Shown here: piece by piece, positions 1 to 64,000 of the stretch
How the letters are laid out: each line of letters opens with the position of its first letter
How positions within the stretch are numbered: position 1 is the stretch's first letter
Origin: Mycobacterium sp. SMC-4
Lineage (GTDB): Bacteria > Actinomycetota > Actinomycetes > Mycobacteriales > Mycobacteriaceae
Length of the DNA: 64,000 nt
Direction: 5' to 3'
Assembly (NCBI RefSeq): GCF_025263265.1
Contig: NZ_CP079869.1
Span: 4,650,001 to 4,714,000, forward strand
Translations under genes and position numbers: made by a program
Notes under the pieces: model-generated
Databases searched by the model: none
What the model was told of the DNA's origin: nothing
Seen by the model: only the letters and a program-made list of their open reading frames with translations

Positions 1-85
1 CCTGGGCCAGGAACCGCACCACCGCCGCCTGTCGCAGCGCCTCCCGGGTGCGCTCACTGCGCGCGGTGTGGGCGGGTCGGACCAT
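1..85 (-). CDS. TetR-family regulator, N-terminal fragment (runs off left edge)
   Basis: Only the first 28 codons are in the window. Translation from the ATG at 85 gives an arginine-rich start followed by RTREALRQAAVVRFLAQ, the usual first helix of a TetR DNA-binding domain. The ATG shares a base with the TGA of the preceding TetR gene (TGATG), so the two are probably translationally coupled. The ligand-binding part is outside the window, so nothing can be said about its target. Confidence 0.6.
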   Translation of the reverse strand, partial: MVRPAHTARSERTREALRQAAVVRFLAQ

Positions 86-702
86 CAACTCGACCTGTGC
101 TGACCGAGCAACGCGATCGAGGCCTCGACCGCCTCGTCGGTGACGTCGCCGAGTCGCCCGCCTTCCTCGACGGTGCAAGCGGTCAGCTCGCGCAACCCGC
201 CGAGCAACATGATGATGCGCTGCCGCGAGATGGGACTGACTCCGGCAGAACGGAATTCGTCAGTATCGGTGATGGCGTCGACCATCGCGATGAAGGCCTG
301 CATCGCGTCACGCTGGAGGTCGCGTGCCACCGCACCGAGTGCAGGCACATCCCGGATCCAGCTGAGCATCAGCGCCGAGCGCGCCTCACCGGCGGCGATC
401 CACGCCTCGACCGCCTGCCGGACCTGCTTCTGCCAGGGCGCGCTGGCGTCGACCGCTTCGGAGATCTGGCGGACCTGGTCGGCGTTGGCGTCCGCGAGCA
501 ACGCGATGAAACAGGCCTCGCGGCTCTCGAACTGCTCATAGAAGGTCCGGCGCGAGGTGCGGGCCCGCCGCACGATGTCGGCGACGGTGGTCTTGGCGTA
601 GCCGTCCTCGGCGATGGACGCCTCCAGCGCGTCGAGCAACCGCTGGCGGAAGCCGGTGCGGTCATCGGCGGTGTCGGTGGCATCAGCGCGTGTCATGTCC
701 AC
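85..702 (-). CDS. TetR/AcrR-family transcriptional regulator
   Basis: This 205-residue protein has a TetR helix-turn-helix in its first 65 residues (helix around TTVADIVRRARTSRRTFYEQF) and an all-helical C-terminal half typical of ligand-binding TetR domains. TetR proteins are cytoplasmic dimeric repressors. The GTG start at 702 lies in the centre of a perfect inverted repeat (693-709), which suggests autoregulation. An in-frame ATG six bases further in is an alternative start. Its stop overlaps the start of a second TetR gene, so the two form a tandem regulator pair. The target and ligand are unknown. Confidence 0.85.
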   Translation of the reverse strand: MDMTRADATDTADDRTGFRQRLLDALEASIAEDGYAKTTVADIVRRARTSRRTFYEQFESREACFIALLADANADQVRQISEAVDASAPWQKQVRQAVEAWIAAGEARSALMLSWIRDVPALGAVARDLQRDAMQAFIAMVDAITDTDEFRSAGVSPISRQRIIMLLGGLRELTACTVEEGGRLGDVTDEAVEASIALLGQHRSS

Positions 703-709
703 GACATGA
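693..709. promoter_or_regulatory. Palindromic operator over a TetR start codon
   Basis: TCATGTC-CAC-GACATGA is a perfect 7-bp inverted repeat with a 3-bp centre. The centre is the complement of the GTG start codon of the TetR gene. The position suits autorepression; binding is inferred. Confidence 0.45.
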
Positions 710-717
710 TCCCACGG

Positions 718-1290
718 TCAACGGCAATAGCTGCGGGTGGCGACGTCGAGCGCCTGCCGGTACAGCGGGTCGAACCCGCGGGCGTCGGCGACGACGGCCT
801 TGGCCTGATCCAACTCGGCAGGACACACCGGCGACTGCAGCACGGCACGTTGTTCGGCGATCTCGCTGACCATCTGCCGGTTCACCTCGTCCAGGACGGC
901 CCGGGCAGCCGCCAGATCCTCGGCTGCCGCGGGCGCGGACGCGGGGTCCAACGTCCACTGCGAGAGCCGGGCGTACTGGATACCGACCGATGCGTCGATC
1001 TGGTCCCGGAAAACCGCCGTGACGACGGCCGGATCGGCACCGAGCAGGCTCGCCTCGGCGCTGACCGCGTCGATCACCTGCTGCTCGCGCTGCGGGTCCT
1101 TGACCGGCTGGCCGCTGTGGAACTTGGCCAGCGCCACCGGTTCGGCCACCTCGAGCCGACGGGCGGTGGCGTCGATGAGATCTTCGAGCGTGCTGGGCGG
1201 CTGTGCGGCGGCCGCCGGCGCGACCAACATGGCCAGTGCCGCGGCCGTGGCCGCCGCTCCGGCGGCCAGACGCGATCGACGAGTGAACAT
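718..1290 (-). CDS. Secreted chorismate mutase (AroQ gamma class)
   Basis: This 190-residue exported chorismate mutase converts chorismate to prephenate, the committed step to Phe and Tyr. It starts with a Sec signal peptide (two Arg, a hydrophobic run to about residue 24, an AAAAQ cleavage region). The all-helical gamma-class body follows, with candidate active-site residues R44/R45, K56, D65 and R68. Two C-terminal Cys residues (CPAE, and the penultimate residue) match the disulfide of the M. tuberculosis secreted enzyme. Why mycobacteria export this enzyme is unsettled. The start is unusual: the A of ATG is also the last base of the encoded CCA tail of tRNA-Phe, so there is no room for a separate ribosome-binding site. 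Confidence 0.85.
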   Translation of the reverse strand: MFTRRSRLAAGAAATAAALAMLVAPAAAAQPPSTLEDLIDATARRLEVAEPVALAKFHSGQPVKDPQREQQVIDAVSAEASLLGADPAVVTAVFRDQIDASVGIQYARLSQWTLDPASAPAAAEDLAAARAVLDEVNRQMVSEIAEQRAVLQSPVCPAELDQAKAVVADARGFDPLYRQALDVATRSYCR

Positions 1291-1366
1291 GGTGGCCAGG
1301 GCCGGGATCGAACCGGCGACCTTCCGCTTTTCAGGCGGACGCTCGTACCAACTGAGCTACCTGGCC
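1290..1366 (-). tRNA. tRNA-Phe (GAA)
   Basis: The minus strand folds into a full cloverleaf. The acceptor stem GGCCAGG pairs with CCTGGCC, the anticodon loop is CTGAAAA (anticodon GAA), and the T-arm GGTTCGATCC is present. The discriminator A is at 1293 and CCA is encoded at 1292-1290, its final A being shared with the chorismate mutase start codon. It is the last of three minus-strand tRNAs. Confidence 0.95.
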
Positions 1367-1406
1367 GGACGGCACCGATCACTGTGCAACAAGTGCCTCG
1401 CCGTGA

Positions 1407-1483
1407 TGGCGACCCTGACGGGACTCGAACCCGCGACCTCCGCCGTGACAGGGCGGCGCGCTAACCAACTGCGCCACAGGGCC
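1407..1483 (-). tRNA. tRNA-Asp (GTC)
   Basis: The cloverleaf has acceptor GGCCCTG against CAGGGTC with one G-U pair, anticodon loop CTGTCAC (anticodon GTC), T-arm GGTTCGAGTCC and discriminator G. CCA is encoded at 1409-1407. It is the middle gene of the Glu-Asp-Phe cluster. Confidence 0.95.
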
Positions 1484-1531
1484 TTACTTTTACTACTTTC
1501 GTGCAACTCCCACTTTCGTGGTCGCCACGCG

Positions 1532-1604
1532 TACCCCCTACGGGATTCGAACCCGCGCTACCGCCTTGAAAGGGCGGCGTCCTAGGCCGCTAGACGAAGG
1601 GGGC
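1532..1604 (-). tRNA. tRNA-Glu (TTC)
   Basis: The cloverleaf has acceptor GCCCCCT against AGGGGGT with a terminal G-U pair, anticodon loop CTTTCAA (anticodon TTC) and T-arm GGTTCGAATCC. CCA is not encoded. It is the first tRNA of the minus-strand cluster and diverges from tRNA-Lys across about 117 bp that should hold both promoters. Confidence 0.95.
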
Positions 1605-1721
1605 CAGCCGAATCTCTCCGGGGTACTCGCAACGCTCATGTCGTTGGGAGCTTCGATAGCTTAGGGTACCGACACCCAAATCCTCAAACGAGCAGCCCAC
1701 CGCTATCCTTTCTGATGCCAA

Positions 1722-1794
1722 GCCCCTATAGCTCAGTTGGTAGAGCTACGGACTTTTAATCCGCAGGTCCTAGGTTCGAGTCCTAGTGGGGGCA
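1722..1794 (+). tRNA. tRNA-Lys (TTT)
   Basis: The plus-strand cloverleaf has acceptor GCCCCTA against TGGGGGC, D-arm AGCTCAGTTGGTAGAGC, anticodon loop CTTTTAA (anticodon TTT) and T-arm GGTTCGAGTCC. CCA is not encoded. A TATCCT hexamer at 1704-1709 is a plausible -10 box. Its 3' end lies one base from the stop codon of the convergent downstream gene. Confidence 0.95.
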
Positions 1795-1795
1795 C

Positions 1796-2479
1796 TCAGC
1801 GGAAGTAGCGCTCGTTGCCGGTCGGGTAGCCGCCGCCGGTGGTGGTGATGTGGACGTGGTCGTAATGGCCGTAGCCGCCGGCTCTGGCACCGTTGGGCGT
1901 GTAGTACACACCCCGCCAGATGGCATCCTGGATCCCGAAGCGCTGCGCGTTCTGCAGCACGTAGGCCACGATCGCGTTACCCAGCGCGATGCCGTGCGCC
2001 GAGCTCGGGTTCGGGATCATCACGTCCAGCGCGAGGCCGTCAGGATGCCAGCGCAACGCATCCTGACGGACGCCGCCGATATGGCTGATCTCCGGGAACA
2101 TCGCGCTGACGCTGCGCGCGGTCAGGATGGTGCGGACCTGCAGGCCGCGCTCCGGGGCCACCCCGGCCGGCAGGGTCGGGCTGACCACCCGCCAGCGCGA
2201 CGCCGACACCAGTTCGACTGCCGAGGCTTCGTCGCTCGGCGCTTCGGCGGTGAGGTGGTCCGTCGGCGCGCCGGGCGCGGCGACGATCTCGACGCAGCAG
2301 GGCTGCTCCGGCGCCTCGACCGACTCGGCCGGCTGTTGCGCGACGGGTGCGGGCTCGACTGCAGCAACACGCGTGCCCTCGTCGCCGTGGGCGATCAGCA
2401 GCACCGCTGCTGGGGCGAGCACAGCGCCGAGGTACACCGACGGACTGCGCCGTGTCTGGGACTTCGAGTGCCGACCCAC
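1796..2479 (-). CDS. Exported protein with M15-like / ARB_07466-like C-terminal domain
   Basis: This is a 227-residue protein. Residues about 14-31 form a hydrophobic signal or anchor, followed by a Pro/Ala/Glu-rich linker. The globular C-terminal half contains HPDGLALDV and, near the end, GHYDHVHIT. That His/Asp plus HxxH arrangement matches the M15-like (D,D-peptidase-like) fold seen in mycobacterial ARB_07466-type proteins, so a cell-wall role is likely but substrate and activity are unproven. I chose the GTG at 2479 because a TATCTT -10 box ends exactly 6 nt upstream, fitting a leaderless transcript. The longer reading from 2542 adds residues without signal character. Confidence 0.65.
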   Translation of the reverse strand: MGRHSKSQTRRSPSVYLGAVLAPAAVLLIAHGDEGTRVAAVEPAPVAQQPAESVEAPEQPCCVEIVAAPGAPTDHLTAEAPSDEASAVELVSASRWRVVSPTLPAGVAPERGLQVRTILTARSVSAMFPEISHIGGVRQDALRWHPDGLALDVMIPNPSSAHGIALGNAIVAYVLQNAQRFGIQDAIWRGVYYTPNGARAGGYGHYDHVHITTTGGGYPTGNERYFR

Positions 2480-2485
2480 ACAAGC

Positions 2486-2491
2486 AAGATA
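2486..2491 (-). promoter_or_regulatory. -10 box of a leaderless promoter
   Basis: TATCTT on the minus strand is followed by 6 nt and then GTG at 2479. I do not see a convincing -35 hexamer. Confidence 0.3.
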
Positions 2492-2584
2492 CGGAAAAGA
2501 TCGGCAATGTACAGCATCAAGTGCCGAACTTGAAGACGGCACGCTGATCGTTACCGGACCGGGATGCTCCCTTCAGCGAATCTT

Positions 2585-2607
2585 GACGTGCGGCATCGCC
2601 GCAGGTC
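2585..2607 (-). terminator. Hairpin after the kinase gene
   Basis: A stem of TGCGGC/GCCGCA closes over ATC and is extended by GAC/GTC beyond one mismatch. It lies 6 bp past the kinase stop. There is no U tract, which is common in actinobacteria, so this is a candidate only. Confidence 0.35.
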
Positions 2608-2612
2608 AGTCG

Positions 2613-3509
2613 CTATGCCACGACCAGCACCACGGCGAACACCAGGACCGCCAGAACGGCGAAGGCAGCCAGTACTCCGCTGGTTCCACGGGACTGCGCG
2701 ACCGGCGCGTTCAGACTTGCCTGCATCGCCGCCGCGGTGCTGAATCGCCACCGCGGATCGGGCGACATGGCCTGCTCGATCGTCGCGGCCAGTGCAGCGT
2801 CGATATCGGGCCGCAGCGCCCTCAGCGGCGTCACCCGCCCGGTATAAATCGCGTCGGCCAACGCGGCCAGGTTGTCCTGGGGATAGGCTCGGCGGCCGGT
2901 CAGCGCCTCGTAGGCCACGACTCCGAGCGCGTACAGGTCATCACTGGGCGTAGCCGGCCGCCCCGCGATGCGGTCGGCGGGCAGGTAGGCCATGGTGCCG
3001 AACACCCGGTTGGTCAGGGTCTGCGGTGACTCGGCACTCTTCGCGACGCCGAAATCGGTGATCTTGACCCCGCCGGACGGGGTGAACAACAGGTTGGCCG
3101 GCTTGACGTCACGGTGCAGCACGCCGCGGCCGTGCGCGGCGCCCAGCGCGGACAACACGTCGGTGACGATGGCGCGGACGTGCCCGCAGGGCAGCGGCCC
3201 GTGCTTGGCCAGCACGTCGGCCAGGCTCTGACCGGGCAGCCGCTCCAGCACGATGTAGTCGCGGCCGTGGTCGACGCCGTGGTCGTGGACGGCCACCACG
3301 TGCGGATGGTTGAGCAGCGCCGCGGCCCGGGCCTCGGTCATGAAGCGACGACGGGTGTCCGGTTGAGCGCTGACCGCCGGGTGCAACATCTTGACCGCGA
3401 CAGGCCGACCCAGCCGGATGTCCCAGGCATCACGCACCTCCGCCATGCCGCCGCGGCCGAGAACACCGCGAAGTTCATAGCGGCCGCCCAGAAGCTCTGG
3501 CGCCTGCAT
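2613..3509 (-). CDS. Hanks-type Ser/Thr protein kinase, membrane-anchored
   Basis: This is a 298-residue eukaryotic-like kinase. Visible motifs are the glycine loop GRGGMAEV (about 19-25), catalytic Lys 40 in VAVKML, Glu 59, HRDVKPANL with Asp 134, and DFG at 152-154. The last 23 residues are one hydrophobic helix with no extracellular sensor domain, so it should be a cytoplasmic kinase tethered by its C-terminus. It is shorter than PknA or PknB. The ATG at 3509 begins just before the kinase fold; upstream in-frame sequence overlaps the MpaB-family gene antecedent and looks non-coding. Substrates cannot be told from sequence. Confidence 0.85.
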   Translation of the reverse strand: MQAPELLGGRYELRGVLGRGGMAEVRDAWDIRLGRPVAVKMLHPAVSAQPDTRRRFMTEARAAALLNHPHVVAVHDHGVDHGRDYIVLERLPGQSLADVLAKHGPLPCGHVRAIVTDVLSALGAAHGRGVLHRDVKPANLLFTPSGGVKITDFGVAKSAESPQTLTNRVFGTMAYLPADRIAGRPATPSDDLYALGVVAYEALTGRRAYPQDNLAALADAIYTGRVTPLRALRPDIDAALAATIEQAMSPDPRWRFSTAAAMQASLNAPVAQSRGTSGVLAAFAVLAVLVFAVVLVVA

Positions 3510-3565
3510 GCTCTTGAAGCTAGCCAATACGCCGCGAACGCAAACCTGACGCGCCGGTAGCCAGA

Positions 3566-4585
3566 TCAGACGTTGGGGCAGTAGAACTGCGGCTGTCCGC
3601 GGTATTCGACCGGTGGCAGGTTGCGCGCCGGGGTCTGCACCAGCGGCGCGTCGGCCGGAATTCGCCCAACTGCGCGATCGGTCGCCGAGCGTTTCCGCGG
3701 GTGCATCAACCAGCGCTTGGGCAGCACGGTCGTCGCCAGATGCAGGACATTGCCGATACGTCGGTGGACCCATTCCTGGCGTCGCGACCAGGTGAAGCCC
3801 ATCAGCTCGCGCACCGGCTGGTCGTAGAGCCCGACGGTCATGAACACCAGGAACCGTTGCATGACCATCAGATTCAGCCGCCAGGCCCAGTCGGGCACCC
3901 ACTGCAGCGACGGGTGTTTGGGCATGGTCGTCAGGTCCAGCACTTCCCTTGCCGCCCATGTGTTTTCGAGAACGTTGTGACACATGTGGTCCCAGTACTG
4001 CTCGAATTCCTCCCAACTCTGCGGCACCGGACGCATGCTCATGCCGTACATGCGGTACCAGGTCAGGTGTTCATCGAACAACTGTCGGCGTTGCTCGTCG
4101 GTCAGCCCGCCGTGGAAACGCTCGGCCGCCAGCAGCGTGGACTTGAAGAAGGTCGCGTGCGCCCAGTAGAAGACGTCGGGGTTCAGCGCGCTGTAGCGGC
4201 GCCCCTGATCGTCGACGCCCTTGATCCCGATGTGGTAGTCCCGCACTTCGGCACCGGTCTGCGGGGCGCGATCGCCGTCGAAAACCACGCCTCCGATCGG
4301 GTAGATCGACCGCAGCAGGCGCGGCATCCGCTCCAGGAAGAAGATCGAGTGCTGTTCGACCGCGGCCCCCAACTGCGGGTGCATGTTCTGCATCGAACCG
4401 GCCCACGGACCCTGGAACAGCCCCGTCCACTGGCCGAAGTACTTCCATGTCAGCGAGTCCGGCCCGAGCGGCGCCGGCAGGTCGTCATATCCGCCCGCGC
4501 TCACCGGGCAGCCGGCGGCCATCGCGGCCTCGCCGGTGCCCGCGTCGCTGTTGGCCGGGCACGTCGCGGACGTATCTTGAGTCAC
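3566..4585 (-). CDS. Oxygenase MpaB family protein (DUF2236)
   Basis: This 339-residue protein belongs to the DUF2236/MpaB family, related to the haem latex-clearing oxygenases and the mycophenolic-acid MpaB enzyme. Family features include the N-terminal GPDSLTWKYFGQW segment, the RLLRSIYPIGGVVFDG region, WAHATFFKS, and a long helical middle. It ends with a Pro-rich tail. It diverges from a TetR gene across 69 bp containing an inverted repeat, so that TetR probably controls it. The substrate is unknown; a hydrophobic or lipid-like compound is a guess from the family. Confidence 0.75.
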   Translation of the reverse strand: MTQDTSATCPANSDAGTGEAAMAAGCPVSAGGYDDLPAPLGPDSLTWKYFGQWTGLFQGPWAGSMQNMHPQLGAAVEQHSIFFLERMPRLLRSIYPIGGVVFDGDRAPQTGAEVRDYHIGIKGVDDQGRRYSALNPDVFYWAHATFFKSTLLAAERFHGGLTDEQRRQLFDEHLTWYRMYGMSMRPVPQSWEEFEQYWDHMCHNVLENTWAAREVLDLTTMPKHPSLQWVPDWAWRLNLMVMQRFLVFMTVGLYDQPVRELMGFTWSRRQEWVHRRIGNVLHLATTVLPKRWLMHPRKRSATDRAVGRIPADAPLVQTPARNLPPVEYRGQPQFYCPNV

Positions 4586-4616
4586 TGGCGCTCTTCCTGT
4601 CGACGCGTCACAGAAT

Positions 4617-4636
4617 CTGACTACACACGTTGTCAG
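4617..4636. promoter_or_regulatory. Inverted repeat between divergent MpaB-family and TetR genes
   Basis: CTGAC...GTCAG arms frame a 20-bp imperfect dyad in the 69-bp gap between the two divergent start codons. It is a likely operator for the adjacent TetR protein. Confidence 0.45.
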
Positions 4637-4654
4637 TTCGAGCTTAGGAGGGCT

Positions 4655-5239
4655 GTGCGCTCAGGTCAACGACGAGGCAGATGGTCCGGCGTTCCGTTGT
4701 CGGACCGCCAGGCGCTGCGCCGTGACGAGCTGATCGCCGCCGGCATCGCCGCGCTGGGCAGTCCGGACGGGCCCGGCCTGACTGTCCGGGCGGTGTGCCG
4801 CGCCGCCGGGCTGACCGAACGCTACTTCTACGAGAGCTTCACCGACAGAGACGATTACGTTGCCGCCGTCTACGACGAAGTGTGCAGCGCCGCGATGGCG
4901 ACGCTGATGCAGTCGCAAAGCCCCCGCGACGCGGTCGAGCGGTTCGTCTCGCTGATGGTCGACGACCCGGCCCGCGGCCGGGTACTGCTGCTGGCCCCGG
5001 AAGCCGAACCGGTGCTGGCCCGCTCGGGTGCCCGCTGGATGCCCAGCTTCATCGAACTGTTGCAGCACAAACTGACACGAATCACCGATCCGACCGTTCA
5101 GGCCATGATTGCCACCGGCTTGATCGGGGCACTCACCGCACTGTTCACCGCCTATCTCGACGGGCGCCTGACGGCCACTCGCGAGCAGTTCATCGACCAC
5201 TGTGTTGAGCTACTGCTCAGCAGAGCAACAACTGGATAA
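4655..5239 (+). CDS. TetR-family transcriptional regulator
   Basis: This is a 194-residue TetR protein. The HTH region includes LTVRAVCRAAGLTERYFYESF (about 40-60), followed by a helical ligand domain. I chose GTG at 4655 because AGGAGG sits at 4646-4651, although the 3-nt spacing is short; a TTG a few codons in is the alternative. It is divergent from the MpaB-family gene and upstream of desA1, so it may sense a lipid-type ligand, but this is inference. Confidence 0.8.
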   Translation: MRSGQRRGRWSGVPLSDRQALRRDELIAAGIAALGSPDGPGLTVRAVCRAAGLTERYFYESFTDRDDYVAAVYDEVCSAAMATLMQSQSPRDAVERFVSLMVDDPARGRVLLLAPEAEPVLARSGARWMPSFIELLQHKLTRITDPTVQAMIATGLIGALTALFTAYLDGRLTATREQFIDHCVELLLSRATTG

Positions 5240-5275
5240 CACCGTCACGTCGCGTGTGACCTGCGGCGCGGTGGC

Positions 5276-5305
5276 TTGAATGTCACCGAAATACACAGAT
5301 ATATT
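5276..5305 (+). promoter_or_regulatory. SigA-type promoter of desA1
   Basis: TTGAAT (5276-5281), an 18-bp spacer and TATATT (5300-5305). Transcription would start near 5312, giving a leader of about 30 nt that carries GGGAGG ahead of the GTG start of desA1. Confidence 0.55.
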
Positions 5306-5342
5306 GAGTGCAACCAACAGGTACACATAACTGGGAGGTGTC

Positions 5343-6350
5343 GTGTCGAAAGACCTGACCGACCTGCAGCTGTTGACCGAGCTCGAGCCCGTCGTCGAGC
5401 CGCTGGTCAACCGCCACATGCAGATGAAGAAGGACTGGAACCCGCACGACTACATCCCGTGGTCCGACGGTAAGAACTACTACGCCCTCGGCGGCCAGGA
5501 CTGGGACATCGAGCAGTCGAAGCTCTCCGAGGTCGCCCGCGTCGCGATGCTGACAAACCTGCTCACCGAGGACAACCTGCCGTCCTATCACCGCGAGATC
5601 GCGATGAACTTCAGCATGGACGGCCCGTGGGGCTTCTGGGTCAACCGCTGGACCGCCGAGGAGAACCGCCACGGCATCGCGCTGCGCGACTACCTCGTCG
5701 TCACCCGCAACGTCGACCCCGTCGAACTCGAGATGCTGCGCATCGAGCAGATGACGCGTGGCTTCTCCCCCGGCCAGAACCAGCAGGGCGGCATCGAACT
5801 GTTCGCCGAGAGCCTCTTCGACTCGGTGATCTATGTGACGTTCCAGGAGCTTGCGACCCGCGTCTCACACCGCAACACCGGCAAGGCGTGTGAGGACCCG
5901 ATCGCCGACCAACTGCTGCAGCGCGTGTCGGCCGACGAGAACCTGCACATGATCTTCTACCGGGACGTGTCCGAAGCCGGTTTCGAGATCGCGCCGAATC
6001 AGGCGATGAAGTCCCTGCACAAGGTGCTGCGCAACTTCAAGATGCCCGGTTACACCATCCCGGATTTCCGTCGTCGTGCGGTGACGATCGCCTCGGGCGG
6101 TGTGTACGACCCGAAGATCCACCTCGACGACATCGTCTTGCCGGTGCTGAAGAAGTGGCGCATCTTCGAACGCGAGGACTTCAACGGCGAGAGCGCACGC
6201 ATGCGCGACGACCTCGGTCTCCTCATCGAGGAGCTGCAGGAAGCCGTCGACAAGTTCGAGGTCGCCAAACAGCGCCGCGAGCAACGTCTCCGTCAGATGG
6301 CCGAGAAGAAGGCGGCCAAGGCCCAGCTGGTGGGATCATCAGCCTCGTAA
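5343..6350 (+). CDS. desA1: Acyl-ACP desaturase DesA1
   Basis: This 335-residue soluble diiron desaturase introduces a double bond into acyl-ACP, in mycobacteria linked to mycolic-acid synthesis. The iron-binding motifs are present: an early Glu in LPSYHREI, EENRHG, Glu in FQELATRVSHRNTG, and DENLH. Length matches the DesA1 family, and the tail is a charged Lys/Arg/Glu helix. The GTG start at 5343 follows GGGAGG. A Dus gene follows with a one-base-shifted overlap at the stop, so the two are probably co-transcribed. Confidence 0.92.
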   Translation: MSKDLTDLQLLTELEPVVEPLVNRHMQMKKDWNPHDYIPWSDGKNYYALGGQDWDIEQSKLSEVARVAMLTNLLTEDNLPSYHREIAMNFSMDGPWGFWVNRWTAEENRHGIALRDYLVVTRNVDPVELEMLRIEQMTRGFSPGQNQQGGIELFAESLFDSVIYVTFQELATRVSHRNTGKACEDPIADQLLQRVSADENLHMIFYRDVSEAGFEIAPNQAMKSLHKVLRNFKMPGYTIPDFRRRAVTIASGGVYDPKIHLDDIVLPVLKKWRIFEREDFNGESARMRDDLGLLIEELQEAVDKFEVAKQRREQRLRQMAEKKAAKAQLVGSSAS

Positions 6351-7510
6351 CAGATACCCCTCGTTCGGCCCGGTCCCTGCGGATCGGGCCGTTCGACCTT
6401 CGCAGCCCCGTCGTGCTGGCTCCCATGGCTGGGGTGACCAATGTCGCATTCCGCACGCTGTGCCGGGAGCTTGAGCTCAGCCGAGCGGGCACCGTCAGCG
6501 GGCTGTATGTGTGCGAGATGGTGACCGCTCGCGCTCTGGTGGAGCGACACCCAGTCACCATGCACATGACGACGTTCGCGCCCGACGAGACCCCGCGCTC
6601 GCTGCAGCTCTACAGCGTGGACCCGGCCAACACCTACGCCGCGGCGAAGATGATCGTCGACGAGGATCTCGCCGACCACATCGATATGAATTTCGGCTGC
6701 CCGGTCCCGAAAGTCACCCGGCGCGGCGGTGGAGCGGCGCTGCCCTACAAACGTCGGCTGTTCGGTCAGATCGTGGCCGCCGCGGTACGTGCCACCGAAG
6801 GCACCCGCATCCCGGTCACCGTCAAGTTCCGCATCGGTATCGACGATGAGCACCACACCTACCTCGACGCCGGTCGCATCGCCGAGCAGGAGGGTGCCGC
6901 CGCGGTGGCTCTGCACGCCCGCACCGCCGCGCAGCGCTACTCCGGGGTGGCCGACTGGGACCAGATCGCAGCCCTCAAGGCGCACGTCGGTGGTATTCCG
7001 GTACTCGGAAACGGTGATATCTTCGACGCCCGAGACGCGCTGGCCATGATGGCCGCGACCGGGTGTGACGGCGTCGTGATCGGCCGTGGCTGCCTGGGGC
7101 GGCCCTGGCTGTTCGCCGAGCTGTCGGCCGCCTTTTCCGGGGCGGTGCCGGCGACCCCGCCGACCTTGGGCGAGGTCGCGGCGATCATCCGAAGGCACGG
7201 TGAGCTGCTGGCCGCCCACTTCGGAGAGGACAAGGGAATGCGGGACATCCGCAAGCATGTGGCCTGGTACCTGCACGGTTTTCCGGCCGGAGCCGACCTG
7301 CGCCGGTCGATGGCACTGGTCAAGACGATTTCCGAGCTGGATGACCTGCTCGAGCAACTCGATCCGGACGTGCCTTTTCCGGCTGCGGCCCACGGTCCGC
7401 GCGGACGTCAGGGTTCGGCGGCCTCGGTGACGCTGCCCGAAGGGTGGCTGGACGACCCCGACGACTGCACGGTCCCGGCCGGCGCTGACGTGATGCATTC
7501 CGGGGGCTAG
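6347..7510 (+). CDS. tRNA-dihydrouridine synthase (Dus family), atypical start
   Basis: Dus enzymes reduce uridine in the tRNA D-loop using FMN and NADPH. Family motifs are LAPMAGVTNVAFR, the MNFGCPVPKVTRRGGG segment with the catalytic Cys, VTVKFRIG, VALHARTAAQRYSG and GVVIGRGCLGRPW. After the barrel the C-terminus is helical, ending in an acidic stretch. The start is a problem: between the ATG at 6155 (deep inside desA1) and the GTG at 6413 (inside the first conserved strand) there is no ATG, GTG or TTG in frame. I placed the start at GTA 6347, where GTAA overlaps the desA1 stop exactly as GTGA/ATGA junctions do. CTG at 6377 is another option. Confidence 0.85.
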   Translation, partial: VTDTPRSARSLRIGPFDLRSPVVLAPMAGVTNVAFRTLCRELELSRAGTVSGLYVCEMVTARALVERHPVTMHMTTFAPDETPRSLQLYSVDPANTYAAAKMIVDEDLADHIDMNFGCPVPKVTRRGGGAALPYKRRLFGQIVAAAVRATEGTRIPVTVKFRIGIDDEHHTYLDAGRIAEQEGAAAVALHARTAAQRYSGVADWDQIAALKAHVGGIPVLGNGDIFDARDALAMMAATGCDGVVIGRGCLGRPWLFAELSAAFSGAVPATPPTLGEVAAIIRRHGELLAAHFGEDKGMRDIRKHVAWYLHGFPAGADLRRSMALVKTISELDDLLEQLDPDVPFPAAAHGPRGRQGSAASVTLPEGWLDDPDDCTVPAGADVMHSGG

Positions 7511-7579
7511 CCTGCGCTGAGACCGTTTCGAGAGATTTCTGACACTTAACTCGGCTAGCTGTCTCTCAGGATGTCTCAG

Positions 7580-7620
7580 TACGATAAGGGGCCACATTGT
7601 TCGGCTCCAACGGCGGAGCC
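7580..7620 (+). promoter_or_regulatory. Candidate -10 box and leader hairpin upstream of the LCP gene
   Basis: The 217-bp gap before the LCP gene holds a TACGAT hexamer (7580-7585) that could be a -10 box, and a 6-bp stem GGCTCC/GGAGCC with loop AACGGC (7603-7620). The hairpin could be a leader structure or a terminator for the Dus transcript. I see no small gene here. Confidence 0.3.
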
Positions 7621-7727
7621 TGATCAGCGCTGAACGACAGCAGACGGGCATCGGAAATTTCGGTGCCGTCGCGCCAGGACGCAGACGTCGTCAGCGGAGC
7701 CCCACGAGCTGGAGGGCCGGTAGGAAG

Positions 7728-9740
7728 ATGAGCGACGGCGACAAGCAGGACGCCGCTGCCGATCCTGGCCGCTCCATGCCCGGTGACGAGCCCAGGGGCG
7801 ATAGTGACCGGCTTACCCGAAGCGCTCGGCCGATGCCAGGAGCCGCGCCGTGGGAGCGCCGAATCTCACCTCGATCCCCCGACCCGGCCGATGACCCGGG
7901 CGCGAACCCGACACCAGTCACCGTCGCCGACCTGATCGCCAAGATCCACGGTGGCCCGCCTCCGACTCCTCCGCGGCGTCACCGCGCCGACCCCGAGCCT
8001 GCGCCGCCTCCCGAGCACCAGCCCGACTTCGAGCTCGACGCCGAACCGTATCCGGCCGACGACCTCGACACCGCCGTCCTCCCGGTGCTCAACGTGGAGT
8101 CCGAGCTCCCCCAGCTCGCCGGTCCGCTGCGGGAACCCGACGTTGCGCCGCGACCCACTGCTGCTCGCCCGGGCGGAAAGCACCGCGGGACCCTGCTGGC
8201 CGGACGGACCGTCGCCGCGTTGGTCGCCGTGCTCGCCCTGGTCCTGACCGGAGGGGCCTGGCAGTGGCAGTCGGCGAAGAACAACCTGCTCAACAAGGTC
8301 TCCGCGCTCGACCCCGATTCGCGCGACATCGTCGATCCCAATGCGCAGTTCGGTGATGAGAACTTCCTGATCGTCGGCGTCGACAGCCGCATCGGCGAGA
8401 ACCTGGAGATGGGCGCCGGCACCACCGACGATGTCGCCGGTGCCCGGTCGGACACCGTGATGCTGGTCAACATCCCGGCCAACCGCGAACGTGTGGTGGC
8501 GGTGTCGTTTCCGCGCGACCTCGAGATCAGCCCGATGCTCTGCGAGCCGTGGGACCCCGAGACCCGCGAGTACGGCCCGATCACCGACCCGGACTCGCCC
8601 ATGTACGGCAAAGACGAGGTCTACACCGAGTACAAGCTGAACTCGGCGTTCGCCGTCGGCGGCCCCAAGTGTCTGGTCAAGGTCATCCAGAAGCTGTCCG
8701 GTCTGCACGTCAACCGGTTCATGGCCGTCGACTTCGCCGGCTTCTCCTCGATGGTCGACGCGCTGGGCGGTGTCGAGGTGTGCAGCACCGTGCCGATCGA
8801 GGACTACGAGCTGGGCACCGTGCTTCCGCGGGCCGGCCGGCAGGTGGTCGACGGTCACACCGCGCTGAACTATGTGCGGGCCCGCTCGGTCACCACCGAG
8901 GTCAACGGCGACTACGGACGGATCAAACGTCAGCAGCTGTTCCTGGCCTCGCTGCTGCGCTCGTTGATCAGCAAGGAGACGTTCTTCTCGCTGTCGAAGC
9001 TCAACAATGTCGTCAACATGTTCATCAACGACAGCTACGTCGACAACCTCACCACGAAGGACCTGGTCGACCTGGGCCAATCGGTGCAGGGCGTGACCGC
9101 GGGACGCATCACCTTCGTCACCGTCCCGACGGTCGGCTACGCCGACGAATGGGGTAACGAGATCCCGCGCACCGACGACATGCGGGCGCTGTTCGACGCG
9201 ATCATCAACGACGACCCGCTGCCCGAGGAGCGCAACCCCGACAACACCCCCGTCCCGGGTACCCCGGAGGCACTGGCCAACGGTGCCGGGGCCGCCGACC
9301 CGTCGACGTCGACCCCGGAGATCATCAAAACGGTGACCACCAGCCCGTCTGCGGTGACGGTGCAGGTCTCCAATTCCACAGCGCAGAGCGGACTGGCCGC
9401 GACAGCCGCCGGCGCGCTGGAGGCCTACGGGTTCGACGTGACGACCCCTGACGACTACCCCGGACCGCTGGAGCAGACGACCGTTTTCTTCTCACCAGGC
9501 AACGAGGAGGCCGCCGCGACGCTGGCCGCCTCGTTCCCCAATGCGACGGTCGAACGGATCGGTGGCATGGCCGACGTCGTCCAGGTCGTGCTCGGCAGCG
9601 ACTTCTCCTCGGTGGCGGCGCCGGTGCCCAGCGGGTCCTCGGTAGAGGTGCCGGTAATCCGCGGATCGCGCAGCGCCGGGGCTGCGACGCTGCCCGAAGA
9701 CCTCACGGTCACCAACGCCGCGGACACCAGCTGCGACTGA
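7728..9740 (+). CDS. LytR-CpsA-Psr (LCP) family cell-wall ligase with LytR_C domain
   Basis: This is a 670-residue protein. Residues 1-155 are a disordered, Pro/Asp-rich cytoplasmic region, and about 158-176 form one membrane helix. The LCP catalytic domain lies outside (about 205-400): FLIVGVDSR, RSDTVMLV, SFPRDLEI and YVRARS hold the Asp/Arg residues that bind pyrophosphate lipid donors. A LytR_C domain occupies about 535-630. LCP proteins attach polymers such as arabinogalactan to peptidoglycan. TAGGAAG precedes the ATG at 7728. It resembles the third mycobacterial LCP homologue (the Rv0822c type from memory), whose exact polymer is less clear than that of Lcp1. Confidence 0.88.
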   Translation: MSDGDKQDAAADPGRSMPGDEPRGDSDRLTRSARPMPGAAPWERRISPRSPDPADDPGANPTPVTVADLIAKIHGGPPPTPPRRHRADPEPAPPPEHQPDFELDAEPYPADDLDTAVLPVLNVESELPQLAGPLREPDVAPRPTAARPGGKHRGTLLAGRTVAALVAVLALVLTGGAWQWQSAKNNLLNKVSALDPDSRDIVDPNAQFGDENFLIVGVDSRIGENLEMGAGTTDDVAGARSDTVMLVNIPANRERVVAVSFPRDLEISPMLCEPWDPETREYGPITDPDSPMYGKDEVYTEYKLNSAFAVGGPKCLVKVIQKLSGLHVNRFMAVDFAGFSSMVDALGGVEVCSTVPIEDYELGTVLPRAGRQVVDGHTALNYVRARSVTTEVNGDYGRIKRQQLFLASLLRSLISKETFFSLSKLNNVVNMFINDSYVDNLTTKDLVDLGQSVQGVTAGRITFVTVPTVGYADEWGNEIPRTDDMRALFDAIINDDPLPEERNPDNTPVPGTPEALANGAGAADPSTSTPEIIKTVTTSPSAVTVQVSNSTAQSGLAATAAGALEAYGFDVTTPDDYPGPLEQTTVFFSPGNEEAAATLAASFPNATVERIGGMADVVQVVLGSDFSSVAAPVPSGSSVEVPVIRGSRSAGAATLPEDLTVTNAADTSCD

Positions 9741-9762
9741 AAACGCCATTTGTCCAGGTGGG

Positions 9763-9780
9763 ATTCACCGGTCGTTCACC
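9763..9780 (+). promoter_or_regulatory. PHO box (RegX3-type direct repeat) upstream of phoU
   Basis: ATTCACC-GGTC-GTTCACC is a 7-bp direct repeat with 4-bp spacing, the layout reported for mycobacterial RegX3 sites. It ends 8 bp before the putative -35 of phoU, a normal place for an activator. A matching site precedes pstS. Confidence 0.6.
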
Positions 9781-9788
9781 GTGCGCTC

Positions 9789-9818
9789 GTGACTTGGGGT
9801 TGGCAAGGGTCGTAGGCT
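9789..9818 (+). promoter_or_regulatory. Leaderless promoter of phoU
   Basis: GTGACT (9789-9794), an 18-bp spacer and TAGGCT (9813-9818). Six nucleotides separate the -10 box from the ATG at 9825, and no Shine-Dalgarno is visible, so the transcript is probably leaderless. Confidence 0.5.
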
Positions 9819-9824
9819 TGACAC

Positions 9825-10493
9825 ATGCGTACCGCGTACCACGAGCAGTTAGACGCCCTGACCAGCCTGTTGGGCGAGATGTGCGGGCTGGCGGGTGTCG
9901 CCATGGAGCGTGCCACCCAGGCGCTGCTACAGGCTGATCTGGCGCTGGCCGAACAGGTCATCACCGACCATGATCAGATCGCCGCGATGAGCTCCCGCGC
10001 CGAGGAGAACGCCTTCGTGCTGCTGGCGCTGCAGGCGCCGGTGGCCGGAGATCTGCGGGCGATTGTCAGCTCCATCCAGATCGTCGCCGATGTCGACCGG
10101 ATGGGCGCACTGGCGCTGCACGTGGCCAAGATCGCCCGCCGCCGTCACCCTCAGCACGCCCTGCCCGAGGAGGTCAACGGTTACTTCGCCGAAATGGGCC
10201 GGCTGGCAGTGGAATTGGGACACAGCGCCCAGGAGGTGCTGATCACCCGTGACCCCGAGAAGGCCGCGCGAATCGGCGAAGAAGACGACGCGATGGACGA
10301 CCTGCACCGCCACCTGTTCTCGGTGCTGATGGATCGGGAATGGAAGCACGGTGTGGCCGCCGCGGTGGACATCACGCTGTTGGGCCGGTTCTACGAGCGG
10401 TTCGCCGACCACGCCGTCGAGGTCGCCCGTCGAGTGATTTTCCAGGTCACCGGCAAGAATCCGGACGAGGAGCAGCTGCCCGCGGCACGCTGA
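9825..10493 (+). CDS. phoU: Phosphate-uptake regulator PhoU (PhoY)
   Basis: This 222-residue all-helical protein has two PhoU repeats, each with the metal-binding E/D-rich signature (for example [22 protein letters not shown] and [16 protein letters not shown]). PhoU proteins link the Pst transporter to the SenX3 kinase and keep the Pho regulon off when phosphate is plentiful; loss affects persistence in mycobacteria. It faces the pst operon across a bidirectional terminator and has its own PHO box, which fits feedback control. Confidence 0.93.
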
Positions 10494-10536
10494 GCAGACG
10501 CAAAAGCCCCCTATTTCAGGGGGCTTTTGCGTCTGC
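10494..10536. terminator. Bidirectional terminator between phoU and pstB
   Basis: A perfect 19-bp inverted repeat with a 5-nt loop (ATTTC) starts immediately after the phoU stop and ends 14 bp before the pstB stop. The CTTTTG run in one arm and its mirror give a short T stretch in both directions. Confidence 0.85.
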
Positions 10537-10550
10537 TCGCGGGGAGAACC

Positions 10551-11327
10551 TCAGCCGAAGCGGCCGGAGATGTAGTCCTCGGTGGCCTTCTGGGTGGGGT
10601 TGGAGAAGATCTTCTCGGTGTCGTCGATCTCGACCAGCTTGCCGGGCCTGCCGGTGGCCTCCAAGTTGAAGAAAGCGGTCTGATCGCTGACCCGAGCGGC
10701 CTGCTGCATGTTGTGGGTGACGATCACGATGGTGAAGTCCTGCTTGAGCTCGGAGATCAGGTCCTCGATCGCCAGGGTCGAAATCGGGTCCAGCGCCGAG
10801 CACGGCTCGTCCATCAGCAGCACGTCGGGCTGCACGGCAATGGCACGCGCAATGCACAGCCGCTGCTGCTGTCCGCCCGACAGGCCGCCGCCCGGTTTGT
10901 CGAGCCGGTCCTTGACCTCGGTCCACAGGTTGGCGCCCTTCAGCGATCGCTCGGCCACCTCATCGAGGGTCTTCTTGTTGCGCACGCCCTGCAGTTTCAG
11001 GCCGGCGACCACGTTGTCGCGAATCGACATGGTGGGAAATGGGTTCGGCCGCTGGAACACCATACCGATGGTCTTGCGTACGCCCACCGGATCGACGCCG
11101 GGACCGTAGATGTCGTCGCCGTCGAGCAGAACCGATCCGGTCACGTAGGCACCCGGGATGACCTCGTGCATACGGTTGAGCGTGCGCAGCACGGTGGACT
11201 TGCCGCAACCCGACGGGCCGATGAACGCCGTGACGCTGCGCGGCGGCACCGCCAGCGAGACGTCGGCGACCGCGTGGAACGCGCCGTAGTAGATGTTGAC
11301 GTCTTTGAGGTCGAGACGCTTGGCCAT
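10551..11327 (-). CDS. pstB: Phosphate ABC transporter ATPase PstB
   Basis: This 258-residue ABC ATPase powers high-affinity phosphate import. The Walker A motif GPSGCGKST is at 37-45, the signature LSGGQQQR near 149-156 and Walker B VLLMDEP near 169-175, followed by a switch His in [17 protein letters not shown] and FQRPNPFP are typical PstB segments. It is last in pstS-pstC-pstA-pstB and ends at the shared terminator with phoU. Confidence 0.96.
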
Positions 11328-11346
11328 GGTTTTCTCCTAAACCTAC

Positions 11347-12261
11347 TCAGACCTTTTTAGGGGCAAAGAATTTGGCGATGAAACGCGCGCCGATGTTGAG
11401 CAGCGCGATGAGGATGATGAGGGTCAACGCAGCACCCCAGAGTCGGTCGGTGGGAACCGGATTGGCGCCGGCGCCGGCCGAGGTCTGGTCGAACATCATG
11501 CCGGGCAGCGAGCCCATGAAACCGCTGGCCATGTCGAAGTTCATCGCCTGCGAGTAACCCACGAGGATCAGCAGCGGTGCGGTCTCACCCATCACGCGGG
11601 CCAGCGCCAGCAGGATGCCGGTGACGATGCCCGACAGCGCGGTGGGGATGACGATCGCCGAGATGGTCTTCCACTTGGGCACCCCGAGCGCGTAGCTGGC
11701 CTCGCGGAGATCCATCGGTACGATGCGCAGCATCTCCTCGGTCGACCGGACGATGACCGGGATCATCAACAACACCAGAGCCAACGAGACCGCCAGACCC
11801 GACCGCTGGAAACCCAGGGTGGCCACCCACAGCGCGTAGATGAACAGCGCCGCCACGATCGACGGCACACCGGTCAGGATGTCCACCATGAACGTGGTGA
11901 CCTTGCCCAACCGGGTACCACCGCCGTATTCGACCAGAAAGATGCCGACGAACACACCGATCGGGATGGAAATCAACGCGCAGACCAGAGCCTGGAGCAA
12001 CGTGCCGACGATCGCATGGTAGGCACCACCGCCGGCGGCGAAGGCCGTCATCCCGGCTTGGGAGTTGAACCACCACGTGCTCGACGTGACTGCCCCGAAA
12101 CCCCTGACGAGCACGGTCAGCAGCACCCACACCAACGGGACGATGGCGATCAGCACCGACAGACTGACCAGGACGGTGGCGAGGTTGTTGGTGAACTTGC
12201 GGCGGGCGCTGACGCCCTGGAACGTCGGCGGCTTGACCGGCTGGTCCAGCGTTGCGGTCAT
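11347..12261 (-). CDS. pstA: Phosphate ABC transporter permease PstA
   Basis: This 304-residue inner-membrane permease has about six transmembrane helices and a binding-protein-dependent transport loop ([27 protein letters not shown]) that contacts PstB. It pairs with PstC to form the phosphate channel. The ATG at 12261 overlaps the pstC stop by four bases (ATGA), so the two are translationally coupled. Longer upstream readings lie inside pstC and are not real. Confidence 0.95.
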
Positions 12262-13307
12262 GATGCGGACCTGTCCTTTCCGGAGACCGCGGCGCGCGCC
12301 AGCGAGTTCACAACGAAGGTGAGGATGAACAGCACCAGACCGGCGGCGATGTAGGCGCCCGCTTTGTACTGGTCGTTGAATTCCGATGCCGCCGAGGCGA
12401 TCAGGCTGGCGAAGGTGTATCCGCCGTCGAACAGCGACCAGCTGAACGCGGCCTGCGTGCCGCGCAGGATGATGAGCAGCGCAATGGTTTCGCCGAGGGC
12501 GCGGCCCAAGCCGAGCATCGCCCCACTGATGTAGCCGGACATGCCGAACGGCAACACGGTGGTGCGCACCACTTCCCACCGGGTGGCGCCCAGCGCCAAC
12601 GCGGCCTCGATCTGGCCGCGCGGCGTCTGGACGAACACCTCACGAGTGACCGCGGTGATGATCGGCAGGATCATCACCGCCAGCACGATGCCGGCGGTGA
12701 AAATGGTGCCGCCGCCGGCCACCGACGCGCTGCCGGTGGAGAACAGGAAGAACCAGCTCAGATTCTCGTTGAGCCACAACGCGAACGGACGCAGCACCGG
12801 GGCCAGCACGTACAGACCCCAGACGCCGTAGATGATCGACGGCACCGCGGCCAACAGATCGACCATATAGGCGAGCGGACCAGATACTCGCCGCGGCGCG
12901 TACTGGGTGAGGTAGATCGCGATGCCCAACGCGATCGGCATCGCCAGCAGAAGCGCGAAGACCGACACGAACACCGTCACCTGCAGCAGGTCGAGGATGC
13001 CGAACGACATCGCCGAGGTGTCGGTGGTGATCCAGGTTCCGCCGTAGAGGAAGAAGTTCTCCTCGTTGCGCGCGAGCGCCGGAATTGCGCGCCACACGAG
13101 GAAAAATCCGATCGCCGCGATGAGCGCGACGATCAGGATTCCCGAACCTTCCGACAGCCAGCGGAAGATTCGGTCACCGGCGCGGACCTTGGTCCCCCGT
13201 CCGGGGTCGGTGGAGATGGGTTCCGGTTCGGGGAAGGGCGCGGCCATCGCCTCGCCGGATCCACGGTCCGTGGGATTAGGAACTGTCACGTCCAGCCTGT
13301 CGGTCAT
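12258..13307 (-). CDS. pstC: Phosphate ABC transporter permease PstC
   Basis: This 349-residue permease has a long polar N-terminus (about 45 residues), six predicted membrane helices and the coupling loop [26 protein letters not shown]. It forms the other half of the Pst channel. It follows pstS by 48 bp and overlaps pstA by 4 bp. Confidence 0.95.
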
Positions 13308-13355
13308 CGGATTCGCATCCCATCCTCACCGGGTCCGCGTCGTCTCGCCACAAAA

Positions 13356-14507
13356 TCAGGCAGACGGGCCGATGGCCTCGATGGAGCTCAGCAGCCGCTC
13401 CTTGAACCGGTCCGGCAGCGGCACGTAGCCGGCGTCGGAAAGTCCGCCCTGACCGTCATTGGCCGCCGCGGTCAAGAACGACCGCACCGCCGCGGCCGTG
13501 TCGGCGTCATAGCCGTCGGAGCAGACGATCTCGTAGGTGGCCAGCACCAGCGGATAGGCGCCTTCTTCAGTGGTGCCGTAGAGCGAGTTCAGATCGAGGG
13601 TCAGGTCCTCACCTTCCCCGGCGAACTGGGCGGCGTCGATGGCCTTGCCGGCGGATTCATCGGTCAGCTCCACCGCACCGCTGCCGTTGTCGATCTGGGC
13701 GTAGGGCAATCCAGCCTGATCGGCGAAGCCCTTCTCCACGTATCCGATGGAACCGGGGGTGGCCTGCACCGCCTGCGCGACACCGGCCGACTTCTGGGCG
13801 CCTTCGCCGGCGCCACCCTGGAACTCGCTACCGGCACCGCGGGTCCACGCCTCGGGCGCGGCTGCCTGCAGATAGAGTTGGAAGTTGTCCGTGGTGCCCG
13901 ACGAATCCGAGCGGAAGATCGGCGTGACCGGGGTGTCGGGCAGTTCCTTGCCCTCGTTCAGCGCGGCGATGGCCGGATCGTTCCAGGTGGTGATCTGGCC
14001 CTGGAAGATGCGGGCGATGGTGTCGGCGCTGAGCACCAGATCCTCGACGCCCTCGACGTTGTAGGCCATCGCGACGGGGCCGAAAACCAGCGGCAAGTTC
14101 CACGCCGGGTTGCCGTCGCAGCGCTGAGCGGCCTGCTGGGCCTGCTCGTCCTTGATCGGCGAGTCGGATCCGGCGAAGTCGACGTTGCCGGCAACGAACT
14201 GCTCACGTCCGGCGCCCGAACCGGTCGGGTTGTAGGACAGGTTCTTGCCCTGGCACTTCTGGCTCCACACCTGGTTGAACACCGCGATCGCGTTCTGCTG
14301 GGCGGTCGAGCCCTCAGCTGTCACCGAGCTCTTGCCGGCGCACTCCTCTGCGCTGGCCGCGCCGTCTCCGGTGGCGCCGTTGGTCGCCGACGGAGCGTTG
14401 TTGTCGCTCCCGCATCCGGCGAGGGTCAACGCGGCGATCGCCGCAGCCGACACCGTCGTACCGAACGTCTTGCCGATGCTGTTGAGCTTCACTGATCCCA
14501 CTTTCAT
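13356..14507 (-). CDS. pstS: Phosphate-binding lipoprotein PstS
   Basis: This 383-residue lipoprotein has a signal peptide ending in the lipobox LAGC (Cys 32). The mature protein is a type II phosphate-binding fold: AEGSTAQQNAIAVFNQ, the SDSPI phosphate loop, and FRSDSSGTTDNFQLYL are PstS hallmarks. It captures inorganic phosphate outside the membrane and hands it to PstCA. It is first in the operon; a GTTCACC direct repeat lies about 70 bp upstream. Confidence 0.96.
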   Translation of the reverse strand: MKVGSVKLNSIGKTFGTTVSAAAIAALTLAGCGSDNNAPSATNGATGDGAASAEECAGKSSVTAEGSTAQQNAIAVFNQVWSQKCQGKNLSYNPTGSGAGREQFVAGNVDFAGSDSPIKDEQAQQAAQRCDGNPAWNLPLVFGPVAMAYNVEGVEDLVLSADTIARIFQGQITTWNDPAIAALNEGKELPDTPVTPIFRSDSSGTTDNFQLYLQAAAPEAWTRGAGSEFQGGAGEGAQKSAGVAQAVQATPGSIGYVEKGFADQAGLPYAQIDNGSGAVELTDESAGKAIDAAQFAGEGEDLTLDLNSLYGTTEEGAYPLVLATYEIVCSDGYDADTAAAVRSFLTAAANDGQGGLSDAGYVPLPDRFKERLLSSIEAIGPSA

Positions 14508-14576
14508 AGACGTGCCCAGACGGGTGCAATCTCTCGGGCAACGTATGCGGTTGCGGTGGATCGTTCGGAGACGGCG

Positions 14577-14594
14577 GGTGAACGCGAGGTGAAC
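14577..14594 (-). promoter_or_regulatory. PHO box (RegX3-type direct repeat) upstream of pstS
   Basis: On the minus strand GTTCACC-TCGC-GTTCACC is a perfect 7-bp direct repeat with 4-bp spacing. It lies in the 99-bp gap between mshD and pstS, pointing at pstS. RegX3 activation under low phosphate is the expected role. Confidence 0.7.
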
Positions 14595-14606
14595 GGTTCG
14601 GCGTTC

Positions 14607-16288
<1,682 letters not shown>

Positions 16289-16477
16289 CTCCGCCCTCCA
16301 ACAGCTGTGGAGATCATTCACCGGGATCCCGCCGGCACATCCTTGTCGCGCGGTGACATCCCAGATTCATGCCTGACATACGGCCGTTACTGACCGTTGG
16401 TGTCCTAACGATAGCGTGCAACCCCCCGATAGGCCGCGCCGAACGGTAAGCGGCACCGCGTAGGCGACAATGTCGGG

Positions 16478-17272
16478 GTGCGCAAGCTCGTCGTCGGGAT
16501 CCTGTCCACCGTGCTGGCCTTGGCGCTGGGCGTTGTCGGCACCGACTTCGGGGCCGCGATCTACGCCGAATATCGCCTGGCCAGAAGCGTGCGTGCGGCC
16601 GCGGACCTGAATTGGGATCCGTCGGTGGCGATCCTGGGCTTCCCGTTCCTCGCGCAGGCTGCGCGCCATCACTACGACGAGGTGGAGATCAAGGCCAGTG
16701 GTGTTGATCACGCCGTCGTCGGCCGAGCGTCACTGGAGACAACCCTGCATTCGGTGGCGTTGCCCGGGTCGTGGCTGGTGCGGCCCGACACCGAGCTGTC
16801 CGTCGAGAAGGTGGAAAGTCGCATCATCATCGACTCCACCCATCTGGGCCGGTTCATGGACATCACCGACCTGCTGGTGGAGGCGCCCACCGTGGAGACC
16901 AACGACTCCACCGGCGGCACCACCGAGTCCGGCATCTCCGGCAGCCAGGGCGTGGTGTTCACCGGCACCCCGCGCAAAGCCGGGTTCGACGAGCGGGTCA
17001 GCATTGCCGTCGACCTGTCGGTGACCGGCCCGGACGACGCCACCCTGGTGTTGACCGCGACGGGGGTCTTGACCGGGCCGGGTACCGCGGATCAGGAGGT
17101 CCCCGAGGAGGAGTTGCCCGCGGTACTCGAAGCGTTCTCCACCTCGTTGCCCGGCCAGCGTCTGCCCTTCGGCGTCGCGCCGACCAGTCAGGGCGCTCGG
17201 GGCTCGGACATCATCATCGAAGGCATTGCCGAGGACATGCGGCTGCGACTCGACCGGTTCCGGCTGTCATGA
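16478..17272 (+). CDS. lmeA: LmeA family phospholipid-binding protein (DUF2993)
   Basis: This is a 264-residue exported protein with an N-terminal hydrophobic signal (residues 5-25) and a DUF2993 beta-rich lipid-binding body. In M. smegmatis the homologue LmeA binds phospholipids and supports elongation of the mannan of lipomannan/lipoarabinomannan. It diverges from glnR across 189 bp and overlaps thiX by four bases (ATGA), so lmeA-thiX is an operon. Confidence 0.85.
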   Translation: MRKLVVGILSTVLALALGVVGTDFGAAIYAEYRLARSVRAAADLNWDPSVAILGFPFLAQAARHHYDEVEIKASGVDHAVVGRASLETTLHSVALPGSWLVRPDTELSVEKVESRIIIDSTHLGRFMDITDLLVEAPTVETNDSTGGTTESGISGSQGVVFTGTPRKAGFDERVSIAVDLSVTGPDDATLVLTATGVLTGPGTADQEVPEEELPAVLEAFSTSLPGQRLPFGVAPTSQGARGSDIIIEGIAEDMRLRLDRFRLS

Positions 17273-17691
17273 GCTCGACCTGGATCGTCGTCATCACGAT
17301 GCTGATCGCCGCGTTCGGTGCGGCCCTCGTCGTCGGGCGGCTGCTGGCGCTGCGCACCAGTCTGGCCCGGGGCGCCGCCGAATGGCCCGATGTGGACACC
17401 AGCGACCTGGGTCTGTCGAGGACCGGGCCTACCATCCTGCATTTCAGCGCGCCGTGGTGCGGGCCGTGCGCCGGTGTACGTCGCGTCGTGGAGCAGGTGT
17501 GCGCCGAATTGCCCGCCGTGGCCCATGTCGAGATCGACATGGACGCCAATCCCGAGCCGGCGCGCAGGCTTTCGGTGCTGTCGCTGCCGACGACGTTCAT
17601 CTTTGACGCCGACGGCCGACAGCGCTACCGCAGCTCCGGTGTGCCCACCGCCGCTGACCTGCGCTCGGCTTCGCAGGCACTGTTGGCTTGA
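17269..17691 (+). CDS. thiX: Membrane-anchored thioredoxin-fold protein ThiX
   Basis: This 140-residue protein has an N-terminal membrane helix (about 4-28) followed by a thioredoxin domain with the WCGPC active site and a cis-Pro segment (SLPTTFIF). It should do thiol-disulfide exchange at the membrane; the fold alone does not tell on which face. It starts at the ATG overlapping the lmeA stop. A cysteine-responsive operon lies just downstream. Confidence 0.85.
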   Translation: MSSTWIVVITMLIAAFGAALVVGRLLALRTSLARGAAEWPDVDTSDLGLSRTGPTILHFSAPWCGPCAGVRRVVEQVCAELPAVAHVEIDMDANPEPARRLSVLSLPTTFIFDADGRQRYRSSGVPTAADLRSASQALLA

Positions 17692-17707
17692 TCACCCTGT
17701 CATTGGG

Positions 17708-17713
17708 TAAGGT
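17708..17713 (+). promoter_or_regulatory. -10 box of the leaderless cysA-operon promoter
   Basis: TAAGGT ends 7 nt before the GTG of the polycysteine leader. GGCTTG at 17685-17690 is a possible -35 with a 17-bp spacer. Confidence 0.5.
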
Positions 17714-17720
17714 ATGGGCC

Positions 17721-17810
17721 GTGTCAGCCCGCCTCGAGCTTGTGCTCACCAAGCGCCGCGCAGTCGATCTGTGCCGCGTTGCGGGTTGTTGCTGTTGTTG
17801 TTGCTGCTGA
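17721..17810 (+). CDS. Polycysteine leader peptide (Cys-responsive attenuator)
   Basis: This is a 29-residue reading frame that starts GTG and ends TGC/TGT repeated: residues 23-29 are seven consecutive Cys, plus Cys 18. It has no ribosome-binding site and begins at the expected transcription start, so it is leaderless. Published work on mycobacteria shows such polycysteine leaders attenuate downstream sulfur genes: when Cys-tRNA is short, ribosomes stall and expression rises. Hairpins follow at 17826-17861. Confidence 0.85.
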   Translation: MSARLELVLTKRRAVDLCRVAGCCCCCCC

Positions 17811-17825
17811 GTAGCTGCGCCATTC

Positions 17826-17861
17826 GCGGTGCGCCGCACTCTTGAGCGGCCGTTTTCGGCC
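17826..17861 (+). promoter_or_regulatory. Hairpins following the polycysteine leader
   Basis: Two short stems follow the leader stop: GCGG/CCGC (17826-17837) and GGCCG-TTTT-CGGCC (17848-17861). They are the likely RNA elements whose folding or accessibility depends on ribosome stalling. There is no U tract, so a Rho-type or translational mechanism is more plausible than intrinsic termination. Confidence 0.45.
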
Positions 17862-17898
17862 AGCCAGCCCGCCGATGCACATCAACAGGAGTTCGTTT

Positions 17899-17970
17899 AT
17901 GCCGGAGATCACCACCACCGGGAGCAGGACCGCGCCCGTTACGTCCGGCCTGCCCGTCTCTCGCACCTAA
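17899..17970 (+). CDS. Small ORF (23 aa) in the cysA leader
   Basis: MPEITTTG... ending SRT* is a 23-residue frame with a good ribosome-binding site (AGGAG at 17887-17891, 7 nt before ATG). An in-frame ATG at 17875 would give 31 residues. The peptide is Thr/Pro rich with no membrane segment. It lies between the Cys leader and cysA, and may couple translation to cysA. Function unknown. Confidence 0.5.
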   Translation: MPEITTTGSRTAPVTSGLPVSRT

Positions 17971-18001
17971 CCGCCCCCAACAGAACCGGAAGGACCCATT
18001 T

Positions 18002-18835
18002 ATGGCACGCTCCGACGTCCTGGTCTCAGTCGACTGGGCCGAGAGCAATCTCGACGCACCGAACACCGTCTTCGTCGAGGTCGACGAAGACACCAGCGCC
18101 TACGACACCGGCCACATCCCCGGCGCCGTCAAGCTCGACTGGAAGACCGATCTGCAGGATCAGGTGCGGCGCGACTTCGTCGACGCCGAGCAGTTCTCGA
18201 AGCTGCTCAGCGAGCGCGGCATCGCCAACGACGACACCGTGGTGCTCTACGGCGGTAACAACAACTGGTTCGCGGCCTACGCCTATTGGTACTTCAAGCT
18301 GTACGGCCACGCCGACGTCAAGTTGCTCGACGGCGGCCGCAAGAAGTGGGAGCTCGACGCTCGCCCGCTGTCGACCGACAAGGTCGAGCGCCCGACCACC
18401 AGCTACACCGCCAAGGCTCCCGACACCAGCATCCGCGCGTTCCGCGACGAGGTGATCGACGCGATCGGCCAGAAGAACCTCGTCGACGTGCGCTCCCCTG
18501 ACGAGTTCTCCGGCAAGATCCTCGCTCCCGCGCACCTGCCGCAGGAGCAGAGCCAGCGCCCGGGGCATATCCCGGGCGCCATCAACGTTCCGTGGAGCAA
18601 GGCCGCCAACGAAGACGGCACCTTCAAGTCCGACGAGGACCTGGCCAAGCTGTACGCCGAGGCCGGCCTGGACGGTGAGAAGGAGACGATTGCCTACTGC
18701 CGGATCGGTGAGCGTTCGTCGCACACCTGGTTCGTGCTGCAGGAGATCCTCGGACACAAGAATGTCAAGAACTACGACGGCAGTTGGACCGAATACGGCT
18801 CCCTGGTGGGGGCCCCGATCGAGTTGGGAAGTTGA
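18002..18835 (+). CDS. cysA: Thiosulfate sulfurtransferase (rhodanese)
   Basis: This 277-residue tandem rhodanese has an inactive N-terminal domain and a catalytic C-terminal domain with Cys 233 in the loop YCRIGERSSHTW. It transfers sulfane sulfur from thiosulfate-type donors to acceptors. GGAAGGA precedes the ATG. It is followed one base later by sseC, the usual mycobacterial pair, and sits behind the Cys-responsive leader. Confidence 0.93.
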   Translation: MARSDVLVSVDWAESNLDAPNTVFVEVDEDTSAYDTGHIPGAVKLDWKTDLQDQVRRDFVDAEQFSKLLSERGIANDDTVVLYGGNNNWFAAYAYWYFKLYGHADVKLLDGGRKKWELDARPLSTDKVERPTTSYTAKAPDTSIRAFRDEVIDAIGQKNLVDVRSPDEFSGKILAPAHLPQEQSQRPGHIPGAINVPWSKAANEDGTFKSDEDLAKLYAEAGLDGEKETIAYCRIGERSSHTWFVLQEILGHKNVKNYDGSWTEYGSLVGAPIELGS

Positions 18836-18836
18836 T

Positions 18837-19139
18837 ATGTGCTCTGCACCGAAGCAAGGACTGACGTTGCCCGCCGGCGTCGACCTGGAGAAGGAAACGG
18901 TGATCACCGGTCGAGTCGTGGACGGCTCAGGTCAAGCGGTCGGCGGCGCGTTCGTCCGGCTGCTGGACAGCTCCGACGAGTTCACCGCCGAGGTTGTCGC
19001 GTCGGCCACCGGTGACTTCCGGTTCTTCGCCGCTCCGGGCACCTGGACGCTGCGGGCCCTGTCGCCGGCAGGCAACGGCGATGCCAGCGTGGCACCGTCG
19101 GGTGCCGGCATCCACGAGGTCGACGTCAAGGTCGCCTAG
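18837..19139 (+). CDS. sseC: SseC family protein (DUF1416)
   Basis: This 100-residue protein begins MCSAPKQGLTLPAG and folds as a beta-sandwich like carboxypeptidase regulatory domains (VITGRVVDGSGQAVGGAFVRLLD, GDFRFFAAPGTWTLRA). It is always next to the rhodanese gene in mycobacteria and is presumed to act in sulfur metabolism, but the biochemical role is not established. It starts 1 bp after cysA. Confidence 0.85.
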   Translation: MCSAPKQGLTLPAGVDLEKETVITGRVVDGSGQAVGGAFVRLLDSSDEFTAEVVASATGDFRFFAAPGTWTLRALSPAGNGDASVAPSGAGIHEVDVKVA

Positions 19140-19218
19140 CACTGCCAGGGTTCACCGGGTGTTGCGCTGATCTTGCTGTGAAAGTGCTGCGAGTTCGGCG
19201 TTGGTCGACGACGATATG

Positions 19219-19249
19219 GTGACGCCCGCGCCGCTCGGCGCGGGGTCAC
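19219..19249 (+). terminator. Hairpin terminator after cysA-sseC
   Basis: GTGAC-g-CCCGCGCC, loop GCTC, GGCGCGGG-GTCAC: a 13-bp stem with one bulged base, 80 bp past the sseC stop. There is no U tract; the actinobacterial type of terminator is plausible. Confidence 0.55.
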
Positions 19250-19288
19250 TGACCCGGCACACCGCCGCGGCTAGCTCGAGGACCCGAC

Positions 19289-19609
19289 ATGAAGATCACG
19301 TTTGCCTGCGCTGCAGCCACGCTGCTCGCCGGATCCGCTCTGTTCAGTGCCCCCACGGCGCTCGCGGACCCGGAGGGTGATTTCCTGTCCGTGATCGCCG
19401 ACTACGGCATCACCTGGCCGTCGGACAAGACTGCCCAGGTCATCGAAACCGGGTATGCGGTCTGCCAGGACTGGGTCAACGGCGCCACGTTCGAGCAGGA
19501 AGTCCTCGAACTGGCCGGCGCGACGGGCTGGCCGAACGCCGATGCGGGCTATTTCATCGGTGCCGCCACCGGCGCGTTCTGCCCCGAGTTCGAGTACAAG
19601 GTCGGCTGA
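19289..19609 (+). CDS. Secreted DUF732 protein
   Basis: This is a 106-residue protein with a Sec signal peptide (cleavage likely after Ala 26) and a DUF732 domain: helices around FLSVIADYGITWPSDKTAQVIETGYAVCQ and a closing Cys-containing helix. The two Cys are likely disulfide-bonded. DUF732 proteins are common and secreted in mycobacteria; their role is unknown. Confidence 0.8.
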   Translation: MKITFACAAATLLAGSALFSAPTALADPEGDFLSVIADYGITWPSDKTAQVIETGYAVCQDWVNGATFEQEVLELAGATGWPNADAGYFIGAATGAFCPEFEYKVG

Positions 19610-19630
19610 ACGACGGCCCACTGCGGCAGT

Positions 19631-19636
19631 TAGACT
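19631..19636 (+). promoter_or_regulatory. -10 box ahead of the tiny membrane protein
   Basis: TAGACT ends 7 nt before the GTG at 19644; no ribosome-binding site is present. A leaderless start is likely. Confidence 0.4.
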
Positions 19637-19643
19637 TTCCGCC

Positions 19644-19742
19644 GTGGTGCTGTTCTTCGAGATCCTGCTCGTCGCGGCCGTCGTGGTGATCACCTGGTTC
19701 GCGCTCTACGCGTTGTATCGCCTGGTCACCGACGAGTCGTGA
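19644..19742 (+). CDS. Tiny single-pass membrane protein (32 aa)
   Basis: [18 protein letters not shown]... ends in TDES: almost the whole peptide is one hydrophobic helix with a short charged tail. It is preceded by a TAGACT -10 box at leaderless distance, and its TGA overlaps the GTG of the nitrobindin-like gene (GTGA), which supports real translation. It could anchor a partner or be a coupling peptide for the next gene. Confidence 0.65.
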
Positions 19743-20368
19743 GTTCCGGCGACGAGGCGGTGGCCGCCGCGGCCCAGCGAGCCAGGGAGACCTCAGCGCG
19801 CAACATTCCGGCGTTCACCGACCTCCCGCTGCCGGTCGACACCGCGAACCTGCGCCAGGGAGCCGACCTCAACAACGCACTACTGGCACTGTTGCCCCTG
19901 GTCGGTGTGTGGCGCGGTGAGGGTGAGGGTCGCGGCACCCATGGCGACTACCGGTTTGGACAGCAGATCGTGGTGTCCCACGACGGTGGGGACTACCTGA
20001 ACTGGGAGGCCCGGTCCTGGTTGCTGACCGAGGACGGCGACTATGACCGTCCGGGTCTGCGCGAGACCGGATACTGGCGATTCGTCACCGACCCGGCCGA
20101 TCCCGGCGAGTCCCAGGCCATCGAGCTGCTGCTGGCCCACTCTGCCGGCTACATCGAGTTGTTCTACGGTCGGCCGCTGAACCAGTCGTCGTGGGAGTTG
20201 GTCACCGACGCACTGGCACGCAGCAAATCCGGGATGCTCGTCGGCGGCGCCAAGCGGCTCTACGGAATCATCGAGGGCGGCGACCTGGCCTACGTCGAGG
20301 AACGCGTCGACGCCGACGGCGGCCTGGTTCCGCACCTGTCGGCCCGGCTGTCCCGGTTCGTCGGCTGA
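19739..20368 (+). CDS. Nitrobindin-like beta-barrel protein (FABP-like)
   Basis: This is a 209-residue protein of the nitrobindin / THAP4-like family, a ten-stranded barrel. The lid motif GVWRGEGEG (near residue 58), [21 protein letters not shown] and the C-terminal [10 protein letters not shown] strand are visible. True nitrobindins bind haem through a C-terminal His; a His is present in PHLSARL but I cannot confirm it is the ligand. It is coupled to the tiny membrane gene upstream and overlaps the lipoprotein gene downstream (TGATG). Confidence 0.8.
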
Positions 20369-20634
20369 TGCACCCGCTTCGGATTGTCGCGGTGATCGCC
20401 GCCGCGGGTGCTGTGCTCGTCGGCTGCGGTTCGCCCGCCGAGTCTCCGGCCCCGTCGAGCCCTAGCCCGACCCAGCCGACCGAGAGTCACGGGTCCTACG
20501 CGTCGTGTCTGGATCGCCATGGAGTACCCGCGCCCCCGGGGCCGGTGTCCGGACCCCCGCCCGGGATCGATGCCGCCACCTGGGAGTCCGCGATGGCTGA
20601 GTGTTCGGAGCTGGCTCCGGGCCCGGCCGGCTGA
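20368..20634 (+). CDS. Small lipoprotein (88 aa)
   Basis: A signal peptide ends in lipobox LVGC (Cys 20). The mature chain is Ser/Pro rich, then contains YASCLDRHGVPAPPG and a short helix with a second Cys (AMAECSEL), likely a disulfide-closed mini-domain. The ATG overlaps the previous stop (TGATG), so it is the last gene of this run. No function can be assigned. Confidence 0.75.
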   Translation: MHPLRIVAVIAAAGAVLVGCGSPAESPAPSSPSPTQPTESHGSYASCLDRHGVPAPPGPVSGPPPGIDAATWESAMAECSELAPGPAG

Positions 20635-20650
20635 TCCCAGAGACGGGACA

Positions 20651-20699
20651 GCCCCCGAGCCGTGATCCTCGGTCGGACACAACCGAGGGGCTCGGGGGC
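20651..20699. terminator. Large nested hairpin (terminator, both strands)
   Basis: The outer stem is 11 bp, GCCCCCGAGCC/GGCTCGGGGGC. Inside, CCTCGGT/ACCGAGG makes a further 7-bp stem with a small side bulge. It sits 17 bp after the lipoprotein stop and is also the natural 3' end of the minus-strand transcript starting near 20827. Confidence 0.7.
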
Positions 20700-20760
20700 C
20701 GGGTGACTGCGGGGAATTCGCCAGCGCGCGCAGGTGTGCGTCAAGCGCTCCCCGGCGCTG

Positions 20761-20799
20761 CTAGCTCGCAGCCACCTCACATGTCCATAAGTCACTCAA
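20761..20799 (-). CDS. Possible 12-codon micro-ORF in the short transcript
   Basis: TTG start, then SDLWTCEVAAS and TAG. AGGAGG lies 12 nt upstream, a little far. The frame contains rare-type residues Trp and Cys, as leader peptides often do. A frame starting at GTG 20795 runs on through the terminator hairpin and is less likely. Confidence 0.3.
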   Translation of the reverse strand: MSDLWTCEVAAS

Positions 20800-20833
20800 T
20801 TTGTCGGACCACCTCCTTCCCTGTGTACAGGCG

Positions 20834-20862
20834 AAGGTACCCGCGCATGGTCAGCGCGACAA
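20834..20862 (-). promoter_or_regulatory. SigA-type promoter for the short minus-strand transcript
   Basis: TTGTCG (20862-20857), a 17-bp spacer and TACCTT (20839-20834). The spacing is ideal and both boxes fit mycobacterial SigA promoters. Confidence 0.55.
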
Positions 20863-20875
20863 GGGATTTACTCTG

Positions 20876-21757
20876 TCAGCGATCGCTGAGTACGGCGGCG
20901 TCGATCAGCGCGGCGATGTCGGCGGCGTCCGCCGCGGCCGGCAGCGCGACCCCGTCGAGGGTGTGCACCCGGGCCGCCAACGTGATGCTCGACACCAGCC
21001 AAACCCCTTGCGCAGCAAGCAGATCAGCCCGCGTGAGGGCCTGATAGTCGCAGTCGTAGCCGGCGTTGCGCGCCACCTCGAACAGGGCCTGCTGGGTGGT
21101 GCCGCGCAGAATCGGATACCAGGGCGGCGGGGTCAGCAGGCACCGTCGGCCCTCGTCGGAGACCGTGGCGATGACCACCGTCGATCGCGGCCCCTCCAGG
21201 ATCAATCCGTCGGTGCTGACGAAGATCACGTCCCCGGCGCCGTGCGCCTCGGCATGCCGCAGCGCGGCCATGTTCACCGCATAGGACAACGTCTTGGCGC
21301 CCGCCAGCAGCCACGGCAGGTCGTCGATGCCGTGCGCGGCCAGACCGCGCGACAAGGTCAGCGCCGCCAGGCCGCAGCGTCGGACCTCGGCGACACGCGC
21401 CGGAACCGGCCCGATGGTGGCGTAGGCGGTAGCGCCGGAGTCGTTTTCCCGGCCCCGGCTGTACACCAGCCGCAGCACACCGTCCTCATTCCCGGCCCCG
21501 ACCCAGGCGTCCACCGCGACTGCCACTGCGCGGCGCCACCGGGCCGGGTCCGGCGCCGGCAGGTCCACCAGGCGCGCCGAATGCGACAACCGGCCCAGGT
21601 GGGCGTCGAGCAGACAGGGTCCGCCGTCGCGGACGAGCATGGTCTCGAAGATTCCGTCACCGCGCACCGCGGCGAGATCGTCGGCATAGAGCAGCGGGAC
21701 GCTGGGATCGTGCAACGTCCCGTCCAGTGTGACCACGACTGCGGGTCGGTCGCTCAT
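20876..21757 (-). CDS. pabC: 4-amino-4-deoxychorismate lyase-like class IV aminotransferase
   Basis: This 293-residue PLP enzyme of fold type IV has catalytic Lys 155 in AGAKTLSYAVNM, the RGDGIFETM start of the family, and the cofactor Glu in LILEGPRSTVVI. PabC splits aminodeoxychorismate to p-aminobenzoate and pyruvate for folate synthesis. Branched-chain or D-amino-acid aminotransferases share the fold, so the assignment rests on overall resemblance. The ATG at 21757 follows a TACGCT -10 box by 8 nt. It is divergent from ygfZ, a folate-binding protein. Confidence 0.8.
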   Translation of the reverse strand: MSDRPAVVVTLDGTLHDPSVPLLYADDLAAVRGDGIFETMLVRDGGPCLLDAHLGRLSHSARLVDLPAPDPARWRRAVAVAVDAWVGAGNEDGVLRLVYSRGRENDSGATAYATIGPVPARVAEVRRCGLAALTLSRGLAAHGIDDLPWLLAGAKTLSYAVNMAALRHAEAHGAGDVIFVSTDGLILEGPRSTVVIATVSDEGRRCLLTPPPWYPILRGTTQQALFEVARNAGYDCDYQALTRADLLAAQGVWLVSSITLAARVHTLDGVALPAAADAADIAALIDAAVLSDR

Positions 21758-21765
21758 GGGGCATG

Positions 21766-21802
21766 AGCGTAGCCGCAGCAATATCGGCTCGAACCGTAGA
21801 GT
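21766..21802. promoter_or_regulatory. Divergent promoters of pabC and ygfZ
   Basis: The 51-bp gap holds two -10 boxes: TACGCT on the minus strand (21771-21766, 8 nt before pabC) and TAGAGT on the plus strand (21797-21802, 6 nt before ygfZ). Both transcripts would be leaderless or nearly so. Confidence 0.45.
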
Positions 21803-21808
21803 TGAGCC

Positions 21809-22882
21809 ATGTCCGCTGTTCCCGCCCCTGATCCAGGTCCCGATGCCGGTGCCGTCTGGCACTATGGCGATCCGCTCGGTGAGCAGCGCAGCGCCGCGCA
21901 GGCAGCCGTCGTCGTCGATCGGTCGCATCGCGGTGTGCTCAGGCTGACCGGAGCCGAACGCAAGACCTGGTTGCACAGCATCTCCACCCAGCACGTCAGC
22001 GAGCTCGCCGACGGCGCTGTCACCCAGAACCTCAGCCTCGACGGGCAGGGCCGGGTGGAGGATCACTGGTTGCAGGCCGAAGTCGACGATCAGACCGTGG
22101 TGGACACCGAGCCGTGGCGGGCCGAGCCGCTGCTGGCTTACCTGCGCCGGATGGTCTTCTGGTCCGATGTGGCAATCGAGCCGGCCGAGTACGGCGTGCT
22201 GTCGCTGCTGGGTCCTGCGGTCACCGAACCCGCCGCACTCGGGGTGCTCGGACTGACCGCACCACCCGTCGACGGCACCGCGGTGGCGCTGGATGGCGGC
22301 GGATTCGCGCGCCGGTTGACCTCCAGTGGGGCCGACCTCGACCTCGTCGTTCCCCGCACCGACCGTGCCCGCTGGTGGGAGCGCCTGGTTGCCGCCGGTG
22401 TGCGACCGGCCGGTGTCTGGGCTTTCGAAGCCCACCGGGTGGCCGCGGTCGTGCCCCGCTTGGGTCTCGATACCGACGAGCGCACCATTCCGCACGAGGT
22501 GGGCTGGATCGGACCGGCGGTGCACCTGGACAAGGGCTGCTATCGCGGCCAGGAGACCGTTGCCCGAGTGCACAACCTCGGCAAACCGCCCCGGATGCTG
22601 GTGCTGCTGCATCTCGACGGCAGCACCGACCGTCCTTCGCCCGGAGATCCGCTACTGGCCGCAGGCCGCTCCGTCGGCCGGTTGGGCACCGTGGTCGACC
22701 ACGTCGACGACGGTGCGATCGCGCTGGCGCTGGTCAAGCGTGGATTACCGGCGGATACGGAGCTGACCACCGGCGGCCAGGTGGCCACCGCGGCAGCCAT
22801 CGATGCCGATTCCGTTCCGGCCACCGAGTCGGTTGGGGCCGGCCGGCTGGCGGTGGAGCGGTTGCGTAGCGGAACTAAGTGA
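21809..22882 (+). CDS. ygfZ: Folate-binding YgfZ/GcvT-like protein
   Basis: This 357-residue protein shares the GcvT aminomethyltransferase fold and carries the YgfZ signature KGCYRGQETVAR with Cys 244. YgfZ proteins use tetrahydrofolate to support assembly or repair of certain Fe-S enzymes. Pairing with pabC ties it to folate. The ATG at 21809 is 6 nt after a TAGAGT box. Confidence 0.88.
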   Translation: MSAVPAPDPGPDAGAVWHYGDPLGEQRSAAQAAVVVDRSHRGVLRLTGAERKTWLHSISTQHVSELADGAVTQNLSLDGQGRVEDHWLQAEVDDQTVVDTEPWRAEPLLAYLRRMVFWSDVAIEPAEYGVLSLLGPAVTEPAALGVLGLTAPPVDGTAVALDGGGFARRLTSSGADLDLVVPRTDRARWWERLVAAGVRPAGVWAFEAHRVAAVVPRLGLDTDERTIPHEVGWIGPAVHLDKGCYRGQETVARVHNLGKPPRMLVLLHLDGSTDRPSPGDPLLAAGRSVGRLGTVVDHVDDGAIALALVKRGLPADTELTTGGQVATAAAIDADSVPATESVGAGRLAVERLRSGTK

Positions 22883-22942
22883 GTACGCCCACAAAACGCC
22901 GCCAGGGTTCAGGGCCTGCCAGCGCCACGGCCTTCGGCACGG

Positions 22943-22948
22943 TAAGGT
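22943..22948 (+). promoter_or_regulatory. Candidate -10 box for the DUF3073 gene
   Basis: TAAGGT about 80 nt upstream of the DUF3073 ATG; the resulting leader contains two hairpins. Confidence 0.3.
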
Positions 22949-22976
22949 GTCAGCAGGACAATAAACACATTCAGAT

Positions 22977-23028
22977 CGGAGCCGCCTAGTCATTGGGCCG
23001 CTCCGTTATTGCGCGAGGGGGTTCCCCC
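22977..23028 (+). promoter_or_regulatory. Structured 5' leader of the DUF3073 gene
   Basis: The first hairpin is CGGAGC/GCTCCG (22977-23005) with inner GCC/GGC pairs. The second, GGGGG-TT-CCCCC (23017-23028), uses the ribosome-binding purines as its 5' arm and abuts the ATG, so the ribosome-binding site would be masked when it folds. Confidence 0.4.
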
Positions 23029-23247
23029 ATGGGCCGCGGCCGGGCAAAGGCAAAGCAGACCAAGGTTGCACGTGAGCTCAAGTACAGCTCACCCCAAACC
23101 GACTTCGAGCGGCTTCAGCGCGAGCTGTCGGGCTCGACCAGCGATGACCGCTTCGGTGGCGGCTTCAACGGCACGTTGGAGGGCACCGTGGACGGTGACA
23201 GCGCGTCAGATGACGCCTGGGTCGAAGAGGACGACTGGCGCCGATAG
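23029..23247 (+). CDS. DUF3073 protein
   Basis: This 72-residue actinobacterial protein begins MGRGRAKAKQTKVARELKYSSP, a strongly basic head, then an acidic tail ending in EEDDWRR. The polarity suggests contact with nucleic acid or ribosomes, but no function is established. The ATG at 23029 is chosen because the conserved family start is MGRGRAK; a longer start upstream would add a non-conserved piece. Confidence 0.85.
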   Translation: MGRGRAKAKQTKVARELKYSSPQTDFERLQRELSGSTSDDRFGGGFNGTLEGTVDGDSASDDAWVEEDDWRR

Positions 23248-23280
23248 GCTCGGCTCTTCTCGGCCCCCGCGCCACACCCG

Positions 23281-24366
23281 CTAGAACCTGGGGTGTTGCC
23301 CCACCAGAACGGCACGGACAGTGTCCTTCCCGCTGTCCTTGCCACCCTTTTCGATGGTTCCCAGGGTCCAGCAGCTCAGGTGGCGAGCGGTCAGCACGGC
23401 CAACGCGCGATCAGTGTCCTCCGGCGCGACGACGGCCACCATGCCGACGCCCATGTTGAACGTCCGCTCCATCTCGGCCCGCTCGATGCGGCCGCGCTGC
23501 GCGATCATGCCGAACACCGGTGCCGGCGTCCAGGTGCCGCGGTCGAGGTGGGCCACCAGACCGTGCGGGATGACCCGCTCCAGGTTGCCCGCCAGGCCGC
23601 CGCCGGTGACGTGGCAGAACGTGCGGACCTGAGTTTCTGCGGCCAGCGCCAGACAGTCTTTGGCGTAGATGCGGGTGGGTTCGAGCAGTTCCTCACCCAG
23701 CGTGCGCCCGAATTCCTCGACGTGACCCGCCAAATTCATGTGGTCGATCTCCAGCAGCACGTGGCGGGCCAGTGAATACCCGTTGGAGTGCAGGCCGGTC
23801 GAGGCCATCGCGATGATCACGTCGCCCGGTTTGACCCGGTCGGGGCCCAGCACATCGTCGGCCTCGACCACGCCGATACCGGTGGCCGAGATGTCGTAGT
23901 GGTCCGGCGCCATCAAACCCGGGTGCTCGGCCGTCTCACCGCCCAACAGCGCGCATCCGGCCTGCACACAGCCGTCGGCGATGCCCGACACCAACTCGGC
24001 GACCCGCTCGGGAACGGTACGGCCGACGGCGATGTAGTCCTGCAGGAACAGCGGTTCGGCACCGCAGACCACCAGGTCGTCGACCACCATCGCGACCAGG
24101 TCGATGCCAACCGTGTCGTGCTTGTCCATCGCCTGGGCCACCGCCAGCTTGGTGCCGACCCCGTCGGTCGAGGACGCCAGCAGCGGCTCACGGTAGTCCC
24201 CGCGCAGGGCGAACAACCCGGCAAAACCGCCCAGGCCACCCCGCACCTCGGGCCGGGTGGCCTTCTGAGCCAGCGGTTTGAACAGTTCGACGGCGCGGTC
24301 ACCGGCCTCGATGTCCACTCCCGCCGACGCGTAGGAAATGCCGTGCTGTTCGGCGCGATCGGTCAT
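23281..24366 (-). CDS. purM: Phosphoribosylformylglycinamidine cyclo-ligase PurM
   Basis: This 361-residue PurM makes AIR from FGAM with ATP (step 5 of purine synthesis). Motifs include the GGFAGLF loop, STDGVGTKLAVA, GGETAEHPG and MASTGLHSNGYSLAR. The ATG at 24366 gives the standard N-terminus (ISYASAGVDIEAGD); a TAACCT -10 box ends 8 nt upstream. It follows purF in the same direction with one plus-strand gene between. Confidence 0.95.
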   Translation of the reverse strand: MTDRAEQHGISYASAGVDIEAGDRAVELFKPLAQKATRPEVRGGLGGFAGLFALRGDYREPLLASSTDGVGTKLAVAQAMDKHDTVGIDLVAMVVDDLVVCGAEPLFLQDYIAVGRTVPERVAELVSGIADGCVQAGCALLGGETAEHPGLMAPDHYDISATGIGVVEADDVLGPDRVKPGDVIIAMASTGLHSNGYSLARHVLLEIDHMNLAGHVEEFGRTLGEELLEPTRIYAKDCLALAAETQVRTFCHVTGGGLAGNLERVIPHGLVAHLDRGTWTPAPVFGMIAQRGRIERAEMERTFNMGVGMVAVVAPEDTDRALAVLTARHLSCWTLGTIEKGGKDSGKDTVRAVLVGQHPRF

Positions 24367-24467
24367 CGGCCCCAAGGTTACCGCCCGCGCGCCGGTGTCG
24401 AACTGCCGGATTAGGGCAATCCTGGTCGGCATCGGCTCCGAACACGGGGCAGTGATCGGAGGAAGAC

Positions 24468-25445
24468 ATGTCGGCTGAGCAGACCACGTGCCTGGTGACC
24501 GGTGCCACCGGCTACATCGGCGGCCACCTCGTTCCCAAACTGCTCGAGAAAGGTTTCGCCGTGCGCGCAATGGCGCGCACGCCGGCCAAGCTCGACGATG
24601 CACCGTGGCGTTCCGACGTCGAGGTGGTGCGGGGCGATCTCACTGATGCGGACTCCCTGGCTGCGGCGTTCGACGGGGTCGACGTCGTCTACTACCTGGT
24701 GCATTCGATGGGCACCTCGCGTGACTTCGTCGCCGAGGAGGCTCGTTCGGCGCGCAACGTGGTGGCGGCTGCGCAGCAGGCCGGGATCAAGCGCGTGGTC
24801 TATCTCGGCGGTTTGCACCCCGAAGGCGCGGATCTGTCCCGCCATCTGGCCTCGCGCGTGGAGGTCGGTGAGATCCTGATGGGTTCTCCGGTGGAGACGG
24901 TGGTGCTGCAGGCCGGAATCGTCATCGGCTCGGGTTCGGCGTCCTTCGAGATGGTCCGGCATCTGACCGACCGGCTGCCGTTGATGACGACCCCCAAGTG
25001 GGTGCACAACAAGATTCAGCCGATCTCCGTCGACGACGTGCTGCATTACCTCGCCGAGTCTGCGACAGCCCCGGTGCCGCGCTCGCGCACCTGGGATGTC
25101 GGCGGCCCCGATGTGATGGAGTACGGCGAGGCGATGCAGACCTACGCCGAGATCGCCGGGCTGTCCCGCCGTGTGATGGTGGTGCTGCCGTTCCTGACAC
25201 CGACGATCGCCAGTCTCTGGGTCGGGCTGGTGACCCCCATCCCGGCCGGGCTGGCCCGACCGCTGGTGGAATCGCTGGAATGCGACGCGATCGCCCACGA
25301 ACACGACATCGACGAGGTGATCGCGCCCCCGCCCGGCGGCCTGACGGGGTACCGCGAGGCTGTCGAGCAGGCGTTGCAGGAAGGGGGCACCGCGGCCTCG
25401 GGCGGACGTCGCCGCTGGCTACGGTTCAGCCCGGCTCACAGCTAG
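24468..25445 (+). CDS. NAD(P)-binding SDR-type (NmrA-like) protein
   Basis: This 325-residue atypical SDR has the Rossmann motif TGATGYIGGHL near residue 11, GDLTDADSLAAAFDGVDVVYYLVHSMG, then a C-terminal substrate domain. It lacks a clear YxxxK pair at the usual place, so it may be an NmrA-like sensor or an epimerase-type enzyme. GGAGGA precedes the ATG. It sits between purM and purF on the opposite strand. Substrate unknown. Confidence 0.75.
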   Translation: MSAEQTTCLVTGATGYIGGHLVPKLLEKGFAVRAMARTPAKLDDAPWRSDVEVVRGDLTDADSLAAAFDGVDVVYYLVHSMGTSRDFVAEEARSARNVVAAAQQAGIKRVVYLGGLHPEGADLSRHLASRVEVGEILMGSPVETVVLQAGIVIGSGSASFEMVRHLTDRLPLMTTPKWVHNKIQPISVDDVLHYLAESATAPVPRSRTWDVGGPDVMEYGEAMQTYAEIAGLSRRVMVVLPFLTPTIASLWVGLVTPIPAGLARPLVESLECDAIAHEHDIDEVIAPPPGGLTGYREAVEQALQEGGTAASGGRRRWLRFSPAHS

Positions 25446-25465
25446 CGTCAGTTCAGGGCCTGCAC

Positions 25466-25480
25466 GACGCCGGAGGCGTC
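25466..25480. terminator. Short hairpin between convergent SDR and purF genes
   Basis: GACGCC-GGA-GGCGTC, a 6-bp stem with a 3-nt loop that overlaps the last base pairs of the purF stop. Weak but well placed. Confidence 0.35.
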
Positions 25481-27026
25481 AAGGTCGCCTGAGCGCCGAG
25501 GCGTTGTCGTTGTCGTTGACGGTCTGCAGCGGGATTCCGGTGCGCGCGGCGGTGGCCAGCATGTGCTCGACGACGTTCTTGCCCAGCGCGGTCTCCCCGG
25601 GCAGTTCGATCGGGTAGTTGCCGTCGAAGCAGGCCGAACACAGCCGTGAGGCGGGTTGCTCGGTGGCTGCGATCATGCCCTGCTGGGAGATGTAGCCCAG
25701 CGTGTCCGCACCGATGGCGTGCCGGACGGCCTCGAGCATCTCGACAGGGTCGGCGTCGGCGTTGGCGGCGTTGGCGATCAATTCCGCCGGGGTCGCGAAG
25801 TCGATGCCGTAGAAGCAGGGCCATTTCACCGGCGGCGAGGCGATGCGCACGTGGACTTCGACCGCCCCGGCCTCGCGCAGCATCCGCACCAGCGCGCGCT
25901 GGGTGTTGCCGCGCACGATCGAGTCGTCGACGACGATCAGCCGTTTGCCGCGAATGACTTCTTTGAGCGGATTGAGCTTGAGCCGGATGCCGAGCTGGCG
26001 GATGGTCTGCGACGGCTGGATGAAGGTGCGCCCCACATAGGCGTTCTTCATCAGTCCCTGACCGAACGGGATCCCGGACTCCTGCGCGTAGCCCACCGCG
26101 GCGGGCGTGCCGGATTCGGGGACGCCGATCACCAGGTCGGCCTCGACGGGCTTCTCGCGGGCCAACCGGCGGCCGATGTCGACGCGGGTGGCGTGCACGG
26201 AGCGGCCGACGATCGTGCTGTCCGGGCGGGCCAGGTAGACGTATTCGAACACACAGCCTTTCGGCGACGGCGGCGCGAAGCGGCTCGAGCGCACACCGTC
26301 GGCGTCGATCGCCAACAGCTCACCCGGTTCAATGTCGCGGACGAACGACGCGCCAACGATGTCGAGCGCGGCGGTCTCCGAGGCCACCACCCAGCCGCGG
26401 TCCAGCCGGCCCAGCGACAACGGCCGCACGCCGTAGGGGTCGCGCGCGGCGTAGAGGGTGTTCTCGTCCATGAAGGTCAGGCAGAACGCACCCCGCACGG
26501 TGGGCAGCAGTTCCAGGGCTGCCTGCTCCAGCGATGAGTCCGCGGCGCCATGGGCCAGCAGGGCACCCAGGATGTCGGAGTCGGTGGTGGCCGCCGCGGC
26601 CCCGCGCGGGCCCACCAGGCCTTCCTCGCGGGCGCGGGCGGCCAGTTCGGTGGTGTTGACCAGGTTTCCGTTGTGGCCCAGCGCCACTCCGGTACCTGCG
26701 GCGGTGTTGCGGAACACCGGCTGAGCGTTTTCCCAGGTGGTCGAACCGGTGGTGGAGTAGCGGCAGTGTCCGATGGCCACGTGGCCCGGCATCGCGGCCA
26801 GCGTCTGCTCGTCGAACACCTGACTGACCAGGCCGAGGTCTTTGAAGACCAGCACCTGCGAACCGTCGGCGACCGCGATGCCCGCAGCCTCCTGGCCTCT
26901 GTGCTGCAGCGCATACAGGCCGTAGTACGTGAGCTTGGCCACTTCCTCACTGGGCGCCCAGACGCCGAATACGCCGCACTCTTCTTTGGGCTCGTGGTCC
27001 ACGTCGGCGGACTGGTCGTCGGTCAC
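25479..27026 (-). CDS. purF: Amidophosphoribosyltransferase PurF
   Basis: This 515-residue PurF performs the first committed purine step (PRPP + Gln to phosphoribosylamine). A short propeptide precedes nucleophile Cys 17 (EECGVFGVW), so it should be processed. The Ntn glutaminase domain comes first, then a phosphoribosyltransferase domain with VVDDSIVRGNT. Cys residues in the C-terminal part (RLCSACFDG) fit the Fe-S type PurF of Bacillus. The GTG start is used. Confidence 0.95.
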   Translation of the reverse strand: MTDDQSADVDHEPKEECGVFGVWAPSEEVAKLTYYGLYALQHRGQEAAGIAVADGSQVLVFKDLGLVSQVFDEQTLAAMPGHVAIGHCRYSTTGSTTWENAQPVFRNTAAGTGVALGHNGNLVNTTELAARAREEGLVGPRGAAAATTDSDILGALLAHGAADSSLEQAALELLPTVRGAFCLTFMDENTLYAARDPYGVRPLSLGRLDRGWVVASETAALDIVGASFVRDIEPGELLAIDADGVRSSRFAPPSPKGCVFEYVYLARPDSTIVGRSVHATRVDIGRRLAREKPVEADLVIGVPESGTPAAVGYAQESGIPFGQGLMKNAYVGRTFIQPSQTIRQLGIRLKLNPLKEVIRGKRLIVVDDSIVRGNTQRALVRMLREAGAVEVHVRIASPPVKWPCFYGIDFATPAELIANAANADADPVEMLEAVRHAIGADTLGYISQQGMIAATEQPASRLCSACFDGNYPIELPGETALGKNVVEHMLATAARTGIPLQTVNDNDNASALRRP

Positions 27027-27065
27027 AATCAGGCTGCTCCCTGGGGGCTGTGGGTGACGTGAACC

Positions 27066-27087
27066 AGTCTACGGTCAGAAACGACCG
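27066..27087 (-). promoter_or_regulatory. purF -10 box with adjacent inverted repeat
   Basis: TAGACT on the minus strand (27071-27066) is flanked on its upstream side by CGGTC-N6-GACCG (27072-27087). The repeat would overlap the -10/-35 spacer, so it could be an operator. The regulator is unknown. Confidence 0.35.
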
Positions 27088-27120
27088 AAATGAGAATCGA
27101 ACACGGATTGAGGAGTTCTC

Positions 27121-28383
27121 GTGCAACCGGTCACGGCACCGACCTGGAACCTGGCCACCCGAATCGGCTTTCGGTTCGCCGTCGTCTATTTCGGATTGTT
27201 CTGCCTGATCTATGCACAGATCACGTTCGTCTTCACCGGCTTGTTGTGGAATCTGCTGCCGGATTCCGGCGTGCTGTGGCAGATGATTGCGCTGGAGCCG
27301 CTGACGCGCCGGGTGGGACGCACGGTGTTCGGCATCGATGCCGCGCTCAACCCGATGTCGGGCAGCGGCGACCAGGCGGCGATCTGGGTCCTGATGTTCT
27401 GCTTGTTCGTCATCGCCGTGGTCGCGACGATCGGGTGGTCGGTGCTCGATCGCCGCCGCACCGCGTATCCGCGGCTGGCGGCGTGGTTCACCGTATTCCT
27501 GCGCCTGTGTCTGGGCGGACAGATGCTGTTCTACGGTTTCGCCAAACTCATCCCCACGCAGATGCCCAGTCCGCCGTTGGCGGCACTGCTCGAGCCGTTC
27601 GGCAACCTGAGTCCGGCGGGGGTGCTATGGCTGCAGGTCGGCACGTCGCTGCCGTACCAGATCGCGTTGGGATCGGTCGAGGTACTGGCCGGGTTGCTGT
27701 TGTTCGTCCCGGCGACAGCCACCGCGGGAGCGCTGGTCAGCGTGGTCGCCACGGCCCAGATCTTTCTGCTCAACATGACCTTCGACGTGCCGGTGAAAAT
27801 CCTGTCGTCCCACCTTCTGTTGATCAGCCTGCTGTTGGTGGCTCCGCATGCGCGTCGGCTGGGCGCTGCGGTGCTCGGTCGCGCCACCGGCGAGGAGCGG
27901 CGCAGACCACTGTTGTCGTCGCCGCGGGCCGACCGCGTCGCCGCGGTCGTGCAGGTCGCACTGGGGCTGTGGGTGGCCGCGGGGTGTCTGTTGCTCAGCG
28001 TGCAGCTCTGGCAGCAGAGCGGGGGCGGGCGGCCCAAACCCGAGCTGTACGGGATCTGGTCGACGACGGAGTTCATCTCCGATGAAAAGCGTTGGCAACG
28101 ACTGGTGTTCGACACTCCCGGGATCCTCACCTATCAGCTGACCGACGGGGAGCTGGTCGATGTGCCGGCATCGCACATCGATGACACGCTGGTGCTGTCC
28201 GACCAGTCCGGGGAACCGATGGCCAGATTCACCATCGTCCGTGACGGCGCGGATCGGCTGCGGTTGACCGGCGAACTCGAAGGCCGCCCCGCCACGATCG
28301 TGCTGCAACGCGTCCCGTTGGACGAGTTCACGCTGCACAGCCGGGGGTTCCGCTGGGTGCAAGAAGAGCCGTTCTTCGGCTGA
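27121..28383 (+). CDS. DoxX-like multi-pass membrane protein
   Basis: This is a 420-residue protein with around seven membrane helices (20-45, 95-115, 130-150, 175-205 and so on) and DoxX-like features (LRLCLGGQMLFYGFAKLIP). A C-terminal soluble domain (from about 300) begins LYGIWSTTEFISDEK. DoxX-family proteins act in redox and membrane processes, but the function of this fused form is unknown. GAGGAG precedes the GTG. Confidence 0.65.
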   Translation: MQPVTAPTWNLATRIGFRFAVVYFGLFCLIYAQITFVFTGLLWNLLPDSGVLWQMIALEPLTRRVGRTVFGIDAALNPMSGSGDQAAIWVLMFCLFVIAVVATIGWSVLDRRRTAYPRLAAWFTVFLRLCLGGQMLFYGFAKLIPTQMPSPPLAALLEPFGNLSPAGVLWLQVGTSLPYQIALGSVEVLAGLLLFVPATATAGALVSVVATAQIFLLNMTFDVPVKILSSHLLLISLLLVAPHARRLGAAVLGRATGEERRRPLLSSPRADRVAAVVQVALGLWVAAGCLLLSVQLWQQSGGGRPKPELYGIWSTTEFISDEKRWQRLVFDTPGILTYQLTDGELVDVPASHIDDTLVLSDQSGEPMARFTIVRDGADRLRLTGELEGRPATIVLQRVPLDEFTLHSRGFRWVQEEPFFG

Positions 28384-28385
28384 CC

Positions 28386-28775
28386 TCACTCCGAGAGCGA
28401 AACCACCGGTAGTGCGGACGCGATCTCCGCCGCTCGTGAACCCGACAGCCGTAGCATCCCGGCGGCTGAGGCGTAGTCGACCGTCAGCAACCCGGTCGCC
28501 AGTAACAGCCAGGTGCGTGGATCGGTCTCCACGACGTTGGGGGGATTGCCACGGGTGTGTCTGGGCCCTTCGATGCACTGCACGGCCACAAACGGCGGAA
28601 TCCGCACCTCCACTGCGGCGCCCGGTGCCACCGCGGCCACGGTCCGGGCGGTGCAGCGCACCGCCTCGGCCAGGTGTGCGCGGTCCGGCGCCGTGAGGGT
28701 GTCGTCACGCAGCCAGTCGGCAAGTCGGGCTACGGCGGCGCGGGTCTGTGCCGGGTCGACGCTACGGCGGGCCAT
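28386..28775 (-). CDS. Sterol carrier family protein
   Basis: This 129-residue protein has RCTARTVAAVAPGAAVEVRIPPFVAVQC, TRGNPPNVVETDPRTWLLLATG, and a C-terminal helix, matching the mycobacterial family annotated as sterol carrier. It may bind a lipid-like ligand, but evidence is by family name only. It diverges from the oxidoreductase gene across 93 bp holding a SoxR-like operator, and a copy of the half-site with its flank lies 3 bp before its ATG. Confidence 0.65.
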   Translation of the reverse strand: MARRSVDPAQTRAAVARLADWLRDDTLTAPDRAHLAEAVRCTARTVAAVAPGAAVEVRIPPFVAVQCIEGPRHTRGNPPNVVETDPRTWLLLATGLLTVDYASAAGMLRLSGSRAAEIASALPVVSLSE

Positions 28776-28830
28776 GATTGAGGTTCTCAGAGTGTCGGAT
28801 CGGCGGCGCAACCCACCCCACCGCGAGGCC

Positions 28831-28861
28831 TTGACCTCAACTGCCATTGAGGTTCTACGTT
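28831..28861 (+). promoter_or_regulatory. MerR/SoxR-type promoter (19-bp spacer with operator)
   Basis: TTGACC (28831-28836), a 19-bp spacer and TACGTT (28856-28861). ACCTCAA-CTGCCA-TTGAGGT (28834-28853) is a perfect palindrome filling the spacer. Its core CCTCAA-N6-TTGAGG has the same half-sites as the E. coli soxS operator. Seven nt separate the -10 box from the ATG at 28869. The 10-bp half-site TTGAGGTTCT recurs at 28778-28787. Confidence 0.6.
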
Positions 28862-28868
28862 GGGTCGC

Positions 28869-29336
28869 ATGACGTTCACCAGCTACGAAATCGATTTCAT
28901 GAGCCACACCGAACTCGGCCGGTTGGCCACCATCCAGCCGGACGGCACCCCGCAGAACAGCCCGGTGGGTTTCACCTTCAACGCCGCGCTGGGCACCATC
29001 GACATCTACGGCTATCAGATGGCCAAGAGCCGCAAGTACCGCAACATTGCGGGTAATCCCAAGGTGGCGTTCGTCATTGACGACATCACCGCACGTGATC
29101 CCTGGCGGGTGCGGTGCCTGGAAATCCGTGGAACCGCCGAACAGGTGACGCTCGGCGATGCGCCGCGCGAACCGAACGGGGATCCGCTCGACACCGCGAT
29201 CATCCGCATCACACCGCGGCGGGTGATCAGTTTCGGTATCGACGACCAGCGGACCGAGCCGCACCAGTTGACCGCTCACGTGCGGAACTTCGACACTCCG
29301 GAGCCGGTTGCGGCCGGGTCGCCGCGACGCCGCTGA
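28869..29336 (+). CDS. PPOX-class F420/FMN-dependent oxidoreductase
   Basis: This 155-residue split-barrel flavin/F420 oxidoreductase has LGRLATIQPDGTPQNSPVGFTF and MAKSRKYRNIAGNPKVAFVIDD, typical of Rv1155-like F420-dependent enzymes. It binds a deazaflavin or flavin and reduces an unknown substrate. The ATG at 28869 fits a leaderless transcript. The 3' end overlaps the CPBP gene by 61 bp on the opposite strand. Confidence 0.8.
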   Translation: MTFTSYEIDFMSHTELGRLATIQPDGTPQNSPVGFTFNAALGTIDIYGYQMAKSRKYRNIAGNPKVAFVIDDITARDPWRVRCLEIRGTAEQVTLGDAPREPNGDPLDTAIIRITPRRVISFGIDDQRTEPHQLTAHVRNFDTPEPVAAGSPRRR

Positions 29337-29947
29337 ACGGCCAGCGCCGCTACGGCGCCGGCCTCGTTGACGGCCAGATGCGCCAGCATCGGCGCCGCCA
29401 CACTGCCGGAAACGGCGTGCAGCCACGAGAACATCCATCCCGCCGCAGCGGTCACCGCGACGGTGCCCGGCACTGATTCGCCGGTGGCGCGGGCGTCGGG
29501 CACATGGCTGAGGCCGAACACCAGCGCCGCCAGGATCCGCCCGGCCCGCGGGCCGAACGCCTTGGTGGCCGCGCTGCCCAGCACCGCTCGGTAGGCGACC
29601 TCCTCTGACCACACGGTGCCCAACGGAATGCGCAGCAACAGCCATCGGCTCGGCGCTGCCGGCAGGTCGCGTTGGGCCATGCCGCTGCGGACGACGGGAT
29701 TGGCGGTGGCTGCAGCGATTGCGAGCACCACCGGCACCGACACGGCACCACCCCAGCGCAGGCCGGCCCACAGCTGTGGCGGCCGCAGCCCGAGCTCGGC
29801 GGGGGTTGCAGAGGCCAGCGCGGCACCCATCACCGCGTGCGGCAACGGGTGCCAGCGCGCGGGCAGCCTCGGCGACAGCGCGCTCCAGGACAGCAGTGCG
29901 CCCGACAATCCCAGAGCCCGCACCACTGTCTTGGTGTCTTTGGTCAT
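29276..29947 (-). CDS. CPBP-family intramembrane glutamic protease
   Basis: This 223-residue protein has about six membrane helices and the CPBP (Abi/Rce1) motifs: EExxxR (SEEVAYRAVL), FxxxH (FGLSHVP) and HxxxN (LAHLAVN). The family cleaves or processes membrane peptides. Its ATG overlaps the preceding hydrolase stop by four bases (ATGA), so it is co-translated with it. Substrate unknown. Confidence 0.8.
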   Translation of the reverse strand: MTKDTKTVVRALGLSGALLSWSALSPRLPARWHPLPHAVMGAALASATPAELGLRPPQLWAGLRWGGAVSVPVVLAIAAATANPVVRSGMAQRDLPAAPSRWLLLRIPLGTVWSEEVAYRAVLGSAATKAFGPRAGRILAALVFGLSHVPDARATGESVPGTVAVTAAAGWMFSWLHAVSGSVAAPMLAHLAVNEAGAVAALAVQRRRGDPAATGSGVSKFRT

Positions 29948-31632
29948 GTCACCGCGTCAGGGAGCCGTTCACGCAGCGCATCTCGAATGCGCTCGGTGTC
30001 GGCCGCGGTCCAGCCCGGTGGCGGCGCGACGCCGACCCAGCCATCGAGGATGTAGTCGCCGTAGTTGTGGCCGTGCCCGGCCGGCGCCGCTGACGCGTTC
30101 GGGATGTCGGCGGCCACCTGCCAGTAGGTGATGATGGGGTACCACCGCATCGAGGCGGTCCGGTCGCGGCCAGGCGGTTCGGCGAGCCAGTCGGGGCGGC
30201 TGAACAACAGATCCGGCGACCACCACACGATCGGGTCCGAGGCGTGCTGCAGGAACAGCACCCGCGTCCCGTCCCAGGGTGGTGCAGTGTCGTGGGCAAT
30301 CTCCTCCGCGCTGTTGCCCTGGGAGAAGCGCACGGTACGCCCGTTGTCGTAGCTGGGCTGGACTTCTGGTGTGCGGGGGTCGCGGCGCTCGATGATTCCG
30401 CGCCACAGCGGGCTGGCGTTGGGTGGGCCGACCCAGAGCACCGAGGAGAATCCCATCCGGGAGATGTCGGGCAGCCACTCGAACGCACCCTGACCGGCCA
30501 TCGAGCCGAGACTTTCCCCATAGAGCAGTAAACGCGGGCGGCGGTCGGGGGGCAGTTGAGACCAGCGCTGTTGCACGGCGTCGATCATCATCCGGCCTGA
30601 ACGCATCGAGTTGTCCTGATCACCCAGGAACGAAATCCAGCTCGGCAGAAAGGAATACTGCGAGCCGACGATCGCGGTGTCGCCGTTGTACATCAATTCC
30701 ACCGCTGCCGCTGCGACCGGATTGATCCAGCCGGTGCCGGTGGTGGGCGCGATGACGAGCACTTGGCGTTCGAATGCCCTGGTCCGCTCGAGCTCACTGA
30801 GCAGCACCGCCATCCGGGCTTCTTCGGTGTCGGCGGTTTCCAAACCGACGTAGACGCGGATGGGCTCACGGGCGGGACGGCCGTTGATCTGTTGGAGTTC
30901 CTCGGCGCTCGGTCCGCCGGTGACGAAGCTGCGGCCCTGATACCCCAGCGAGTCCCAGTCGGCGAAAGACTGTGGACTTCCTGACCTTTCGGGGTCATCG
31001 GGTTGGACGATACCCTCGGCGGTGGCCGCGTTCTGCGGCTGGAAGATGCGGTTGGCCGCGGCGAAGAATCCGCGCACCAAGACGCCGTTGACCAGGCTGA
31101 TGACCAGGATCACCACAACGGCGGTTCCGACGAACAGGGCCAGTTCGTCGGATAGTCGCCAACGCCGGATCAGGACGCGTGCCATGGTCCTGATGACGTC
31201 GATCAGCACCCGCGTCACCGCCACACATACCGCGGCCACCGCAGCGGCCAGCGCAAGGGTTCGCAGATAACTGGCGGTGGTCGGACCTGGCACCGCCATC
31301 AGTTCGGAGACCTGGCGTTGCCAACCCGCCGCGGGGACCACCATCAGTAGGCACGCACCGATCGAGCCGACAACGACGACGGTCTTGAGCAGGTAGCCGA
31401 TTCGTTTCGTTGGCGGCCACCAGCTGCGTTGGTTGAGCACGAACCGGCCGATCATCCGGCCGAGGAAAACCCCGATGCCGTAGCCGATCGCGGCGGTCAG
31501 TCCGCCGATGAAGCCACCGAGCAGCCAGTCACGGGGAAGCAGGGAGGGTGTGAGCGACAAGCAGAAGAACAGCGCTCCGAAGACCACGCCTGTGAAGTCC
31601 AGACGCAGCATCCGCCACACCCATAGGGTCAC
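29944..31632 (-). CDS. Membrane alpha/beta-hydrolase (DUF2319-like)
   Basis: This is a 562-residue protein. Several membrane helices fill the first 200 residues; the C-terminal half is an alpha/beta-hydrolase with nucleophile elbow GESLGS ([14 protein letters not shown]), and a late His in [14 protein letters not shown]. It may act as a lipase or esterase at the membrane. GTG at 31632 overlaps the purL stop (GTGA). It belongs to the purL-hydrolase-CPBP run. Confidence 0.75.
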
Positions 31633-33950
31633 CCGAACAACCCGGGCAGCACGCCCTCCGACGTGCGCCGCAACTCCTCGACGGTGATCGTGAACAGCCC
31701 CTGTACCTCGATGGCAGCCTGGCTGGGTTCCGGGCCCGGGTCGACGACCCCGATCCTGGTGGCGGGCAGGCCGCGAGCGTCACACATCGCGGTGAACCGG
31801 CTCTCCTCGGTGCGCGGCACCGCGACCAGCACCCGTCCGGCCGATTCGCTGAACAAGAAGACGAACGGACCGCCGCCTTCTTGAAAAGCTTCGGGAATCA
31901 CGATGCGGCAACCGGTTTCGCCGGCCAGCGCCGCCTCGATGACGGCCTGGATGAGTCCGCCCTCGGAGAGGTCATGCGCCGCCGAGATCAGGCCGTCGCG
32001 CGAGGCCGCGGTGAGCACCTCGGCCAGCAGCTGTTCGCGGGCCAGATCGACCTGGGGAGGCACCCCACCGAGGTGTCCGGCGGTGACCTGCGCCCATATG
32101 GAACCGTCGAACTCATCGCGGGTGTCACCAAGCAGGATCAGCGATTCACCGGGTTCGGTGCCCAGTGCCGTCGGGATGCGTCGCTTCACATCGTCGATGA
32201 CGCCGAGCACCCCGACCACCGGGGTGGGCAGAATTGCGGTGGCACCGGTCTGGTTGTAGAAGCTGACGTTGCCTCCGGTGACCGGGATCCCCAGGGCCGC
32301 AGCGCCATCGGCCAGCCCGCGGACGGCCTGGGAAAACTGCCACATCACGCCCGGATCCTCTGGTGAGCCGAAGTTCAGGCAGTTGGTCACCGCGACCGGG
32401 GTGGCGCCGGTGACCGCCACGTTGCGGTAGGCCTCGGCCAGGGCGAGCTGCGCACCGCTGTACGGGTCCAGCGCCGTATAGCGGCCCGACGCATCGGTGG
32501 AGATCGCGATTCCGCGGCCGGTCTGTTCGTCGACGCGAAGCACGCCACCATCGGCATGCTCGGCCAACACGGTGTTACCGCGCACGTAGCGGTCGTACTG
32601 CTCGGTGATGAACGCCCGGCTGCACAGATGTGGGCTGCTCAAGAGCTGCAGCACCGTGGCACGCAGGTCCTCGGCAGTCGACGGACGCGCCAGCCGGGCC
32701 GAGGTGTCGGCGTTGAGCGCATCCTGGGAATCGGGCCGTTGCACCGGCCGTTCGTAGACTGGACCCTCGTGGGCCACGGTGCGCGGCGGCACATCGACCA
32801 CGGTTTCGCCGTGCCAGGTGATCTCCAACCGGCCGGTGTCGGTGACCTCACCGATGACAGTGGCCAGCACATCCCACTTACGGCAGACCGCCAGGAACGC
32901 GTCGACGTTGTCGGGCGTCACGACCGCGCACATCCGCTCCTGTGATTCGCTCGACAGGATCTCGGCCGGGGTCATATTGGCCGCGCGCAGCGGCACGGTA
33001 TCCAGTTCGACCCGCATACCGCCGTCTCCTGCTGAAGCCAATTCCGATGTGGCACAAGATAATCCCGCACCGCCGAGGTCCTGAATGCCGACCACGAGAT
33101 CGCTGGCGTAGAGCTCCAGGCAGCACTCGATGAGCACCTTCTCGGTGAACGGATCGCCGACCTGAACCGAGGGCAACTTCTTTCGGCCCGCCGAACCGGA
33201 CTCGTCGCCGCCGAATGTCTCCGACGCCAGTACCGACACCCCACCGATGCCGTCGAGACCGGTGCGGGCACCGAACAGGATGATCTTGTTGCCGACACCC
33301 GACGCGAAGGCCAGGTGCAGGTCTTCTTTACGCAGAACTCCTACACACAGCGCGTTGACCAACGGATTTCCGGCATACGATGCGTCGAAGATGGTCTCTC
33401 CGCCGATGTTGGGCAGGCCCAGCGAGTTTCCGTAGCCGCCGATGCCGCGCACCACACCGTCGAGGACGCGCCGGGTATCGGGCGCGTCGGCGGGGCCGAA
33501 CCGCAGTTGGTCCATCACCGCGACCGGCCGGGCACCCATGGCCATGATGTCGCGCACGATGCCGCCCACACCGGTGGCCGCGCCCTGATACGGCTCGATG
33601 TAGGACGGGTGGTTGTGGGATTCCACCTTGAACGTGGCGGCCCAGCCGTCGCCGATGTCGACGACACCCGCGTTCTCGCCGATACCGGCCAGCATCGCCT
33701 CACGCATCTTCTCGGTGGTGGTCTCACCGAAGTAGCGCAGGTGAACCTTCGAGGACTTGTAGGAGCAGTGTTCGCTCCACATCACCGAGTACATCGCCAG
33801 CTCGGCGTCGGTAGGCCGACGTCCGAGGATCTCGCGGATCCGTTCGTATTCGTCGTCCTTGAGGCCGAGCTCGCGGTAGGGCTGGGGCTGGTCGGGGGTA
33901 GCGGTCGCCCGCTCGATGGTGTCTACCTGTTGGCTCAACCCAGACGTCAC
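31629..33950 (-). CDS. purL: Phosphoribosylformylglycinamidine synthase PurL (small type)
   Basis: This 773-residue PurL is the synthetase subunit of the PurLQS complex that makes FGAM from FGAR (step 4). It has [34 protein letters not shown] and the ATP-binding GGNVSFYNQ region. It lacks the glutaminase domain of large PurL, which is supplied by purQ and purS in the same strand and direction. The VOC and M18 genes separate it from purQ. Confidence 0.95.
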
Positions 33951-33981
33951 GGCGCTAGTTTAGCCAGCTTGGCCGTGCGAC

Positions 33982-34323
33982 TCAGGCCACACAGAACGCG
34001 TTGCCCTCCGGATCGGCCATCACCACCCATTCGAACTCGGGTCCGAAGTTGTTCCGGCCGGTCTCCCTCGCTCCGAGACCGACCAGTCGAGCGACCTCGG
34101 CTTCCCGGTCCTCGGCGTGGAAATCCAGGTGCACCTTGTTCTTGCCCGGTGTCGGATCAGGCACCCGCTGGAAGCCCAGTTGGGGTACACCGTCGCGCAC
34201 CACCATGACGAATTCTCCAGGGGCGACGGCGTTTACCGACCCGCCGGCGGCTTGGGCCCACCAGGCGGCCAGTCCGTCGGGATCGACGCAGTCGAAGGTG
34301 ATCATCTCGATGCCCAATGACAT
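33982..34323 (-). CDS. VOC-family (glyoxalase/bleomycin-resistance-like) protein
   Basis: This 113-residue protein has one VOC module: MITFDCVDPDGLAAWWAQAAGG, NKVHLDFHAED and a terminal VVMADPEGNAFCV. The Glu/His metal ligands (HLDFHAED, DPEGNAF) are partly visible. VOC proteins bind a metal and a small ligand; its substrate is unknown. It sits between purL and the aminopeptidase in the same operon. Confidence 0.8.
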   Translation of the reverse strand: MSLGIEMITFDCVDPDGLAAWWAQAAGGSVNAVAPGEFVMVVRDGVPQLGFQRVPDPTPGKNKVHLDFHAEDREAEVARLVGLGARETGRNNFGPEFEWVVMADPEGNAFCVA

Positions 34324-34338
34324 GAAGACGAGCCTAGG

Positions 34339-35598
34339 TCAGACCGGTGACAAGAAGGCCGCAAGTGCTGCCGAATAGTCGGCGACATCGGCCGCACCCA
34401 TCACCTCGCGGGCGGAATGCATGGCCAGCTGTGCAGCGCCCACGTCGACGGTGGGGATCCCGGTGTTGGCCGCGGTCATCGGCCCGATGGTGGACCCGCA
34501 GGGCAGGTCGGCACGATGCTCATAGCGTTGCAGGTTCACCCCGGCCTGCTCGCAGGCCAGCGCGAAGGCCGCTGCGGTGCGTCCGTCGGTGGCGTAGCGC
34601 AGGTTGGGCTGCACTTTGAGCACCGGCCCGCCGTTGACCTCGATGAGATGGCCGGGCTCGTGGCGTTCCGGGTAGTTCGGGTGGGTGGCATGGGCCATAT
34701 CCCCGGAGGCCACCATCGAGGCGGCCAGCCGACGCAGGAAGTCCTCGCGCCCACCCCCGGCAGCCAGCGTGATGCGTTCGAGCACCGTGCGCAGCAGGTC
34801 GGACTGCGCGCCGTGGTCGGACTGCGATCCGACCTCTTCGTGGTCGAACAGCACCAGCACCGGCACCACATCGGCCTTCGAGCCGGTGGCCAGGAAGGCC
34901 TCCAAGCCCGCGTAGCAGGTGGCCTGGTTGTCCAGCCGCGGCGCGCTGACCAGCTCGTGGTCGACTCCGGCAAGTCTCGACGGGTTGATGTCGTGGGTCA
35001 TCAGGTCGAACCCGAGCACCGCATCGACATCGACATCGGCCTGAGCGGCGACGTAGCTCAGGAAGGACCGACCGCTGCTGCCGACGCCCCAGACCGCGTT
35101 GAGGTGGCGCTGCGGGTTGAGCTCGACAGCCTTGCGGTCCTCGGCGAGGTGGATGGCCAGCTGGGGCACCCGCAGAATCGGGTCGTCGACGCGCACCAAG
35201 ACGTGCTCGATCGCGGCGCCGCGTCGCACCGACAACCGTCCGCTGATGCCCAGGTCGCGGTCCAGCCAGGAGTTCAGCCACACGCCCCCGTAGGGCTGCA
35301 ACGCCACCACCTGCCAACCCGACACATACCGGTCCGGGTGCTGCTTGACCCGCAAGTTGGGGCTGTCAGTGTGGGCACCGACGATCCGGAACGGTGCTGC
35401 GGCGTCGTGACCGCCACGCCAGGCAATCAGCGAACCGGCCCGCACGACGAAAAAATCACCCGAACCCGGCCACGGATCGCTTTCCGAAAGCTCGGAGAAA
35501 CCCACGCCACGTAGCCGCTCGGCGGCGGTGGCGACGGCGTGGAACGGCGACGGCGATGCGTCGATGAACTCACAGAGTTGCTGCGCGGTGGCTGACAT
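34339..35598 (-). CDS. apeB: M18-family aminopeptidase
   Basis: This 419-residue zinc aminopeptidase has [12 protein letters not shown] with the first zinc His and Asp, [16 protein letters not shown] with the acidic catalytic/metal pair, and a C-terminal His in [19 protein letters not shown]...MHSARE. M18 enzymes trim N-terminal acidic or neutral residues and form large dodecamers. It follows purQ by 6 bp in the purine run. Confidence 0.88.
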
Positions 35599-35604
35599 GG
35601 GTGG

Positions 35605-36279
35605 TCAGGACACCAAAACCGCGTCCAGCGCCGAGTAGAAGATTCCCAGGCCGTCGTCGGAAGGGCCGGTCAGCGCTTCGGTGGCGTGCTCGGGATGCGG
35701 CATCAGGCCCACGACGCGTCCGTTGGCCGAGCTGATGCCGGCGATGTCGCGCATCGAGCCGTTGAGGTTCTCCCGGTAACGGAACACCACGCGGCCTTCG
35801 CCCTCGAGTTCGTCGAGCACCCGCGCCTCGGCGACGTAGCGGCCCTCACCGGATTTCAGCGGCACCAGCAGGTCGGCGCCCTGCTCATAGCGCGTCGTCC
35901 ACGCCGTCGTCGTCGCGGTCACCTGCAGCCAGGTGTCTCGGCAGATGAAGTGCAGGCCGGCGTTGCGGGTCAGCGCGCCGGGCAGCAGCCCGGCCTCGCA
36001 GAGCACCTGGAACCCGTTGCAGATCCCGAGCACGGGCATGCCGCGCTCGGCGCCGGCAATGACCTCGCCCATCACCTGCGCGAACTTGGCGATCGCGCCG
36101 GCACGCAGGTAGTCGCCGTAGGAGAAGCCGCCGGGAACGATCACCGCGTCGACGCCTTTGAGGTCGACGTCGGCGTGCCACAGGCTGACCGCCTCGCCGC
36201 CGGCCAGCCGGACCGCGCGGGCGGCGTCGATGTCGTCCAGCGTCCCCGGAAATGTGATGACACCCACTCGCGGGCTCAT
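35605..36279 (-). CDS. purQ: Phosphoribosylformylglycinamidine synthase PurQ (glutaminase)
   Basis: This 224-residue class I glutamine amidotransferase has the nucleophile Cys in GICNGFQVL and a terminal His/Glu pair (MPHPEHATE). It feeds ammonia to PurL. The ATG overlaps the purS stop by four bases. Confidence 0.95.
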
Positions 36280-36521
36280 CCGTCGCCCCCTTCGCGGGTG
36301 ATGGTCCAGTCCTCGATCACGGTGTTCGCCAGCAGCGACTCGGCGATCTCCGCCAGCTGGTCGTCGCCGAGGTCACCGTCGACTTCGAGTTCAAAACGCT
36401 TGCCCTGCCGGACATCTGAGATGCCTTCGAAACCCAGCCGCTTGAGCGCACCGACGATTGCCTGCCCCTGCGGATCGAGAATCTCGGCTTTGGGCATGAC
36501 GTGTACCACCACTGTTGCCAC
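36276..36521 (-). CDS. purS: Phosphoribosylformylglycinamidine synthase PurS
   Basis: This 81-residue PurS joins PurL to PurQ. It has [17 protein letters not shown] and [18 protein letters not shown], typical of the family. The GTG start at 36521 is 6 nt from a TAGAGT -10 box, so it is probably leaderless. The next gene on the plus strand starts only 31 bp away. Confidence 0.92.
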
Positions 36522-36527
36522 GGCGAC

Positions 36528-36533
36528 ACTCTA
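36528..36533 (-). promoter_or_regulatory. -10 box of the purS promoter
   Basis: TAGAGT on the minus strand ends 6 nt before the purS GTG. A possible plus-strand -10 (GACAAT) ends 6 nt before the divergent MBL gene. The two promoters overlap. Confidence 0.4.
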
Positions 36534-36552
36534 CCTGCGCGACAATGCGAAG

Positions 36553-37206
36553 ATGCAGCTCACTCACTTCGGCCATTCCTGCCTGCTGGCGAGCTTCGCC
36601 GCCGAATCCGGTGCCGACACCACGATGCTGTTCGATCCCGGCACCTTCAGCCACGGCTTCGAGGGCATCACCGGGTTGACCGCCATCCTGATCACCCATC
36701 AGCATCCCGATCATGCCGATCCGCAGCGGCTGCCCGCGCTGCTGGAGGCCAATCCACAGGCCGCGTTGTACGCCGACCCACAAACCGCGGCGCAGCTCGG
36801 TGGCGCGTGGCAGGCGGTCCATGTCGGCGACGAACTGTCCATCGGTCATCTGAAGGTGCGCGGGGCGGGCGGTCGGCACGCCGTGATCCACCCTGAACTG
36901 CCGGTGATCGACAACATCTCCTACCTCGTCGGTGACGAGGATCATCCGGCCAAGTTGATGCATCCCGGGGATGCGCTGTTCGTGCCCGGTGAGCCGGTCG
37001 ACGTGCTGGCCACTCCGGCGGCGGCGCCGTGGATGAAGGTGTCCGAGGCCGTGGACTATCTGCGGGCGGTGGGCCCGGCCCATGCGGTGCCGATCCACCA
37101 GGGCATCATCGCCGAGGCCGCGAGGCCGATCTTCTACGGCCGGCTCACCGAGATGACCGACACCGACTTCCGGGTGCTGGAGCCCGAGGCTGCGACCGGT
37201 TTCTGA
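36553..37206 (+). CDS. Metallo-beta-lactamase-fold hydrolase
   Basis: This is a 217-residue protein with LITHQHPDHADP (zinc motif HxHxDH), MHPGDALFVPG with the Asp, and VPIHQG near the end. MBL-fold hydrolases cleave esters, phosphodiesters or lactones; the UlaG-like type is plausible. Divergent from purS with 31 bp between starts. Confidence 0.85.
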   Translation: MQLTHFGHSCLLASFAAESGADTTMLFDPGTFSHGFEGITGLTAILITHQHPDHADPQRLPALLEANPQAALYADPQTAAQLGGAWQAVHVGDELSIGHLKVRGAGGRHAVIHPELPVIDNISYLVGDEDHPAKLMHPGDALFVPGEPVDVLATPAAAPWMKVSEAVDYLRAVGPAHAVPIHQGIIAEAARPIFYGRLTEMTDTDFRVLEPEAATGF

Positions 37207-37222
37207 GCCCTCGTCGAACCGG

Positions 37223-38863
37223 TCAGCCCACGTCGCGGGCCGCTGCTCGACCTGCGGCCCGTCCGGAGAACACGCAGCCACCCAGGAACGTGCCCTCCAG
37301 CGAGCGGTAGCCGTGCAGCCCTCCCCCGCCGAACCCGGCGGCCTCCCCGGCGGCGTACAGACCGGGCAATGCCGAACCATCGGCCCGTAACGCACGGGAG
37401 TCGAGGTCGGTCTCCAATCCACCCAACGACTTTCGGGTCAGGATGTGCAACTTGACCGCGATCAACGGGCCGGCTTTGGGATCGGTCAGCCGGTGCGGGG
37501 CGACCACCCGGCTGATCCGATCGGGCAGATAGTGGCGGGCGGCGCGGACAGCGGTGATCTGACTGTCCTTGGTGAACCTGTTGACCACCTCGCGATCACG
37601 GGCAGTCACCTCGGCCTCGACGACGTCATAGGCCACCGGCTCGGTGCCGGGGACGGCGTTCATCGCGCTCACCAGGTCGGCCAGGTTGTCGGCGGTGACG
37701 AAGTCCACGCCCTTGTCGACGAAGGCGTGCACGGGCGCGGGGCCGTTGCGGGCACGATCGAGCACCCCGCGCAGACTTCGGCCGGTCAGGTCGGGGTTCT
37801 GCTCCTGCCCGGACAGGCCGAACTCCTTGGCGATGATGCGGGCGTTGAGGACGAACCAGGTGTAGTCGTGCCCGGTCTGGGCGATGTACTCCAGTGTGCC
37901 CAGGGTGTCGAAGCCCGGATACAGCGGCGCAGGCAGCCGTTTGCCGGTGGCGTCGAGCCACAGCGACGACGGCCCGGGCAGGATGCGGATACCGTGGTGC
38001 GGCCAGATGGGGTCGTAGTTGGTGATGCCTTCGGTGTAGTGCCACATCCGGTCGCTGTTGATGACGTGGGCGCCGGCAGCCTCGGCGATGCCCATCATCC
38101 GGCCGTCGACGTGCGCGGGGACGCCGCTGAGCAGCTGTTCGGGAACTCGTCCCATCCGCGCCGGCCAGTTTTTCCGGACCAGATCGTGGTTGCCGCCGAT
38201 GCCGCCGCTGGCAACGATCACCGACTGCGCCCGAAGCTCGAAGTCACCGACCACCTCCCGCGAGGACGCGACGCCGCGCGCCACAGTGCTGGGCTGCAGC
38301 ACGGCGCCGCGTACCCCGACGACGCCGCCGTTCTCGATGACCAGCTCGTCGACGCGATGCCGGTGGGCGAACCGGACGCCTGCGCGGCCGTTCAGTCTGC
38401 GCGCGAAGATGTCGACCAGCGCCGGGCCGGTCCCCCAGGTGATGTGGAAGCGCGGCACCGAGTTGCCGTGCCCCCGGGCGTCGTAGCCGCCGCGCTCGGC
38501 CCAACCCACCAGGGCGAACGTCTGCAAGCCGCGGTCACGCAACCAGCGCCGCTTCTCCCCCGCCGCGAAATCCACATAGGCGTGGGCCCACTGGCGGGGC
38601 CAATGATCTTCGGTGCGATCGAAACCGGCGGTGCCCAGCCAGTCCTGCAAGGCCAGCTCGTGACTGTCACGGATGCCGAGCCGGCGCTGTTCGGGGCTGT
38701 CGACGAAGAACAGGCCACCGAACGACCAGTAGGCCTGACCGCCGATATTGGCGGCATTCTCCTGGTCGACGATCAGGACGCTGCGGCCCCGGTCGGCTAG
38801 CTCGCACGCCGCAACCAGCCCCGCCAAACCAGCACCGACCACGATGACATCAGCATCCGCCAT
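37223..38863 (-). CDS. FAD-binding dehydrogenase (KstD-like)
   Basis: This 546-residue flavoprotein of the fumarate reductase/ketosteroid dehydrogenase superfamily has the N-terminal VVGAGLAGLVAACELADRG dinucleotide fold, ENAANIGGQAYWSFGG, and a C-terminal FAD segment (YAAGEAAGFGGGG...GSLEGTFLGG type). It oxidises an unknown substrate; KstD-like activity on a steroid ring is only one possibility. It is last in the purC-led run. Confidence 0.8.
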   Translation of the reverse strand: MADADVIVVGAGLAGLVAACELADRGRSVLIVDQENAANIGGQAYWSFGGLFFVDSPEQRRLGIRDSHELALQDWLGTAGFDRTEDHWPRQWAHAYVDFAAGEKRRWLRDRGLQTFALVGWAERGGYDARGHGNSVPRFHITWGTGPALVDIFARRLNGRAGVRFAHRHRVDELVIENGGVVGVRGAVLQPSTVARGVASSREVVGDFELRAQSVIVASGGIGGNHDLVRKNWPARMGRVPEQLLSGVPAHVDGRMMGIAEAAGAHVINSDRMWHYTEGITNYDPIWPHHGIRILPGPSSLWLDATGKRLPAPLYPGFDTLGTLEYIAQTGHDYTWFVLNARIIAKEFGLSGQEQNPDLTGRSLRGVLDRARNGPAPVHAFVDKGVDFVTADNLADLVSAMNAVPGTEPVAYDVVEAEVTARDREVVNRFTKDSQITAVRAARHYLPDRISRVVAPHRLTDPKAGPLIAVKLHILTRKSLGGLETDLDSRALRADGSALPGLYAAGEAAGFGGGGLHGYRSLEGTFLGGCVFSGRAAGRAAARDVG

Positions 38864-38889
38864 TCCGACAATCTAGCGATTGTCGCTGC

Positions 38890-39567
38890 CTACGCGGCGT
38901 CAGTCAGCGCAGGTCGGGGCTGCCACTGGTAGACGGTCGGCACACAGTAGTGCATCAGCGCCAGGTCGACCGCGTCGATCATGGCCAGGCGGGGACCCGG
39001 GCGCCGCAGGTGCCGCGCAGCCACCGCAACCCGCACGACACCGTGGCGCCGCGCGGTGCGCTCGGCGGAGAGCACCACCGTTCGACACCACCATGGCTCT
39101 GCCAGAAATCCCTCGCCGATGCCGAGCACCCGGGCCCGGACGGCCTCACCGCGGACCAGGTCGACGATCTCGTGCAGACCGGCCGCCAACCGGAAACCAT
39201 TGCGGCGCAGCGCGGTAAAGGTACCTTCGGAGGTCGTCCACTTCGGTGCGGCGAACAGCCTGGTACGCAGTCCGAGGTGGTCGAGGATGCGGTCGGCGGC
39301 GGTCAGCCGCAAACCGGCCTCGTGGGCAGGCGATTTCCCGGCGTCGTCGAACCCGTGCAGCACGATCGCATCGCCGTGGCTTCGACGGTTGGTCAACCAC
39401 TCGACCGTGCGCGAGTCGCTGTCGAGCCGGTAGCCGTTCTTGAGGCGGGGTGCAACCAGCAGCGACGCCGGAACGCCACGGTCAGCCAGCAGGTTGCGGA
39501 ACTCGGTGACGTCGTCGAGGGTGCGGTCGTTGATGCCGGAGATCGAGACGATCAGTTGTCCTGCCAC
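38890..39567 (-). CDS. DUF2334-domain protein (polysaccharide deacetylase-like)
   Basis: This 225-residue protein has the DUF2334 signature: LIVSISGINDRTLDDVTEFRNLL, VVLHGFDDAGK (here IVLHGFDD), then FAAPKWTTSEGTF. The family has a deacetylase-like barrel with a metal Asp/His set, but activity is unproven. It starts with GTG and lies 66 bp after the GPx gene. Confidence 0.7.
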   Translation of the reverse strand: MAGQLIVSISGINDRTLDDVTEFRNLLADRGVPASLLVAPRLKNGYRLDSDSRTVEWLTNRRSHGDAIVLHGFDDAGKSPAHEAGLRLTAADRILDHLGLRTRLFAAPKWTTSEGTFTALRRNGFRLAAGLHEIVDLVRGEAVRARVLGIGEGFLAEPWWCRTVVLSAERTARRHGVVRVAVAARHLRRPGPRLAMIDAVDLALMHYCVPTVYQWQPRPALTDAA

Positions 39568-39633
39568 ACTGGCAGTGTCACAGCTGCAGATGTCGGCGAG
39601 GTGACTGACACGACGCGCGCAGGTGTACGGCGG

Positions 39634-40131
39634 CTAGCGCGGCAGCACGGACTCGATGGCCGAGATGACCTCGGGGGCGTCCGGTTCGGTGCGCGGACGG
39701 AACCGCTTGACCACGCTGCCGTCAGGGGCGATGAGGAATTTCTCGAAGTTCCACTGCACATCGCCGGCCTGGCCGTCGTCGTCGGGGACCTCGGCGAGCT
39801 GGGCGTAGAGCGGATGCCGCTGCGCGCCATTGACGTCGGTCTTGGCCAGCAGCGGGAACGTCACCCCGTAGGTGGTCGAACAGAAGGTCTGGATCTCCTC
39901 GGCGGTGCCGGGCTCCTGCCCCATGAACTGATTGCACGGCACTCCGATCACGGTCAGACCGCGGCCGCCGTAGTCCTTGGCGAGCTGCTCGAGGGCGCTG
40001 TACTGCGGCGTGAGTCCGCACTTGGAGGCCACGTTGACCACCAGCGCGGCACCGTCGGCCAGCTCGGCCAGCGTGGTCGCCCTGCCGTCGAGGGTGGTCA
40101 GCGGGATGTCGTTCAGCGCAGTGTCGGTCAT
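39634..40131 (-). CDS. Glutathione peroxidase-family thiol peroxidase
   Basis: This 165-residue protein has peroxidatic Cys 38 (ASKCGLTPQY), the catalytic Gln/Trp segments VPCNQF and WNFEKF, and Cys 84 in TFCSTTYGV where thioredoxin-dependent GPx keep the resolving Cys. Mycobacteria lack glutathione, so thioredoxin or mycothiol should be the reductant. It is in the purC-ptrB run after a TetR gene. Confidence 0.9.
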   Translation of the reverse strand: MTDTALNDIPLTTLDGRATTLAELADGAALVVNVASKCGLTPQYSALEQLAKDYGGRGLTVIGVPCNQFMGQEPGTAEEIQTFCSTTYGVTFPLLAKTDVNGAQRHPLYAQLAEVPDDDGQAGDVQWNFEKFLIAPDGSVVKRFRPRTEPDAPEVISAIESVLPR

Positions 40132-40142
40132 GGCAACGCACG

Positions 40143-40709
40143 CTACCCGGCGCCTGGTTCGGTGAACAGCATTCGGGCCACTCGCTGCGCGGTGGCCACC
40201 GGATCAGCGTCGGTACCGATGACGCCGTTGAGATAGAGCATGGCGAACCCGTGGACCAGCGACCAGGCCGCCAGTCCGGCAGCCTGGGGATCGGTTGCGG
40301 CTCGTGGGTCGTCCAATGTCGCGACGCCGGCGGCCAGCTCGTGGCCCGCGGCAGCGCGGGCCGCCAGCAATTCGGGGTCCTCGGTGTCGACCAGGGAGCG
40401 GTCGAACATCACCGCATAGTGCCCTGGGTTCTCGGTGGCGAAGCGGGTGTATGCCAGTGCGGCGTCGATGAACTCGGGTCGCGCACCGGCCAGCGCCGAA
40501 GCCAGCATCCGCCAGCCCTGCGCGGCCAGTGCGGTGAACAGCCCGCGACGATCGGTGAAATGGTGTGCCGGGGCGGCATGCGAAACCCCTGCCGCGCGCG
40601 CCAATTCGCGTAGCGAGACACCGTCGGCACCCCGCTCGGCGACCAACGTTGCTGCGCGGGCGAGGATCACCGCCCTGAGGTCGCCGTGGTGGTAGGTGCT
40701 CCTGGCCAT
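40143..40709 (-). CDS. TetR-family transcriptional regulator
   Basis: This 188-residue protein has TetR HTH residues VSLRELARAAGVSHAAPAHHFTDR (about 30-54) and a C-terminal TetR_C_33-like helical domain. It lies between ptrB (4 bp away) and GPx (11 bp), so it is co-transcribed with them and may control the run. Ligand unknown. Confidence 0.88.
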   Translation of the reverse strand: MARSTYHHGDLRAVILARAATLVAERGADGVSLRELARAAGVSHAAPAHHFTDRRGLFTALAAQGWRMLASALAGARPEFIDAALAYTRFATENPGHYAVMFDRSLVDTEDPELLAARAAAGHELAAGVATLDDPRAATDPQAAGLAAWSLVHGFAMLYLNGVIGTDADPVATAQRVARMLFTEPGAG

Positions 40710-40713
40710 CGAC

Positions 40714-42825
40714 TCAGCTTTCGCTGCGGCCGACCTTGGCGACGTCGAGCAGCCACGCGTACTGGAACGCGGTCTCCTTCCAACGCTCGTAGCGACCGCT
40801 GATTCCGCCGTGGCCGGCGTTCATCTCGGTCTTGAGCAGCACCTTGGCGCCGTCGGTGTCCGGGTTACGCTGGGCGTGACGCAGTGCGGCAACCCATTTG
40901 GCCGGCTCAACGTAGTACACCCGGGTGTCGTTGAGCGAGGTCATCGCCAGAATTGCGGGATAGTCGCTTCCGTCGACGTTCTCGTAGGGCGAGTAGGACT
41001 TCATGTAACGGTAGACCTCGGGGTCTTCCAGCGGGTTGCCCCATTCGTCCCATTCGGTGACGGTCAGCGGTAGCGACGGATCCAGGATGGTGGTCAGAGG
41101 GTCAACGAAGGGCACCGCGGCCAGCACCCCCGCGAAGAGCTCCGGGGCCATGTTGGTCACCGCTCCCACGAGCAGCCCGCCGGCGCTGCCACCGTAGGCC
41201 GCCAACGTGTCGGGCTGCGTGACACCGGCGTCGACGAGATGGCGTCCGACGGCGATGAAGTCGGTGAACGTGTTGCGCTTCTCCAACAACTTTCCGTGCT
41301 CGTACCAGGGCCGGCCGAGTTCGCCGCCGCCGCGCACGTGCGCGACGGCGAAAACCATGCCGCGGTCGAGCAGCGACAGCCGGGCAATCGAGAAGCGCGG
41401 ATCCTCGCACGATTCGTAGGCGCCGTAGCCGTAGAGCAGTGTCGGGGCCGGGAACTGGAGGTCGGCGCGGTGCACGATCGAAACCGGTACCCGGGCACCA
41501 TCTTCGGCCAGAGCCCAGTCGCGGCGCTCGACGTAGTCCTGCGGTCGATAGTCGCCGAGGACCGGTTGCTCGCGCAGCAGGGTGCGCTCGCCGGTGGCCA
41601 GATCCATGTCGTAGATGCGCACCGGTGTGACGAACGATGTCGCACCGATACGCAGCTTCGGCGCGCTCCAGTTCGGGTTGGCCGACAGACCGACCGACAT
41701 CAGTTCAGAGTCGAAGGTGATGTCGGTCATCGTGCCGTAGCCGGCGCCGTCGATCGGCCACAGTGCGATGCGGGGCAGCGCCTCACTACGGAAGCTGACC
41801 ACAAGGTGGCCGTCGAACGCATCCACCGCGTCCAAGCGAACGTCGTCGCGGTGTTCGATCAGGGTCCGCGCTGCGGTGGGGTCGTCGACCGGCGCATCGA
41901 CCAGGGTGAAGTTCTCGGCACCGTCGTTGTGCAGGATGAGGAACCGGTCCTGCCCGCCCACCACAGCGTGATCCACCGAGTACTCGACGGATTCGCGCCG
42001 CTCCCAGATGGTTTGGAACTGTGCCTGCGGGTCGTCGGCAGGGCCATAGCGCAACTCCGAGGTCACCGCGCTGCCGGCGGCGATGATGATGTACTTGTTG
42101 CTGCGGGTGCGGCCGACGCCGATCCAGAACCGTTCGTCGGGTTCGTGGTAGACGCGTTCGTCGGGCTGCTCGGAGCCCAGCCGGTGCCGCCACACGGTGT
42201 CGGGACGCCACGCATCGTCGACGGTGACGTAGTAGACGGTTGCGTTGTCGGCCGCCCACGTCACGCCGGCGCCGACGCCGGCGATCTCGTCGGGATACCG
42301 CTGCCCGGTGCGCAGATCCTTGAAACGCAAGGTGTAGCGCTCGTCGCCTTTGACGTCGACCGAATAGGCCAGGATGTTGCCGTCGATGCTGACACCGGCC
42401 GCGCCGAGGGAGAAGAAGTCGTGCCCTTCTGCCTCGACATTTTCGTCGAGAAGTATTTGCTCGCCGGGGATCTCGGTGTCCTCGTCGAACTGTGGTGGTG
42501 TCCAGTCGTCGAAGTCGCGGACCGGGCAACGGCATTGCACGCCATACTGTTTACCCTGGAAGCTGCGGCCGTAGTACCACCAGTCGCCGCGACGGGTGGC
42601 CACCGAAAGGTCGGTTTCCTTGGTGCGGGCCTTGATCTCGTCGAAGATCTGCTGCCGCAGTGGGGCCAGCTCAGCGGTGACGTGCTCGGTGTAGGCGTTC
42701 TCGGCCTCGAGGTAGTCGACGACGTCCTGATTGGCCTTGTCGCGCAACCACTCGTAATGGTCGACAAAGACGTCCCCGTGGTGTTCGCGACGGTGAGCGA
42801 CGCGTTTTGCGACGGGGGCTTTCAT
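40714..42825 (-). CDS. ptrB: Prolyl oligopeptidase-family protease PtrB (oligopeptidase B)
   Basis: This 703-residue S9A serine peptidase has a seven-bladed propeller (about 70-420) and an alpha/beta-hydrolase domain with nucleophile Ser in GGSAGGLL, then Asp and His (EMNAGHGG). Oligopeptidase B cuts after basic residues in short peptides. From memory the M. tuberculosis orthologue is split into ptrBa/ptrBb; here the frame is intact. The ATG at 42825 overlaps the purC stop (ATGA). Confidence 0.92.
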
Positions 42826-43715
42826 GCCGGATCTCCTATCCAGTCGTCGAATCTCTGACCTGAAATTCGTTCGTAGGCTTCGATGTAGCGGGCTCTGGTG
42901 GCATCGACGATGTCGGCCGGCAGCGCAGGCGGGGGTTGATCGCCGGCACGGTCCCACCCGGAATCCGGACCCGTCAACCAGTTGCGGACGAACTGCTTGT
43001 CGAAGCTGTTCTGCACGGCACCTTCGCAGTAGTCCTCGGCGCGCCAGTACCGCGACGAGTCGGGAGTGAACACTTCGTCGGCCAGTGTGAGTTCACCGTT
43101 GGCGCCGACGCCGAATTCGAACTTGGTGTCGGCGACGATGATGCCCTTGGTGAGCGCATGCTGGGCGCCTGCCGAGTAGATGCGCAGGGTGTGATCGCGC
43201 AGCTCTTCAGCGCGCTGACGGCCGATCAGGCCGACGACGTCGTCGAAGGTGATGTTGACGTCGTGGTCACCCAGGTCGGCCTTGGTGGCCGGGGTGAACA
43301 GCGGTTCGGCGAACCTGCTGGCTTCGACCAGACCGGCGGGCAGTTCGATGCCGCAGAGTCGGCCGGTCTGCTGATAATCGAGCAGGCCGGAACCGGTCAG
43401 GTAGCCGCGGGCCACCGCCTCCACCGGAAGCATCTCCAGCTGTTCGACCACCAACGCCCGGCCCAGCACGGTGACCGGGATGCGCTCGTCGTCGGGCGGG
43501 CCGGCCAGGTGGTTGGGTACACCGAGCAGGTCGAAGAAGAACACGCTCATCGCGGTGAGGATGCGACCCTTGTCCGGGATCTCGGATCCGAGGATGTGGT
43601 CGTAGGCCGAGATCCGGTCAGTCGCGACGAACAACAGGTGCCCGTCGTCGATGCGGTAGAGCTCTCGAACCTTGCCGCTGGCCAGATGTTGGTAGTCGGA
43701 CAGATCGGGACGCAT
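42822..43715 (-). CDS. purC: SAICAR synthetase PurC
   Basis: This 297-residue enzyme makes SAICAR from CAIR and Asp (step 7). It shows the SAICAR synthetase features [39 protein letters not shown] and KFEFGV. It heads the run purC-ptrB-tetR-gpx-DUF2334-FAD dehydrogenase. Confidence 0.95.
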
Positions 43716-43755
43716 TCGGCCAGCCTATCGGGCAGTCTGTGCTGGGATCGAAGCC

Positions 43756-44391
43756 ATGACGTCGAGGTACATTCCCTACGCCGGAACACCCGGCCGGCTT
43801 TTCGCTCAGGTGACCGCCGACATCCTCATCGCCATCTGGGTAGCGGTTTGGGTTTCGGTCGGGGTGGCCGTCCATGCGGCGGTGGCGATCATCTCCGACG
43901 TGGGTCGACAGCTGAACGACGGCGCCACCGGGGTCTCGGAGAATCTGGACTCGGCCGGGAACCGCGCCGACAGCGTGCCGCTGATCGGCGACTCGATCGC
44001 CGGTCCCCTGCGCGCGGCCAGCGAGGCTGCCCTGGACATCGCCGGCGCCGGGCACAGCCTGGACAGCACTGCGAGCTGGCTGGCCTGGGTGCTGGCGCTG
44101 GCGGTGGCCGCGCCGCCCATCATGCTGGTGGGGATGCCGTGGGTGGTGTTGCGGCTGCGGTTCGCGCGGCGCAAGTGGACTGCGGTGACGCTGGCGTCGA
44201 CGCAGGCCGGCGAGCAGCTGCTGGCGCTGCGTGCGCTGGCCAACCGGCCGCTGCCGAAGCTGGCAGCGATCAGCCCCGACCCGGTGGGAGCATGGCGCGA
44301 ACAGGATCAGCGGGCCATCCGGGGCCTCGCCGCTCTCGAACTCCGCTCGGCCGGTATCCGGGCGGCCAACCTACGGACCGCACCTCGGTAG
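43756..44391 (+). CDS. Conserved membrane protein (about two to three TM helices)
   Basis: This is a 211-residue protein with one hydrophobic segment at about 18-47 and another near 110-130, and a polar C-terminal tail. It lies opposite purC and the DinB gene, in the position of the M. tuberculosis Rv0779c membrane protein (from memory). No domain function is recognised. Confidence 0.7.
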   Translation: MTSRYIPYAGTPGRLFAQVTADILIAIWVAVWVSVGVAVHAAVAIISDVGRQLNDGATGVSENLDSAGNRADSVPLIGDSIAGPLRAASEAALDIAGAGHSLDSTASWLAWVLALAVAAPPIMLVGMPWVVLRLRFARRKWTAVTLASTQAGEQLLALRALANRPLPKLAAISPDPVGAWREQDQRAIRGLAALELRSAGIRAANLRTAPR

Positions 44392-44405
44392 GACGGTCAC
44401 CGTCC
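44391..44405. terminator. Short hairpin between convergent genes
   Basis: GGACGG-TCA-CCGTCC at the junction of the membrane-protein gene and the DinB gene stop codons. Weak but perfect. Confidence 0.3.
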
Positions 44406-44867
44406 GACCACGTTGTCGATCTGTTCGCGGAGGATGTCGAGGTGGCCGGCGTGGCGCGCGGTCTCTTCGATCATGTGGGTCAGCGCCCACCGCATCGACG
44501 GCGGTGTACCTCGCGACGCCGGGCGGGCACACGGCGCGGTCAGGTCGTCGCATGCCGCGATCACCGTGTTGGCGCGCTCGACGGCGTCCCGGTAGGCGGC
44601 GATCACCGAGTCCACGGTCTGGTCGGGGGCGGCGTGGAATGTGGCGGGCCAGTCCGCGTCCTCGCCGAGGAACAGGAACCGTTCCACGTGGGCGAGGTGA
44701 TTCACCAGTCCGAGGCAGTTCGTCCCGGACGGCACCCCCGGTGTGCGGACGGCCGGTTCGGGCGCGCTGTCGAGCTTGTTCACCACGCATCGGCGCAGGT
44801 AGTCGAGAAAGCCGACCAGGACGTGTTTTTCGGATCCATCGGTGCGCGGCGGCGCGGTATCGGCCAT
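44397..44867 (-). CDS. DinB-superfamily protein (DUF664)
   Basis: This 156-residue four-helix-bundle protein of the DinB/mycothiol-dependent family has HLAHVERFLFLGED, WALTHMIEETARHAGHLDILREQ with three metal His. Members can be thiol-dependent isomerases or transferases using mycothiol. GGAGACG precedes the ATG. It is last in purB-cyp126-DUF1707-dinB. Confidence 0.85.
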   Translation of the reverse strand: MADTAPPRTDGSEKHVLVGFLDYLRRCVVNKLDSAPEPAVRTPGVPSGTNCLGLVNHLAHVERFLFLGEDADWPATFHAAPDQTVDSVIAAYRDAVERANTVIAACDDLTAPCARPASRGTPPSMRWALTHMIEETARHAGHLDILREQIDNVVGR

Positions 44868-44886
44868 CGTCGTCTCCTGGCCCGGC

Positions 44887-45447
44887 CTACTTCAGCAACC
44901 GTTTGAGCGACGTGCCGAACGGGTGGCGGGCCGTGACCGACCCGAACCGCACCCGTCCGGTGACGACGACGTGCAGCCGCGCCGAGACCGGGCTGGTCGC
45001 CACCTTCACCGACGTCGACGACGCCACGCCGGCGATACCGTTGAGGTCGGCTGTCGCGCCGTCGGGAAGGATCAGCTCGGTGGAGCTGAAATAGTCGTCG
45101 ATGTCGATGCGCACGAGCGAGGCTTGCAAGACCGCAGCCGTGAAATCCAATGTGGTGGAGCACATCCGGGTGACCAGTTGCAGTCGGGCCGGCACCGTCC
45201 ACTGCCCTTTGCGGGTGATTCCCGACATCCAGCTGTTCAGCACTTCCGGTGCAGCCGGGGCCGGTTCGCGTCGGACGTGCGGCAGGTCGGCGATCACGGT
45301 GTCGAGTTCACCGCGGGTCCGCGCGGCCAGCACGACGTCTACCCGCTCGGTGTACTCGTCGAGGCTCAGCATTCCCTGCCCGACAGCGAGCTCGAGAATT
45401 CGCGTCACCGCGGCGCGGTCGGCGTCGGACGCGCGCATGTCGTTCAC
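44887..45447 (-). CDS. DUF1707 (SHOCT-like) cell-envelope protein
   Basis: This 186-residue protein begins [41 protein letters not shown], the DUF1707 domain, then a C-terminal beta-rich LiaF-like part. The GTG at 45447 overlaps the CYP stop (GTGA) and follows GGAGG by 7 nt. DUF1707 proteins may sense or shape the envelope; the specific role is unknown. Confidence 0.8.
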
Positions 45448-46670
45448 CTTGTCACCTCCACCATCAGATGCCGGATACCGGTGTGACGGTTGCTGCGCGT
45501 CCACTCGACCGGCTCGGCCAACGTCACCGAAGAATATCGGCCTAGCAGCTCCTCGAAGATCACCCGAAGTTCCAGCCGGGCCAGGTTGGCCCCCAGGCAG
45601 TAGTGCACGCCTTGACCGAATCCCAGGTGCGGGTTGGGTTTCCGGGTGATGTCGAAGCGATCCGCATCGGCGAAGACCGTCTCGTCGCGATTGGCCGAGC
45701 CCTCCCAGACCAGTACTTTCTGGCCCGGCTCCAGGGCATGCCCGCCCAGGGTCACCGGTTGGGTCACCGTCCGGCGCTTGGACGGCGACGGTGATGTCCA
45801 CCGCACCATCTCCTCGATCGCGGCCGGCAGCAGGGCCGGGTCCGCCCGCAGCGCCCGGTAGGCGTCGGGCCTTTCGACCAGGGCCAGCAGTCCGCCCGCG
45901 ATCGCGTTGCGAGTGGTCTCCGCGCCGGCGCTGAACAGCAGATTGAAGAACAGATAGCCTTCGAGGTCGGTGAGGGCGGGGTCGTCGGAGTTCACGACCA
46001 CCGAGAGCATGTCGTCGGTGGGATCGGCACGCTTGGCGGCGATCAGTTCCTGACCGTAGGTGAACATCCGCGATCCGGCCTCCTCGACGGACAGGCGGGT
46101 GATCGCGGCTTTGCGGGAACCGCCGAAGTCGAAGCTGGGCTCGATGGCCTCGAAAAGCCAATGCCGTTCCGACTCGGGCACTCCCAGCAGGATGCAGATC
46201 ATCTGCATCGGCACCTCGGCAGCGATCTCGGTGACGAAATCGAAAGGTTCGGCAGGGCCCACGTCGTCGAGCAGGCGCCGGGCCCGGTCGCGCAGGTCGT
46301 CTTCGACGCGGCGGATCATCCGCGGCGTGAGCCCAGAGCTGACCAGCCGGCGTACCTCGCCGTGGCGCGGGTCGTCCATCATGTTCAGCAGCTGCCCGGC
46401 GATGGGGAGGTCTTGCAGCAATGTGCCGCCGAACGGGCGTTCACCGCCGGTCACCGAGGAATACGTGTGCGGATCACGCAGCACCGCCAGGGTTTCGGCG
46501 TGCGTGGCGACCGACCAGAACCCTTCGCCGTCCGGGGTGTTCTCGGTGGGTTCGTGCCAGTACACCGGTGCCTGCTGCCGATGCAGTGCGAACAGGTCGT
46601 GTGGGAAGCCGTCGGCGAAATTGTCCAGATCGGTGAAATCGATCGTGGCCAGCTCCAGGCTCGACGTCAC
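45444..46670 (-). CDS. cyp126: Cytochrome P450 CYP126-like
   Basis: This 408-residue P450 has the I-helix AGAETT, the ExxR motif in [10 protein letters not shown], and the haem loop [10 protein letters not shown] with Cys 358. It matches the mycobacterial CYP126 position next to purB. The substrate is not established; azoles bind CYP126. GTG overlaps the purB stop (GTGA). Confidence 0.9.
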
Positions 46671-48085
46671 AGGATCGCACCGGAGGTGTACGTCGCGGCC
46701 TCGGGGTAACGAACGAGCAGGTCGTCGACTGCGGCGACCACCCGGTCGACCTGATCACCTGCCGCGCCGGAGAACACCTGCTTGTCGGCCAGTGCGGCGT
46801 CCAGTGCCGTTCGGTCGAGCGGAAGCCGCGGGTCGTGGGCCAACCGGTCCAGCAGGTCAGGCTCGGCGCCGTGTTCGCGCATGTTCAACGCCACCGCGAC
46901 AGCGTGTTCCTTGATGACCTCGTGGGCAGTCTCCCGACCGACCCCGGCCCGCACGGCCGCGATCAGGATGCGGGTGGTCGCCAGGAAGGGCAGGTAGCGG
47001 TCGAGTTCACGCTGGATCACCGCAGGGTAGGCGCCGAACTCGTCGAGGACGGTCAGGAACGTCTCGGTCTGTCCGTCGAGGGCGAAGAAGGCGTCGGGCA
47101 GGGCGACACGACGCACCACCGAACAGAACACGTCCCCCTCGTTCCACTGCGCGCCGGCCAATTCGGCGGCCATCGTCGCGTATCCGCGCAGCACCACCTG
47201 CAGGCCGTTGACGCGCTCGCAGCTGCGGGTGTTCATCTTGTGCGGCATGGCCGAGGAACCCACCTGACCGGGGGCAAAGCCCTCGGTGACCAGCTCGTGG
47301 CCGGCCATCAGCCGGATGGTGTGCGCCAACGACGACGGACCGGCGCCCAGTTGCACCAGCGCGGAGACCACGTCGTGGTCCAGTGAGCGGGGGTACACCT
47401 GACCGACACTGGTGAACATTTCGCTGAAGCCCAGAAACGCCGCGACCCGCCTCTCCAGCTCGGCCAGCCGTTCGGTGTCGCCGTCGAACAGATCGAGCAT
47501 GTCTTGGGCAGTGCCCATCGGGCCTTTGATGCCGCGCAGCGGATAGCGGTCGATCAACTCGATGACCCTTGTGAGCGCCACCAGCAGTTCCTCTGCCGCC
47601 GAGGCGAATCTCTTGCCCAGGGTGGTGGCCTGCGCGGCGACGTTGTGGCTGCGGCCGGCCATCACCAGGTCGCGGTAGAGCACGGCGCGTTCGGCCAGCC
47701 GCGCGACGACGGCGATGCCGTGGTCACGAACCAGTTCCAGCGACCGCCGGATCTGCAACTGTTCGACGTTCTCGGTCAGGTCGCGGCTGGTCATGCCCTT
47801 GTGCACGTGCTCGTGACCGGCCAGCGCGTTGAACTCCTCGATGCGGGCCTTCACGTCGTGGCGCAGCACCCGCTCACGGGACGCGATGGATTCCAGGTCC
47901 ACGGTCTGCAGCACCCGCTCGTAGTCGGCAAGCACGCCCTCGGGCACCGCAACACCGAGTTCGGCCTGGGCTGTCAGCACCGCCAGCCACAGCCGCCGTT
48001 CGGCGACGATCTTCGCTTCCGGCGACCAGATCGCCACCATCTCCTCGCTGGCGTACCGGTTGGCCAGCACGTTGGGAATGCTCAC
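46667..48085 (-). CDS. purB: Adenylosuccinate lyase PurB
   Basis: This 472-residue lyase acts in steps 8 and AMP synthesis, releasing fumarate. It has [25 protein letters not shown] and the signature [16 protein letters not shown] chose GTG at 48085 ([12 protein letters not shown]), the family start; a TAGGCT -10 box ends 8 nt upstream, so it is leaderless. A GTG six bases further up would be only 2 nt from the -10. Confidence 0.95.
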
Positions 48086-48093
48086 GAACACAC

Positions 48094-48099
48094 AGCCTA
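48094..48099 (-). promoter_or_regulatory. -10 box of purB
   Basis: TAGGCT on the minus strand, 8 nt before the GTG at 48085. The 41-bp gap to the divergent DUF429-RelA/SpoT gene must hold both promoters. Confidence 0.4.
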
Positions 48100-48126
48100 C
48101 GAGTCTGGTCGTGCACAGTAGACACC

Positions 48127-49854
48127 GTGCACTTCATCGGTGTGGACCTCGCATGGGGTCAGCGCAAGCCCACGGGCCTGGCAGTGGTGGACGACGGCGG
48201 ACGGTTGGTGCTGGCCACGGTCGCGACCGATGACGCCAGCATCTGCGCTGCGCTGCGTCCCTACGTCGACAACGATTGCGTGGTCGGCTTCGATGCACCG
48301 CTGATCGTGCGCAACGCGACGGGCCAACGACCGGCAGAACGGGCGATCAACGCAGACTTCGCCCGCTTTCAGGCGGGGACGCACCCGTCGAACACGGGCA
48401 AGCCGGAGTTCGCTGACGGCACCAGGGCGGCACAGCTGGCCGAGGCGCTCGATCTCGACATCGATGCCCGTTCCGGCTCGTCGCGACGCGCCCTTGAGGT
48501 GTACCCGCATGCGGCGACGGTGGCGTTGTTCCGGCTCGGACGCACGTTGAAGTACAAGAGCAAGCCAGGGCGCGGACTGGCTCAGATGCGGACCGAGCTG
48601 CAGCGGCTGATGGAGCTGATCGAGAGCCTCGCCGGCGCCGATCCGGCGTTGCGATCGGGCAACTGTCAGGATTGGGCTCGGCTTCGTGAAGCCGCCGAAA
48701 GCGCTTCGCGAAAAAGCGATCTGCGACGGGTCGAGGATCCCGTGGATGCGGTGGTGTGTGCCTATGTGGCGATGTTCGCGGCTCGCCGCCCCGACGATGT
48801 GACCTACTATGGCGACGCCGAAACCGGCTACATCGTGACGCCCACGCTGCCGGCGGATCTGGTGCCGGCTCCACCGGAGCCGACGCCTGGTGCGGTCCAT
48901 GAGGCGACTGCGACGTACGCGGAACGACGCCCCCAGCTTGTGCAGGCCACCGGGCGCTACCTGACGGCGGTGACCGCCCTGCTCGACGATGCGGGAATCG
49001 ACTACCTGAGCGTGACCGCGCGGACGAAGTCGGTGGCTTCGTTCGCCGCCAAAGCCGACCGGCACATCGACGGCAGACGTCTGTACACCGACCCGCTGTC
49101 GGAGATCACCGATCAGATCGGATTGCGGGTGATCACCTATCTGCGCGACGACGTCGCGGCGGTGACCGACGTTTTGGCCGAGGAAATGCAGCTGCTCGAT
49201 GACCGTGACATGGGTGTGGAGACCGCAGCCGAGGGCAGGTGGGGCTATGCCAGCCGCCACTTGGTCGTGGCGACCGGCGGCGAGCCGTGGCCGGCGTCGG
49301 TTCAGGTGCGCACGATCTTGCAGCACGCATGGGCCGAGTTCGAACACGATGTCCGCTACAAGGGATCTGTGCCAGAAGAGGACGCGCCTGATTTGAACCG
49401 GCGGTTCACCTTGGCCGCCGGCCTGCTCGAGCTCGCCGACCGGGAGTTCTCAGCCATCCGGGAACGGCTGCGTTCCACCGGGCCGGCCCCGCGGGCGCCG
49501 CAAGGTTCGGGGGATCTCGGGATTCCAACACCGGTGCTGGCAACCTACCTGGCGAACCGATTTCCCAACTCCGGGTGGTCGCGCACCGATCACTACGCGT
49601 GGATGGCCGGCTTACTGCTCGATCTCGGAATCGATTCGACCGACACCGTCGACGCGACACTCGGCAGTATCGACACCGAGGCCGTGAATGCCGCAATGGA
49701 CTACCGGTTTCCCCCCGGTGCGGTTCGCCGCCTCGACGACGCGCTGCTGGCGGTGTTCGGAGCGCGCTACATCAGCCTGAACGGCAATGCCCATCGAGTG
49801 TTGTTGTTGGAGAATCGACTTGCTCGGCTCACCGGTGGTGCCGCCGAGCGCTAG
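48127..49854 (+). CDS. DUF429 (RNase H-like) fused to a RelA/SpoT synthetase domain
   Basis: This 575-residue two-domain protein has an N-terminal DUF429 RNase H-like domain (1-240; acidic D7, D56, D204/D207) and a C-terminal RelA/SpoT synthetase domain (about 260-430). The architecture and position match M. smegmatis RHII-RSD, reported to have RNase HII and (p)ppGpp synthetase activities. RSD motifs present are ARTKS (K301), SEITDQIGLRVI with metal Asp 329, GYASRH (Y374) and HAWAEFEH. The catalytic Glu of the EIQIRT motif is Ser 391 here (SVQVRT), so activity should be tested. GTG start. Confidence 0.85.
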   Translation: MHFIGVDLAWGQRKPTGLAVVDDGGRLVLATVATDDASICAALRPYVDNDCVVGFDAPLIVRNATGQRPAERAINADFARFQAGTHPSNTGKPEFADGTRAAQLAEALDLDIDARSGSSRRALEVYPHAATVALFRLGRTLKYKSKPGRGLAQMRTELQRLMELIESLAGADPALRSGNCQDWARLREAAESASRKSDLRRVEDPVDAVVCAYVAMFAARRPDDVTYYGDAETGYIVTPTLPADLVPAPPEPTPGAVHEATATYAERRPQLVQATGRYLTAVTALLDDAGIDYLSVTARTKSVASFAAKADRHIDGRRLYTDPLSEITDQIGLRVITYLRDDVAAVTDVLAEEMQLLDDRDMGVETAAEGRWGYASRHLVVATGGEPWPASVQVRTILQHAWAEFEHDVRYKGSVPEEDAPDLNRRFTLAAGLLELADREFSAIRERLRSTGPAPRAPQGSGDLGIPTPVLATYLANRFPNSGWSRTDHYAWMAGLLLDLGIDSTDTVDATLGSIDTEAVNAAMDYRFPPGAVRRLDDALLAVFGARYISLNGNAHRVLLLENRLARLTGGAAER

Positions 49855-51455
49855 AACGGCGGTGTCCCGATCGCGTTGGGAGGATGTTCGCGGTGGGGGT
49901 CTACGCCGGTGTTGGTTTTGCGCAGCGCGGTGATGTACCGGGCGTGGGCCTGGGCGCGGGTGTATCGGCGCCGGGGCATCATGGTCCCGCGTCGTGGGGT
50001 GGGGGTGGGCGTGGGTGGTGGGCCGTTGACCCACAGGGTGGCCGTGGGTCGGCACAGCGCGGGAAAGAGCAGGGAGCTGCCTGGTTTGGTGGTGTAGGTG
50101 TGGCCGGTCGGGCTGGTCCATTCGATGGTGCCGTCGGGGTGTTGTCGTTCCGACCAGCCGTCGGGGCCAACCCAGAACGTTTTCAGTAAATGATGAAAAC
50201 GGCACAGACACTTCAGGTTTGATGCGTGGGTGGGCCCGAGCGGATAGGGCACGGTGTGGTCGATGTCGGCGTGGGTGGCGGGGACTTCGCAGTTCGGGAA
50301 GCGGCAGGTCAAGTCGCGGCAGCAGACGAATTCGGCCAGGGCCGGCGAGGGCAGATAGCGGGATTCGGCGGGGCGCTGGCCGGGATGGACGATCTCGCGG
50401 ATGCGGGCGTTGGCCAGCATCGGAGCCACCAGCGCGGGGGGTAGCACCCCGCGGCCGAACAGAAACGCCGACCCGGGCGCAGACGCGGCGGGTGCGGGGG
50501 CGGGGGCGGGGGCGGGAGCCTCAGGCGCGGAAGCAAGCTCGGCGGTCTCGGTTGGTGTGGGGGTCCCCGCGTCGGGGGGGTCGGCTGTTGCGGGCTGTGT
50601 TGAGCAGGTGGCGTCGGTGATCAGGTAGACGGTGGTGTTGGGTGTGGGTGGGCGGGCCGTGGCGGCGTCGCAGTCGGGCAGGCTGCAGGTGCAGGCCAGG
50701 GTGTCCAGGCCGTAGCTGATGGCGGCCAGCGCGTCGTAGCGGCGTTGGTCGCTGGTGCGCGGATCGGCCGGGCAGACGGTGGCCGCGATGGTGGTGATGC
50801 GGTCATACAGGGCGGCGGCATCATGGGCGTGCATGCGGGCCTGCAGGCTGACCAGCCCGGCCGGGTCGGTGGGATAGCCGAAGTCCAGGCTGCGCCCCGC
50901 AGTGTCGGTGGCGGTGCGTTGAGCGGCCGGGTCGCAGGCGATCACCGTGGCATCGATGGCCTGTTCGATCTTGGTGCGCGACAGCGCGCTCCAAAATCCC
51001 ACCTGGCGGGCCAGTGCATCATCGACGGCGGCCAAAGCCTGCGGGTCGGTGATCAACTCGGTGCGGGTCAAGATGGTGCGCACCAGCATGTCGCTGATCA
51101 GGCCCTGGGCGAACAGCGCGGCCACCCTGGGCAGCCGGTCGCGCAGGGCCACCGCACGCTGGGTCTGGGTCAGCGCCAGCCACTGGTTGACCCCCAGCGC
51201 GGCACCCAGTTCGGCGGCCACCGCGGCATCGGGGTCGACCCACCAGTTGCTGCGGTCCTCGGCGCAGGGCAGCTGGGTACGCCGGTCGAACAGCTCGGCC
51301 ATCACCGCCAACTTGCGGGACGCGGCGATGTTCTCCGCCCGCGCACAGGCCCGCGCGGCATCGATGAGCCCAGCCGCGCTCAGCGACCCCAACTCCGCGC
51401 CACCCGGCAACCCACCTTCGCACATGTGTTCGACACTAGTGAGGTCCACCGACAA
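49851..51455 (-). CDS. DUF222/HNH endonuclease-domain protein (13E12 repeat family)
   Basis: This 534-residue protein has an N-terminal DUF222 domain, a central Pro/Ala-rich linker (runs of PAPAPAPA), and an HNH nuclease core near residues 370-430 (CCRDLTCRFPNCEVPATHADIDHTVPYPLG...LCRFHHLLKTFW) with zinc Cys and catalytic His. The family repeats in mycobacteria and is linked to phage-like attachment sequences in some species, but here it is a complete single gene. Start at TTG 51455 is uncertain; ATG at 51425 is an alternative. Its stop and that of the preceding gene share one CTAG. Confidence 0.85.
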   Translation of the reverse strand: MSVDLTSVEHMCEGGLPGGAELGSLSAAGLIDAARACARAENIAASRKLAVMAELFDRRTQLPCAEDRSNWWVDPDAAVAAELGAALGVNQWLALTQTQRAVALRDRLPRVAALFAQGLISDMLVRTILTRTELITDPQALAAVDDALARQVGFWSALSRTKIEQAIDATVIACDPAAQRTATDTAGRSLDFGYPTDPAGLVSLQARMHAHDAAALYDRITTIAATVCPADPRTSDQRRYDALAAISYGLDTLACTCSLPDCDAATARPPTPNTTVYLITDATCSTQPATADPPDAGTPTPTETAELASAPEAPAPAPAPAPAASAPGSAFLFGRGVLPPALVAPMLANARIREIVHPGQRPAESRYLPSPALAEFVCCRDLTCRFPNCEVPATHADIDHTVPYPLGPTHASNLKCLCRFHHLLKTFWVGPDGWSERQHPDGTIEWTSPTGHTYTTKPGSSLLFPALCRPTATLWVNGPPPTPTPTPRRGTMMPRRRYTRAQAHARYITALRKTNTGVDPHREHPPNAIGTPPF

Positions 51456-51683
51456 TTCTCTACGTCGGTATTCAGCTCGACCGACCCGGTCGGGTGGGTT
51501 GTGTGTCGAGATCCGGCCACTCGTCGATCAATTTCTGCCAACCGAAATGAAACTGTTGACCTGGCGGTTTTTAGGGGCAGATCACCACGATCGGCCAACC
51601 TGATCAACCAAGGTGATCGACCAGATGTCGAAACCGCGTGATTCGCTCCACGGCTTGAGACCCGAAACCGAGGGATGAGAGCA

Positions 51684-51989
51684 ATGAAGAACTTCACCAT
51701 CACCGCCACCGCCGTCGCTGCCACCGGACTGGCCGCCGTCGCGCTCGGCCTGGCCGCCCCGGCCGCCGCCGCCCCGTCCGGTGCCGGCGACGCCCGCAGC
51801 ACCATCAGCTCACTGGAAGCCGAAGGCAACCGGGTCATCGTCAGCCGCCAGGGCAACACCCCACTGGCCCAGGCCGAGGTCGTCTCCGTCCGCCCCGGCC
51901 CGCAGTTCACCCAATGGGTCTGGGACGCCCAGCGCGACGACCGCATCCAGGTCCCCGCCGGGCGCACCTACTTCGTCACCGTCAAATAA
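51684..51989 (+). CDS. Small secreted protein
   Basis: This 101-residue protein has a Sec signal peptide (MKNFTITATAVAATGLAAVALGLAAPAAAA, cleavage near 30). The mature part has IVSRQGNTPLAQAEVVSVRPGP and ends with a beta-like FVTVK. No family is recognised with confidence. ATG 51684 is preferred because GAGGG lies 9 nt upstream; ATG 51675 is an alternative. Confidence 0.65.
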   Translation: MKNFTITATAVAATGLAAVALGLAAPAAAAPSGAGDARSTISSLEAEGNRVIVSRQGNTPLAQAEVVSVRPGPQFTQWVWDAQRDDRIQVPAGRTYFVTVK

Positions 51990-52000
51990 GCACCAGCATC

Positions 52001-52032
52001 AAAGGGGGCGCCTCGAAAGAGGCGCCCCCTTT
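52001..52032. terminator. Bidirectional terminator with GAAA tetraloop
   Basis: AAAGGGGGCGCCTC-GAAA-GAGGCGCCCCCTTT is a perfect 14-bp stem closed by a stable GAAA loop, with AAA/TTT flanks for both strands. It sits between the secreted protein gene and the convergent APC permease. Confidence 0.85.
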
Positions 52033-52055
52033 GTCGCGTGCGTTGCCGCGCTTGC

Positions 52056-53492
52056 CTAGTCGGGACCCGACGCCAGGTGTGCCGGGTCGGTGATGTGGCG
52101 TTCGTGAATCCCCAACTGCCGGTTGATCGCCTGGGTGATGAAGAACAGCACGATGCCGAGGAGGACGAGCGCCCCGGCCACCAGGTACTGCTGCGCGGGT
52201 CGGCCTGACAGCGGAGTCACCAAGTACAGCGAAGCGAGGAAGCCGATGACCGGCAACGCCGTCGGCGTCTTGAAATGACCGCCCGCGTTGCGCACGTCGC
52301 GACGCAACACCAGCACCGCGACATTGACCACCGCGAATACCGCGAGCAGCAGCAAGCTGGTGGTGCCGCCCAGGACAGCGATGGCATTGCTGCTGGCAGC
52401 TGTACTGACGTAGATGATCAAACCGAACGCGATCAATGTGGTGAAGACGATGGCCACCCACGGTGAGCGCCGGGTGGCATGCACGGTACCCAGCACCGGC
52501 GGCAGCACATGCTGGCGGGCCATCCCGTAGATGAGGCGGCTGGCCATCAGCATGTTGATCAGCGCGGTGTTCGACACCGCGAACATCGTGATGAACGGCA
52601 GGATCGTATCCACCGGAAGGCCTGGTGCGCCGGCCCTGACCACCTCGACGAGCGGGGTGTCGCTGGCCTCAAGCACCCCGACCGGCACCAGCGCCACCGC
52701 GACGATCGAGATCAGCACATACACCACACCGGCAATCCCCAAGCCGGACAACAAGATTTTCGGGAAGATCCGGATCGGGTCCTTGGTCTCCTCGGCCATG
52801 TTCACCGAGTCCTCGAAGCCGACCATCGCGAAGAACGCCAGCGAGGTCGCCGCCGTCACCGCCAGGAATGCGTTCTTGTCGTCGGCGGTCTCGAATGCGA
52901 CGATCCGGGAGAAGTCGACATCGGTGCCACGGGTGAATGCCCAGAATCCGACCATCACGACGATCACCAGGCCGGTGATCTCGACGATCGTCAGCACGAC
53001 GTTGAGCTTGACGCTTTCGCCGACACCCCGGAAGTTGATCGCCGCCAGCGCGGCCATGAATCCCAGAGCCAGCAGCGCGACGCCGATCGTCGAGGTCTCG
53101 ATACCGGCGCCCTCGTAGAAGTTGGCCGCAAATGCTCTGGATGCCGTTGCCGCTGAGGTGATTCCAGAACACATAACGATGAAGGCGACAAGGAACGTGA
53201 TGAAGTGGATACCGAAAGCCTTGTGGGCATAGAGCGCCGCACCCGCGGCCTGCGGGTACTTGGTGACCAGCTCCAGATAGCTGAACGCGGTGATGGTGGC
53301 GATGGCGAATGCGATCAGGAACGGCAGCCATGCCGCCCCGCCGACCTCACCGGCCACGTCACCGACGAGCGCGTAGACACCGGTGCCGAGAATATCCCCG
53401 ATGACGAACAACAGCAGCAGACCCGGGCCCATCACCCGTTTCAGTTGAGGTTGCTCCTGCCGGCCGCGCACACCGGTCACCGAATCCCCCAT
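52056..53492 (-). CDS. APC-superfamily amino acid permease
   Basis: This 478-residue transporter has about 12 membrane helices. The first has the APC substrate-binding GDILGTGVYAL, and later FFAMVGFEDSVNMAEETKDP is typical of the family. It should import an amino acid or amine across the membrane. I chose the ATG at 53492 after GGGGAGG; an earlier start adds a non-family piece. A TetR gene lies 28 bp upstream in the same direction and may control it. Confidence 0.85.
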   Translation of the reverse strand: MGDSVTGVRGRQEQPQLKRVMGPGLLLLFVIGDILGTGVYALVGDVAGEVGGAAWLPFLIAFAIATITAFSYLELVTKYPQAAGAALYAHKAFGIHFITFLVAFIVMCSGITSAATASRAFAANFYEGAGIETSTIGVALLALGFMAALAAINFRGVGESVKLNVVLTIVEITGLVIVVMVGFWAFTRGTDVDFSRIVAFETADDKNAFLAVTAATSLAFFAMVGFEDSVNMAEETKDPIRIFPKILLSGLGIAGVVYVLISIVAVALVPVGVLEASDTPLVEVVRAGAPGLPVDTILPFITMFAVSNTALINMLMASRLIYGMARQHVLPPVLGTVHATRRSPWVAIVFTTLIAFGLIIYVSTAASSNAIAVLGGTTSLLLLAVFAVVNVAVLVLRRDVRNAGGHFKTPTALPVIGFLASLYLVTPLSGRPAQQYLVAGALVLLGIVLFFITQAINRQLGIHERHITDPAHLASGPD

Positions 53493-53520
53493 CACGCCTC
53501 CCCAAAACGTTCTGCCTGCG

Positions 53521-54129
53521 CTAATTGAACGGTGCAAGCACGTCGATGACGTCGATCAGGGTGGCTCGGGCCGTCTCACGCGGTCCGTCGCCGTCGCCCA
53601 CCATCGCCGCCACGACGGCACCGTCGACGGCACAGACTAATGCGGTGACCATGTCTGCGCGCACCGAACGTCCCGATCGCTGCACGACCTCGACCACGGC
53701 GTCGGTGCGCTGCTTGAGAATTCTGCGCTGGATGTTGCGCAGGCTCGGCTGGCGGGCACATGCGATGTAGCGCTCGTAGCGGGAGATCAACATCTCGGTA
53801 GCACGCTCCGGGCTGTCCCCGACCAGCAGATCGACCAGGATGTCGGCCGTCGACTCGGCCCCGCGTCGGCGCCGCGACAAGGCGGCCACCCGATCTCTGA
53901 GCTCATCGGACTCGCGCAGTCCGATGAGCTCGACGGCATTGGCGATCAGGTCGTCCAGCGAAGAAAAATAGTAGGTCGTCGAGGCCAGCGGCAGCCCCGC
54001 CCGGCGTGCCACCGCACGGTGGCGAACAGCATCGAAACCGCCCTCACACAGCAGATCAGCGGCAGCGCTGACCAGCGCATACCGTCGACGCTCCCCCTTG
54101 GGAGTGACCGCTGCCGTCACATTGAGCAT
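53521..54129 (-). CDS. TetR-family transcriptional regulator
   Basis: This 202-residue protein has the HTH DAVRHRAVARRAGLPLASTTYYFSS (about 37-61) and a helical ligand domain. It is co-directional with the permease downstream, so it likely regulates it. No ribosome-binding site is obvious at ATG 54129; an internal GTG is possible. Confidence 0.85.
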   Translation of the reverse strand: MLNVTAAVTPKGERRRYALVSAAADLLCEGGFDAVRHRAVARRAGLPLASTTYYFSSLDDLIANAVELIGLRESDELRDRVAALSRRRRGAESTADILVDLLVGDSPERATEMLISRYERYIACARQPSLRNIQRRILKQRTDAVVEVVQRSGRSVRADMVTALVCAVDGAVVAAMVGDGDGPRETARATLIDVIDVLAPFN

Positions 54130-54212
54130 GGTGCCAGCCGGGAGGTGTCGGCATCGGGCTTTCGGCAATTCCTCCGCCACGGGCTCCCAGGGTCCTTCTG
54201 GGGCCGGCTGGC

Positions 54213-55040
54213 ATGATGATCGCCATGCCGATGCTGCGTCGCCGCGAATTGTTTTCGCTCGGACTCCGCGTCGGGGTGGGCGCAGTAGCCATGACCGCGG
54301 TGAGCGCCCCGCCGGCGTTCGCGACACCAGCGCCGACATCGTCGTCGGGGACCTTCTCCTCGGCAGCCCGTGGCGGGGTGAACACCCGGTGGATCGTCGC
54401 GCGGCCGCCCGGTCAGGACAGACCGTTGCGACCGGTGATCCTGCTGCACGGGAAGGACTCTGACGCGTCGACGGTGATGTCGATGGGTGTCGAGCAGTTT
54501 CTGGCCGACGCGGTCGCCGCAGGGCTGCCGCCGGTGGCGCTGGCCGCGGTCGACGGCGGCAACGGATACTGGCACGGCCGCGCCTCCGGTGACGACCCCG
54601 CCACGATGGTGCTCGACGAGTTCCTGCCATTGCTGGCCGATCAGGGTCTGGACACCTCGCGGGTGGCGTTCATGGGCTGGTCGATGGGCGGCTATGGCGC
54701 CATGCTGTTGGGCGCCCGACTGGGTGCGGCGCGCACCGCGGCCATCTGCGCCGTCAGTCCGGCGCTGTGGACGTCGCCGGGATCAGCCGCCCCCGGCGCC
54801 TTCGACGGAGCCCAGGACTACGCCGCGAACAGCGTGTGGGGGCTCGGCGAACTGGACCGCATACCGCTGCGCATCGATTGCGGTGAGGGTGACCCGTTTG
54901 CTCCTGCCACCAGGCAGTTCATCGCATCGCTGGCAACAGCGCCGGCCGGCGGGTTCTCCCCCGGTGGCCACAACGCTGCGTACTGGTCGGGACAGCTGAC
55001 GGCCGAACTCGCCTGGATCGCTCCGCTGTTGACCGCATAG
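54213..55040 (+). CDS. Exported alpha/beta-hydrolase esterase
   Basis: This 275-residue protein has an N-terminal RRRELFSLGL twin-arginine-like signal and hydrophobic core, then an esterase domain with GWSMGG (Ser 157), Asp in DCGEGDPF and His in PGGHNAAYW. It resembles the mycobacterial Rv0774c esterase (from memory). Substrate unknown; a lipid or acyl ester is likely. The Tat assignment rests only on RR and the hydrophobic run. Several in-frame ATGs exist at the start. Confidence 0.75.
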   Translation: MMIAMPMLRRRELFSLGLRVGVGAVAMTAVSAPPAFATPAPTSSSGTFSSAARGGVNTRWIVARPPGQDRPLRPVILLHGKDSDASTVMSMGVEQFLADAVAAGLPPVALAAVDGGNGYWHGRASGDDPATMVLDEFLPLLADQGLDTSRVAFMGWSMGGYGAMLLGARLGAARTAAICAVSPALWTSPGSAAPGAFDGAQDYAANSVWGLGELDRIPLRIDCGEGDPFAPATRQFIASLATAPAGGFSPGGHNAAYWSGQLTAELAWIAPLLTA

Positions 55041-55049
55041 CGCAACGGC

Positions 55050-56318
55050 TCACAGAAAGACTCGTCCTTCGGCCGCGGCCAGCCCGATGTCACTGCGAAA
55101 GTGCGCTCCGGGCAAGCGGATTGCGCTGATCGTGGCGTAGGCGTCAGCACGGGCAGCAGCCAGGTCGGCGCCGGTGCCCACCACCGAGAGCACCCTGCCA
55201 CCGGAGGACACCACCGCGCCGTCGGCTCGCCGGGCAGTTCCGGCGTGCAATACGCCCTCGTGGTCGGCGCCGCTGATGACGTCTCCGACCCGGGGTCGCC
55301 CGGGGTAGTTCTCGGCGGCGAGCACCACCGCGACAGCCGAGCCGTCCCGCCATTGCAGCGGCGGCACATCGTCCAACCGACCCGTCGCCGCGGCCAGCAT
55401 CAGCTGTCCCAGCGGCGAGTCCAGCAGCGCCAGCACGGCTTGGGTTTCGGGGTCGCCGAAGCGGCAGTTGAACTCGACGACAGCCGGGCCGTCCGCGGTG
55501 ATGGCCAAACCTGCATACAGCAGGCCGCGGAACGGGCAATCGCGTCGAACCAGTTCAGCCGCAACGGGTTTGACGACCTCGTCAACGATCCGACGGGTCA
55601 TCTCGTCAGGCAGCCATGGCAACGGCGTGTAGGCACCCATGCCACCGGTGTTGGGACCGGTGTCACCGTCACCGACCCGCTTGAAATCCTGCGCGGGCAA
55701 CAGGGGCACCACGGTGTGCCCGTCGACGACACAGAACAGCGACACCTCGGGGCCGTCGAGGAATGATTCGAGCAGTACCGGATGCCCCGCCTCGAGCAGC
55801 CCGGCGGCGTGTGAGCGGGCGGCGGCGCGGTCGGCGCTGACCACGACGCCCTTGCCGGCCGCCAGTCCGTCGTCCTTGACCACCCAGGCGCGTTGGCCGG
55901 CGGCGGGTCCGAACCGGTCCAGCGCGGCGTCGAGGTGTCCCGGGTTGTCCACGATCTCGCTGGTGGCGGTGCGGACACCGGCACTGGTCATAACATCTTT
56001 GGCGAATGCCTTGGACCCCTCGATGCGAGCTGCGTCGCGGGTGGGACCGAAGCACGCGATGCCGGCGTCACGCACCGCGTCGGCCACCCCCAACACCAGC
56101 GGCACCTCCGGACCGACAACCACCAGGTCGGCGCCGACCCGCCGGGCCAGGGCCGTCACCTCCTCCCCGGAGGTGACGTCGACGTCGTACTGGTCGGCCA
56201 CAGCCGCGGTCCCGGCGTTGCCGGGCGCCACCGACAGGCCGTCGACCTGCGGGTCGCGCCGCAACGCCAGCAGCAGCGCATGTTCACGGGCTCCGGATCC
56301 GATTACCAGGACGTGCAC
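55050..56318 (-). CDS. purD: Phosphoribosylamine-glycine ligase PurD
   Basis: This 422-residue ATP-grasp enzyme makes GAR from phosphoribosylamine and glycine (step 2). It has [33 protein letters not shown], and [20 protein letters not shown] ATP-grasp residues. It is the last purine gene of the window. Confidence 0.95.
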
Positions 56319-56352
56319 AGATGAACACCCTAATCGCTACCCCGACCGCGGC

Positions 56353-56390
56353 CTTGACCATACACCCAGCGCTAACAGTGTATGGTCAAG
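56353..56390. promoter_or_regulatory. Large palindromic operator upstream of the CYP125-like gene
   Basis: CTTGACCATACAC and its exact reverse complement GTGTATGGTCAAG are separated by 12 bp: a 38-bp element with 13-bp perfect arms. It lies in the gap between purD and the P450 gene, 34 bp before the P450 ATG. A TetR gene follows the P450, so it is a likely regulator. Confidence 0.6.
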
Positions 56391-56423
56391 GTCAGTGTTA
56401 TACGTCACACCGCGGAGGAACCC

Positions 56424-57656
56424 ATGACGACGACCCAGGGCTGCCCATTTCTCCCCCAGGGCTATGACTTCACCGATCCCGACGTGCTGCTCCAGGGCAT
56501 TCCTGTTGCCGAATTCGCCCAGCTGCGCAAGACCGCACCGGTCTGGTGGAACGCGCAGGGCGAATCGATCTTCGACGACGGCGGCTACTGGGTGATCTCC
56601 CGGCACGCCGACATCAAGGCCATCTCGCGCAACAACGCGCTGTGGTCGACCAACGCCAAAGGGGCGGTGATGCGCCTGCCCGACGGAGTCACCGCCGAAC
56701 AACTGGATCTGACCAAGGCCCTCCTGATCAACCACGACGCTCCGGAGCACACCCGGTTGCGCAAGATCGTGTCGCGGTTGTTCACCCCGCGCGCCATCGC
56801 CGGTATGGAGAACAAGCTCGCCGGCGCCGCCCGCGACATCGTCGCCGCGGCGGCCGAAAAGGACTCCGGGAACTTCGTCGACGACGTCGCGACGATGCTG
56901 CCGCTGCAAGCCATCGCCGACCTGATCGGGGTGCCCGAAGCGGACAGGGCGAAGTTGTTCCACTGGACGAACTGCATCATGAACACCGACGACCCGGATT
57001 TCGACTCCGATCCGACGATGGCCAACGCCGAGCTGATGGGCTACGCCTATTCGATGGCCGAGGAGCGGCGCCGCTGCCCCGCCGAGGACATCGTCACCCG
57101 CCTGATCGAGGCAGATGTCGACGGGGACTCACTCGGCGAGGTCGAGTTCGCCTTTTTCGTGATCCTGCTTGCGGTGGCGGGCAACGAAACCACCCGCAAC
57201 GCCATGACGCACGGCATGAACGCATTCTTCGAAAATCCGGAGCAGTGGGAGCTTTTCAAGCGCGAACGCCCGGATACCGCAGTCGACGAGATCATCCGGT
57301 GGGCCACCCCGGTGCACTGCTTCCAGCGCACCGCGCTCGACGATGTCGAGATCGGCGGAGTGACGATCCGCCAGGGCCAGCGCGCCGGCCTGTTCTACAG
57401 CTCGGCGAACTTCGACGAAGACGTGTTCGACCGTCCGTTCGAGTTCGACATTGCGCGTGACCCGAACCCGCACCTGGCATTCGGCGGCAACGGCGCGCAC
57501 TTCTGTATCGGCGCCAACCTCGCGCGCATGGAGATCAAGCTGATGTTCAACGAGATCGCCGACCAGATTCCCGATATCAGCAAGCTCGCCGAACCGCAGC
57601 GGTTGCGGTCGGGTTGGATCAACGGGGTGAAAGACCTGCAGGTCGCCTACCACTAG
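56424..57656 (+). CDS. Cytochrome P450, CYP125-like
   Basis: This 410-residue P450 has the I-helix AVAGNETTRN, ExxR in VDEIIRWATPVHCFQRTA, and the haem loop FGGNGAHFCIGANLARME with Cys 361. Its N-terminal segment (YDFTDPDVLLQGIPVAEFAQLRKTAPVWW) and RLRSGWINGVKDLQV tail resemble CYP125 steroid C26 hydroxylases. The particular subfamily cannot be fixed without alignment. GGAGGAA precedes the ATG at 56424. Confidence 0.85.
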   Translation: MTTTQGCPFLPQGYDFTDPDVLLQGIPVAEFAQLRKTAPVWWNAQGESIFDDGGYWVISRHADIKAISRNNALWSTNAKGAVMRLPDGVTAEQLDLTKALLINHDAPEHTRLRKIVSRLFTPRAIAGMENKLAGAARDIVAAAAEKDSGNFVDDVATMLPLQAIADLIGVPEADRAKLFHWTNCIMNTDDPDFDSDPTMANAELMGYAYSMAEERRRCPAEDIVTRLIEADVDGDSLGEVEFAFFVILLAVAGNETTRNAMTHGMNAFFENPEQWELFKRERPDTAVDEIIRWATPVHCFQRTALDDVEIGGVTIRQGQRAGLFYSSANFDEDVFDRPFEFDIARDPNPHLAFGGNGAHFCIGANLARMEIKLMFNEIADQIPDISKLAEPQRLRSGWINGVKDLQVAYH

Positions 57657-57659
57657 AGT
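57654..57659 (+). promoter_or_regulatory. -10 box inside the P450 stop region
   Basis: TAGAGT begins with the TAG stop codon of the P450 and ends 6 nt before the GTG of the TetR gene. It would give the regulator a leaderless start of its own. Confidence 0.35.
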
Positions 57660-57665
57660 GCCTTC

Positions 57666-58274
57666 GTGCGCACTCATGGTTGGTCAGGGGCCAAGCCGGC
57701 CTCCGACGAGGAAGCCATGGCGCGCATACTCGCCGCGGCGGGGAAAGCCATCGAGGATCACGGCGCCGACTTCAGCATCTCCGATGTGGCACGCACCGTG
57801 GGTGTCACCCGCCAGACCGTCTACCGCTATTTCCCCAGTACCGAGGCTCTTCTGGTCGCGGCCGCCGTGCATGCGGTGGACGGGTTCCTGGACCGGCTGG
57901 CTGCCCACCTGCGCGGCATCCATGACCCGGTCGACGCGGTCGCCGAAGCCGTCGCGACCGCGCTGGAATGGCTGCCGCGGGAGAAGTACATGGGTCTGCT
58001 CGTGGTTCCGGGCCGTACCCGCCACGTCGAATCGGTCACGTCCGATGTGGCACTTCGGTTCGGCCGCACGATGGTCGAGCGCCTCGATGTCGACTGGGCC
58101 GCGGCCGGCGTGCATGACGAACAACTCGACGAGCTGGCCGAGCACCTGTTGCGCATCATCCAGTCCTTCGTCCTCGACCCGGGCCGGCCACCCCGCAGCG
58201 GTGACCAGCTACGCAACTACCTGCGTCGCTGGGTAGGCGCTGCGCTGCGCCCCTCCGACGTCACAGGACGGTGA
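57666..58274 (+). CDS. TetR-family transcriptional regulator
   Basis: This 202-residue protein has the HTH FSISDVARTVGVTRQTVYRYFPSTEAL (about 38-64) and a helical ligand domain. It follows the P450 by 9 bp and probably binds the 13-bp-arm palindrome upstream. The 3' end overlaps the convergent gene by 14 bp. Confidence 0.88.
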   Translation: MRTHGWSGAKPASDEEAMARILAAAGKAIEDHGADFSISDVARTVGVTRQTVYRYFPSTEALLVAAAVHAVDGFLDRLAAHLRGIHDPVDAVAEAVATALEWLPREKYMGLLVVPGRTRHVESVTSDVALRFGRTMVERLDVDWAAAGVHDEQLDELAEHLLRIIQSFVLDPGRPPRSGDQLRNYLRRWVGAALRPSDVTGR

Positions 58275-59487
58275 GCGGCAGCGATGTCCGGTTCTGGAAC
58301 TCCCACGATGCCCCGCCGCTGACCTTCGTCACCGAGACTTCCGGCAATTCCTCGGCGGGCGTGTCTGTTTCGACCACCCGCACCGTCCAGTCCGTCTCGG
58401 TGCCCGACACTTCGGCACGCAGACGCGGGTTCACCGCCGCCACGATTGCCTGCAGTGGCAGGTCGGCAACCGGGGAGATGAGCGAGACCCAGGCGCCGTC
58501 CTCGTGTGCCGGGGAGCGCCGGACATGGACGTAGCCGGGGTCGATGCTGGCGTGCACATAGGCTGCCGGGTTCAGCAGCGGGTGCAACTCGAGCACACGC
58601 AACGCTGACGCCGGCCCGTCCGACAGGCCGAGGGCCTTGTGGATCCGTTCGGCCGCCACCCCGGCGATGCCGATCAGTTGCTTGGTGCGGATCAAGTCAG
58701 CCAGCCCGACGTCGTCTTTGGCCCGTGCCCGCACCGCCAGGTTGAACGACAACACCAGCAGATGCATCTGCAGGCAGACCTCGTCGGCGATCCGCACCAG
58801 GGCTGAATGCGAGAATGCACCGAAATCGACGTCCGACAGCAAGGGACCCGAATAGTCGGCCATGCCTTCGTCATTCGGGTCGATCGGTTCCAGCTCGGTG
58901 TGATATGCGCGGCTGGCTCCCACCACGTCCAGTTGCGGGATGAAGTCCACCTCAGGGTAGGAGTCGTCGATGACGACTGTCCATCGGCAGTGCGGATGAC
59001 GGTCTGCGGGTGTGCGGGGCGGCCGGTGCACGGGTCGGACCTGGCACCGTCGATTGGTCGCCAGCGCGGTCGCATCGAAGGTCGGATCCTCGATGTCGTG
59101 ACACATGCCGCGGACGTAGTCCTCGCCCATCGGTTCGACGTCGAGCAGCGCGCCGCAGTGATCCAGATGAAACTCGCCGTGCCAGCGATCATGCACGGTG
59201 TAGCGGAAGTCCATGAACTGCGGCGGTGCACCGATATCGAGCTGCAGACCCTTGAAGATGGTGACGACGTCCACACCTTCGTAGTTCAGCGCCTTCTGCA
59301 TCCGTTTGGTGTAGAGCGGGCTGGAGCCGGCCCACTCCTCGATCGCGATCTGCAACATCTCCTCACGTCCGAAATGGGAGATGCACCAGGCCATTCCGGA
59401 GCGGTCGATGAGCTGACCGATCAGCAACAACTCGGGGACGAGGGTGGCGAGCTGTTCGCGGGGCAGTGCCGCGTACCTACTCATCAT
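58261..59487 (-). CDS. Cys/His-rich conserved protein (possible hydrolase)
   Basis: This is a 408-residue protein I do not recognise with confidence. The N-terminal half has HFGREEMLQIAIEEW and a Cys/His-rich stretch: FRYTVHDRWHGEFHLDHC, GMCHDIEDPTFD, NRRCQVRPVHR and HPHCRWTV. The spacing recalls L-2-amino-thiazoline-4-carboxylic acid hydrolases, whose conserved Cys are catalytic or structural, but this is only a pattern match. The C-terminal half is separate and helical/beta. It overlaps the CMD gene by 11 bp (ATGATG), so the two are coupled; a metal or thiol chemistry is plausible. Confidence 0.5.
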   Translation of the reverse strand: MMSRYAALPREQLATLVPELLLIGQLIDRSGMAWCISHFGREEMLQIAIEEWAGSSPLYTKRMQKALNYEGVDVVTIFKGLQLDIGAPPQFMDFRYTVHDRWHGEFHLDHCGALLDVEPMGEDYVRGMCHDIEDPTFDATALATNRRCQVRPVHRPPRTPADRHPHCRWTVVIDDSYPEVDFIPQLDVVGASRAYHTELEPIDPNDEGMADYSGPLLSDVDFGAFSHSALVRIADEVCLQMHLLVLSFNLAVRARAKDDVGLADLIRTKQLIGIAGVAAERIHKALGLSDGPASALRVLELHPLLNPAAYVHASIDPGYVHVRRSPAHEDGAWVSLISPVADLPLQAIVAAVNPRLRAEVSGTETDWTVRVVETDTPAEELPEVSVTKVSGGASWEFQNRTSLPLTVL

Positions 59488-59920
59488 GGACAGCGCCCCC
59501 GGAGTGCATCCGCACTGCGGCGTTGACGTTGGCGCGCTTGTCCTCCCCGCCGCCCTTCTCTGCCGCCTTCTTACGCTGCTTGGCCACCTTGGAGACGGCT
59601 CCGTCGAGCTTGGACCCCAACGGGAACCCCAGATAGTGGGTGAGGAAGACGGCCATCTCCTTGAGCTCTTCGACGGTGAGCTCACCGTTGGCCAGCGCGG
59701 CGTTGACCTGGATCTCGGCCAGGTCCGAATTGCCCACCGCCGTCACGGCGGTCAGCGTCAGCATGCGCTTGTCGCGCATGGACAGTCCGGGCCGCGTCCA
59801 AATCGTCCCGAACAGATGCTCGACGGTCAGGTCGAAGTACGGGTCGCCCTGGATATCGGGCATTTCCCATCCGTAAACCTCGTTCATCTTCTCCAGGCCC
59901 TTGCGGCGCACGTCATCCAT
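59477..59920 (-). CDS. Carboxymuconolactone decarboxylase (CMD) family protein
   Basis: This 147-residue all-helical CMD-fold protein has LFGTIWTRPGLSMRDKRMLTLTAVTAVG and GELTVEELKEMAVFLTHYLGFP. It has no Cys at all, so it is not an AhpD-type peroxidase and may be a gamma-carboxymuconolactone-like decarboxylase or binding protein. It is in the cluster with a dehydrogenase and SDR. Confidence 0.85.
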   Translation of the reverse strand: MDDVRRKGLEKMNEVYGWEMPDIQGDPYFDLTVEHLFGTIWTRPGLSMRDKRMLTLTAVTAVGNSDLAEIQVNAALANGELTVEELKEMAVFLTHYLGFPLGSKLDGAVSKVAKQRKKAAEKGGGEDKRANVNAAVRMHSGGAVHDE

Positions 59921-59925
59921 CGCGA

Positions 59926-60789
59926 CTACTCCTTGCTGCTCGAAGAGGTGTGGGGCACACCGAGACCGGCTGCCAGATCACGCAGTGCTATCTCGGCCAG
60001 TGGCAGTTCGACGCCGGTGGCCGCACCCAGGCCGAGGGCAAGCTTCAGGTCCTTCTCGGCCAGGCCGCGGGTGTGGACGAACATGTCGTGCAGGAAGTGC
60101 TCAGGCGCCAGTGGCTCGGTGTCGTCGCGGTACATGATCGCGCCCGGGCCACCACTCTGCGCGTCACTGTGCCGCACGACCTTGCCCAGATCCTGCAGAT
60201 CGATCCCGGTCGCCTCCGCCAGTTTCTGAGCCTCACACGCCGCGGCGAAGCCGATGTAGGTCAGCATGTTGCGCGCCAGCTTCATCCGGGTGCCCGCGCC
60301 GGGTCCGCCGGCGCGCACCACCAGTGAGGCCCATTGTGCGAATACCGGTTCCACCGTTGCGAAGGCCTCGTCGTCGGCCCCGACCATCACCGCCAGCTGA
60401 CCGCTCTTACCGGCGCCGGCCCCACCGCTGACCGGGGCGTCGATGATATGGATTCCTCTCGGCCGCAACGCCTCGGCCAACTCCGCGGCCGTGTTCGGCT
60501 CGATGGTCGAATGGATGGCGATGACGGTGCCGGGCTTCGCGTCGTCGGCGAGCTCTGCGACGACATCGCGCACCTGCTGGTCGGTGAGCACGGTGATGCT
60601 GATGACATCGGCTTGCGCAACGTCGGCGACCGAGCCCGCGACCGTGACGCCACGTTCAGCGAACGAGTGGGTGGTCTCCGGACGCACGTCGAAGACGATG
60701 AGTCCACCTGGCCAGTCGACCAGCCTCCTGGCCATCGGCTTTCCCTGGTTTCCCAGGCCGATGTAGCCGAGCTTGATTGCCTCACTCAT
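59926..60789 (-). CDS. 3-hydroxyisobutyrate-type NAD(P)-dependent dehydrogenase
   Basis: This 287-residue beta-hydroxyacid dehydrogenase has the Rossmann GYIGLGNQGKPMA (8-20), substrate loop DAPVSGGAGAG (118-127) and catalytic Lys 170 (RMKLARNM). It oxidises a beta-hydroxyacid, probably from valine or lipid breakdown; the substrate is inferred. The ATG overlaps the SDR stop by four bases. Confidence 0.88.
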   Translation of the reverse strand: MSEAIKLGYIGLGNQGKPMARRLVDWPGGLIVFDVRPETTHSFAERGVTVAGSVADVAQADVISITVLTDQQVRDVVAELADDAKPGTVIAIHSTIEPNTAAELAEALRPRGIHIIDAPVSGGAGAGKSGQLAVMVGADDEAFATVEPVFAQWASLVVRAGGPGAGTRMKLARNMLTYIGFAAACEAQKLAEATGIDLQDLGKVVRHSDAQSGGPGAIMYRDDTEPLAPEHFLHDMFVHTRGLAEKDLKLALGLGAATGVELPLAEIALRDLAAGLGVPHTSSSSKE

Positions 60790-61547
60790 CTGATGATCTG
60801 TCCGCCGTCGACATTGAAGATCTGACCGGTGATCCACTTGGCCTGATCGGAGAGCAGGAACAGCAGCATGCCGACCAGATCCTCGGGTTCGCCCATCCGC
60901 GAGAGCGGAATTCCCTTGACGATGTCGGCCACCATCTCCTGCGGAGTCGTGGTGCGGTTGGCCTCGGTGTCGATGGGCCCCGGAGCGATCGCGTTGACCC
61001 GGATGTTCTGCCCGCCCAGCTCGGTGGCCAACTGCTGGGTCAGGCCGTTGATCCCGACCTTGGCCAAACCGTAGAAGTTGGAGTACAGCCATGCAGCGGT
61101 CGAAGACTGGTTGACGATCGCGCCGCCGCCCCGCTTGGCCATCTTCCGGTACACGGCCCGGGTGCACACCAACGCGCCGTCGAGGTTCACGCTCATGAAC
61201 TTCTTGTAGTAGTCCCAGTCGACGGTGATCAGGAAGTCCAGCTTCATCCCGCCGAAGATCGCCGCATTGTTGACCAGGTAGTCGATGCCACCGAACTCCG
61301 AGAGAGTCTGCGCGGCCATCTCTTTGGCGGAGTCGGGATCACTGACATCCACCCGGACTGCCAGCGCGTTGCCGCCCTCGCCCTTGATTCCGTCGGCGAC
61401 CTTCTGCGCGCCGTCGGTGTTGATGTCGGCGACGACGACGGCTGCACCCTCGCGCGCCAGCGCCTCGGCGTATGCCTGGCCGATCCCTCCGCCGGCGCCG
61501 GTGACGATGGCCACCTTGTCCTTGAACTGATCTCCATAAAGCCCCAT
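60786..61547 (-). CDS. Short-chain dehydrogenase/reductase (classical SDR)
   Basis: This 253-residue SDR has TGAGGGIG (16-23), NNAA (93-96), catalytic Ser 148/149, Tyr 159 and Lys 163 (YGLAK) and IDTEAN loops. It interconverts a hydroxyl and a keto group using NAD(P). It is coupled to the dehydrogenase and CMD genes; it follows aldA by 85 bp. Confidence 0.88.
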   Translation of the reverse strand: MGLYGDQFKDKVAIVTGAGGGIGQAYAEALAREGAAVVVADINTDGAQKVADGIKGEGGNALAVRVDVSDPDSAKEMAAQTLSEFGGIDYLVNNAAIFGGMKLDFLITVDWDYYKKFMSVNLDGALVCTRAVYRKMAKRGGGAIVNQSSTAAWLYSNFYGLAKVGINGLTQQLATELGGQNIRVNAIAPGPIDTEANRTTTPQEMVADIVKGIPLSRMGEPEDLVGMLLFLLSDQAKWITGQIFNVDGGQIIR

Positions 61548-61632
61548 GACTATCCTCTCTCACCGCTCAGTGTTGAGTTTTCGCACGCTTTTCGTGTGCG
61601 GGCGTGACACGACCCAACGTTGGGCGGGGTGC

Positions 61633-63102
61633 TCACTGTGCTGCCGTCGCGATGGCCTTGATCTCGAGGTACTCCTCGAAACCGGCCAGCCCCATCTCGC
61701 GGCCGATGCCGGACTGCTTGTATCCCCCGAACGGCATGTCCGCCGAGTACCAGACGCCGCCGTTGACGTTGACGGTGCCGACCCGCAACCGGGCTGCCAC
61801 CGCGTTCGCGCGATCGAGGTCGGGCGAGAACACGGTTCCTGACAAGCCGTAGGGCGAGTCGTTGGCGATGCGCACGGCGTCGTCGTCCCCATCATGGGCG
61901 ATCACGGTCAGCACCGGTCCGAAGATTTCTTCGCGCGAGACCTTGGCCGAATTGTCAAGTCCGGCAATCACCGTCGGCTCGATGAAGAACCCGGTGTCTC
62001 GGCCGGCAGGCCGTCCACCACCGCAGGCGAAGCGGCCGCCCTCGGCGAGCGCGGAGTCGAGGTAGCCCTGCACGCGGTCACGCTGGCGCGCCGAGATCAG
62101 CGGCCCGCAGATTGTGCCCGCGTCGGTGGGGTCACCAGGCTTGAGCCCGGCCATTGTGGTGGCGGCGGCGTCGACGGCTTCGTCGTAGCGATCCCGCGGC
62201 ACCACCAACCGGGTGGTGATCGCGCAACCCTGTCCGGCGTGCATCGACACCGTGAAGCCGGCCATCGAACACGCCCCCGCCAGGTCAGCGTCATCGAGTA
62301 CCAGGAACGCCGACTTGCCGCCCAGTTCCAGGAAGACCTTCTTCAGCGTGGCGGATGCGTCGGACATCACCGCGCGGCCGGTGGCCGTCGAACCGGTGAA
62401 CGAGACCATGTCCACCCGAGGGTCTTTCGACAACAGCGCACCCACGCTGTGGTCACTGGAGGTCACGATGTTGAGCACCCCGGCCGGAATGTCGGTGTGC
62501 TCAGCAGCCAGCTCACCGAGTACCGCAGCCACCCACGGGGTGTCGGGAGCAGGCTTGAGCACCAACGTGTTTCCAGCTGCCAGCGCCGGCCCGATCTTGG
62601 CAAGGTTGATCTGGTGCGGGAAGTTCCACGGGGTGATGGCCCCGACGACGCCGACGGCTTCCCGCGCTATCCGGCGCTGGGTCTTGATACCCATCGGCGA
62701 GGCGACACCGAGGTCGGTCGTCCACGGGTAGGACTCTGCGGTGTCGGCGCAGAAGGTCAGATCCTCGACAGGGCCTTCGAGTTGAGCGGCTGAGGTGAGC
62801 ATCCGCGGCGCACCGACCTCGGCCATGGTCAGTTCCCGCAACTCTTCGACGTGGTCACGCATCGCCTGTTGCAGTTGACGGATGCAGCGCACCCGCAACG
62901 CAGTATCAGTCGACCAGTCGGTCTCGTCGAAGGCGCGGCGCGCTGCCTCGATCGCCGAGCCCATATCCGCCGTATCGGCGTCAGCGGCGACGCCGAGGGT
63001 CTCCTCGGTGGCGGGGTTGATGGTGGGGAAGGCGCCCGCACTGCCGGCGACGAGCTTGCCGTCGATGTACAGCTTGCTCTCGCGATCGGCCAGGATTGCC
63101 AT
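61633..63102 (-). CDS. aldA: Aldehyde dehydrogenase AldA
   Basis: This 489-residue ALDH has Asn 160 (ITPWNFP), Lys 183, Glu 259 (LELGGKS) and nucleophile Cys 293 (GQGCAITTR). It oxidises an aldehyde to the acid with NAD. I chose the ATG at 63102 because AGGAGG is 4 nt upstream. It heads the aldA-SDR-HIBADH-CMD run and diverges from a TetR gene. Confidence 0.92.
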   Translation of the reverse strand: MAILADRESKLYIDGKLVAGSAGAFPTINPATEETLGVAADADTADMGSAIEAARRAFDETDWSTDTALRVRCIRQLQQAMRDHVEELRELTMAEVGAPRMLTSAAQLEGPVEDLTFCADTAESYPWTTDLGVASPMGIKTQRRIAREAVGVVGAITPWNFPHQINLAKIGPALAAGNTLVLKPAPDTPWVAAVLGELAAEHTDIPAGVLNIVTSSDHSVGALLSKDPRVDMVSFTGSTATGRAVMSDASATLKKVFLELGGKSAFLVLDDADLAGACSMAGFTVSMHAGQGCAITTRLVVPRDRYDEAVDAAATTMAGLKPGDPTDAGTICGPLISARQRDRVQGYLDSALAEGGRFACGGGRPAGRDTGFFIEPTVIAGLDNSAKVSREEIFGPVLTVIAHDGDDDAVRIANDSPYGLSGTVFSPDLDRANAVAARLRVGTVNVNGGVWYSADMPFGGYKQSGIGREMGLAGFEEYLEIKAIATAAQ

Positions 63103-63124
63103 CCGACCTCCTGTTCTGGTTCTG

Positions 63125-63134
63125 GACAGCTGTC
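63125..63134. promoter_or_regulatory. Palindrome in the aldA/TetR gap (site 1)
   Basis: GACAGCTGTC is a perfect 10-bp palindrome 22 bp upstream of the aldA ATG. The flanks give GGACA-N2-TGTCT, resembling site 2 at 63271-63282. Confidence 0.4.
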
Positions 63135-63240
63135 TGACTGGATTCCCTGGAACCATAGCCCGCGAGGCCTGACGCAGGCAAGGACGCTCGGAGTAGAAAG
63201 CCCGAATCAGCCATTCTGAAGAGCAATTTCATGGATGAAC

Positions 63241-63270
63241 TTGCCGACGCCCGCCCGCGTCGGATACGTT
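63241..63270 (+). promoter_or_regulatory. Leaderless promoter of the TetR gene
   Basis: TTGCCG (63241-63246), an 18-bp spacer and TACGTT (63265-63270), then 6 nt to the GTG at 63277. Confidence 0.55.
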
Positions 63271-63282
63271 GGACATGTGTCC
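63271..63282. promoter_or_regulatory. Palindrome over the TetR start (site 2)
   Basis: GGACA-TG-TGTCC sits exactly over the start codon region and the transcription start. It shares GGACA-N2-TGTC with site 1 near aldA, so one TetR dimer may control both genes. Confidence 0.45.
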
Positions 63283-63873
63283 AGTGAAGCTGTCGCGGCG
63301 ATCACAGATCCGACGCGCCAGGCACCCCGCAACCGCAGGCAGGAAGAGACCTTCCGCAAGGTCCTGGCCGCGGGGCTGGAGATGCTGCGGGAGTCCTCGT
63401 ATGCCGACCTGACCGTGCGCGCCGTGGCTGCACGCGCGAAGGTCGCCCCGGCGACGGCCTACACCTACTTCTCGTCGAAGAACCACTTGATCGCCGAGAT
63501 CTATCTGGATCTGATGCAGAAGGTCGAGTACTACACCGACGTCAACGACAGCACCGTCAACCGCGTCGAGATGACGCTGCGCAGCATGGCCCTGATGGTG
63601 GCCGATGAGCCCGAAGTGGCGGCCGCATGCACGACCGCGCTGTTGTCGGGCAGCGACACCGCCGTGCGGTCGGTGCGGGATCGCATCGGCGGGGAGATCC
63701 ACCGTCGCATCCGCGCTGCCGTCGGCCCCGACGCCGATCCCCGCACCTTGGCGGCGCTGGAGATGACGTTCTTCGGTGCATTGGTCAACGCCGGCAGCGG
63801 CGCCTTCACCTACCACCAGATCGCCGACCGCCTCAGCTACGTGGTCGGCCTCATCGTAGGAGACGACAGATAG
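63277..63873 (+). CDS. TetR-family transcriptional regulator
   Basis: This 198-residue protein has HTH residues ADLTVRAVAARAKVAPATAYTYFSSK (about 42-67). Start at GTG 63277 fits the leaderless promoter; a longer frame begins at 63235 without a ribosome-binding site. It diverges from aldA and is followed by a P450, so it may sense a substrate of the cluster. Confidence 0.88.
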   Translation: MSSEAVAAITDPTRQAPRNRRQEETFRKVLAAGLEMLRESSYADLTVRAVAARAKVAPATAYTYFSSKNHLIAEIYLDLMQKVEYYTDVNDSTVNRVEMTLRSMALMVADEPEVAAACTTALLSGSDTAVRSVRDRIGGEIHRRIRAAVGPDADPRTLAALEMTFFGALVNAGSGAFTYHQIADRLSYVVGLIVGDDR

Positions 63874-63898
63874 TGACCCACCTTGTCGGAGACAAGAA

Positions 63899-64000
63899 AT
63901 GACCCTCAGCGAAGTGACCTTGGATCCCTACGACTACGACTTCCACGAGGATCCATACCCGTATTACCAACGGCTGCGCGAGCACGCGCCGTTGTACCGC
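63899..64000 (+). CDS. cyp123: Cytochrome P450, N-terminal fragment (CYP123-like)
   Basis: ATG at 63899 is preceded by GGAGA 8-12 nt upstream and opens a 34-codon frame, to the window end: LDPYDYDFHEDPYPYYQRLREHAPLYR. The DFHEDPYPYYQRLRE pattern is a classic P450 start, and the place after this TetR gene matches CYP123 in mycobacteria (from memory). The heme region is outside the window. Confidence 0.65.
   Translation, partial: MTLSEVTLDPYDYDFHEDPYPYYQRLREHAPLYR

What the first reader, a model, noticed from the sequence alone, without database searches (positions are those of the whole stretch)
20651..20862. Self-contained minus-strand micro-transcript with an anti-16S leader
Between the lipoprotein and pabC genes the minus strand shows, in order, TTGTCG-N17-TACCTT, an RNA start near 20827, AAGGAGGTGGTCC complementary over 13 nt to the 16S rRNA 3' end (one G-U), a 12-codon TTG frame (S-D-L-W-T-C-E-V-A-A-S), a foldable GGGGA/TTCCCC stretch, and an 18-bp nested hairpin that can terminate it. 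All parts of a gene are present in 210 bp with no annotated product. It could be an sRNA titrating ribosomes, a leader-peptide sensor (Trp and Cys codons), or a micro-protein.
Basis: partly seen in the sequence, partly recalled or inferred. Interest (0 to 1): 0.75.

Follow-up and report, generated by a model that had tools for sequence, protein, structure and literature searches.

The report
Ribosome-docking small RNA of actinobacteria
The 210-base stretch is a small RNA gene that is already listed in a public RNA catalogue without a known function; comparing it across actinobacteria shows a tiny reading frame whose position is kept while its peptide is not, which suggests that being translated is what matters for this RNA.

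Summary
The feature is real and catalogued: window 20643-20826 (minus) matches Rfam RF02471, Ms_IGR-5, an actinobacterial sRNA without a described function, at 180 bits. New here: (1) spread: 161 of 246 class genomes over Rfam's cut-off, 102 of 246 phylum genomes with a 5'-domain model; (2) 273 of 273 RNAs compared have a micro-ORF of 10-19 codons between a leader antisense to the 16S tail and a stop 8-12 nt after GAGGUG. Starts vary (TTG, ATG, GTG, CTG, ATT/ATC/ATA, ACG); in four copies the frame is shifted relative to GAGGUG, changing the peptide but keeping start-to-stop framing; (3) ORF nucleotides pair with the segment before the terminal hairpin (P2) and with its loop (pseudoknot), with compensatory changes. 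Neighbours vary, so it is not a leader. Trp/Cys sensing and a functional microprotein are unlikely. Best reading: a stand-alone structured micro-mRNA that docks or senses ribosomes. The function is inferred, not shown.

The parts
20857..20862 (-). -35 element TTGTCG
   Evidence: TTG at 16-19 nt from TANNNT in 85 of 96 diverse class RNAs
20834..20839 (-). -10 element TACCTT
   Evidence: TANNNT in 96 of 96
20643..20826 (-). sRNA Ms_IGR-5 (RF02471), whole RNA
   Evidence: 180.2 bits, model positions 1-184
20806..20821 (-). SD1: leader antisense to the 16S rRNA 3' tail, 16 nt with G-U (13-nt core AAGGAGGTGGTCC at 20818-20806)
   Evidence: 16 nt in 191 of 201 class RNAs and 68 of 72 phylum-set RNAs
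20761..20799 (-). 12-codon micro-ORF TTG...TAG
   Evidence: frame found in 201 of 201 and 72 of 72 RNAs, loop-shuffle control
20782..20786 (-). GGACA in codons 5-6, pseudoknot strand (can also pair with GUCC of SD1, P1)
   Evidence: pseudoknot; P1, weak
20773..20778 (-). SD2: GAGGTG, 9 nt before the stop codon
   Evidence: spacing; pairing to the 16S tail (its invariance is partly by construction of the regex)
20767..20776 (-). P2 5' strand GGTGGCTGCG
20702..20711 (-). P2 3' strand CGCAGTCACC
20720..20765 (-). P3 hairpin, holds most of the stop codon (predicted; co-variation not tested)
   Evidence: fold; also in the Rfam structure line
20712..20719 (-). internal-loop segment GAATTCCC
   Evidence: GAAT(N)CC in 145 of 201 class and 49 of 72 phylum-set RNAs (shuffled means 7.2 and 2.9)
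20649..20701 (-). P4 nested hairpin, terminator-like
20675..20679 (-). TGTCC in the apical part of P4, pseudoknot partner of GGACA

Best explanation
It is the stand-alone sRNA gene Ms_IGR-5 (RF02471). Supported by sequence comparison: its own promoter, a leader antisense to the whole 16S rRNA tail (SD1), a micro-ORF, an SD-like GAGGUG (SD2) 9 nt before the stop, an ORF-tail helix (P2) and a pseudoknot between mid-ORF codons and the loop of the terminal hairpin (P4); a hairpin over the stop codon (P3) is predicted. Inferred: ribosomes load strongly through SD1; decoding the short ORF must open the pseudoknot, P2 and P3, because ORF nucleotides form them; at the stop codon SD2 sits at normal SD spacing from the P site and can hold the terminating ribosome. 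The RNA would thus have a free folded state and a ribosome-held state, and its job would be to dock or count ribosomes (translation-state sensor or decoy), with the peptide a by-product. Which partner reads the state is unknown.
For: Rfam match. Conserved promoter. ORF frame in 273 of 273 RNAs when eight start codons are allowed (loop-shuffled means 55.3 of 201 and 17.0 of 72); with ATG/GTG/TTG only, 200 of 201 and 49 of 72 (shuffled 24.7 and 6.7). Start and stop codons vary within their kinds. Frame shifted in four phylum-set RNAs with start-to-stop framing kept. P2 co-variation at pairs 5, 7, 8, 9. Pseudoknot co-variation: own complement present in 174 of 266 (shuffled mean 88.9, max 112), phylum set 52 of 68 (mean 22.9, max 33); base next to GGAC Watson-Crick in 44 of 85 (27.9 shuffled, 0 of 5000 as high); GGAU cores have AUCC loops in 5 of 7, GGAC cores in 2 of 175. 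In 29 phylum-set RNAs whose core is not GGAC/T the 4 nt after GGAGGTG stay GTCC (23), ATCC (5) or GTCG (1), pointing to the 16S tail as their constraint. Published, passages seen: ribosome-protected reads in M. abscessus and M. smegmatis (PMC4974804); RNA-seq support in S. lividans (PMC8079986); an sRNA transcription unit in S. avermitilis (PMC8780764).
Against: No expression, footprint position or phenotype was measured here. PMC4974804 itself warns that ribosome-protected reads fall on non-coding RNAs. An unrestricted search for a core-to-downstream helix gave no signal in the class set (5.28 against 5.19 swapped), core and loop being nearly invariant there. Rfam's own structure line lacks P2 and pairs SD1 with the ORF tail instead; that helix pairs in 91.8% of cells but shows no two-sided change, so it is a possible alternative state. 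P1 has weak support. Four copies (L260, L284, L297, L304) seem to lack the pseudoknot loop (read by eye). Loci were collected with models or patterns that contain SD1 and the ORF region, so invariance of those letters is partly by construction. No shuffle corrects for relatedness.
Confidence: 0.55

Rival explanations
1. Anti-SD titrator: an abundant RNA masks the 16S tail and shifts translation from SD-led to leaderless mRNAs; the ORF only helps loading or turnover.
For: 16-nt complementarity to the 16S tail in 191 of 201 and 68 of 72 RNAs; promoter strongly kept; S. coelicolor has about 21% leaderless mRNAs (PMC4895711, abstract passage).
Against: A pure decoy needs no in-frame start and stop, yet these are found in 273 of 273. 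RNA abundance relative to ribosomes is unknown.
Confidence: 0.2
2. Ordinary trans-acting antisense sRNA: unpaired segments pair with mRNAs; ribosome contact is incidental.
For: Own transcription unit, Rfam sRNA class, variable neighbours.
Against: Does not explain kept start, frame and stop codons or the shifted-frame copies. No targets were sought here.
Confidence: 0.15
3. The 12-codon product is a functional microprotein.
For: Codons 5-12 look conserved within the class (about [RW]T[RC]EV[AT][AV][RS]).
Against: Codons 2-4 vary freely; codon 7 is Arg, Cys, Ser or Gly; GAG and GTG show no synonymous change, as RNA constraint would give (GAGGT was fixed by the regex); four deep copies encode an unrelated peptide because the frame is shifted.
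Confidence: 0.05
4. Leader-peptide attenuator sensing Trp or Cys for a downstream gene.
For: TGG and TGT codons in the window copy; a thiosulfate-sulfurtransferase-like gene pair (cysA/sseC, names recalled) lies about 2 kb away on the other strand.
Against: Nearest downstream gene call is antisense in 78 and co-oriented in 38 of the 116 loci that had one (120 examined), and its family varies (heuristic gene calls); Trp and Cys codons are not kept.
Confidence: 0.03

Closest known systems
Rfam RF02471 Ms_IGR-5
   Same: Same RNA, end to end, 180 bits
   Different: Rfam's structure line has neither P2 nor the pseudoknot and pairs SD1 with the ORF tail; copies were found here below Rfam's cut-off too
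Dual-function sRNAs such as SgrS and RNAIII (recalled)
   Same: An sRNA carrying a small ORF
   Different: There the peptide itself acts; here its sequence is not kept
tmRNA (recalled)
   Same: Stand-alone, pseudoknotted RNA with a short ORF that engages ribosomes
   Different: ARAGORN calls no tmRNA in the window and Rfam gives only RF02471 here
Leader-peptide attenuators (recalled)
   Same: Short ORF overlapping alternative RNA helices next to a terminator-like hairpin
   Different: No constant downstream gene

Membership tests
RF02471 Ms_IGR-5 | Covariance-model score above the gathering score (45 bits) | tested here: met
   180.2 bits, whole model
RF02471 Ms_IGR-5 | Expressed as a separate small transcript | not testable with these tools
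   No RNA data here; published for relatives (passages)
Leader-peptide attenuator | Co-oriented regulated gene downstream, kept across species | tested here: not met
   78 antisense, 38 co-oriented, 4 none of 120 loci; varied families; heuristic gene calls
Leader-peptide attenuator | Kept codons for the sensed amino acid | tested here: not met
Dual-function sRNA with active peptide | Peptide sequence under selection | tested here: not met
tmRNA | tRNA-like domain and tag ORF | tested here: not met
   ARAGORN lists 4 tRNAs and no tmRNA in the window
Anti-SD titrating RNA | Long complementarity to the 16S tail | tested here: met
   tail letters found in 4 of 8 assemblies
Anti-SD titrating RNA | Abundance comparable to ribosomes | not testable with these tools
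   no expression data

The most novel reading that the evidence does not exclude
A phylum-wide class of RNA whose function is to be translated, not to make a peptide: two SD elements bracket a micro-ORF so that a ribosome is loaded, drawn through a pseudoknotted fold and held at the stop codon, making the RNA a global ribosome sensor or dock in Actinomycetota.
Probability: 0.3. Interest if true: 0.9.

Novelty: new variant of a known kind. Interest (0 to 1): 0.7.

Why it matters
The RNA is kept in about two thirds of the class genomes sampled (161 of 246), mycobacteria and streptomycetes included, yet the passages seen in the 3 held papers that name Ms_IGR-5 list it or report reads on it and give no function. 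The anatomy found here gives testable parts (start codon, SD2, pseudoknot, P2) and suggests that the act of translation, rather than the peptide, is what selection keeps. If so, it would be a general link between ribosome state and gene control in a phylum with many leaderless mRNAs (about 21% in S. coelicolor, PMC4895711 abstract).

Tried and rejected
Leader or attenuator: rejected on neighbourhoods. Trp/Cys sensing and microprotein: rejected on codon variation and the shifted-frame copies. P1 hairpin (GUCC with GGAC round the start codon): weak, and its partner is lost where the core changes while SD1 stays, so treated as optional. Rfam's SD1-to-ORF-tail helix: compatible with the letters but no two-sided changes; neither supported nor excluded. 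An unrestricted helix search between core and downstream DNA gave no signal in the class set (5.28 against 5.19) and a modest one in the phylum set (5.61 against 5.15); the position-specific and core-type tests replaced it. Viral contigs: 0 matches to the core pattern. RNA polymerase RIP-seq paper: 0 occurrences of IGR, pabC or scr3974. Papers: searches listed none that I saw to describe the ORF or pseudoknot; most listed papers were not opened, and supplements could not be read. S. coelicolor Ribo-seq reports 31 of 230 sRNAs occupied by ribosomes (PMC4895711, passages); whether this RNA is among them could not be seen.

Rows dropped: of 215 sequences (214 loci and the window), L150-L153 failed the regex; the other 211 gave 201 distinct RNAs. 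L150-L153 were read apart and also hold a 12-codon ORF. Of 74 loci L231-L304, L237 (class-type) and L291 (no regex hit) were left out, leaving 72; not every place was fetched. P2: 95 of 96 diverse RNAs gave a partner. Pseudoknot: 3 of 201 RNAs were lost and 16 of 198 had no loop motif; one search kept core types seen 3 times or more (266 of 269 RNAs).

Full report
Identity. A scan of the window against Rfam finds RF02471, Ms_IGR-5, at 20643-20826 on the minus strand, 180.2 bits against a gathering score of 45 (alignment). No whole genome is held for the window. Against the 55 pattern-matched loci, window 17901-24700 aligns best by score with L031, a Mycolicibacterium sp. (77.5% over 3948 bases), and most closely over a long piece with L029, M. 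chubuense (90.7% over 1153).

What is published, as seen here. Ms_IGR-5 is named in 3 papers of the library; I read passages, and section 9 of one. S. lividans: listed as RNA-seq validated (PMC8079986). S. avermitilis: one of two sRNA transcription units, out of 139, that matched Rfam; such units were built by linking mapped transcript starts and ends (PMC8780764). M. abscessus and M. smegmatis: ribosome-protected reads over the homologue, with a caution that non-coding RNAs can show them (PMC4974804 section 9). None of these passages describes an ORF, a pseudoknot or 16S complementarity. The accession RF02471 appears in one paper.

Spread. With the Rfam model 83 of 121 genomes of the family and 161 of 246 of the class pass the cut-off, nearly all of the listed ones with one match; 14 control genomes give none. 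A 71-position model of the 5' domain (alignment, model) finds 102 of 246 phylum genomes at E 0.001 or better. Ten divergent loci were scanned against Rfam at E up to 0.05: six matched RF02471, two of them at or above its cut-off; L240, L264, L275 and L285 did not.

Promoter. In 96 diverse class RNAs TANNNT occurs 18-8 nt before the RNA start in 96, and TTG lies 16-19 nt upstream of it in 85; shuffled upstreams give 7.7 and 0.3.

Leader. GGGAAGGAGGTGGTCC can pair with the whole 16S tail GGATCACCTCCTTTCT over 16 nt with three G-U pairs. Sixteen nt hold in 191 of 201 class RNAs and 68 of 72 phylum-set RNAs. The tail was recalled and then found, with GGCT before it, in 4 of 8 relatives' assemblies (the others may lack rRNA in draft form). 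In the window one other stretch reaches 13 nt (56156-56168 minus). In 29 phylum-set RNAs whose mid-ORF core is no longer GGAC/T, the 4 nt after GGAGGTG remain GTCC, ATCC or GTCG (23, 5, 1), so pairing with the core (P1) does not explain them and the 16S tail may.

Micro-ORF. Among 201 distinct class RNAs the start position holds TTG 129, ATG 47, GTG 20, ATT 1, with 4 shifted by one codon; the stop position holds TAG 183, TAA 9, TGA 8, with 1 a codon later. Counting any correctly spaced start of eight codons, 201 of 201 class and 72 of 72 phylum-set RNAs have a frame that ends 8-12 nt after GAGGTG; 23 of the 72 use CTG, ATA, ATC, ATT or ACG. Shuffling only the loop between SD1 and the core gives 55.3 of 201 and 17.0 of 72 with the eight starts, and 24.7 and 6.7 for ATG/GTG/TTG against 200 and 49 observed. 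Codons 2-4 are free. GAG and GTG never change, but the regex fixed GAGGT, so this is partly by construction. The telling case is L260, L284, L297 and L304: there the frame is displaced relative to GAGGTG, so the peptide is unrelated (Q-Q-D-C-G-G-G-S-S after the start in L260), yet start and stop stay in one frame. The 5'-domain model covers the ORF, so hits were partly chosen for it; the downstream pseudoknot partner is outside the model.

Second SD. GAGGTG lies 9 nt before the stop in 268 of 273 RNAs, 8 in four and 12 in one. It can pair 6-8 nt with the 16S tail by Watson-Crick pairs. A ribosome with the stop codon in its A site would have this element at normal SD spacing from the P-site codon; that is inference from geometry. 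An ATG/GTG/TTG 4-12 nt after it is rare in the class (5 of 201) and present in 12 of 72 of the phylum set, so re-initiation is not the general use.

Fold. P2: codons 8-11 pair with the segment just before the terminal hairpin. With the partner located by the following hairpin and the letters ACC rather than by complementarity (95 of 96), pairs 5, 7, 8 and 9 co-vary (0, 0, 1 and 0 of 2000 shuffles reach the observed count); pairs 4 and 6 do not beat shuffles, and pairs 1-3 are fixed by that choice. P3 covers most of the stop codon and was not tested for co-variation. Rfam's drawing pairs SD1 with the ORF tail in place of P2; on 87 sequences that helix pairs in 91.8% of cells with no two-sided change, so it may be an alternative state in which SD1 is hidden. 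Pseudoknot: GGAC plus the next base in codons 5-6 pairs with the loop of P4. In the diverse set the extra base is Watson-Crick in 44 of 85 (27.9 shuffled, 0 of 5000 as high). The flanking positions show no excess there (7 against 11.0; 29 against 24.4, 635 of 5000); in all 182 RNAs the base before GGAC shows a slight one (71 against 60.1, 171 of 5000). Over core types, RNAs contain the complement of their own core in 174 of 266 cases (88.9 shuffled), and in the phylum set in 52 of 68 (22.9 shuffled): AGACC with GGTCT 7 of 9, CGACC with GGTCG 7 of 7, TGACC with GGTCA 4 of 4, GTATC with GATAC 4 of 5. Background is high in the class rows: GGTCG, for example, occurs in 38 of 106 GGACA-type RNAs. 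An unrestricted search was uninformative in the class set. Relatedness is not corrected for in any of these shuffles.

Context. In 120 loci with heuristic gene calls the next gene downstream is antisense in 78, co-oriented in 38 and absent in 4, with families that vary (nitrobindin-like 29, PdxH-like 18, MFS transporter-like 6 and others); upstream neighbours vary too. Apart from the window genes, family names are my reading of the sequences. The RNA is a gene of its own.

Mechanism. Strong loading at SD1, obligatory melting of the pseudoknot, P2 and P3 by a translating ribosome, and a possible hold at the stop by SD2 make a two-state RNA that reports or captures ribosomes. The parts rest on comparison; every functional step is inferred. 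I put 0.55 on this reading, with anti-SD titration (0.2) and an ordinary antisense sRNA (0.15) as main rivals.

Noticed in passing
window 17721-17810, plus strand: A 29-codon GTG frame ending in seven Cys codons and TGA, 191 bp upstream of the gene starting at 18002; it looks like the poly-cysteine leader peptide of cysteine-responsive attenuation (recalled, not checked). An earlier count gave its place one base off.
   Followed up: partly
window 5661-5728, minus strand: Rfam ASdes match of 83 bits; its DNA was read but not analysed further.
   Followed up: no
L150-L153: Divergent copies with a 12-codon ORF, an enlarged SD2 (AAGGAGGTG in L152), a following CCACCT that could pair with it, and no evident pseudoknot loop, read by eye.
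   Followed up: partly
L257-L259, L264, L271, L272, L274, L290, L296, L302-L304: Copies whose in-frame start at the expected spacing is ATT, ATC or ATA, non-canonical starts of the kind that initiation factor 3 discriminates against (recalled).
   Followed up: partly
window 56156-56168, minus strand: The only other stretch in the window with 13 nt of pairing to the 16S tail; not examined.
   Followed up: no
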